The notes under the pieces were generated by a model, which was not told the DNA's origin, ran no database searches, and saw only the letters and a program-made list of their open reading frames with translations. Positions 1-29,325 of a DNA stretch of 29,325 nucleotides are shown piece by piece (within the stretch, counting starts at the first letter, position 1; each line of letters opens with the position of its first letter). The DNA comes from a virus. Both the position numbers and the translations under genes were made by a program. The stretch covers positions 1 through 29,325 of the IMG/VR virus record IMGVR_UViG_3300046642_000359; one strand, 5' to 3'.

Positions 1-1251
1 AATGCAGATGTTCTGCCAGTTGAAAGTACTATTCTCAAAATTGTAGGCGACACCAGGGGCTGTGGAGGTGCTTATAAGCTGAACCCCGTTTCCGCCAGCG
101 ATTGATGGGCCGCTAGAGAATAGATTAAGAAAGTTGATGTTCGATACGCTTTTGACGGTAACGCAATCGCTCCACACGTTCGTCGCAAGATAGCCGTCAC
201 TACCACGGCAAGTGACGTTGGTAATGTCTGAAGGCGCGGTATTGGCTGGGTTTGAAAGAGTCGCAGTGGTCTGGTTGAGCGTTATTGCATCGCCACCAAG
301 CACGGCTCCGGCCAGAAAACTCATGTCCCGAATGTGGGCCGAGGAAAAACTTCCGGTATGGTTCAGATAGATTCCGCCATTGGATGCCCAGGAGAGTTGA
401 GTAACGTCCGGTCCAGCACCGAGGATGGTGAGAGAACCATTGGCTGGAATAGTGTACGTCCACATGGAATTGAACGCGAATTTTCCCGGCGGGAGAAATA
501 CGCAAACATTCGTGGAGAGGTTCTGGCTTGCCGAAACGGCTGCAGTAAGCGCGGCATTGTTCGATACAGTCCCGCCGTTATTTCCGCCGTACGCCATGAT
601 GTTGACGCAAGGAAGGCTATTCGCCACAAAGCCGGTACTGGCGGCCAGCGTGCCGTTATTCCCTGCTGCCTGGGTGCCCACAATAGCGTTGGATAGCGCA
701 GGGCCGGCCGAAAGCACTGGCGAACCAGAACCAGTAACGGCGAGGCCCAGTGCCGTGGCGACGCCCGTGCCGAGTCCAGTGATACCCGTCGATACGGGAA
801 GCCCTGTTGCATTTGTCAGCGTGGCCGCGGATGGCGTGCCGAGATTGGGCGTGACAAGCGCCGGGCTTGTTGCCCGTACGACGGAACCAGATCCGGTCGA
901 CGTGGCAACGCCGGTTCCACCTTGCGGGACCGACAGAGGTGTTGTAAGGCCGCTAAGGGACGTGATATTGCTATTCGCGCCCGCAGTCGCTCCGCTCGAG
1001 CCATTGAGAAGCGTCCCGTTCGTCGGCAGCGTGATATTGGTCGCGCCGGTCGTATTAAATACGAGCGGGTTTGATCCGGTAGTGGAGAGATTGCCGCCCA
1101 GCGTAATCGTGCTGCTGTTGGCAACACCGGTGCCACCATTTGCCGCTGTCAACGGATTTTGAAGTGTGAGGCTATTGAATGTCGGAGACGGATATGTTTG
1201 GGCGAGCGCCATCGTCGGCACAAGAAGTACCGAGAGAATGATTTTCTTCAT
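1..1251 (-). CDS. Tail fibre / beta-helix protein with Sec signal peptide (partial, C-terminus off the window)
   Basis: An open frame of 417 codons runs from ATG at 1251 to the window edge without a stop, so the C-terminus is missing. The first 18 residues, MKKIILSVLLVPTMALAQ, form a typical Sec signal peptide (Lys-Lys, hydrophobic core, ALA before Gln). Residues about 35-200 are low-complexity fibre repeats with GGTGVA twice (about 39-44 and 111-116) and the phage-fibre motif SPALVTPNLGTPSAA. From about residue 215 the pattern VNIMAYGG...NNAALTAAV...VFLPPGKFAF resembles the start of a pectate-lyase-3-like right-handed beta helix, a fold common in tailspikes. It is the last gene of the tail operon seen here. 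A receptor-binding or polysaccharide-binding role is inferred; no catalytic residues can be assigned. The signal peptide is odd for a virion fibre. Confidence 0.8.
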   Translation of the reverse strand, partial: MKKIILSVLLVPTMALAQTYPSPTFNSLTLQNPLTAANGGTGVANSSTITLGGNLSTTGSNPLVFNTTGATNITLPTNGTLLNGSSGATAGANSNITSLSGLTTPLSVPQGGTGVATSTGSGSVVRATSPALVTPNLGTPSAATLTNATGLPVSTGITGLGTGVATALGLAVTGSGSPVLSAGPALSNAIVGTQAAGNNGTLAASTGFVANSLPCVNIMAYGGNNGGTVSNNAALTAAVSASQNLSTNVCVFLPPGKFAFNSMWTYTIPANGSLTILGAGPDVTQLSWASNGGIYLNHTGSFSSAHIRDMSFLAGAVLGGDAITLNQTTATLSNPANTAPSDITNVTCRGSDGYLATNVWSDCVTVKSVSNINFLNLFSSGPSIAGGNGVQLISTSTAPGVAYNFENSTFNWQNICI

Positions 1252-1289
1252 TTGTTTTTCCGGAAAACCTTGGATTGCGGACGAGCAGG

Positions 1290-1514
1290 CTAGGAAATGG
1301 AAACAACCCCGTTGTTGTTCCACATAACTCCGGCCACCGAGGGCTCGGTCTTTGAGAGACTGGATGTCAGGGAGGAAACCAGGCCGCCACTGATGAATGA
1401 AATCAACGTGGAAAACGGCATCGTGCATTCAACGATCTGACCGTTCTGGATCTGCTGAATCGTTACGGTTTCATTGCCAGTGAGCGGCTGGGGAACGCCA
1501 TAGATGTGTGCCAT
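1290..1514 (-). CDS. Small tail-associated protein, 74 aa
   Basis: The ATG at 1514 follows the upstream fibre gene's TGA after one base (TGAAATG), so it is probably translated by coupling. I do not recognise a named family. The protein is uncharged and beta-rich and contains a Gln-rich stretch (TIQQIQNGQ). It ends in WNNNGVVSIS, which closely matches the C-terminus of the DUF2612-like baseplate protein two genes upstream (LWNNGGVISIA). That shared ending suggests a common attachment or trimerisation motif in the tail tip. It may be a small fibre-associated or fibre-chaperone protein; the function is unknown. Confidence 0.6.
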   Translation of the reverse strand: MAHIYGVPQPLTGNETVTIQQIQNGQIVECTMPFSTLISFISGGLVSSLTSSLSKTEPSVAGVMWNNNGVVSIS

Positions 1515-1515
1515 T

Positions 1516-2238
1516 TCAATATCCGACGGCTATAAAGCTTACTTGCGCAGAATTCACTGGCGCCCCAGCGTTGGAAACCACGGCGACGAGCTGGAAGCGC
1601 GTTGAGTTCGTGGAGATAGATGCTGCATTCGTTGTGATCGTCGTCCCATTGTTTACATAGTTGGCTAATGGAACGAGCAGCGCATTGGGAAACGGAGTCG
1701 CGAGCGTTAATGTGGCAATTCCTGACGTATTTGTGCTGGCCTGTCCCCACTGGATCATCCCCGTGACGAGCGACCCACCCACAGAAAATGGGAATTCGGC
1801 ATAGCCCGTTTGCGTGAGTGATGCAAGAAACTGCCCGAGATTGACTGCCTCATTTGCGATAGCGCCAGCAGCAATTGTCACGGGACTAGAAAACGTATTC
1901 GCGCCGCTCCATGTGTTATTGGCCCCGATTTGACCAAAGCTGGATTGCTGACCAGCAGTCGGCGGGCTGTATGCGAAATCTCCAGTAAGCCACGATAGGG
2001 CCGATGTGCCCTCTTGTCCGCGCAAAACTGTCAGCGTCGCCCCGGTTCGGGCTGTCGCATAGACAATTTCATAGTTCTGGCGAGTGGCCGAATCATTCAG
2101 CGTAATAACCAGCACCTGGCCGGCAGGGATTGAAGCCGGCAGGTTCGCGGTACTGGAAAGCGTAATGGTCGTCGCACTGGGCGACACCGCTCCTGCCAAC
2201 GTCGTATTGATGTTGTTGGCAAACGTGAAAATGGTCAT
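1516..2238 (-). CDS. Tail fibre protein with gp53-like C-terminal domain
   Basis: 240 aa. The N-terminal part carries a motif common in phage tail proteins (EIVYATARTGATLTVLRGQE, about residues 57-76) followed by DFAYSPPTAGQ. The middle is Ser/Thr/Ala-rich fibre shaft. The C-terminal part (about 145-240) has GYAEFPF, GMIQWGQ and LATPFPNALLVPL in the order expected for the gp53-like C-terminal domain of tail fibres (Gly-Tyr, then an I-Q-W-G strand, then TFP-x-A-F-P-N-A), which binds the host surface. It lies directly after the DUF2612 baseplate gene, as a fibre gene should. Unlike the two other fibre-like proteins in the window it has no signal peptide, so it is the best candidate for the normal cytoplasmically assembled fibre. 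Confidence 0.75.
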   Translation of the reverse strand: MTIFTFANNINTTLAGAVSPSATTITLSSTANLPASIPAGQVLVITLNDSATRQNYEIVYATARTGATLTVLRGQEGTSALSWLTGDFAYSPPTAGQQSSFGQIGANNTWSGANTFSSPVTIAAGAIANEAVNLGQFLASLTQTGYAEFPFSVGGSLVTGMIQWGQASTNTSGIATLTLATPFPNALLVPLANYVNNGTTITTNAASISTNSTRFQLVAVVSNAGAPVNSAQVSFIAVGY

Positions 2239-2245
2239 TTTTTAC

Positions 2246-3148
2246 CTATGCGATCGAGATCACGCCGCCGTTATTCCAGAGTTGGAGAGTGCCTACTCCG
2301 GGATTGGTAAGCGGCAGATCTCCGCCGCCGAGCGCAAGAAGGCTGGCCGCTGTGATAGAGCCGAAATAAACTGGAGGCGCCGCAGGATTGGGGGTAACGC
2401 CCGGTACTACACTCACAGTGCCGCCGTTGTACCAAACCGCTCCCGCCGGAAGGCCAAGCGAGCTAGTGGGATAGTTCAGCGGTGCTGTCATCCACAAAAC
2501 ACCGCCGTCATTGAGAAATCCGACGCTGACGAACTGGAACGTGTATTGGAACGGGACCGACAGGATGCTATTTGAGATGCATTCCTGTAATGCCGTATAA
2601 AATATGTCGTCGAATGACGTAATCGTGAAGACGTTGCCAGATACCGTAATCGAAGGCGGATCGTTGAGTACCGGCCAGTCCGATCCGTTAGCGCCGTTCA
2701 AGAATCGACTTACTCTGTTCTTGAGCCATCCGATAGTAAATACCTGTCCGTCTCCGCGGTATAGATTCCAGGTCATCACCCGCTTATAGATATCGTCGGA
2801 TGCTATGGCCGCGCTCCCGGACGTCGACTCCGAGAGATAGTCATAAGGAACAGTGTTGTATGGCAGCGTGTTGTATCCCGCTGTCGTCAGTGCAGTCTGT
2901 GACGATAGTACCGGTCGCGGTATCCCGTAGATCCCATTCCCAATCCAGTCGAGCAGTGGCCCAGTGATGTTCGGCGACGTGTACACGCCGAGAGGCGTCT
3001 CGTTGAACCAGTCGAGATATCCTTGACCCAGAGAGTTGTACGAAGCGACGAACGCCTGAAGATCCTGATCGCCCGAATATTCCCAGTAAAGGTAACTCGG
3101 AATGACGTTCTGTAATGGCAGTGTCGAGAATGATTCGATTTGTGCCAT
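2246..3148 (-). CDS. Baseplate wedge-tip protein, DUF2612-like
   Basis: 300 aa. It starts one base after the stop of the baseplate J gene (TGACATG). The N-terminus (LPLQNVIPSYLYWEYSGDQDL, with LDWIGNGIYGIPRP around residue 65) has the look of DUF2612 proteins, which sit after baseplate J and connect the wedge to the fibres, like gpI of P2. The last ~90 residues contain three related beta-strand motifs: GGVLWMTAPL, GAVWYNGGTVSVVPG and LQLWNNGGVISIA. The last of these recurs at the end of the 74-aa protein at 1290. Function rests on gene order and general resemblance. Confidence 0.7.
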   Translation of the reverse strand: MAQIESFSTLPLQNVIPSYLYWEYSGDQDLQAFVASYNSLGQGYLDWFNETPLGVYTSPNITGPLLDWIGNGIYGIPRPVLSSQTALTTAGYNTLPYNTVPYDYLSESTSGSAAIASDDIYKRVMTWNLYRGDGQVFTIGWLKNRVSRFLNGANGSDWPVLNDPPSITVSGNVFTITSFDDIFYTALQECISNSILSVPFQYTFQFVSVGFLNDGGVLWMTAPLNYPTSSLGLPAGAVWYNGGTVSVVPGVTPNPAAPPVYFGSITAASLLALGGGDLPLTNPGVGTLQLWNNGGVISIA

Positions 3149-3149
3149 G

Positions 3150-4583
3150 TCAGCCCTGTGCGACAGTTATGCCCGTTGCGCTACAGAAAAAGAACGACTC
3201 TGGGTCACCAGCGATGATGCTCGTGCCGGCTCCTGGCGTAGCAGTGACGCCGTTGATCGAGACCGCAAAAGTGAGAGTCGTTATGTTCGGTGCTGCGATC
3301 ACAGATGCAACAGCGTTCTGGAATACCGCAGTCATCTCGAGCAGATTGATCGGTTGTCCGACATAGATCGAGTTCAAATACGACTGCAGTGCCGGCGCGG
3401 CTAACTGGTTCACCGAGATTCCGGCAGTGAAACTCGGCAGCGTCGTGTTCCATGTAACAGCCACTGTGACAGTCTGCTGCGGTGGGTTCACGAACGTGAT
3501 CGAATATGCATCCGGATTCTGGAATAGCGAGACCGATACATTCCGCGGATTCGGCGTCAGCGTGGCGCCGCTTGCATATGCTCCAAAGCCAGTCCCGTTC
3601 GTAGTCGTCGTGATCGAGGTCGGCGTGACCGACGCGACCGTATAGGCCAGGTTGTAGGCGCTCGGGGTTGCACCAGTCACCGCGACCGTCTGCCCAGCGA
3701 TATATCCGTGATTCAGATTCGTCGTGATGACGACCGGATTGGCGGCGGACATGCCAGTGATGGCGAGTTGCGACCCCTGCAGCGTAGCAATATCAGGCAC
3801 ACCCTGAAGGATTGCGTTGGCTACTGCATAGGCATCCCCGCCCCCGCAAATTACCTGCCAGCCGCCGGCTACTGCATTGATCGACACGAGTTGTTGCTGG
3901 ACGCCCGTGATCTTGTAGAGCAGCGTCTTGAGATAGGCGGGCGTGCCAGTTGATGCGACGATCCCAGCTTGCAACACTTGGGCCCGATAATCCTGCACAC
4001 TCTGCGTCGTCGTTGCAGGTGTTCCGGCTTCGGGGTTGTTGACGGCGATCGAGCCAGTGTACGGGCTCGGAATCGAGGTGACGAACTGCGTTACCGTATT
4101 CGCGGGAATGGAGAATGTCCCGCTGGTCGTCGCAACGGCAAAAAGCAGGGGAGTGAAGCCGCCCGTCTCAATGACACCGCCATCCTGCAATGCATACTGG
4201 TTCGTACCATCGGAAACCGTAAAGCCCGGCTGGAGCACATAGCCTGCGGGGCCGGAAAACTGGACAAACACGCTGGCGTTAGCACCCACGCCTTGCGGGA
4301 TGCCGAACTGTGCGCCGAGTTGCGCCAGAATGAACGCATTGGCTCCATAGGGCGTTACGCTGTTGATGTACTCAACACGCGCCTGATCCATAGTGACGAG
4401 CGCGCCAACGTCGGTCGACGCGATGTCCTCAATCAGGCTCCCCGGAAGATTAGCCGTGTAGTCAGGATTGGTGGCCGCGACCCCGTCAACAAGCGCGGTA
4501 CGCAGGGTCAGTGGGGGCGTCGTAACCGGTCCTGCCGCCGTCATCACTAGCGGTACGCTCGCGGAGCTGCTGGTTGCGCTCAT
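3150..4583 (-). CDS. Baseplate J-like wedge protein with Ig-like insertion
   Basis: 477 aa. The pattern NLPGSLIEDIAST, GAQFGIPQ, followed by PYTGSIAVNNPEAGT and TTTQSVQDYRAQVLQ is characteristic of baseplate J (P2 gpJ/Mu gp47-like) proteins, which form the ring of the baseplate wedge. Residues about 278-345 look like an inserted beta domain (NHGYIAGQTVAVTGATPSAY...TVASVTPTSI). Related sequences occur in the sheath and the decoration protein of this phage. After the insertion the J fold resumes (FVNPPQQTVTVAVTWNTTLP). The ATG at 4583 lies about 20 nt downstream of an intrinsic terminator and has only a weak ribosome site, so expression probably depends on read-through. Confidence 0.85.
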   Translation of the reverse strand: MSATSSSASVPLVMTAAGPVTTPPLTLRTALVDGVAATNPDYTANLPGSLIEDIASTDVGALVTMDQARVEYINSVTPYGANAFILAQLGAQFGIPQGVGANASVFVQFSGPAGYVLQPGFTVSDGTNQYALQDGGVIETGGFTPLLFAVATTSGTFSIPANTVTQFVTSIPSPYTGSIAVNNPEAGTPATTTQSVQDYRAQVLQAGIVASTGTPAYLKTLLYKITGVQQQLVSINAVAGGWQVICGGGDAYAVANAILQGVPDIATLQGSQLAITGMSAANPVVITTNLNHGYIAGQTVAVTGATPSAYNLAYTVASVTPTSITTTTNGTGFGAYASGATLTPNPRNVSVSLFQNPDAYSITFVNPPQQTVTVAVTWNTTLPSFTAGISVNQLAAPALQSYLNSIYVGQPINLLEMTAVFQNAVASVIAAPNITTLTFAVSINGVTATPGAGTSIIAGDPESFFFCSATGITVAQG

Positions 4584-4594
4584 TTATCTTAGCC

Positions 4595-4620
4595 AATAAA
4601 AAAACCGCCCGAGGGCGGTT
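4595..4620 (-). terminator. Intrinsic terminator between fibre-like gene and baseplate J
   Basis: The 8-base arms at 4603-4610 and 4613-4620 are complementary (aaccgccc/gggcggtt). On the minus strand they are followed by a run of seven U. It lies directly after the stop of the 438-aa fibre-like gene. No comparable U tract exists on the plus strand. Confidence 0.85.
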
Positions 4621-4651
4621 GATTGCGTATCTCTGGTTCAGGACGAAGCGC

Positions 4652-5968
4652 TTAGCGACGACGACGCGCCCATATGGTTCCACCCGCTGTCATCGTTCCA
4701 CTGAACGTGGGGGCCGACGTTAGAAAGAGGGTGGCGGATGATGCAAGACTCAACCTGAACGAAGGGCACGGCATTTCAACGCCAGCGGTCGTACTGAAAC
4801 CCCCGAATAGCACACGTTGACCAACTGGCGCCTGCGCTGCGGAGGTGGTTGTCAGGCCAAAATTAAGGCCCGACGTACCGCTGGAAGCTGATCCCGTCCA
4901 TGAGCACGTCACATCCCAATCGCCTGCTGTTAAAGGCACTGAAGTAACGTTCGTCAATACCGTGGTTGTCTGTGCCACCCCCGAGCCTGTAGCGGTGATG
5001 GTTTCCCCAACGCTTCCGGCCTGCGCGCTGTCATTCGTCGTCGTGCTCGTCGCCTGAAGCGTGGTGAACTTGCCAGTGCCCGGCGCCGTACCGCCGATCG
5101 CGGGCGGCGATGCCAGATACGTGCTGAACCCAGTACCACTGACCGTACTGCTCGCCGCAAGCGTGGTGAACGAGCCGGTGCTGCCGCTGATGGGACTGTT
5201 CGTAATGCCATCTACCATCGTGACGACGCCGGTCGAGCGCGTGATCACGAACGGGTTATCGATGCTCGCGCCCGCATCGTTATTGCGTGTGATCTGGAAA
5301 TTCGAACCGACGTTTGAGCCGCTGTTCGTCGCGTTGTTACGGATAATGCCCCACATCGTGACGCCGCCGGTCTGCAAATACAGATCGGCGGTGTTCGCAT
5401 TCACCGCATTGACGGTCAGCGTGCCGTCACCGGAAGCAGGCGAGACCGAGACGGCGCCCGAGAACGTCGCCCCCGTCAGCGAAGCCGAGTTCGAATAACA
5501 CGTGAACCCAGTGCCGCTCGTGTATTGCAGCGCGCTCGTCGTCGTGCTGCAACTTGGCATTGCGAAGGCAGCCGGAGACGCGGACGACGCGGTGACGTTT
5601 GCGGCGACCGTGTTGGCGGCTTGCGCCGCCAAATTGGTCAACGGGATGGTGACGCCGCTTAAGGTCACGCCGCTGATCGTGCCGCCCGTAATGGCAACGG
5701 CATTGGTGTTCTGCGTCGCCATTGTGCCGGCGCCCAAGCCACTGAGCGCCGCAGGACCGCTGTTGGCTCCAGTTCCCCCAGATGCCACCGGCAAGGGAGT
5801 AGACAGGCCGGAGATCGTGCCACCGGTGATGGCCGCCAGATTGTTATTGGTCTTTGCTGCCAGCGCGCTATTGAGCTGCGCTGCGGTCAAGACCTGGCCA
5901 GACACGAACTGAGCATTGGCTGCGGAGCAGGCTAGAAGCAATGCAACAGCGAAGATGCGTTTCGTCAT
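4652..5968 (-). CDS. Secreted fibre-like protein, 438 aa
   Basis: The first 20 residues, MTKRIFAVALLLACSAANAQ, form a clear Sec signal peptide (ANA before Gln). The shaft contains repeated ITGGTISG units and SGGTGANSG, typical of phage tail fibres. From about residue 310 the sequence GSVGETITATGSG...NVTSVPLTAGDWDVTCSW resembles a C-terminal fibre head domain common in prophages (GEY...S-L-T-A-G-D-W-D-V). The start codon overlaps the wedge gene's stop as ATGA, so translation is coupled to the upstream gene. It lies between the wedge and J genes, which are normally adjacent, and is followed by a terminator, so it looks like inserted cargo. Either a virion fibre with an unexplained signal peptide or an exported surface protein is possible. 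Confidence 0.75.
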   Translation of the reverse strand: MTKRIFAVALLLACSAANAQFVSGQVLTAAQLNSALAAKTNNNLAAITGGTISGLSTPLPVASGGTGANSGPAALSGLGAGTMATQNTNAVAITGGTISGVTLSGVTIPLTNLAAQAANTVAANVTASSASPAAFAMPSCSTTTSALQYTSGTGFTCYSNSASLTGATFSGAVSVSPASGDGTLTVNAVNANTADLYLQTGGVTMWGIIRNNATNSGSNVGSNFQITRNNDAGASIDNPFVITRSTGVVTMVDGITNSPISGSTGSFTTLAASSTVSGTGFSTYLASPPAIGGTAPGTGKFTTLQATSTTTNDSAQAGSVGETITATGSGVAQTTTVLTNVTSVPLTAGDWDVTCSWTGSASSGTSGLNFGLTTTSAAQAPVGQRVLFGGFSTTAGVEMPCPSFRLSLASSATLFLTSAPTFSGTMTAGGTIWARRRR

Positions 5969-6375
5969 GAGAGCGTGGACTGGTCGAGAATGAAGGTGCT
6001 ATCGAGTTGCCCACCAGACAACCCATTGATCGTGAATATTTCAGGCGTCAAGATCGCGCCGCTGTGGCAAACGGCATTGACCTGGTAGACCGGGGGAAAG
6101 GCAGCCCGAACTCGCGTGATACTAAGAGATGCGAAATATGGGGCGAACTGGGTCTGCGTCTGTGAGGCATAGAAATCCGGCATGACTTGCGTCATGATCG
6201 TCTGATACTGAGGGATCCCATAATTACCGAAAAACGGAGACTCACCGAGGTTGAGTTTCAGGCATTGGGCAAGTGTGGTGATATAGACGTTGTCGTTGTA
6301 GCCGTTTGCGTCGGTTACTACCTCAACCCATTTATAGGTGCCGTCCTCGAAATACTGTCGTCCCCATGTACGCAT
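5965..6375 (-). CDS. Small baseplate wedge protein (gp25/W-like position)
   Basis: 136 aa. The core DNGYNDNVYITTLAQCLKL followed by LGESPFFGNYGIP is a pattern seen in small wedge proteins of simple contractile phages, next to the spike and J genes. By gene order it corresponds to the Pam3 wedge subunit after the needle, and to P2 W or T4 gp25. It would bridge the hub to the J ring. It is separated from the spike gene by the opposite-strand 106-aa gene. Its stop overlaps the next start as ATGA. The assignment relies on order and this motif. Confidence 0.65.
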   Translation of the reverse strand: MRTWGRQYFEDGTYKWVEVVTDANGYNDNVYITTLAQCLKLNLGESPFFGNYGIPQYQTIMTQVMPDFYASQTQTQFAPYFASLSITRVRAAFPPVYQVNAVCHSGAILTPEIFTINGLSGGQLDSTFILDQSTLS

Positions 6376-6398
6376 TGTTTAACTCTCAAGGGCTTAAC

Positions 6399-6719
6399 AT
6401 GAAAAAACTGCTTATCGCGCTGCTGTTCCCATGCTTTGCTTTCGCACAAGGCATCCCAGAAAACTGCAAAGCTCCGATGGCGCGCGATCTGGAGATGACG
6501 AATATTCCGTACCTCCTAGGTCTGCCAGACAGAGCGGCGCATATCGAAAAGATCGAAACGCTGGGCGGTACGCCGGCATATGAGATATACCCAGGTCGAT
6601 ACCGCATCGACTGCTATCTGAACGTCCACTGGAGCAACGGAACTGTCGACTATGGATACAGATTCAGTGCGTGGGAAGATCGCTATGGAGACGTCAAGGG
6701 GACGTATTCCCAGCACTAA
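6399..6719 (+). CDS. Plus-strand small secreted protein (candidate moron)
   Basis: 106 aa from ATG at 6399, preceded by a good ribosome site (AAGGG at 6388-6392, six bases upstream). The open frame extends further upstream, but this start is chosen because the ribosome site and the signal peptide MKKLLIALLFPCFAFAQ both fit it. The mature part (about 90 aa) contains two Cys (CKAP and DCYL) and aromatic motifs (YEIYPGRYRIDCYLNVHWSN), compatible with a small disulfide-bonded periplasmic domain. No family is recognised. It is the only convincing plus-strand gene among the late genes, and its TAA overlaps the TAG of the convergent spike gene. I see no clear sigma70 promoter upstream. A lysogenic-conversion or superinfection-exclusion role is speculation. 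Confidence 0.7.
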   Translation: MKKLLIALLFPCFAFAQGIPENCKAPMARDLEMTNIPYLLGLPDRAAHIEKIETLGGTPAYEIYPGRYRIDCYLNVHWSNGTVDYGYRFSAWEDRYGDVKGTYSQH

Positions 6720-7399
6720 CCGGTCATCGTGCCGGTATTGCCAGAGCCTGTCTGGACGCCCGGATGATAGTGGCCGTTCACGCTTCCATTCGGAAGCACG
6801 ACATCTGGCGCCGTAATAGGCATCGTCGAATCCGCACCAGATGCGCCCCATTTGAACGTCTGGCCGCCTGCCGTCATCGTTATTCCTGACGCGTTGATAA
6901 CGAGCGATACAGAACCGAATGTAATTGTCGTGCCATTCTGGTCTGTCACTACTGATGACGTCGCGCCCTCAGTCGTCCGAATAATTGCCCCGTTGGGCCC
7001 TTGGACCTGTGCCGCATTCTGATCAATCGGCGGACTGCTCTTGTTGCTCACTGGAACGAATACTAACGCGCTCAGATTCCCGGGCCGGGCCAACGTTGCC
7101 GTACCACCGCCCAAGCCGGAAACACCGCCCAGATACGCGTCGCCGGGCATCGTGACGCCCTTGTCGCCCACCTGCGTTGGCATCCGAATCCACGGACTCT
7201 CAGCCTTCGGAATCGTGATCTGCGGTAGCGTCCACGGCGCCGAGTTCAGTTCGAATGCAACCGTTACGGTAGCACCCGATACCTTGACCACCCGACATGG
7301 CAGTGCGCGGCCCGTATTCTGGATGGCCTGCTGCGCGCGGTTAACCGCGACCTGATTAGCATTCTTCTGTACCGCCAGCTTTGCGTAATTCTCAGCCAT
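6716..7399 (-). CDS. Baseplate central spike (gp138/gpV-like)
   Basis: 227 aa. The N-terminal part (about 30-120) with LPCRVVKVSG, VTVAFELN, PIDQN and VFVPVSNKSSPP is like the OB-fold of gp138/Mu gp45-type spikes. The middle is a short beta-helix-like repeat region (IIRTTEGATSSVVTDQNGTT, SLVINASGITMTAGGQT). The C-terminal tip has NGHYHPGVQTGSGNTG: H210-x-H212 is the His-x-His arrangement that coordinates a metal ion at the spike apex in P2 gpV and phi92 gp138. The protein pierces the outer membrane during injection. It overlaps the hub gene by 8 bases. Confidence 0.85.
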   Translation of the reverse strand: MAENYAKLAVQKNANQVAVNRAQQAIQNTGRALPCRVVKVSGATVTVAFELNSAPWTLPQITIPKAESPWIRMPTQVGDKGVTMPGDAYLGGVSGLGGGTATLARPGNLSALVFVPVSNKSSPPIDQNAAQVQGPNGAIIRTTEGATSSVVTDQNGTTITFGSVSLVINASGITMTAGGQTFKWGASGADSTMPITAPDVVLPNGSVNGHYHPGVQTGSGNTGTMTG

Positions 7400-8354
7400 T
7401 GGGCACCATCAGGCAGTTGGCGATCGTCACCCATTGAGTCGCATCATTCGATCGGAAATTTCCGATCTGGCGCAACTCCTGGACGATGAAGTTGTTCTGG
7501 AAAGTTGTCTGATATTTGATCGTCGAAGGAAATGAATTCTGCGTGGTAGTGATAAAGCCCGGCAGGTTCTGCAAGCCTTCGGGCATTCTCACAAGCGCTC
7601 CCATCTGGAGGTCGGCACGCGCCACCAATTTCACCTGAACCGTGTTCGCGGCAATCCAGGTCGGCTGGCCAACGAAGTCGGTAAATGCCAACTGCGTAGG
7701 CGCCGGCCTATAGGTCGAATCGAAGACAACAATGCGGCCGGCCTGAATGCCGATCGTTACCGGGTTATCAAACACGGCGCCCGTGAGTTCGGACACCATC
7801 TGAGCCAGCTGGTCAAGCGTGCTGCAAAAATGCACTTCATCGTAGTTGAGCACCAGACTAGAGCTCAGATTCATGTCGACGGCCATTCCCGGATATGCAA
7901 CCGAGAATGTTTGCCTAAGCGCGTCCCCGAGGGACTCGCCAGCGCTCCAATCGAGAACGATGTTTCCGGGATTCTCGTTGGTGTAGGATCCGGGCACCAC
8001 GACGAAATCGAGCGTTTGATCTACGCCCTCCCAGTTTCCGAAGGACTGGAAGATCTGACCTTTTAGGATCGTTCCCGATTGAGCCGGATTGGCCAACGGA
8101 AGTCCCGCGCGCATACCAGACTTAAGTTCCAGCGTCATCCCGGCGAACTGCTGAGATTGCGTAAGATCCTGCAGCGAGATTCCGTACACCGTGATCGTCG
8201 ACGCGCCAGACGGCGTACCGTACGGTCCGACCAAGGCATCGTATTCAATGTTGAGAGCGGCAGGGTCGTAGATGCCTTTCGGATGAGATTCCCATGTACG
8301 GACTGGCTGCGAACCGCCGGGAGCAGTCAGCGTCAGTGCGTAGTATCGGCTCAT
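7392..8354 (-). CDS. Baseplate hub protein
   Basis: 320 aa. It sits between the plug and the spike genes, exactly where the hub (T4 gp27, Mu gp44, Pam3 hub equivalent) is found in compact contractile phages. Visible features are an N-terminal beta-rich domain (YYALTLTAPGGSQPVRTWESH), then EYDALVGPYGTPSGASTITVYGI, and a C-terminal half ending QELRQIGNFRSNDATQWVT. Hubs form the trimer that adapts the sixfold tail tube to the threefold spike. The plug gene stop overlaps this start (ATGA, 8351-8354). Assigned mainly by gene order. Confidence 0.75.
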   Translation of the reverse strand: MSRYYALTLTAPGGSQPVRTWESHPKGIYDPAALNIEYDALVGPYGTPSGASTITVYGISLQDLTQSQQFAGMTLELKSGMRAGLPLANPAQSGTILKGQIFQSFGNWEGVDQTLDFVVVPGSYTNENPGNIVLDWSAGESLGDALRQTFSVAYPGMAVDMNLSSSLVLNYDEVHFCSTLDQLAQMVSELTGAVFDNPVTIGIQAGRIVVFDSTYRPAPTQLAFTDFVGQPTWIAANTVQVKLVARADLQMGALVRMPEGLQNLPGFITTTQNSFPSTIKYQTTFQNNFIVQELRQIGNFRSNDATQWVTIANCLMVPNG

Positions 8355-8629
8355 GGAATAACTTCCAGATTTCCTGTATCTGCCCTGAACAGGATGGTTG
8401 ATCGCTGAAAGATTCCCGGCGCCAACGGAATATCAAACCCGTTGGGCGATCCGACCATTGCGCCAGACCAGATCACATTTCCCGATTGATCGACGATTGT
8501 CAGATACCATCGATTTCCGACGATGTTCCACGTCGCGACCCCCGCATAGCTCGTCGCGTCCAGAGTTAGAGGCGTGGAGAAGGGCGGGTTGGAGGTGGCA
8601 GATGGAATGAAAGGGATCAGCGTCGTCAT
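8351..8629 (-). CDS. Baseplate plug protein (Pam3 gp18-like)
   Basis: 92 aa. The pattern ATWNIVGNRWYLTIVDQSGN, then GSPNGFDIPLAPG and LFRADTGNLEVI, fits the small plug family exemplified by gp18 of cyanophage Pam3: a beta protein with a W-Y-L-x-I-x-D-x-x-G-N strand and a final L-x-F-R-x-D-x-G-x-L-x-V. In Pam3 this protein closes the tail tube lumen at the baseplate. It starts by overlapping the upstream gene by four bases and ends overlapping the hub start. Confidence 0.7.
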   Translation of the reverse strand: MTTLIPFIPSATSNPPFSTPLTLDATSYAGVATWNIVGNRWYLTIVDQSGNVIWSGAMVGSPNGFDIPLAPGIFQRSTILFRADTGNLEVIP

Positions 8630-9369
8630 AGCGGCGAACTCAAAAACTGATTCACGACACCCGCAACCCCATTCACATTCTGTACGGCGCTCTGTGCGGC
8701 GGTTCCTACCGCAGTTACGGAGCTAGACCATATTGAGCTACCGGTGCCGACATTGTTGCCATTGATCGGAGATCCGCTCGTCAGCTTGGTCATGAGGCTG
8801 TTATATGCAGCAGTCGCCTGTTGCCCCGTGATGAGAGGCTGTACAAAGTCCAACTGATAGATGATCTGATGCTGCCTGGTGTCGCCGCCCGTAATGTCCG
8901 TCATTTGGGTAAGCAGACAATTTGTATAGATGAAGGCCGGCGTAGCAATCGAATACGTGCCCCCCGCGGCGTTGTGCGCAATCAGCGAGCTTTGCAAGGC
9001 CGTGAAAATCGCCAGCTTAGTCAGATAGCCCGCAGTGTCCTTCACTGGGGCGATCATCCGTAGCGAAATTGTCAGCGGCTGCTGGATTGTGGCATTCGCC
9101 GCCACGGCCTGGTTAGCGAACGGATAGGTCGCTACCTGCTGATTGATCAGCGTCGATCCCGGCACAGGAACGAAGCGGGCGAAGAATGCATCTGCATTGA
9201 GACCGCTACTCAATGCCCCCTGTGCAGCCGCTGCCGATTGCCCGGCAAGCGCGATAATCGGCAGCATGCCGCCCAGGGTGTTCGTAGCGATCCCGCCAAC
9301 CAGGATGATGGGAGTCACCTGGAAGGCGAGGTCATACGTTGACCTGAACGCGTCGGAAACTATACTCAT
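8626..9369 (-). CDS. Tail tube initiator / baseplate hub adaptor
   Basis: 247 aa. It follows the tape measure gene by one base and precedes the plug gene, the position of the tube-initiator protein in Pam3-like baseplates. The sequence begins with a hydrophobic segment (FQVTPIILVGGIA, then GGMLPIIALAG at about residues 16-43). A beta-rich core follows with ISLRMIAP, HNAAGGTYSIATPAFIYTNC and QIIYQLDFVQPLI, similar in style to tail tube-fold proteins. The C-terminus is Ser/Val-rich and probably flexible. No catalytic motif is visible. Confidence 0.55.
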   Translation of the reverse strand: MSIVSDAFRSTYDLAFQVTPIILVGGIATNTLGGMLPIIALAGQSAAAAQGALSSGLNADAFFARFVPVPGSTLINQQVATYPFANQAVAANATIQQPLTISLRMIAPVKDTAGYLTKLAIFTALQSSLIAHNAAGGTYSIATPAFIYTNCLLTQMTDITGGDTRQHQIIYQLDFVQPLITGQQATAAYNSLMTKLTSGSPINGNNVGTGSSIWSSSVTAVGTAAQSAVQNVNGVAGVVNQFLSSPL

Positions 9370-9370
9370 A

Positions 9371-10966
9371 TCAGTGCGGCGCAGCGTTCATGGAAGTGGC
9401 AACCCGAGCGGGCGTCGAATTGGTGATATTGATGTTGACGTTCTGGCCTTGCCGCAACATAAGCTGGGTGATCTTGCTCAGGTAATCCTGCGTCTCCTTG
9501 CGTGCGTGAGACTCCCAGTTCGCGCCATTCTTCGCAATGTCCTTGTCCAGATTGCCCATGCCCCAGTTGTAGGCGGCAAGGGACTTTCGCACATCGCCGC
9601 CATATCGCTTCAGCAGGAACGCGTCGTACCGTCTGGCAGCATCCTGTGAATCGGCCAGGCTATTGACGTTGCCATGCCCCCATTCTTTCCAGGTGTCTGG
9701 CATGAACTGCATTGGGCCGATCGCGCCTTTCGGCGACAGCAATTTCTTGCCTCGGCTTGATTCGACTGAATACTGCGAATCGATGATGCTATTCAGCGTC
9801 GGAGCGCCAAGGGTGCCGGACTGAAAAGAATCGGCCGTTGACGAAGCTTTACCGCGGAGCCAGTTGCCGAACTGGCGAAGGCCGCTGGTTACTCGGCCCT
9901 CGTTCGGCTGAACGGCTCCAGGGTTCTCAATTGCACTCAGAAGGCTTTTAGCTTCTGGGCCTGCGACCTTCAGCAGATTCACTGCGGCAGCGGCGGCTGA
10001 ATCTCCCAGAATCTTGAGTTCGGGACTGGCAGCGGCGAGCTGGTCGTTGAACGTATTCATGACCTGCGCCCAGTCCGACTTCAGCGCTGCCTTGACGTCG
10101 GACGCCTGATCGGCTGTGCCTTGATCGACCTCGTTGCGCTTGGCATCGGCAATCTGCTTTTGCTGCGCTTTCGCCCAGTCGGAGTCGTTGTAACTCGCGC
10201 CAGTCCGCAACTGCTGGAGCGACAGGAAATCCGTGAAGCCATAAGCCTGCGCCATTGAGCCGGCCGGCATGCCCGATTTCTGCCATTCCCGATACTTCCC
10301 GCTTGCCGCCCGAGCAAAGTCGTACGTCAACTGCTCGGCGTCCTCGTTCTGGATTTGCTGCGGCGTCAGGCCGGCCGCAATCAGGGCGCGCCACTTCGAG
10401 ACGTCACCTTGCGCGTTTGCAATATTCCCGAGATCAGATGCGCCAAGACCGAATTTCTCGAAATTGGCGCCAAATGCTTGCGTCTGCCCAATCTTGAGAC
10501 CAAGTCCGCGGGCCTGGAGGTTTTGCCCGGCCAATTGATTCGTGGCTGCAAAGATGGCCGCAGGAATCGCTAGAGCCGAACCGCCAAGCGCGCCCAGCTT
10601 GAGAAAGATGCCGGACATCTTGGAGATGTCTTTGTGCATTTCCTTCGAGAACTTCGCCATCCGACCCATCTGGATAGCGCCGTCTTTCGTCTTGATATTG
10701 AACTTGTCCTGGACGCCGGTAGATTTCTGAATACCTTTCGATATTAGATCGGCCTGAATGGCCGCTATCGTTATGGCTTCTTTTGTGGACTGGGAGATGT
10801 CCTCGAATTCCCCCATGTCATACAACGCGTCATCGATCGAATTTGCAACCTTCTTCCAATCCTCCGGAGCCTCCTTAAGCCGTTCTTCATACTTCTGGAA
10901 CAACTCATAGAACGCAGAGAACTGCGATGAATCTACGTCGATCTGAACAACACTTTTTGCCGTCAT
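9371..10966 (-). CDS. Tape measure protein with lytic transglycosylase domain
   Basis: 531 aa. Residues 1-115 are charged and helical. Residues 122-142 form a hydrophobic segment (LKLGALGGSALAIPAAIFAA) as expected for a membrane-inserting tape measure. Residues 170-345 are helical. Residues about 390-505 are an SLT-type lytic transglycosylase: SQYSVESSRGKKL (probable catalytic Glu402), SPKGAIGPMQFMPDTW and AYNWGMGN. The length implies a short tail by tape-measure logic. The domain would locally open peptidoglycan during injection. The start overlaps the stop of the frameshifted chaperone frame as ATGA. Identification by position after the chaperones and by the SLT motif is strong. Confidence 0.85.
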   Translation of the reverse strand: MTAKSVVQIDVDSSQFSAFYELFQKYEERLKEAPEDWKKVANSIDDALYDMGEFEDISQSTKEAITIAAIQADLISKGIQKSTGVQDKFNIKTKDGAIQMGRMAKFSKEMHKDISKMSGIFLKLGALGGSALAIPAAIFAATNQLAGQNLQARGLGLKIGQTQAFGANFEKFGLGASDLGNIANAQGDVSKWRALIAAGLTPQQIQNEDAEQLTYDFARAASGKYREWQKSGMPAGSMAQAYGFTDFLSLQQLRTGASYNDSDWAKAQQKQIADAKRNEVDQGTADQASDVKAALKSDWAQVMNTFNDQLAAASPELKILGDSAAAAAVNLLKVAGPEAKSLLSAIENPGAVQPNEGRVTSGLRQFGNWLRGKASSTADSFQSGTLGAPTLNSIIDSQYSVESSRGKKLLSPKGAIGPMQFMPDTWKEWGHGNVNSLADSQDAARRYDAFLLKRYGGDVRKSLAAYNWGMGNLDKDIAKNGANWESHARKETQDYLSKITQLMLRQGQNVNINITNSTPARVATSMNAAPH

Positions 10967-11711
10967 CGTTTTAGCGCCTCTAGCAGATACCTATTTCTGT
11001 ATTCCAGCGCCGATCGGTAAGGGGTGTCGTATCGCTCGAAGGTCTCGACAAACCCCTCTCCGACGATGTAGGTCAGGATGGAATCGAGGACACTGCCTGT
11101 CTCGTAGGTTCTGCCAGCGTCGAGTTCGGCAAGGAAGCGACGAACTCCGTAGGTGCCGAGGACGTAATCGATGCACCCAGCAGAGAAGCGGTGGCCCTCG
11201 CCGTCGTCTCGCGATCGGCTTTGCGAGCCATCGCATAGTGACAGCAGAAAAAAACAATGGACGACGCCACCTCCTCCCAATCCTCGGAGTCAATCTTCCC
11301 GCCAGCGATGGCCGTATCAACGGGGAGCATGTCCCAGCCATGTGCACCCGGACAAAGTACCATCGTCAGGCGCTTGAGTTCCGCGAAGAAAGCCGGCGTC
11401 TCGTCGTCCTGCACATTGCCTTGCTCATCAAAGGAACCGCGTGCCGCTGCGTCTTTCCTGCCTTCATCGCGCAGCGTGAGTGCCGCGATACGTGGACCGG
11501 ACGACATCAAGTAATGGGAGCCCTTAGTGGCCAGCGCTGACTTGGTCGCTGACAGAACGCGGTAATGCTGCTCAAACACTTCCCGCGAGATTGGGCTATG
11601 AAAAGCCCAAACCTTCACGACATCTTCTACGACATCCCTTCCGTCAATCTTCTTCGTGACTTTCTCAGTCACGATGGGCAGTGTCAGGTGTCGCTTTTCG
11701 TCGATTTTCAT
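10963..11711 (-). CDS. Tail assembly chaperone, -1 frameshift fusion (GT-like), 249 aa
   Basis: Product of the ATG at 11711 if ribosomes slip back one base at 11247-11253. The first 155 residues are shared with the unshifted 212-aa protein. The following 94 come from the -1 frame (beginning LLSLCDGS, ending LEYRNRYLLEALKR). This second frame has the composition of a real protein (CIDYVLGTYGVRRFLAELD), and its stop overlaps the tape-measure start as ATGA. Lambda G/GT, P2 E/E' and many other tailed phages make such a pair immediately before the tape measure gene; the fused form delivers the tape measure to the tube subunits. The frame arrangement is seen directly; its use is inferred. Confidence 0.75.
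11073..11711 (-). CDS. Tail assembly chaperone, unshifted product (G-like), 212 aa
   Basis: The ATG at 11711 has a good ribosome site (AAAGGA about six bases upstream). The protein begins with a beta strand (KRHLTLPIVTEKV) and contains a helical core (SREVFEQHYRVLSATKSAL; FFAELKRLTMVL; DWEEVASSIVFFCCHYAMA). It lies between the tail tube and tape measure genes, where the G-like chaperone is expected. The last 57 residues, after the slippery site, are a Ser/Ala/Thr-rich tail made only when no frameshift occurs. These chaperones coat the tape measure protein during tail assembly and are absent from the virion. Confidence 0.75.
   Translation of the reverse strand: MKIDEKRHLTLPIVTEKVTKKIDGRDVVEDVVKVWAFHSPISREVFEQHYRVLSATKSALATKGSHYLMSSGPRIAALTLRDEGRKDAAARGSFDEQGNVQDDETPAFFAELKRLTMVLCPGAHGWDMLPVDTAIAGGKIDSEDWEEVASSIVFFCCHYAMARKADRETTARATASLLGASITSSAPTEFVASLPNSTLAEPTRQAVSSIPS
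11247..11253 (-). promoter_or_regulatory. -1 ribosomal frameshift slippery heptamer
   Basis: Read on the minus strand the heptamer is T TTT TTC, in phase with zero-frame codons GTT TTT TTC (Val-Phe-Phe). This is the canonical X XXY YYZ form: both tRNAs can re-pair after a one-base slip. It lies within the chaperone gene upstream of the tape measure gene. No downstream stimulator was identified by eye. Confidence 0.75.
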
Positions 11712-11739
11712 CTCAATCCTTTATTGAGCCTTAGGAGAT

Positions 11740-11791
11740 GCTGCGGCAACCGGTAAGGGGCCGGCTTTCGGGTCGCGTCCCTAGCCGCAGC
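11740..11791 (-). repeat. Nested inverted repeat in the tube-chaperone gap
   Basis: Eight-base arms gctgcggc (11740-11747) and gccgcagc (11784-11791) enclose a second short pair, ccgg (11750-11753 and 11761-11764). There is no U tract on either side. This occupies the 89-base space between the tail tube stop and the chaperone start. It could be an mRNA stability or translation-control structure; function unknown. Confidence 0.4.
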
Positions 11792-11800
11792 AAAGCAGAA

Positions 11801-12244
11801 TCAGGTGAATGACCACAGGGCGGAGTTGATGTTGAACGTTCCGCGGAGCGTCAACCGAACAACCGGGTCGGTGCCGTCGTAAGCTCCGGGCTCGAGGCTG
11901 CGAATCGCAGTGTCATTCAACGTAATCGCCGGGAATGCGGACGTGTCACTGTGAATCGTCACGTCGCCCAGCACACCTGTGTCCTGAGCTTGCGAGAGCC
12001 AGCTGGCCGCAAGCGGCTGAGACCGCAATAGCCCGACCGTAATAGACGCCATCACATACGGCTCCGGCGAGTTCACGACACCCGTTCCAACTTCGATCTG
12101 TTGCACGAAGTCGCCTTCGAACTCGATCCGGGCAAAAGATTTGCCCATGTACGAAGACTGGATGTTCAGCGTCGGCGAGGACGAGATCACCACATGGCAT
12201 CGAACCCGGTTCAGCGGGCCAGCGATGAGGTAAGGATTAGCCAT
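11801..12244 (-). CDS. Tail tube protein
   Basis: 147 aa with a strong ribosome site (AAGGAG eight bases before the ATG). The order YLIAGPLNRVRCHVVISSSP, GKSFARIEFEG, GVVNSPEPYVMASITVGLL, LGDVTIHSD and DGTDPVVRLTLRGTFNINSALW matches tail tube proteins of contractile phages, beta-barrel subunits that stack as hexamers to form the inner tube. It lies directly downstream of the sheath gene, the usual order. The conserved S-P-E-P-Y and the C-terminal N-S-x-L-W are the strongest visible marks. Confidence 0.8.
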   Translation of the reverse strand: MANPYLIAGPLNRVRCHVVISSSPTLNIQSSYMGKSFARIEFEGDFVQQIEVGTGVVNSPEPYVMASITVGLLRSQPLAASWLSQAQDTGVLGDVTIHSDTSAFPAITLNDTAIRSLEPGAYDGTDPVVRLTLRGTFNINSALWSFT

Positions 12245-12256
12245 TTAGTTTTCTCC

Positions 12257-13582
12257 TTAGCCCACGAACTGGGTAGCGTCGAGGTTGAAGGTAATTGTCA
12301 GGAAGCCATTCTGACCAACCACCGTTGCCGCAAACCCGTTATAGATGCCGTTGTTGTAGTCGCTCGGATTCTGCGTCGTGTATGTCGAGAAGGGGACTGC
12401 GGTAATGTCGACGCTCAACGCACAACCGAATGCAACAGCCGAATTGCCAACGTTCTGGGCTTTCGCCAGAAGGGTGTTGATGCCGGCCTGGTTGTACAGA
12501 AGCGGAGGATTGCTGTTCGATCCATTGATGACAGCGTTCGCCAGCACCTGTTTGACCTGAATCCGGAACCAGTCAATGCCGTACCACCACGAGGCCTGTT
12601 CACCATCCATCAAGGTGCCCTTGAACTGGGTAGCCGTAGAGATGCCGCCTTCGGCACCGGTCAGGATAAGGTTGCCGAAGTTCGTGAGAACGGTATTGAT
12701 GTTCGTCGCATTTCCGATCTGTGACCAAGGCGTTACGCCAAACACATAGCGGAATGCCATCGGGGCGAGCGGATTCGCGGAGCCGGGATTGTTCACCAGC
12801 CACTGATAGAAGCACGCTGCGGCCTGATGCTCCGTGCTGGCTTGTGTCGGACTCGGCACAACCGCAAACACAGCTTTGTTCACGTTGTACGTCGGCAGGT
12901 TCGTGACCGTCGTAGTGACGAAGAAGTACGTCTGGCCACTCGGGCTTTCGTAATTCGCCGTCATGGTGTTCAGCGCCGCGCTCGAGGATGAATCCCACGA
13001 TGCCGGCAACAGATACGAATAGAAAACTTGCGGATTGCTGTTTGCAGTGATCCACGTCTGAAGCGCCGTGATAGCCGCTGCCGCAGTCGTCTGCGACCCG
13101 AGCTCGAGAACGTACACGCCGACTGACGTGCCTTGCGCGAAGAATGTCGTCGCCGAGTTGCTGATGAAACCCGCGTTTGACGGCAGATACGTGCCCGGAA
13201 CTGTCTCGGTGCCTGGATTCGTCGCAATGGCGAACGTGAAGGTATTCGCGCCAGTCACTGACGCAACGTACGTGCCGTTATAAGCGGCAGGAGTGGCGCC
13301 AGCGATTGTCGTAGTGAACGTCTGTCCAGTGGACAGGCCAATAGTCGCAGTCGTAGTAGCGGTGACAACGCCGCTCGACCAGACCATGCCAGTCAGTGCC
13401 AGAGGCGTTGCAAGGATCGCCTGCACTGCGGACAACGTTCCGCAATATTGATACGTGCCAGCGGTGAGGGTCGTGCCGCCCGTAGACACAATCGCACCAC
13501 TCTGCTGGAGCTGCGAGACGGTCGGCGCGCGCGTAACAGTCGTATTGACCGTTACAATCGTCGGAGTGATGGTGGTCGCCAT
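12257..13582 (-). CDS. Tail sheath protein (DUF3383-like) with Ig-like insertion
   Basis: 441 aa. The architecture fits DUF3383 sheaths: N-terminal strand exchanged between subunits (ITPTIVTVNTTVTRAP, then QQSGAIVSTGGTTLTAGTY), a central domain (GVYVLELGSQTTAAAAITAL; PQVFYSYLLPASWD; QTYFFVTTTVTNLP; FAVVPSPTQASTEHQAAACF), DGEQASWWYGIDWFRIQ, and a C-terminal domain (FTTQNPSDYNNG-like segment, then FLTITFNLDATQF). Residues about 63-133 hold an extra beta module (GLSTGQTFTTTIAGATPAAY...) related to those in baseplate J and the decoration protein. Sheath contraction drives the tube into the host. It is followed by the tube gene. Confidence 0.85.
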   Translation of the reverse strand: MATTITPTIVTVNTTVTRAPTVSQLQQSGAIVSTGGTTLTAGTYQYCGTLSAVQAILATPLALTGMVWSSGVVTATTTATIGLSTGQTFTTTIAGATPAAYNGTYVASVTGANTFTFAIATNPGTETVPGTYLPSNAGFISNSATTFFAQGTSVGVYVLELGSQTTAAAAITALQTWITANSNPQVFYSYLLPASWDSSSSAALNTMTANYESPSGQTYFFVTTTVTNLPTYNVNKAVFAVVPSPTQASTEHQAAACFYQWLVNNPGSANPLAPMAFRYVFGVTPWSQIGNATNINTVLTNFGNLILTGAEGGISTATQFKGTLMDGEQASWWYGIDWFRIQVKQVLANAVINGSNSNPPLLYNQAGINTLLAKAQNVGNSAVAFGCALSVDITAVPFSTYTTQNPSDYNNGIYNGFAATVVGQNGFLTITFNLDATQFVG

Positions 13583-13600
13583 GTGGGCGGGCTCCAGTTA

Positions 13601-13912
13601 TTAGATGTACTCGACCACTACGACGCCACCCGTACCGGGGTCGACGACGAGACCGCTCGTGTAAGCCATGTCGAGGGGAACAACGCCAGCGGGAACCCAC
13701 GGCGTAGCGCCAACCTGGAAGAGCGCCGTGGCGGTGACGCCAGCGGCCGTCGTGGCTGCGTCATAGACACCCACGGCGCCGCCGGTCGCGACTGTAATCA
13801 CGGACAACTTCAACGCGCGGCCGACGCCTGTCTTGACGACAGTCTTCGTCGTGATGTTGAGTTTCGTCTTTGCATTGCTAACGTTCTGAACTGCGATCGG
13901 ACCTTGGGGCAT
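13601..13912 (-). CDS. Small beta structural protein upstream of sheath, 103 aa
   Basis: The ATG at 13912 has a good ribosome site (AGGAG seven bases upstream) but lies directly after an intrinsic terminator. The pattern TTKTVVKTGVGRALKLSVIT, GGAVGVYDAATTAAGVTATA and SGLVVDPGTGGVVVVEYI is typical of a widespread small all-beta phage protein found next to neck and sheath genes, often annotated only as a structural protein. A virion decoration or head-tail joining role is likely from position. No enzymatic motif is present. Confidence 0.65.
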   Translation of the reverse strand: MPQGPIAVQNVSNAKTKLNITTKTVVKTGVGRALKLSVITVATGGAVGVYDAATTAAGVTATALFQVGATPWVPAGVVPLDMAYTSGLVVDPGTGGVVVVEYI

Positions 13913-13926
13913 TTAAAGCTCCTGAA

Positions 13927-13951
13927 AAAAGAAAACCCGCCGGAGCGGGTT
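13927..13951 (-). terminator. Intrinsic terminator after the neck block
   Basis: The perfect seven-base arms aacccgc (13934-13940) and gcgggtt (13945-13951) enclose a cgga tetraloop. On the minus strand the hairpin is followed by UUUUCUUUUUU. It lies between the stop of the 313-aa neck gene and the start of the 103-aa beta protein. Confidence 0.85.
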
Positions 13952-13977
13952 GGTTGTCTGCAGCAGCGGTATGCCCG

Positions 13978-14919
13978 CTAGGTGGTAATAGAACTGAATC
14001 CGGCAGAGAGAATCAGCCGTCTGGCGATTGCATCCGACGTCGACTGGAAGTACCACGCGTCGATGTCGATCGTCTTTTTCATGGCGATGACATTCAATTC
14101 GGATTGCGTGCGCTTCTGATCCTTGATGGCCGGGGAATTGCCAAATCCGAAGTTGTCACTGTCCATCGAATACTCAATGAGCGAGACGAGGTACTGAGTC
14201 GCCATCTGATTCGTGAAGCCGTACAGCGTCAGCCTCACGCGGTCCTTCGCCAGTTGAGTACTGGGCAGATCATGAAGCGGGGCGGGTGAACCGGGCCCGG
14301 TAGTTCCTGGCCATCCGTAGATCGGAAATGACGGCGCTTCCGTCATATCCGGTTCGATATGAGCCGTGATGTACGGTGGAACAATGTTCGCCGGCACGAG
14401 ATAGGACGGATAGACCGGCGCAAAGCTGTTCTGGCTCAGCCAGATTGGCAGGCTGTTCGAGACGATCGGACCAACGGGCAGATCCGCAGCGCTATCGACC
14501 AATTGCGAGGCGAGGGCTGGATAAACCGCATTGCCTTCGTAGTGGTACAGGTTCGCTTGCTGGTAGAACGACGCACGCGTATTGAACGAAAACTGGATGC
14601 CCTCGAACGTGCCGACCCAGATCGTATTCGGCGCGATGCTGTTGAAATCATCGATCTGGCTTAGGGCCGTGAGAATCACGCGATTGACTGCGATCGTCTC
14701 GTCTTCGTTCTGCTGCTGATTCGTTGCGTAGTGCAGCGACCCTTCTACCGTCGTAGTTTGTCCGGTGTTGACCCAGAAAACGTAGGAATCCGGCGAAACG
14801 ATTTGCTGAACGTACTGCGTGAATGTGATCGTCTGGTGCTGCGACAGGGTATTGACGCCTGCCGCCAGCCCATTCGCCAGTTGTGACTGGTTACCAATTG
14901 ACTCGGCTATGGATGGCAT
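13978..14919 (-). CDS. Neck / tail-completion-type structural protein, 313 aa
   Basis: I choose the ATG at 14919, which overlaps the upstream stop as TGATG. A GTG four codons further upstream (14931) is also possible and gives 317 aa. No named family is recognised. Visible traits are an aromatic-rich beta N-terminus (TITFTQYVQQIV, YVFWVNTGQTT), a Pro-rich middle (PVYPSYLVPANIVPPYITAH) and a C-terminal helix-rich part (DRVRLTLYGFTNQMATQYLV). Position between connector genes and the sheath suggests a gateway, neck or tail terminator protein. It is followed by a terminator, so it closes one transcription segment. Confidence 0.55.
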   Translation of the reverse strand: MPSIAESIGNQSQLANGLAAGVNTLSQHQTITFTQYVQQIVSPDSYVFWVNTGQTTTVEGSLHYATNQQQNEDETIAVNRVILTALSQIDDFNSIAPNTIWVGTFEGIQFSFNTRASFYQQANLYHYEGNAVYPALASQLVDSAADLPVGPIVSNSLPIWLSQNSFAPVYPSYLVPANIVPPYITAHIEPDMTEAPSFPIYGWPGTTGPGSPAPLHDLPSTQLAKDRVRLTLYGFTNQMATQYLVSLIEYSMDSDNFGFGNSPAIKDQKRTQSELNVIAMKKTIDIDAWYFQSTSDAIARRLILSAGFSSITT

Positions 14920-15509
14920 CAGGACATCCACGCGACAAAGTGCGACTGATACATGCCCGTATCGACGAATGATTCACGCCGCGGGTTGCTCTTGGCATAC
15001 GGGTGCTTCAGGCGGTGATTCACGCCGTCCAATGCAGCCTGAGTCGGAACACCTTCGACGCCCATATGCTCGATCGCGCCCGTAGCGAGGAAGTTCTTGA
15101 ACATCGCAGTAATGGCTGTTTCCGCCGACGCGAACGGATTGGGACTCGCTCCACCGCCCATCATCATTGTTTCAAGGGCGCCGGCCAGCGATCCTTCAAG
15201 CTCTTTGGCGATGTCCGGCATGTGGGCGAATGCGAACGTATCCATCACGCCATATTTCGACTCGAGGATTTCTGCGACGTCACCGGTCGTCTGGCCGCCG
15301 TTTGCCGATTTCGGCTTGACCGGCTTATTGGCTTTGCCTTTTTTCGCCTGCGGGACTCTCTCTGGCTGAGCGGCGTTCGCATAGGGTACGTCGATGATGC
15401 CGAGATTCAACGTGAGGCGACTCGGCGCGTTCCTGGCAAATACTTTCGGCGCCGAGTAGCTTCCGCCACCATCTGCTATCGGTGATTCAAAGTCGCGTCC
15501 GGCTGCCAT
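14919..15509 (-). CDS. Uncharacterised head-tail joining region protein, 196 aa
   Basis: It has a strong ribosome site (GAGGTGAT just before the ATG at 15509). The N-terminal third is beta-like (PSRLTLNLGIIDVPYANAAQ). A basic Lys-rich linker follows (residues about 52-68). The C-terminal half is helical (GDVAEILESKYGVMDTFAFA; AETAITAMFKNFLATGA) and ends RRESFVDTGMYQSHFVAWMS. The lengths and neighbours place it among neck genes, but I recognise no family. An adaptor or completion role is inferred from context only. Confidence 0.5.
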   Translation of the reverse strand: MAAGRDFESPIADGGGSYSAPKVFARNAPSRLTLNLGIIDVPYANAAQPERVPQAKKGKANKPVKPKSANGGQTTGDVAEILESKYGVMDTFAFAHMPDIAKELEGSLAGALETMMMGGGASPNPFASAETAITAMFKNFLATGAIEHMGVEGVPTQAALDGVNHRLKHPYAKSNPRRESFVDTGMYQSHFVAWMS

Positions 15510-15517
15510 ATATCACC

Positions 15518-15991
15518 TCAGGAAATTCCCCAGATCGGCCCAAGTTCGCTCTGCATGGCAAGCCACTGCCGTGCGAATGGGTCTTTGAGCATCTGTAGCT
15601 GACCGATAGTTAGGCCCTTCAGGAAATCGGGCATCATCATCGACTCGGACGTCGCTTGATCCGCCGTGGATTGCACAACGCCACCGACGAACCCCGAGAT
15701 GTTGAGATCTTTCCTGAGCGCCTGGAAATAATCCTGCCCGGTCTGGTCCGGGCACCAGTTGATCAGGAAGGACGTGCCCAGCAGATAGACCGCGAAGCAA
15801 TAGAAGTCCGACCCGATGACTTTCAACACCCCTAGCGTCATTTCCTGTGAGTAACTGAGCGCCCATGTCAGATAAGGACTGTCGGACGGCAGTGCGGCAG
15901 CCGGGATACCGGCGACGTTTAGCAGGAACGTATAGAAGTCCGTCACGTTCGGCTGCGGAGACGTCTGGAATGGCGCGAGAGGTGTGGACAT
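15518..15991 (-). CDS. Head-tail connector-like protein, 157 aa
   Basis: Starts two bases after the stop of the upstream gene. Mostly alpha-helical, with a hydrophobic central part (GSDFYCFAVYLLGTSFLINW, about residues 60-79) and a C-terminal segment DPFARQWLAMQSELGPIWGI. Position after the major capsid block and before the neck genes corresponds to the head completion/adaptor proteins (DUF4054 or gp6-type) of related phages. I cannot confirm that family from sequence alone. Confidence 0.5.
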   Translation of the reverse strand: MSTPLAPFQTSPQPNVTDFYTFLLNVAGIPAAALPSDSPYLTWALSYSQEMTLGVLKVIGSDFYCFAVYLLGTSFLINWCPDQTGQDYFQALRKDLNISGFVGGVVQSTADQATSESMMMPDFLKGLTIGQLQMLKDPFARQWLAMQSELGPIWGIS

Positions 15992-15993
15992 AT

Positions 15994-16509
15994 TTAACTG
16001 CGACGCGGTCGGCCGCGGCGACGCTCCTGTTGTTGCGGCTTGTCTTCGCCGACTGAGATGATTTCGTGGATCTGCGGGTCAACACCCTTCTGCTCAACCT
16101 CTTCGATTTCGACTTCGAAGCTATTGATCTTGGTGTCAGTCTCCTGGGCGGTTTTCTGCATCAGATCATCGGAGGCGGCAGCCATTTCCTTGCGTCGCTC
16201 ATGAGCCTGATCGTTGAGAACATCCTCATTTTTGAGCATCGCTTCGATCATGCCATTGAGGGGCATCGGCGCATCGAACTGATAACACTGACCGATAAAT
16301 TCTCGTTGCCGCGCAACCTCGGCCCACGGAGTAATGCCGTAGACGCGGTGTTGATCGACGATCCTTTGGTGATCGACATCATTGCCCTCCGGATAGACGC
16401 TCTTTTGTTCACCCGGAGAGAAATTCACGATGACTGCTTTATTGACGCCTTCAACCCAGAACTGGAGTTGGAAATTGAACTTCGTCAGATTTGCGACGTA
16501 GAGAGACAT
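15994..16509 (-). CDS. Conserved phage structural-region protein with acidic coiled tail, 171 aa
   Basis: It has a good ribosome site (AGGG seven bases before the ATG). The N-terminal half is beta-rich (SLYVANLTKFNFQLQFWVEG; VIVNFSPGEQKSVYPEG) and contains HRVYGITPWAEVARQREFIG. The C-terminal half (about 95-171) is charged and helical, probably a coiled coil, ending in a basic RRRGRPRRS tail. No family is recognised. Its place between capsid and connectors suggests a head or head-completion role. The basic tail could contact DNA, but that is speculation. Confidence 0.5.
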   Translation of the reverse strand: MSLYVANLTKFNFQLQFWVEGVNKAVIVNFSPGEQKSVYPEGNDVDHQRIVDQHRVYGITPWAEVARQREFIGQCYQFDAPMPLNGMIEAMLKNEDVLNDQAHERRKEMAAASDDLMQKTAQETDTKINSFEVEIEEVEQKGVDPQIHEIISVGEDKPQQQERRRGRPRRS

Positions 16510-16541
16510 GATTTTTCCCTGTTAGTTAATCCCTGTATCGG

Positions 16542-16599
16542 AGTCCGTGGAAACACGACAGGGGGCGTGCTTGTCAGTTGCGCAACCTATCCACGGACT
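16542..16599 (-). repeat. Inverted repeat structure downstream of the major capsid gene
   Basis: Nine-base arms agtccgtgg (16542-16550) and ccacggact (16591-16599) enclose about 40 bases that contain the perfect palindrome gttgcgcaac (16577-16586). The pair fills the 96-base gap between the capsid stop and the next start. No U tract follows, so it is not a standard intrinsic terminator. An RNA processing or stability element is one possibility. Confidence 0.55.
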
Positions 16600-16605
16600 T
16601 GACCG

Positions 16606-17625
16606 TTAGAAACCGGCCGAGATGAGCGTCAAGCTTTCCGGGCGAGTCGACCAACCCGAGGTCGAACGCAATTCCGACACGACGTCAACAGCACCAGCCG
16701 GCAGCGGCGCGGTGATTTCGGTCGGAGCGGCACGGTCAACGAGTTGCAGCGCGCAAGCCTGGAGGCCTGGCGTGAGTTCCGCGAACTCGTTGGTGTTGAT
16801 GCGGCCACCTTGCGGCTTCTTCACCTCCGGCATGGAAATGATAATCAGGTCCGTGCCGCCGGCACCCTTGCCAATGAGCGTGTCGTCCGCACCCCAGGTG
16901 ATCGCATCGTCGTTCCGTGCGAGCACGTCTTCGACGAGGCCTTGGGTCGTTTCCGAACCAGCGCCAGTGCGTTGGAACTGCGTGAGTTGCACGATGCCCG
17001 GATAGGAAATCTGTTCGAGAATTTCCTGCGTGGTCGTCACCGAGAAGCGAACGCCAACACCGATTTGCATGGTGCGGCGCTTGATGTTGCCCATTTGCTG
17101 CAGCAGGAAGAACGCGAGTTGACCATTGTCATACGTCGAGACGGTCGAATTGCCATTCGAGTCTGCCGGCAGGTTGATTGCCGTAGCGCCATTCGCATTG
17201 ACGAGGCCTTCGCCGTTCGCCGGGTTCGCACCGTACAACAGCAGGTTCCGTTGTTGCTGGAACGTTGCCTGACGCATGGCCAGACGATGGGCTTCGACCG
17301 ACGACGCGCCAACACGACCGAGCGCAGCCGTGTCGTGATGGTCATACTCAGCGCGCGAACGGATCATATACGTCGGCGTGCTGAATTCGCTATAGACAAC
17401 GGTGCAGCTAGGCACGGCGTTCGAAACGAACTGGCCGGTCTGCACGGCGGTGCGGACTTCCATCCGCTTGCCGTAGACAGCGAGGTCGCCTTCGCCGAGG
17501 CGCACAAGCGGGTCACCCGTCGCAATCAGGTCGAATGCACCGGATGCCTGCTGGTATTGAAGAAGCAGTTCGGGGATCAGGTAATGCGGGCTGACCCGAA
17601 TCTGTGCGGGTACAAGATTCGCCAT
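16606..17625 (-). CDS. Major capsid protein (DUF2184-like)
   Basis: 339 aa, good ribosome site (GAGGTT seven bases before the ATG). The order FDLIATGDPLVRLGEGDLAV, then SRAEYDHHDTAALGRVGASS, RRTMQIGVGVRFSVTTTQE and DDTLIGKGAGGTDLIIISMP fits the DUF2184 group of HK97-fold major capsid proteins. Length is normal for the group. It is preceded by the decoration protein and the protease/scaffold gene and followed by a structured intergenic region. Hundreds of copies form the icosahedral shell. Prohead protease processing of the N-terminus is possible but no cleavage site can be named. Confidence 0.8.
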   Translation of the reverse strand: MANLVPAQIRVSPHYLIPELLLQYQQASGAFDLIATGDPLVRLGEGDLAVYGKRMEVRTAVQTGQFVSNAVPSCTVVYSEFSTPTYMIRSRAEYDHHDTAALGRVGASSVEAHRLAMRQATFQQQRNLLLYGANPANGEGLVNANGATAINLPADSNGNSTVSTYDNGQLAFFLLQQMGNIKRRTMQIGVGVRFSVTTTQEILEQISYPGIVQLTQFQRTGAGSETTQGLVEDVLARNDDAITWGADDTLIGKGAGGTDLIIISMPEVKKPQGGRINTNEFAELTPGLQACALQLVDRAAPTEITAPLPAGAVDVVSELRSTSGWSTRPESLTLISAGF

Positions 17626-17634
17626 GGTTTAACC

Positions 17635-18519
17635 TCAGAGTTGGATGAGAGCGGTAGAGCCCTGGCGATTCCAGGTAGCCGCACCAGTGGTGGGGTTGTA
17701 GGCAACCGTCATGCTGTTGCCGACATTGATGTCGACGATCTTCACCGGCAGTGCGCCCGTGCCTTGAACAAGGGTGATCGTGCCCGTCAGCGCGCCAGTC
17801 GCAATCGCGCCGGAGGCTGCGGTCACCTGGAAACTGAAATGCTGGTTGTCCGTGAAGGACGTAAGCGTTTGCGAGCCGTTGACAAGCGCGGCGCCAGTGC
17901 CGGTCACGCCTGCGACGAAGATTTCGTCACCGACAGCGCCGACATTAGCCGCAGCAGCCGTCACAACTGCAAACGTATAGACGCCGCTCGCAAACGACGA
18001 GGTGACCGAGGTAACGCTGACCGTGCCAGTCGATGCGTTGAACGGAACCAGAATCTGGTTATTGAAGTCCCACGAGACCTGTTGCGTGATCAGGCCGCCA
18101 CTGAGCGAAACGAGCGACTGGTCCATTGCCACCGGGATCTCGATTCCCGAGCCCATGCGGAAAAACGGGATCGTCATGCCCGAAGCGCCAGCCATCGGAA
18201 CCGGGCTTTGCGGCGAACTCGGCCATGCGTAGGCGTTGTTAAACACCGAGAATCCGGTGACGTTCGCGACAGCCGTAGCAGCCACGATCGTGCCGCCTTG
18301 CGTGCGGTCATAGCCCGATGCCGGCGCGATGCTTTCCGAAATCGCCATGCCGCCCCAGACCGGGCCGGTTGCGTTGGCGGAAAGCGTGCCAGCCATGAGC
18401 GAATACCGGAGAGCCGGGGCGTCTTGATAAACACCCTGGACGTAACCGGCGCTTTGTACCCCGAACGAGCCTGCGGCATTCGTCGTCTGGTACGGGAAGA
18501 AAGGCGTATTCAATGCCAT
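17635..18519 (-). CDS. Probable capsid decoration protein with Ig-like insertion
   Basis: 294 aa, ribosome site AGGA close to the ATG. The N-terminal 150 residues (LNTPFFPYQTTNAAGSFGVQ, ALRYSLMAGTLSANATGPVW) and the C-terminal 45 (KIVDINVGNSMTVAYNPTTG, ATWNRQGSTALIQL) resemble a structural protein that accompanies DUF2184 capsids. Residues about 170-255 form an inserted beta module (YTFAVVTAAAANVGAVGDEI; TLTSFTDNQHFSFQV). That module is similar in pattern to those in sheath and baseplate J. A decoration or head-stabilising role is inferred from its place beside the capsid gene. An intrinsic terminator stands directly before its start. Confidence 0.65.
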   Translation of the reverse strand: MALNTPFFPYQTTNAAGSFGVQSAGYVQGVYQDAPALRYSLMAGTLSANATGPVWGGMAISESIAPASGYDRTQGGTIVAATAVANVTGFSVFNNAYAWPSSPQSPVPMAGASGMTIPFFRMGSGIEIPVAMDQSLVSLSGGLITQQVSWDFNNQILVPFNASTGTVSVTSVTSSFASGVYTFAVVTAAAANVGAVGDEIFVAGVTGTGAALVNGSQTLTSFTDNQHFSFQVTAASGAIATGALTGTITLVQGTGALPVKIVDINVGNSMTVAYNPTTGAATWNRQGSTALIQL

Positions 18520-18539
18520 GATTTTCCTAGTTCAGAAAT

Positions 18540-18565
18540 GAAAAAAGCCCGCATCAAGCGGGCTT
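18540..18565 (-). terminator. Intrinsic terminator after the protease/scaffold gene
   Basis: Eight-base arms aagcccgc (18545-18552) and gcgggctt (18558-18565) enclose a five-base loop. On the minus strand a run of six U follows. It lies between the scaffold-fusion stop and the decoration gene, only about 20 bases from that start codon. Confidence 0.85.
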
Positions 18566-18586
18566 CGTGATTGCGACGAATGCGTC

Positions 18587-19387
18587 TCAGTGGGTATTGC
18601 TGGCGACTTTTTGCAGGTCGGATTTCTTGCTCATGACACGCGGCGTGCGGAAGCTATCCATCCACGACGGACGGTTATCGAAGAATTCCGTAACCGTATG
18701 ACCCGTCGCGAGTTGACGCGTACGTGCGCGCGGGCCATTTTCGAAGCCGTCGACCGGGCGATTGGCGGCTTGCGCTGCGTCAGCGTAGATGGCGGATTCG
18801 GCGATATCGAAGACCGAAGCCTCGAGCTTGCTCAGATCGACGTCCTTCCATGCTGCGCTGTGCGACTTCATCGGAGCAGCGAGGCGCTTGCGATATGCCA
18901 GCACGTCTTCGCCGTTCATTGCGCGCGAAGCCTGCTTGCCGAACGCCGAATAGATGCCATCGGCCTTGGCTTGCACGTCAGCAAATGCGGCGTGGTCAGC
19001 GTCGGTGAGCGGCTTCACGGCCAATTGCGCAGTCTGCACCAGCATCTTTTCGAGCTGGTTGACGCGATCGAGCAGGGCGCTTTCACGCTTCGCGGCGTCG
19101 GCCTTCGCCTCCTCTTCGGCGTCGGCCTTTTTCTCGGCCACCGGAAGTTCTTCAGCCGGCATGGCATCCGCCTTCTTGTTTTCGTCCTTCTTGTCTTCGA
19201 AGGAGTCCATGCGCTTTGCCAGCGAGTCGACAGCCGACATCAGTTTGTCCCAGCGCTCTGCATCGGCCTTGGACCTTTCTTCCTCAGCGTCTGCTTTGGA
19301 TTTCTCCTCGGCATCGGCCTTGGCTTTCGCTTCGAGTTCCTGCTTTGCCTCGGCGTCCGCCTTGGCCTTACGCTCTTCTTCATTCAT
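18587..19387 (-). CDS. Putative internally initiated scaffold protein, 266 aa
   Basis: Within the fusion gene, codon 358 is an ATG (19385-19387) preceded by AGGA at 19395-19398 with a seven-base spacer, an ideal ribosome site. The product would be exactly the scaffold part: a coiled coil rich in Lys-Ala-Asp-Ala-Glu ([20 protein letters not shown]) and the C-terminal helices. This is the arrangement of lambda C/Nu3, where a separate scaffold is made from inside the protease gene in greater amounts. The start and ribosome site are seen in the sequence; use of them is inferred. Confidence 0.55.
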
Positions 19388-20458
19388 TTCAGGTTCCTGA
19401 ACGTTGGTGGTAGATACGCCAGTAGGCGGACCGCCCTTGTCCCACACGCCAACCTCGCAGATCGCGATGTGGTCGAGCAGTTTTGGGTTTCCCTCAATAA
19501 GACCCTTCTCGCCGTTGTCGAGGGTTACAACGGTGTTTTCCAGCTTCGGATTGCGGAAGACGACGTTGGGCGACGTGGATAGTTGCTCTTGCGACATGAG
19601 CGTCGCGGTCGCCTCATCGTAGATTCTGACGATGGCCCAGACTTCGTCGCCCTTGATGTAGGGCAACATGACCGATCCGACAGAACGCTTCTTGAACTCT
19701 TCCGAGTTCAGATTCGAGTTCTCCGGGTGGTCGACGATGACCGGCAAGCCATTGCAGCGCGCCAGGAATTCATCGTTGAGATATTCCTCTGGCGGCCGGT
19801 AGACGTATTCCTCGTCCTTCGATCGGTACGATGTGCCTGTGCCCGTGATGCGAATATCGAACAGCCACATGTTCACGAAGAACTGCGGCGACGAATAATC
19901 GCCCGCGACCATCGCGCGCGCGAGGTCCGTCTCGGTCATGTGCGCCTTGCGGATCGCCTTGAATGCATCCGACTCGAGCACGAAACGGCAACCGGGGTGC
20001 AGCGGTTCTGGCCATGACCCGAGCGGTGACCACAGAAACTCTGTGCTCTCGTCACTCAGCGCGACATCGAACGGCCGACATTCGTTATAGAACGTGGTGA
20101 ACTCGACCGCGCCGTCATCGGACTTGCCAAGTTCAATCAGTTTGTGCGGCTCATAGCCGGTTTCTTCTTGAGTCTCGCGACGGGCGGCTTCTTCGGGTGT
20201 TTCGCCGGCTTCGATGTGCCCGCCAGGGAATGCCCATTCGCCCGGATGATCGCCACCGTTGCCGCGGCGCAGAAACAGCACGTTGCCGTCTGCGACGACC
20301 AGCGTGCCGGCGGCTTTCACTGTTTCCGAGTCGGCTTTGCTCTTGCCTGCTTCATGCATGGCAATCGCGATGGCTTGCTTTTCTGGTTTTCCCGCCTCTC
20401 GTTCAGTCGCTATATTGGCGCTGATTGCCGCTTGCGACCATCCTTTCTCTAATGGCAT
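18587..20458 (-). CDS. Nudix hydrolase / DUF2213 prohead protease / scaffold fusion
   Basis: 623 aa in four parts. Residues 1-45: short helical segment ([20 protein letters not shown]). Residues 48-165: Nudix domain with a near-complete Nudix box at G80-Y102 (E86, R94-E95, E98-E99, G101). Residues about 190-345: DUF2213-like putative prohead protease ([27 protein letters not shown] with H244, then [12 protein letters not shown] with S294/S296 as nucleophile candidates, and [11 protein letters not shown]). Residues about 358-510: very charged KADAE-rich coiled coil typical of a scaffold, then a helical tail. It follows the Mu F-like gene by one base. A protease fused to a scaffold is known in phages; adding a Nudix hydrolase is unusual. 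The Nudix substrate is unknown. Confidence 0.8.
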
Positions 20459-20459
20459 A

Positions 20460-21296
20460 TCAGGTTCTCATAGCGGCGATTTTCGCGCGGGCGTCTTCCA
20501 AAGCTTTCTTTCCGGCGTTGGTCAGCATGTCTTCGGGTAGGTCGCGCACGGCATAAATCCAAGTAGCGAAGCACGAACAGCAGACTTCCTCGCCAACCTT
20601 CGTGATGTCGTCGTAGTAACCGGCGGTGCCCGGCTTGACCAGACCCCTCTCTTTGGCCCAACTTGATCGGAGCAGATAAATTTTCTGGTCGCGCTCTTTA
20701 TGCTCGATGCGGTAGCCGTACCCACGACGCCGCCATTGGCTATTCCAGCGCATGGCGATTGCGCCGCCGTCGACGGCGATGATCTCGTTGAGAGCACCTA
20801 CGAACTTGTGCGACTGATCGATAACGCATCGCCTCTCTTCGAACGGAAGCGATGTAAGCGCCTTGCGGATGTTGTCCTTGACGTCTTTCGTCTCAATGGC
20901 GCGGCTGCCACCAGCCGGCACCGAAGATGCCCAGCCAGCAAAGCGCTGAGTGGTTTTCTCGATCATCTGCTGACGATTCAGTTTGATCAGGTTGCGCGAG
21001 ACCATCAGGCGCCGGTCAAGCTCAGTGCGAAGCTTCGGCTTCAGGCGATCGACCGTGAAGCGTGCGATGCCCGGATGCGCCTTGAGGATCTGGCCGTCGT
21101 CAATGAGCCGCTTGTACGTGCCGGTCAGGACGCGCGTCAGTTCGCTATTGAGCACGCTTTCAGGCGTCAACGTTTCGACTGCGGCCTTACGGATACGCTC
21201 CGTCCAGTATTGAAGGCGCTCGACAGAATCGAAGCCGAATTCCTCAAACTCTCGGATTGCCTCGCTGACGACCTGGTAGAAGGATTGGGCTGCCAT
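20460..21296 (-). CDS. Minor head protein, Mu gpF-like head morphogenesis
   Basis: 278 aa. The start overlaps the portal stop as TGATG. The C-terminal half has the pattern [52 protein letters not shown] found in Mu F-like minor capsid proteins (R-x-x-H-x-x-R-D-x-x-x-Y, then G-Y-x-D-x-I and a final E-E-x-x-C-x-C). The N-terminal half is helical ([20 protein letters not shown]). Such proteins are injected or internal head proteins needed for head assembly, and the gene normally lies right after the portal. No clear ribosome site, so re-initiation after the portal is likely. Confidence 0.75.
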
Positions 21297-22705
21297 CAGA
21301 TATTGTGCGGACGCGGTTCGCTAGGCTCTGGATCTGGCGTCGGTGGCTCGTAGTTCGCTAGGTCGTCGTAGTCCAGAAGGAGCGGGTTCGTGAACAGGTG
21401 CTTGCTCTCGTTCAGGTTGGTGGCAGCCCACTCGATCAATCTCGCTTTGTTCTTCGGGTCAGCTTGCGATATCAGAACCTCCAGCGCACCGATGATCGCT
21501 TCGAACTTGACCTTCTCGACGTCAACCAGCTTCGATTCCGGCTCGACCAGAAGCGATGGCCATTCAGCGGAGAATGCATTCTTCCATTGATAGAACGCCT
21601 GCTCGTAAGTGACCTTCTTGTACTCGGGGACGGTCGCCTGAATCGTTTTGAAAAACTCTGGCGTCCACGCCAGATGCATAACGATATTGTCGAAGTAATC
21701 GTAAAGCGGCTGCATCTTCAGCCGCTCATTGTCGATGTATCGAACGATTTCCTTTGCGTCTTCCGTACCCTCGCCGAATCCTTCTGCATAAGATTCGGAA
21801 TTGAGCATCTTCGCCGGCTGAGGAACTGCCGCTGCGATGTTCTCGAGGATGTTCTTGCGAGACGTGGTGAGCGCGCCGTCAGCATTCTGTAGATTCAGCG
21901 TCTCAATCTCCTCTTCCGGCGCGATATTGATGACGTTGTTTGTCTGCGCTTCCTTGACGACGTTGCGCTTGATGCCCTGCAGGACAGCCATCGCACGGTC
22001 GGCAATGGAACCCGCCGGCTTCATCTTGGCGACGATTACACCGACCTTGCGGGCGATCATGTCGTCCGCAATCATCGTCTGAACGAAGGATTTCAGCGGG
22101 TAAAGTGCACGCTGATAGACGGAGCGGCCCGTATATCCGAAAGCCGAATTCGTGAATTCGATGTACAGCGGCGCCTCGTTGAACCAGATGCACGTGCGCG
22201 ACGGGTGATATGCCTGACCCGCGGCGGTCACCAGGGTCGGCTTCTGGAAATCCGGCGCGTTCGGATCCTGATTCAGGACCAGAGATCCCGCCGTGTTCAG
22301 CGGATCGAGCGCATTGAAATAGAATTCCTGATTCGCCAGCGCTGCGAGGTCAAGCGGCTTCTTGGTGTCAACATCCTTTGCGCCACAGACGATTGATGAC
22401 GCGCCGTAGATCTTGCCAAGCCTGGCAGTATTCGCGATGTACGTATCGGTGTTGATTTCCCGCCACTTGCGCTCGAAAGCATCCCGCACCGGCTCTTCCG
22501 GGCTATTGGGAATGGAAATCTTGCGCTTCTGGCTCATCGCCAACTGGATCGGCTGATCGACGATCTTGCCGCCTAGCGGATGAAAGGCATAGATGATTTT
22601 TGCCAGTGCGTAGCTGGGCGCGGCGCCAGGCAGCATGTCATCCGCCATGAGCAGATCCATCAGGCTCGATGAGAGCTTGGAGCCTTCGATTAGGATTTCT
22701 GCCAT
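21296..22705 (-). CDS. Portal protein (DUF1073 / phage_portal_3-like)
   Basis: 469 aa, the normal portal size. Visible family marks: SSSLMDLLMADDMLPGAAPS near the N-terminus; PNSPEEPVRDAFERKWREIN; ARLGKIYGASSIVCGAKD; YPLKSFVQTMIADDMIARKV; the central EEEIETLNLQNADG; and LNSESYAEGFGEGTEDAKEI. This matches DUF1073 portals, which form the dodecameric DNA gate and bind the terminase. Databases sometimes call this family anti-CBASS Acb1. I see no pair of His-x-Thr motifs as in Acb1, so that activity is not supported here. It lies between the large terminase and the Mu F-like gene as expected. Confidence 0.85.
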   Translation of the reverse strand: MAEILIEGSKLSSSLMDLLMADDMLPGAAPSYALAKIIYAFHPLGGKIVDQPIQLAMSQKRKISIPNSPEEPVRDAFERKWREINTDTYIANTARLGKIYGASSIVCGAKDVDTKKPLDLAALANQEFYFNALDPLNTAGSLVLNQDPNAPDFQKPTLVTAAGQAYHPSRTCIWFNEAPLYIEFTNSAFGYTGRSVYQRALYPLKSFVQTMIADDMIARKVGVIVAKMKPAGSIADRAMAVLQGIKRNVVKEAQTNNVINIAPEEEIETLNLQNADGALTTSRKNILENIAAAVPQPAKMLNSESYAEGFGEGTEDAKEIVRYIDNERLKMQPLYDYFDNIVMHLAWTPEFFKTIQATVPEYKKVTYEQAFYQWKNAFSAEWPSLLVEPESKLVDVEKVKFEAIIGALEVLISQADPKNKARLIEWAATNLNESKHLFTNPLLLDYDDLANYEPPTPDPEPSEPRPHNI

Positions 22706-22723
22706 TTAGATACCGTTGATTAT

Positions 22724-24271
22724 TTACAGACCGTCGCTGTCGCCAAGGCCGATTGCAATGCCGTAGACAGTCGTGTCGTAGGCGTCGTCAGCCTGATTGG
22801 GAATGCCCAGGCGATACCCGAACACCTGGCTCAGCAGGTGGTTCTGGGTGCGGCCCTTATAGGCAACCGTTTTGTTGTATGCGTGTTCGCTGAGCTTCAC
22901 TTCGCCGCGGTGGACAAAGTCAGACACACCTGTGCCGCGGGCATCCTTGCTCATTGATGTGAGCTTGCTGTCGATTGCCTGCGCCGGCCAGCCACTGCGT
23001 TCCGCGCGTTGTAGCAACGTGATGCCGCTACCTTTATCTTCTACGAAGATCCCGACGCTGCCGAATCGGGCACCGCAGAGTTTCGCGAGTTCTTCAACGC
23101 GAGTCATGATTGACGGGAACCACTCGGCGATCAAGTCGGATTCGATCTGCGTGATGTCCCAGTCCAAAATAATCAGCTTGTGGCCGACGTGCTTATTGCG
23201 GGCGAAATATGTAACGGCCGTACCGTCGTTTTTGTCACCGGTCTTCAGTGCGGAATCGAGCACCGCATAGACATAATCGCAATGAATCGGCCACGATACC
23301 GGCATACCATCAACCAGCATATTCGCCAGTTGGAACAATGTCCCTTCCATCGGGCGCGGCAACTGCTGATAAAGCGATGCCCACGTGCGGACGTTGCTCT
23401 GGAACTGGGCCCAGTGCTTAAGATCGAACCATTCTGGCCAAAGGTACTCGCCGATTTTTCGGCCAAGCGGATCGTTCTGAACTTCGCATCGAGCTTGCAG
23501 GCACACGATTTCCCAGACGTTACCGTCACGGCAAAGAATTGGCCCGCTTTCGCCTTTCCAGGCCTCTGGCAAGATGCGGCCAGACAAATCGTCTTCGTGC
23601 CAACGAGTCTGGATAATTACTACCCATCCACCTGGCACTAGGCGCGTCTTGACGCTGTCCTCATACTCGCCCCAGATTTTGTCGCGTATCGTCGGCGAGT
23701 CGGCTTGCTCACGGTTTTTCACCGGGTCATCGATGATTACGCCATTAGCGCGGTTACCGGTGACCCCGGATTGGATTCCGCACGCAATATATTCACTTCC
23801 ATTCGTCAGGGAGAATTCATCAGCAGCAGATGATTCGCTCGTCAATTCACAATCGAAGATGCGCTTGAATCGCGTCTGTTTAATGATCGAACGGGTGCGC
23901 CGCCCCATTTTCCGAGCAAGATCGTCCCCGTAACTGGCGAGGATCAGCTTTCGATTCGGAGCAGAACCAAGGTATCGCGAAGGGAAAACCACCGACGCAT
24001 ATGTGCTTTTTGCACTACCAGGAGGCATGAAGAACATCGCCCGACCGTAACGCGTGCTACTGATTCGCTCCATCGTCTCCAAGATGATCCGATGGTGCTG
24101 CGCCATCGTTGTTTCGATGGGTTTGAAGAACTCCGTATCCGGATCTTCTTCGTTGACGGGTTTTCCTGGCACCTCAATAGCATTTGCGTAATCGAGTACG
24201 CTTGCGCGGGCCTTACGCCTAATCAGAAGTTCGCGCGCTGCCTCCTGCTGCGATGGCGGCGAGTTGTTCAT
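22724..24271 (-). CDS. terL: Terminase large subunit
   Basis: 515 aa. ATPase domain: Walker A PPGSAKST (residues 83-90), Walker B GVIIDDPV (Asp181-Asp182), coupling motif region IIQTRWHEDDLSGRI (220-234). Nuclease domain: YVYAVLDSALKTGDKNDGT (first acidic site Asp339), then VGIFVEDKGSGITLLQRAE, and a C-terminal acid FVHRGEVKL...QADDAYDTT. This is the packaging motor that cuts and pumps DNA through the portal. Its start lies inside the small terminase gene (53-base overlap), so the pair is translationally coupled. Confidence 0.95.
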   Translation of the reverse strand: MNNSPPSQQEAARELLIRRKARASVLDYANAIEVPGKPVNEEDPDTEFFKPIETTMAQHHRIILETMERISSTRYGRAMFFMPPGSAKSTYASVVFPSRYLGSAPNRKLILASYGDDLARKMGRRTRSIIKQTRFKRIFDCELTSESSAADEFSLTNGSEYIACGIQSGVTGNRANGVIIDDPVKNREQADSPTIRDKIWGEYEDSVKTRLVPGGWVVIIQTRWHEDDLSGRILPEAWKGESGPILCRDGNVWEIVCLQARCEVQNDPLGRKIGEYLWPEWFDLKHWAQFQSNVRTWASLYQQLPRPMEGTLFQLANMLVDGMPVSWPIHCDYVYAVLDSALKTGDKNDGTAVTYFARNKHVGHKLIILDWDITQIESDLIAEWFPSIMTRVEELAKLCGARFGSVGIFVEDKGSGITLLQRAERSGWPAQAIDSKLTSMSKDARGTGVSDFVHRGEVKLSEHAYNKTVAYKGRTQNHLLSQVFGYRLGIPNQADDAYDTTVYGIAIGLGDSDGL

Positions 24272-24701
24272 CTGTCATTTCATGTAGGTTCGTCGGAAGC
24301 AGGGGCGCGCCGTTCTTGCCGGTCATCTCCCGACGATTAGTGAATGCGCCTCCCGACTCCTTGGCCGCCTGTTCGATCAATTGAGCGGCTAGCGCAGTGT
24401 TGGCCGTGGCCGACACCCGTTCGTACATGCGATTCAGGGCACGCAGACGAAAAGCCTGGTTGGCGATAGGAATCGCTGAAACGTCGTCCAGAAACTTCCT
24501 GCGCGTCTCATCGAAGATCGTCCGCCATTTCTCGCTGAGGTCCTTGGCAACCCGGCGCTCAGGGTGATAGGCGGAGACCTGTTGCTTCGTCACGTCGATG
24601 CCAAATTCCTCTTTCACCTGGCGACACACATCGGTCGGAGAATCAAAGCAGGCAAGGGCGCGCACGATGAACGCCTTAACGTCATCTTTCAGCGCTGCCA
24701 T
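24219..24701 (-). CDS. terS: Terminase small subunit (DUF2280)
   Basis: 160 aa. The N-terminus AALKDDVKAFIVRALACFDS, PTDVCRQVKEEFGIDVTKQQ, VSAYHP, followed by LSEKWRTIFDETRRKFLDDV, is the DUF2280 signature: a helix-turn-helix DNA-binding region, then an oligomerisation helix. The C-terminus has GKNGAPLLPTNLHEMTDEQL. It recognises the packaging site and regulates the large subunit. The ATG at 24701 is chosen because it begins the conserved MAALK sequence, although no ribosome site is visible in the 78% AT leader. It is followed by the large subunit with overlapping frames. Confidence 0.85.
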   Translation of the reverse strand: MAALKDDVKAFIVRALACFDSPTDVCRQVKEEFGIDVTKQQVSAYHPERRVAKDLSEKWRTIFDETRRKFLDDVSAIPIANQAFRLRALNRMYERVSATANTALAAQLIEQAAKESGGAFTNRREMTGKNGAPLLPTNLHEMTDEQLAAIAAGGSARTSD

Positions 24702-24738
24702 AATGTGAAATTTAGTAAAAGAAAGGTAAAAGTTATTC
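24702..24738 (-). other. AT-rich leader of the small terminase gene
   Basis: The 37-base gap before terS has only 8 G/C bases, far from the surrounding composition, and no Shine-Dalgarno sequence. Phage packaging sites and late promoters often lie here, but I cannot identify either one. Confidence 0.3.
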
Positions 24739-24951
24739 TCAGGCTTTGTTCATCAATGCGAGGATGGTTTCTGCGCTCTCGCGGACGTGATCGATCGCGC
24801 CGTCAATGCGGATGAACGAACGGCCGTTGGGCTCTTGTCCCATCGCGGAAATCATGTCTGCCCGCACAAAGAACGTCTCGCCGGTATCACGGGTCAGCGG
24901 AATGAAGCCGATCATTCGCGGGCGCGGCGTCCCAAAATCTTGCGTATCCAT
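24739..24951 (-). CDS. FlbD-like small protein, 70 aa
   Basis: The frame is open much further upstream, but the ATG at 24951 is chosen for its strong ribosome site (AGGGGG six bases before). The sequence MIGFIPLTRDTGETFFVRAD (13-32), MISAMGQEPNGRSFIRIDGA, HVRESAETILALM follows the FlbD/SwrD plan: M-I-x-L-T-R-x-x-G-x-x-F-x-V, D-x-I, a middle strand, then V-x-E-S-x-E-x-I. FlbD-like proteins are small beta proteins of flagellar operons, and phage relatives exist without known function. It sits between the metallopeptidase and terS genes. Confidence 0.65.
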   Translation of the reverse strand: MDTQDFGTPRPRMIGFIPLTRDTGETFFVRADMISAMGQEPNGRSFIRIDGAIDHVRESAETILALMNKA

Positions 24952-24964
24952 GTTTCCCCCTGAG

Positions 24965-25627
24965 TTAAGCGGCCCGTAATAGGCATGTCCCACAAGCCTG
25001 CGCAATATTGAATCCGGCAATCTCCGGCGCTTTCTGTGCAGCGGCCACAAGCTTGGCCGTGTCGCCTGCTTCCGCGCCTACGCCGTACCTGCGAACAATG
25101 CCGACGAACTCCTCGACATCGTGACCACGGATGCCCAGCTTGGGAGCGCCGTCTTTGGTGAATGCCGGCTCGCCGAACTCGTCTGTCTTTTGAGCAATGT
25201 GATAAAGCTCGTGCTCAACGAGCGAGCAGAACTCGACGTCCGAACACTCACTGGCGTACGTTGCATCAAGCGTGATGAGGTAGGCGGGGACGCGCCCGAA
25301 CCACTCGTGCATCTGCTGTTCTTGTCGCCCCTTCTGCCAGGCGCCACACCGGAACGTCACTTCTTCGCATTGCCCGACCACACGCCGCATCTGGCGGCTA
25401 TTCTCCTGAGCCGCCCATAGAAACTCTATGTCGGCGTCTTTCAGGTGAAAATGGTCCCGGTTGAAGAGCGGGGAGTGCTCGTCCAGCAAAACTGAATGCA
25501 CCCACTGGACAACACCCTCGGCGGGCGCGAACCGCTTGAGCCAATTCTCCGCATCGAACAGGAAACTGGGCGGCTTTGGCCGGTCAGCGAAAGCTTTTAA
25601 CTCGTCTTTTGGTTTTCGCGTTGCCAT
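24965..25627 (-). CDS. Putative phage metallopeptidase (HELYH)
   Basis: 220 aa from the ATG at 25627; the open frame continues upstream into the repeat-protein gene, but those codons do not resemble the family. Residues 139-143 are His-Glu-Leu-Tyr-His, a zincin HExxH motif, within SLVEHELYHIAQ. A conserved RGHDVEEFVGIVRRYG follows (166-181), which may supply the third metal ligand. Upstream parts FLWAAQENSRQMRRVVGQ and WQKGRQEQQMHEWFGRVPAY fit the putative phage metallopeptidase family often found just before terminase genes. Substrate unknown; prohead processing or anti-host activity are both open. Ribosome site weak. Confidence 0.75.
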   Translation of the reverse strand: MATRKPKDELKAFADRPKPPSFLFDAENWLKRFAPAEGVVQWVHSVLLDEHSPLFNRDHFHLKDADIEFLWAAQENSRQMRRVVGQCEEVTFRCGAWQKGRQEQQMHEWFGRVPAYLITLDATYASECSDVEFCSLVEHELYHIAQKTDEFGEPAFTKDGAPKLGIRGHDVEEFVGIVRRYGVGAEAGDTAKLVAAAQKAPEIAGFNIAQACGTCLLRAA

Positions 25628-25664
25628 ATATTTCTTGCGGCTCGCGGACCATTGGAAGAATTCT

Positions 25665-26024
25665 CTAGTTAATCCGCCAAACCGAGATAGCCCCACCTGC
25701 GGCATTCTGCCCATTCGGATACGCCGCAGCGTGCGCCGGCAAAGTCGTTGCGTCCCATACCGGGATAGCGCCGTTCTGCCCCTGGTCACTCGGGAACGGT
25801 CCATTGCCAGTCGGCGCGCTCACGACACGAACCGGAATGGCTCCAGCGGCCTTTGATTGGTCATTGGGCCACGGTCCAGCGCCCGGCTGCGAGACGAACA
25901 CAACGGGAATCGCGCCGTTCGCCTTGCTCTGGATGTTCGGCCACGGCCCGCTATTGGGCTGCGAGACGATGTAGACGGGGATTGCGCCCGCGGCCTGATT
26001 TTGCGCACTTGGATAGGTCATCAT
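25665..26024 (-). CDS. Tandem-repeat protein, five ~24-aa units, 119 aa
   Basis: The start at 26024 overlaps the stop of the upstream phosphoesterase gene (ATGA). The entire protein is built of about five repeats with the plan W/Y-P-N-x-Q-x-K/Q-A-x-G-A-I-P-V-x-x-V-S-x-P-x-x-G-P; the clearest copies are WPNIQSKANGAIPVVFVSQP and WPNDQSKAAGAIPVRVVSAP. The last copy is degenerate (GGAISVWRIN). The open frame extends further upstream as a shadow of the phosphoesterase gene. I do not recognise a characterised family. The strand-turn pattern suggests a beta-solenoid or prism-like fold; a structural or decoration role is possible. Confidence 0.7.
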   Translation of the reverse strand: MMTYPSAQNQAAGAIPVYIVSQPNSGPWPNIQSKANGAIPVVFVSQPGAGPWPNDQSKAAGAIPVRVVSAPTGNGPFPSDQGQNGAIPVWDATTLPAHAAAYPNGQNAAGGAISVWRIN

Positions 26025-27193
26025 GCAGCCTCGAACATTTCCGGACAAACGATCGTCCGCGCGACTTGCCCATATCGTTCGTGGTAAGTCACCAATGCCG
26101 CAGCACGCTCCGAGATCCACCCACCGCGCGCCGAATGTGCATCTCGAGCGGCGAGCGTCGGATGCTGCGTGACGGTCATGCCAGCGTACTCTTTCTCGTC
26201 CACATGATGACGGTGGCCGCAATGTGCGTATCGCTTGACGGTGTTTCCCCACACTTTCGGGAACTGGGCCGCGAACAGCATGGGCAATTGTTCGTTGGTC
26301 ACTTTGTGACCGTGGTGGAACGCCAGCATCACTTCGCCGTGCTGGTGGACGTAGAACGGAAGTTCCGAATCGTTCACCGTCAGGCGGGGTTCGTTTTCAT
26401 GCAGCGCGGCGAACATGTGGCGAAGCCAGAGCGAACCTGACTCATCGTGATTACCCTCGCAAATGATCAGATGCACTGTCTGGTGCTTTGCCAGCGCGTA
26501 ACTGATCAGACGGCGAAGCACGCGAATTGCTGCGGCGACGATCTTTGAAAACCGCCCATCGGTGTCCAGGACGTTCTTGTGCGCGGGCGTAAGGGGCAAA
26601 AGCCCATCGCTATGCAGAAAGTCGCCTTGAATCGTCAGGACGCATGATGCGGCCTGCGGCGCTGATTCGACCATATGGACGAAGCTGGCGAGTAGCAGGC
26701 CTTCTGCGATCTTCAAATCCCAGTCGGCGCCACCCTCACGGTGCCAGCTCAACTGGCCCATGTGGTAGTCAGTGAAAACGATCAGATTGCACAGCGCAGC
26801 GTCGACCTTCACGGGGCCGGCGGCTGCAGTCACCCGCGGCAACGTCTCCGCCATCGCGGCGCATGCCTCACGGAAGATCTCCGCTTGCCGATCCGCATCA
26901 ATCGCCGACTTTACCCACTGCCCGGAAGGCTTGCCTTCCTTGTTGTAGTAGGTGCTGACGCCCTTGACCAGGTATCCGTCCGGAACGACGTGCTGCATGT
27001 CGTGACTAGGCGAATACCCCATCTTTGCAGCGCGCTTCTCCAGTGCCTGAATCGCGCGGCTGATGTTGCTCTTGTGCAAACCAAGGTGCGGTGCGGCTTT
27101 CGCCGCGCTGCCGTGCTTCTCGATCGCATCGAGGAAACTACGCTCGCGCGCATCAGCGAACTCTCGCAATCGCGGATCAGGTTGATGCGCCAC
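26021..27193 (-). CDS. HTH / calcineurin-like metallophosphoesterase fusion
   Basis: 390 aa from GTG at 27193, supported by AGGGG six bases upstream. Residues 10-60 form a helix-turn-helix (ERSFLDAIEKHGSAAKAAPH, LGLHKSNISRAIQALEKRA). Residues 135-335 carry all metallophosphoesterase motifs: TDYHMGQ (Asp142, His144), GDFLHSDG (190-197), CEGNHDE (GNHD 247-250), FHHGH (292-296) and HCGHRHH (324-330). This is the two-metal calcineurin/Mre11/SbcD-like site, so a DNA or nucleotide phosphodiesterase is likely. The fused DNA-binding domain supports a DNA substrate. It sits in the module upstream of the terminase genes. Its specific role is unknown. Confidence 0.85.
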   Translation of the reverse strand: MAHQPDPRLREFADARERSFLDAIEKHGSAAKAAPHLGLHKSNISRAIQALEKRAAKMGYSPSHDMQHVVPDGYLVKGVSTYYNKEGKPSGQWVKSAIDADRQAEIFREACAAMAETLPRVTAAAGPVKVDAALCNLIVFTDYHMGQLSWHREGGADWDLKIAEGLLLASFVHMVESAPQAASCVLTIQGDFLHSDGLLPLTPAHKNVLDTDGRFSKIVAAAIRVLRRLISYALAKHQTVHLIICEGNHDESGSLWLRHMFAALHENEPRLTVNDSELPFYVHQHGEVMLAFHHGHKVTNEQLPMLFAAQFPKVWGNTVKRYAHCGHRHHVDEKEYAGMTVTQHPTLAARDAHSARGGWISERAAALVTYHERYGQVARTIVCPEMFEAA

Positions 27194-27202
27194 GGCTTCC
27201 CC

Positions 27203-27412
27203 TCAAGAACTAAGTTTTGGTTTGAATTCAAGACACCAATCGGTCACGCGGACGACCGGGAAGTACGTGTCGACGTGCGCGCCGGTGCTGTCCACTGCGT
27301 TTTGCGGCGGCAATCGATGGCAAGTCATTACTTCGCCAAAATCCACCGCCTTGCAGTTCTTGCAAATCTCGGTGCGCTCGGCGACTTCGATAACCTTTGG
27401 TTTGCGAGCCAT
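27203..27412 (-). CDS. Small Cys-rich protein, 69 aa
   Basis: The sequence contains CKNCKAVDFGEVMTCHRLPP and later TDWCLEFKP: four Cys as C-x2-C, then C about 11 residues on, and C in a D-W-C-x-E-F ending. This resembles a group of small phage and bacterial proteins with a CxxC...CxxxPP...WC pattern, probably binding zinc or an Fe-S cluster. The stop is followed after nine bases by the GTG of the phosphoesterase gene, whose ribosome site begins within the stop codon. It follows an intrinsic terminator. Confidence 0.7.
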   Translation of the reverse strand: MARKPKVIEVAERTEICKNCKAVDFGEVMTCHRLPPQNAVDSTGAHVDTYFPVVRVTDWCLEFKPKLSS

Positions 27413-27421
27413 CGAGCCGCC

Positions 27422-27448
27422 AAAAATAGAAAAGCCGCGTTAGGCGGC
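27422..27448 (-). terminator. Intrinsic terminator upstream of the packaging module
   Basis: Five-base arms gccgc (27434-27438) and gcggc (27444-27448) with a five-base loop. On the minus strand UUUUCUAUUUUU follows. It would end transcripts coming through the tRNA-like gene and structured region. The stem is short, so termination may be partial. Confidence 0.6.
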
Positions 27449-27744
27449 AATCTCATCAGAAGACGAGAAGGGGTAGGCGAGGATTACCGCGCTCGGCCCG
27501 CATAGCGCCATGGCTCCCTATCGGGACGCGCGACCGACTCTGTTTCACCCTCAATGGAAGGAACTGGCATGAGGGTAGGCGCCACCCAATCCAATTCCGT
27601 ACTGCGCCTTCCATTGAAGGTGCTCGTACGCAGAGCCAGCGGCCGATTATTCCTTCGGCGTCGTGTCCGCCCCAGTGACGCGAACGGCCCAACCACTTCA
27701 GCCGCTCCAGTGCTTGCGCAAAGCTAGCGGGGTGTCACATCTGC
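27449..27744 (-). other. Non-coding stretch with nested inverted repeats
   Basis: About 300 bases lie between the tRNA-like gene and the terminator. Overlapping open frames exist on the minus strand, but none has a credible start or composition. The notable feature is an 11-base perfect inverted repeat, tcaatggaagg (27551-27561) and ccttccattga (27607-27617). Inside it is a compact hairpin gggtaggcgccaccc (27573-27587). A structured RNA or regulatory region is plausible. Confidence 0.45.
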
Positions 27745-27825
27745 GAGAGCGGCAGGATTCGAACCTGCGATACACGGTTGCCGAAGCATTGCCGTAGTCC
27801 ATACCAACTCGACTTATCGCCCTCA
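27745..27825 (-). tRNA. tRNA-like gene with abnormal anticodon arm
   Basis: 81 nt. Acceptor arms 27819-27825 (GAGGGCG) and 27746-27752 (CGCTCTC) pair over seven bases with one G-U. The T arm is perfect: GCAGG, loop TTCGAAT, CCTGC (27753-27769). The D arm has AGTC/GACT (27812-27815 and 27797-27800) with a GTTGGT loop, and the variable loop is five bases. In place of a 17-nt anticodon arm there are 22 nt: ACGG/CCGT enclosing TGC-TTCG-GCA, a UUCG-capped hairpin. No 5-bp stem with a 7-base loop can be drawn, so no anticodon is assigned. CCA is not encoded. Either a degenerate tRNA or a tRNA-like RNA. Confidence 0.6.
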
Positions 27826-28031
27826 TGTCATGGCGACTGTTTAGCCTCGTTAGACTTGGCGCTTAAGCCATCGACTTCAGGCATCAGCCAACCCCAATCG
27901 CCATTCATGAAGATGCTCTAGGGCCACACAAACAGCGAAACCGCCGCTATGTGACGCCCGAGAGGTACAAATTAGGCTCCGCCGCCCGTGTCGTGCTGCC
28001 GAGCCTATCGGCTGGCAGCGGAAGCGGGGGA
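27826..28031. other. Gap with no convincing gene
   Basis: About 200 bases between the tRNA-like gene and the tiny 37-aa ORF. A plus-strand open frame beginning with GTG at 27951 crosses it but lacks a ribosome site and opposes the local direction. I see no terminator or repeat here. Confidence 0.4.
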
Positions 28032-28145
28032 TCAACCACGCGGACGGATGTCACCGACCTCAATGCCGGATTGAGTGCCTTCGTCACCGATGCCGTCCCA
28101 ACCCTCAATCAAATCCCAGCCTTCAATACTTGCGTCGCCGCCCAT
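28032..28145 (-). CDS. Tiny ORF, 37 aa, acidic
   Basis: The ATG at 28145 begins just after the previous ORF's stop, with GGAG seven bases upstream. The product is acidic and Gly-rich with a repeated EGWD (IEGWDLIEGWDGIGDEG). No family is recognised. It is supported only by the ribosome site and tight packing behind two similar small ORFs. Confidence 0.35.
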   Translation of the reverse strand: MGGDASIEGWDLIEGWDGIGDEGTQSGIEVGDIRPRG

Positions 28146-28146
28146 A

Positions 28147-28254
28147 TCACATCTCCGTCGTATCAATTAGCCAATCCGCCCATTCTGCATAGCCTTGCGC
28201 CAGCCCAACGTGAACGGTAGAGAGCCACAGCATCCATGCGGTGAGCGGGTTCAC
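28147..28254 (-). CDS. Tiny ORF, 35 aa, Trp-rich
   Basis: A GTG at 28254 overlaps the preceding stop as GTGA. The product contains PLTAWMLWLSTVHVGLAQGY and AEWADWLIDTTEM: four Trp in 35 residues and a moderately hydrophobic first half. It may be membrane-associated. The overlap and protein-like composition argue that it is real; function unknown. Confidence 0.45.
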   Translation of the reverse strand: MNPLTAWMLWLSTVHVGLAQGYAEWADWLIDTTEM

Positions 28255-28370
28255 TTCGTCAACGCCCGCAATTGGTCAAGCTGCGCAACAAGGTTCGTTT
28301 TCAACGTCGGATCAATCCTCATGCGCTGAATCGCTTCCTCGATGCTGTCTATTAGCTTCTGTGCTTCCAT
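28251..28370 (-). CDS. Small helical protein, 39 aa
   Basis: ATG at 28370; the predicted peptide (EAQKLIDSIEEAIQRMRIDP, then TLKTNLVAQLDQLRALTK) is a plausible amphipathic two-helix protein, as is common in phage early regions. Its TGA overlaps the GTG of the next ORF. The ribosome site is weak. No family is recognised. Confidence 0.5.
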   Translation of the reverse strand: MEAQKLIDSIEEAIQRMRIDPTLKTNLVAQLDQLRALTK

Positions 28371-28430
28371 TGCTTACTCGAATTCTGGCCGGTCTCCCGG
28401 CAAGAGCCACATTGCATGGCTGCGGGCGGG

Positions 28431-28661
28431 TTACGGCTCACGAACGGGCCGCGGCGGGATTGGTAAATCGAATAATGCTTCTGCGGCTTCTCTCGCCGCG
28501 CTCCAGCGCTTTACCCGCTCTGACTTTGGCTCTCGCCTGAGCGTCAAAACGGGCCGCTTTGTTTCTTGCTGGGCTTGCCGTTTCTCGCGCGCCTGCTTTG
28601 CCTCAAGGATTGCCATTGGATCGCCGTACATGTGCGATTCGAGAGCGGTTGAGCGAGTCAT
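28431..28661 (-). CDS. Small basic protein, 76 aa
   Basis: A highly charged helix dominates (ILEAKQAREKRQAQQETKRP; REPKSERVKRWSAAREAAEA) and ends FDLPIPPRPVREP. No Shine-Dalgarno sequence precedes the ATG at 28661. Met16 (MAILEAKQ) is an alternative start. It lies downstream of a promoter candidate and a short GC-rich hairpin with a U tract. It is possibly a nucleic-acid-binding small phage protein. Moderate confidence because of the poor start. Confidence 0.45.
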   Translation of the reverse strand: MTRSTALESHMYGDPMAILEAKQAREKRQAQQETKRPVLTLRREPKSERVKRWSAAREAAEALFDLPIPPRPVREP

Positions 28662-28675
28662 GGCGGGCGGAAATG

Positions 28676-28756
28676 AAAAATCCCCGCGCGGCTTTGGACC
28701 GGGCAGGGCTTGAAAGTCACATTAGCGCTAGACGTAGCTCTAGCACCACGGAGTCA
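28676..28756 (-). ncRNA. Possible short leader RNA or attenuator
   Basis: Between the promoter candidate and the 76-aa gene lie about 75 bases with a GCTAGA/TCTAGC inverted repeat and, at the end, a GC-rich segment followed by five U (minus strand). The final hairpin is weak by eye (CCCG/CGGG). No ORF of note is present. Confidence 0.25.
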
Positions 28757-28785
28757 ACTCTAAACGAAGTCGAACGGGTTTACAA
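28757..28785 (-). promoter_or_regulatory. Sigma70-like promoter candidate
   Basis: On the minus strand, TTGTAA (28780-28785) and TAGAGT (28757-28762) are separated by 17 bases. Each matches four of six consensus positions. It lies in a stretch without genes after the 42-aa gene and points towards the 76-aa gene and the tRNA-like gene. Confidence 0.45.
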
Positions 28786-28811
28786 GTACTTTGCGAAAAT
28801 ATTTTTCGGCC

Positions 28812-28940
28812 TCACATCATCGAAAAGGGATAGCGGACCCATCGACCGTCGTGAGACCCGCGCCATACACCCAAGTGTCGACCGTAGAAGTTGTGTGCAC
28901 TGAGGAAGGCTTGGCGACGCCTATGTTTTCGCATCTTCAT
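28812..28940 (-). CDS. Small basic protein, 42 aa
   Basis: The ATG at 28940 overlaps the upstream stop (ATGA) and is preceded by AAGGA within the upstream gene. The product starts MKMRKHRRRQAFLSAHNFYG and contains HLGVWRGSHDGRWVRYPFS, with many Arg, His and aromatic residues. It is too short to assign. The coupling and ribosome site make it credible. Confidence 0.55.
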   Translation of the reverse strand: MKMRKHRRRQAFLSAHNFYGRHLGVWRGSHDGRWVRYPFSMM

Positions 28941-29161
28941 TTGGCTTCCTTCTGAACGTGCACCGCGTACTTGTTCAGGTGCTTGTGCGAGTATTCGTGT
29001 ATGGGTGTTTCAAGGTAGCCGCACGTCTCGATCTGGCATTTCTTATGCCCCGGCCGATCGCCCTGGCCAACGATCACAAAAGTGAATGGCGGCCGGTTGT
29101 ATGGGTTGCCACCCACCGAGCGATCACAATACCAGCGCTCGCCGATCCCGTATTTGCTCAT
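28937..29161 (-). CDS. Small phage protein, 74 aa
   Basis: It has a good ribosome site (GGAGG four bases before the ATG), and the start overlaps the upstream stop as ATGA. The sequence has three Cys (RWYCDRSVGG; KKCQIETCGYLE) and a His-rich part (HEYSHKHLNKYAVHV). A zinc-binding or redox role is possible but unproven. It belongs to the run of small early-type genes at this end of the window. Confidence 0.6.
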   Translation of the reverse strand: MSKYGIGERWYCDRSVGGNPYNRPPFTFVIVGQGDRPGHKKCQIETCGYLETPIHEYSHKHLNKYAVHVQKEAK

Positions 29162-29325
29162 GCCGCCTCCATAACCTTGATTAGACCACGCGTCACGAAT
29201 TTGGGGAACAAAAGTTCCTTAGATTCCTGATAGTACCGATGCGACTCTTCAGCACTCAGGCGCGGATTTGAGAACACTGAATACCCAGCACGTTTGTTGC
29301 GAAGCGAGGTTTGTATCGACGCCCT
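29158..29325 (-). CDS. Partial gene at window edge, C-terminal 55 aa
   Basis: The frame enters from the right edge and ends with TGA at 29158-29160, overlapping the next ATG. The visible part contains SLRNKRAGYSVFSNPRLSAE and ESHRYYQESKELLFPKFVTR, a helical, charged composition. The N-terminus is outside the window, and the family is not recognisable from this part. Confidence 0.6.
   Translation of the reverse strand, partial: RASIQTSLRNKRAGYSVFSNPRLSAEESHRYYQESKELLFPKFVTRGLIKVMEAA

Follow-up and report, generated by a model that had tools for sequence, protein, structure and literature searches.

Results

Gene content of the window and its relatives

The window, meaning the whole stretch of DNA analysed here, is the entire IMG/VR record IMGVR_UViG_3300046642_000359 (29,325 bases), which is probably a fragment. 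It belongs to a contractile-tail phage, whose terminase, portal, capsid, sheath, lytic tail protein, hub, spike, baseplate J and fibre genes lie on the minus strand. A signal-bearing fibre gene of what we call type A, F1 (1–1251, minus strand), is truncated at its 3′-end by the contig boundary, which leaves 417 aa; these form a GGTG-rich shaft followed by the start of a pectate-lyase-like beta-helix. The shaft resembles the tail fibre of phage SU10 (PDB 7z47). Upstream of F1 is the gene of a 74-aa protein without a signal peptide, S74 (1290–1514, minus strand), which in most relatives likewise lies ahead of the type A fibre. It is followed on the map by F53 (1516–2238, minus strand), a tail protein I-like gene (phrog_8212; 2246–3148, minus strand) and a baseplate J-like wedge gene (3150–4583, minus strand). 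The second signal-bearing fibre, F2 (4652–5968, minus strand), is of a different type (type B). Its start codon overlaps with the stop codon of the preceding gene, which encodes w86, a baseplate-region protein in its long 136-aa form (phrog_7986; 5965–6375, minus strand). An intrinsic terminator-like hairpin lies after F2 (4603–4620, minus strand), and similar hairpins are found after most type B fibres in relatives. On the plus strand, antisense to the tail operon, is a gene for a small, predicted exported protein of 106 aa, P106 (6399–6719).

F53 is a conventional fibre without a signal peptide. Its N-terminal ~100 aa correspond to the anchor of the long fibres in Klebsiella, Pantoea and Yersinia relatives, and its C-terminus is of the gp53-like fibre type, in keeping with the original prediction that virion fibre function would fall on this gene. 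The idea that the long enterobacterial fibre is a replacement by position was dropped, as that fibre is itself a member of the F53 family.

No close full-sequence relatives of F2 or P106 were found in the viral collection, and anchoring on neighbouring genes retrieved them. In this way 105 viral loci were collected, each of which was aligned to the gene order of the window. Three slots could be mapped in the gene order of these relatives. An F1-like type A fibre occupies slot Z, after S74. In a minority of loci, an F2-like type B fibre fills slot Y, which lies between w86 and baseplate J. Slot X is located between the spike and w86 and is often the site of P106, encoded on the opposite strand and adjoining a gene of ~215 aa.

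Several other features of the window and the related loci were recorded. A transposase-like ORF (phrog_513) is found near the terminase genes of the window (24965–25804), with no flanking inverted repeats of at least 14 bases. In the Klebsiella and Yersinia relatives, the fibre is separated from tail protein I by exported or lipoprotein-like genes (L119:9166–9858 and L121:9181–9813). Antisense membrane-protein genes follow the fibre in two others, one encoding a DUF2142 protein (L006:13882–14820) and one an acyltransferase (L002:8054–9106), as expected of surface-sugar modification. Records OK094664 and OP650936 have equal length and the same matches, with Shewanella and a Tenericutes bacterium as their respective listed hosts, so at least one of these labels looks doubtful.

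Predicted Sec signals and their cleavage sites

The N-terminus of F1 is MKKIILSVLLVPTMALA followed by QTYPSP, that of F2 is MTKRIFAVALLLACSAANA followed by QFVSGQ, and that of P106 is MKKLLIALLFPCFAFA followed by QGIPEN. The predicted Sec signal peptides comprise 17 aa in F1 (1201–1251, minus strand), 19 aa in F2 (5912–5968, minus strand) and 16 aa in P106 (6399–6446, plus strand). All have a positive n-region, an uncharged h-region, A or G at position −1 and a small residue at −3. They were assessed with a rule-based test for Sec and signal peptidase I, which scores n-region charge, an uncharged h-region and the −3/−1 rule. The test was checked on a dozen E. coli-type signal peptides, and is imperfect in that it accepted all of these but PhoA, placed beta-lactamase just under its stricter cut-off and gave LacY a low score.

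Exactly three of the 30 genes in the window pass this rule, namely F1 (ALA before Gln), F2 (ANA before Gln) and P106 (AFA before Gln), while it is passed by 0 of 408 orthologous tail proteins from related loci (hub, spike, wedge, J, I, fibre and small protein). The three N-termini are as originally described. Hydrophobic composition alone carries 1–13% of shuffled N-termini past the rule. The signals of F1 and F2 are conserved in many relatives and that of P106 in ~20, which argues against chance. Two other kinds of export were rejected: inspection shows KK in F1 and KR in F2, with no twin-arginine motif, and lipobox-like sequences amount to about one chance match per type.

Across the fibres compared, 95 distinct ones of type A and 27 of type B, position −1 is A or G, and −3 is mostly A over both types and mostly A or V in type A. 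Gln occupies +1 in 92/95 type A and 27/27 type B fibres, counts that are partly preselected by scan patterns and a type B regular expression that favour Gln; sequence counts among relatives are not independent events. Among 93 type A relatives, pN/pS is 0.80 in the h-region versus 0.165 in mature residues +1 to +8, the module QTYPSPTF of F1 (1177–1200, minus strand). The corresponding mature N-terminal module of F2 is QFVSGQVLTAAQLN (5870–5911, minus strand). A drifting h-region before a nearly fixed mature start is the pattern to be expected of a cleavable signal that precedes a functional N-terminus, unlike that of a protein–protein anchor. The signals of F1 and F2 appear to be genuine Sec-type signals, and export of both fibres is predicted. 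A holin-like switch between dual start codons inside the signal was rejected, since relatives do not conserve the internal Met of F1.

Type A fibres turned up in many further phages when the scans were extended; Paraburkholderia, Caballeronia, Pararobbsia and Rhizobiales are among the hosts. Many relatives have beta-helix or pectate-lyase-like domains, and a T4 Gp34 trimerisation domain is present in one relative that bears the signal. Type B fibres are found in Bcep781, Bcep43 and soil contigs. In Shewanella phage vB_Sb_QDWS (OK094664), a signal-bearing fibre of 687 aa (L002:5998–8061) is mis-annotated: a GTG ORF has been called on the opposite strand and the start of the fibre shifted 800 bases inward. 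In loci with two fibres in tandem (L013:4009–4090, also L027, L061 and L112), an intrinsic terminator encodes the signal peptide of the second fibre; GGCCGCCTTCGAGGCGGCTTTTTTATTGG reads LAAFEAAFLL, so that one element serves both as the terminator after the first fibre and as the hydrophobic core of the signal that follows.

Peptides at the C-termini of upstream proteins

S74 ends in the peptide WNNNGVVSIS (motif A; 1293–1322, minus strand), which is proposed to dock with the type A module. Its consensus, LPT..P...G.LWNNGGV.S.S, ends the upstream gene in 84 of 94 type A cases, and these upstream genes vary in length from about 65 to 360 aa. The C-terminal peptide of w86, QLDSTFILDQSTLS (motif B; 5968–6009, minus strand), is present when a type B fibre follows. 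Its consensus, LD..F.L..S.L, ends the upstream gene in 24 of 27 type B cases and is found on several unrelated proteins before type B fibres, including Bcep781 gp50. Among other tail proteins the background is 1/287 for motif A and 0/287 for motif B. The 134–136-aa form of w86 with the motif B tail occurs in the window and in all 12 loci with a type B fibre; a long w86 without such a fibre occurs at one locus (L024), possibly through a loss. At the DNA level, synonymous sites vary freely while the residues are kept, and a role for either motif as a DNA signal was rejected.

Tail protein I (2246–3148) ends LWNNGGVISIA, much like the S74 peptide, yet precedes the conventional fibre F53. With no signal-bearing gene after it, this ending means that motif A alone is not specific, and LWNNGGV may be a general docking tail.

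Fibres without a signal

A third type (type C) is found in podophages BcepC6B and PBR31 and their relatives. Each of the three types has rare members without a signal, which begin directly at the module. Signal-less type A fibres start with MSAYPSPTF or MSTYPSPVF (MS[AT]YPSP), those of type B with MSNFTSGQILTASQLN (beginning MSNFTSGQ) and those of type C with MSTSPTLVPVQL. Once the initiator Met is removed, as expected before Ser, the N-termini of the signal-less type A fibres line up exactly with those predicted for the mature fibres. Two signal-less type B fibres keep motif B on the upstream gene; the signal-less type A fibres have no motif A neighbour. This set is the strongest indication that the mature N-terminus would act jointly with the upstream peptide during virion assembly, irrespective of whether the fibre is exported.

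Fibre-tip domain and cysteine content

The last ~140 residues of F2 (4655–5071, minus strand) form a C-terminal fibre-tip domain that matches the virion tail fibre gp47 of Pectobacterium phage PhiM1 (PDB 8vbx) with an E-value of 9.4e-20. Six trimeric gp47 fibres are reported on the PhiM1 virion (PMC11440229). The same domain occurs both on fibres that bear the signal and on ~28 whose N-terminal anchors are of other kinds. The structural model of the F2 tip is confident (pLDDT 85) and its predicted fold resembles fibre tips, including those of cyanophage short tail fibres and of the Bdellovibrio mosaic adhesive trimer (MAT) fibre Bd2734. Like tail fibres in general, F1 and F2 are encoded with baseplate genes and have shaft and tip domains homologous to those of virion fibres.

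Among fibres that share one C-terminal domain, those with a signal contain 0.98 Cys per 100 aa versus 0.31 in those without (p = 1e-8). Slot Z fibres have more Cys than F53 and other virion proteins, and a C-X16-C pattern recurs in type B fibres. This enrichment fits an oxidising compartment. The signal-less type B fibres are likewise cysteine-rich and the sequences are related, which weakens the argument and makes it moderate evidence.

P106, a small, predicted exported protein

P106 is unrelated to F1 and F2. The original prediction treated the three signal-bearing proteins as one set; P106 has to be considered separately. In its family two cysteines are invariant (18/18), as are 38 alignment columns. 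No match was found in Pfam, PHROGs, NCBIfam, PADLOC or PDB sequences, nor any significant fold match. As in morons, the gene is an extra one between tail genes and is absent from some relatives. Morons also have a promoter and terminator of their own, and here a scan for E. coli-type signals found neither in consensus form adjoining the gene. P106 resembles the lambda lom-type exported gene, which also has a signal peptide and lies between tail genes. The products differ: Lom is an outer-membrane barrel, whereas P106 is a soluble-looking protein of ~90 aa with two cysteines and no relatives detected in the family libraries. Judging from sequence, it is probably a moron-like exported disulphide protein that acts in the host envelope during infection or lysogeny, with superinfection exclusion or a surface change as the likeliest role.

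The ~215-aa gene that adjoins P106 in relatives (MPETYPPSFFTHENL..., e.g. L022:6557–7210) has no family match, and in the window P106 occurs without this neighbour (6376–6398). The P106 region of the distant relatives Rac-SA53 and pPE4 holds other exported genes, and an antirepressor and an exported 182-aa protein are found there on the opposite strand, before baseplate J (L122:5108–6976 and L123:5921–6976).

Discussion

Tail fibres are usually taught as cytoplasmic parts. Our reading of F1 and F2 is that they are, on balance, probably virion fibres (receptor-binding proteins) whose N-terminal module includes a cleavable Sec signal, with export followed by late docking. The fibre would be made together with the tail operon and exported by Sec, and signal peptidase I would cut between Ala and Gln to expose the fixed mature N-terminus, as the sequence conservation suggests. 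In the periplasm it would fold, trimerise and form disulphides, to which the cysteine enrichment points. At or after lysis, the mature N-terminus would dock on the C-terminal peptide of a virion protein encoded upstream, motif A on S74 for F1 and motif B on w86 for F2. This last step is proposed because the two peptides pair almost exclusively and because signal-less homologues exist. Export first and docking later would be the simplest account of a signal, a fixed mature N-terminus, partner peptides and a virion-type tip. The complete scheme, in which fibre assembly is split over two compartments by Sec, periplasmic disulphides and trimers, and a module-specific peptide handshake after lysis, is advanced more tentatively, as an idea that could prove right or wrong. 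Against the virion-fibre reading is the fact that a conventional fibre, F53, is already encoded, and no precedent for Sec-exported fibres of tailed phages was found in the partial library of literature searched.

A less probable alternative, though one to be taken seriously, is that the fibres are exported and never join the virion, instead binding or cutting glycans in the periplasm or at the surface of the infected cell or lysogen. They could then mask receptors, exclude other phages or free progeny from debris. The genuine signal peptide, the beta-helix or pectate-lyase-like domains in many relatives and the membrane-protein and acyltransferase genes that adjoin the fibre in relatives are all consistent with such a role; F53 would be available as the virion fibre, and the MAT proteins of Bdellovibrio are fibre-like proteins that are exported and are not virion parts (PMC10769870). 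This alternative would leave unexplained why baseplate and tail proteins carry paired C-terminal peptides and why homologues without a signal share both the N-terminus and the partner peptide, and there is no apparent route across the outer membrane. The original prediction went further, holding that export bars these fibres from the virion and raising a role in the lysogen. The paired upstream peptide, the signal-less homologues and the virion-type tip domain argue against the first claim, and obligately lytic phages such as Bcep781, which also carry such a fibre, argue against a role confined to lysogens.

That the hydrophobic N-terminus is an uncleaved virion anchor or loading signal, with no export, is improbable. 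The tail in the window is contractile, and loading leaders are known in the Photorhabdus contractile injection system; those leaders are disordered and 50–70 aa long (PMC11495950), whereas the signals here are hydrophobic and 16–26 aa long. An anchor used in an unexpected way, as first suggested, is also disfavoured in that the h-region drifts while positions −3, −1 and +1, and with them the cleavage site and mature N-terminus, are kept; furthermore, the same kind of signal is found on three unrelated modules, and the signal-less versions begin at the mature residue. Chance hydrophobic starts or misread start codons, which the pass rate of shuffled N-termini might suggest, are very improbable and already contradicted by conservation in ~120 relatives and by the 0/408 controls.

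The signal-bearing fibres have a close counterpart in gp49 of Bcep781 and gp48 of Bcep43 (Burkholderia phages, Naesvirus), each a type B signal-bearing fibre whose upstream protein ends in motif B. The record of Bcep781 gp49 notes a ‘possible tail fiber; possible signal peptide domain’, as a single-gene oddity and without a class or a partner peptide. To our knowledge, there has been no experiment on either protein. The signal had thus been noticed for one gene; no description of the fibre class, its conservation, its partner peptides or its signal-less counterparts turned up in the papers of the partial library searched. Bdellovibrio MAT fibres are likewise phage-tail-fibre-like trimers with a signal peptide, but they are encoded by the bacterium, displayed on its surface and not paired with virion genes. 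They have a beta-rich domain of ~130 aa directly after the signal, whereas the modules of types A, B and C appear by inspection to be short shaft starts. PhiM1 gp47, the homologue of the F2 tip, differs in its N-terminal region and has T7-like helical bundles in the trimers on the virion (PMC11440229).

Automatic annotation misses starts of this kind, as in Shewanella phage QDWS, and a signal peptide, a fixed mature peptide and a partner peptide on the upstream gene together offer a rule for annotating them. If the whole class is exported first, phage assembly would go on after lysis, fibres would be exchangeable between co-infecting phages, and fibre folding could draw on the host disulphide machinery. 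Even if they never join the virion, these proteins would form a broad and so far unnamed class of exported phage glycan-binding proteins.
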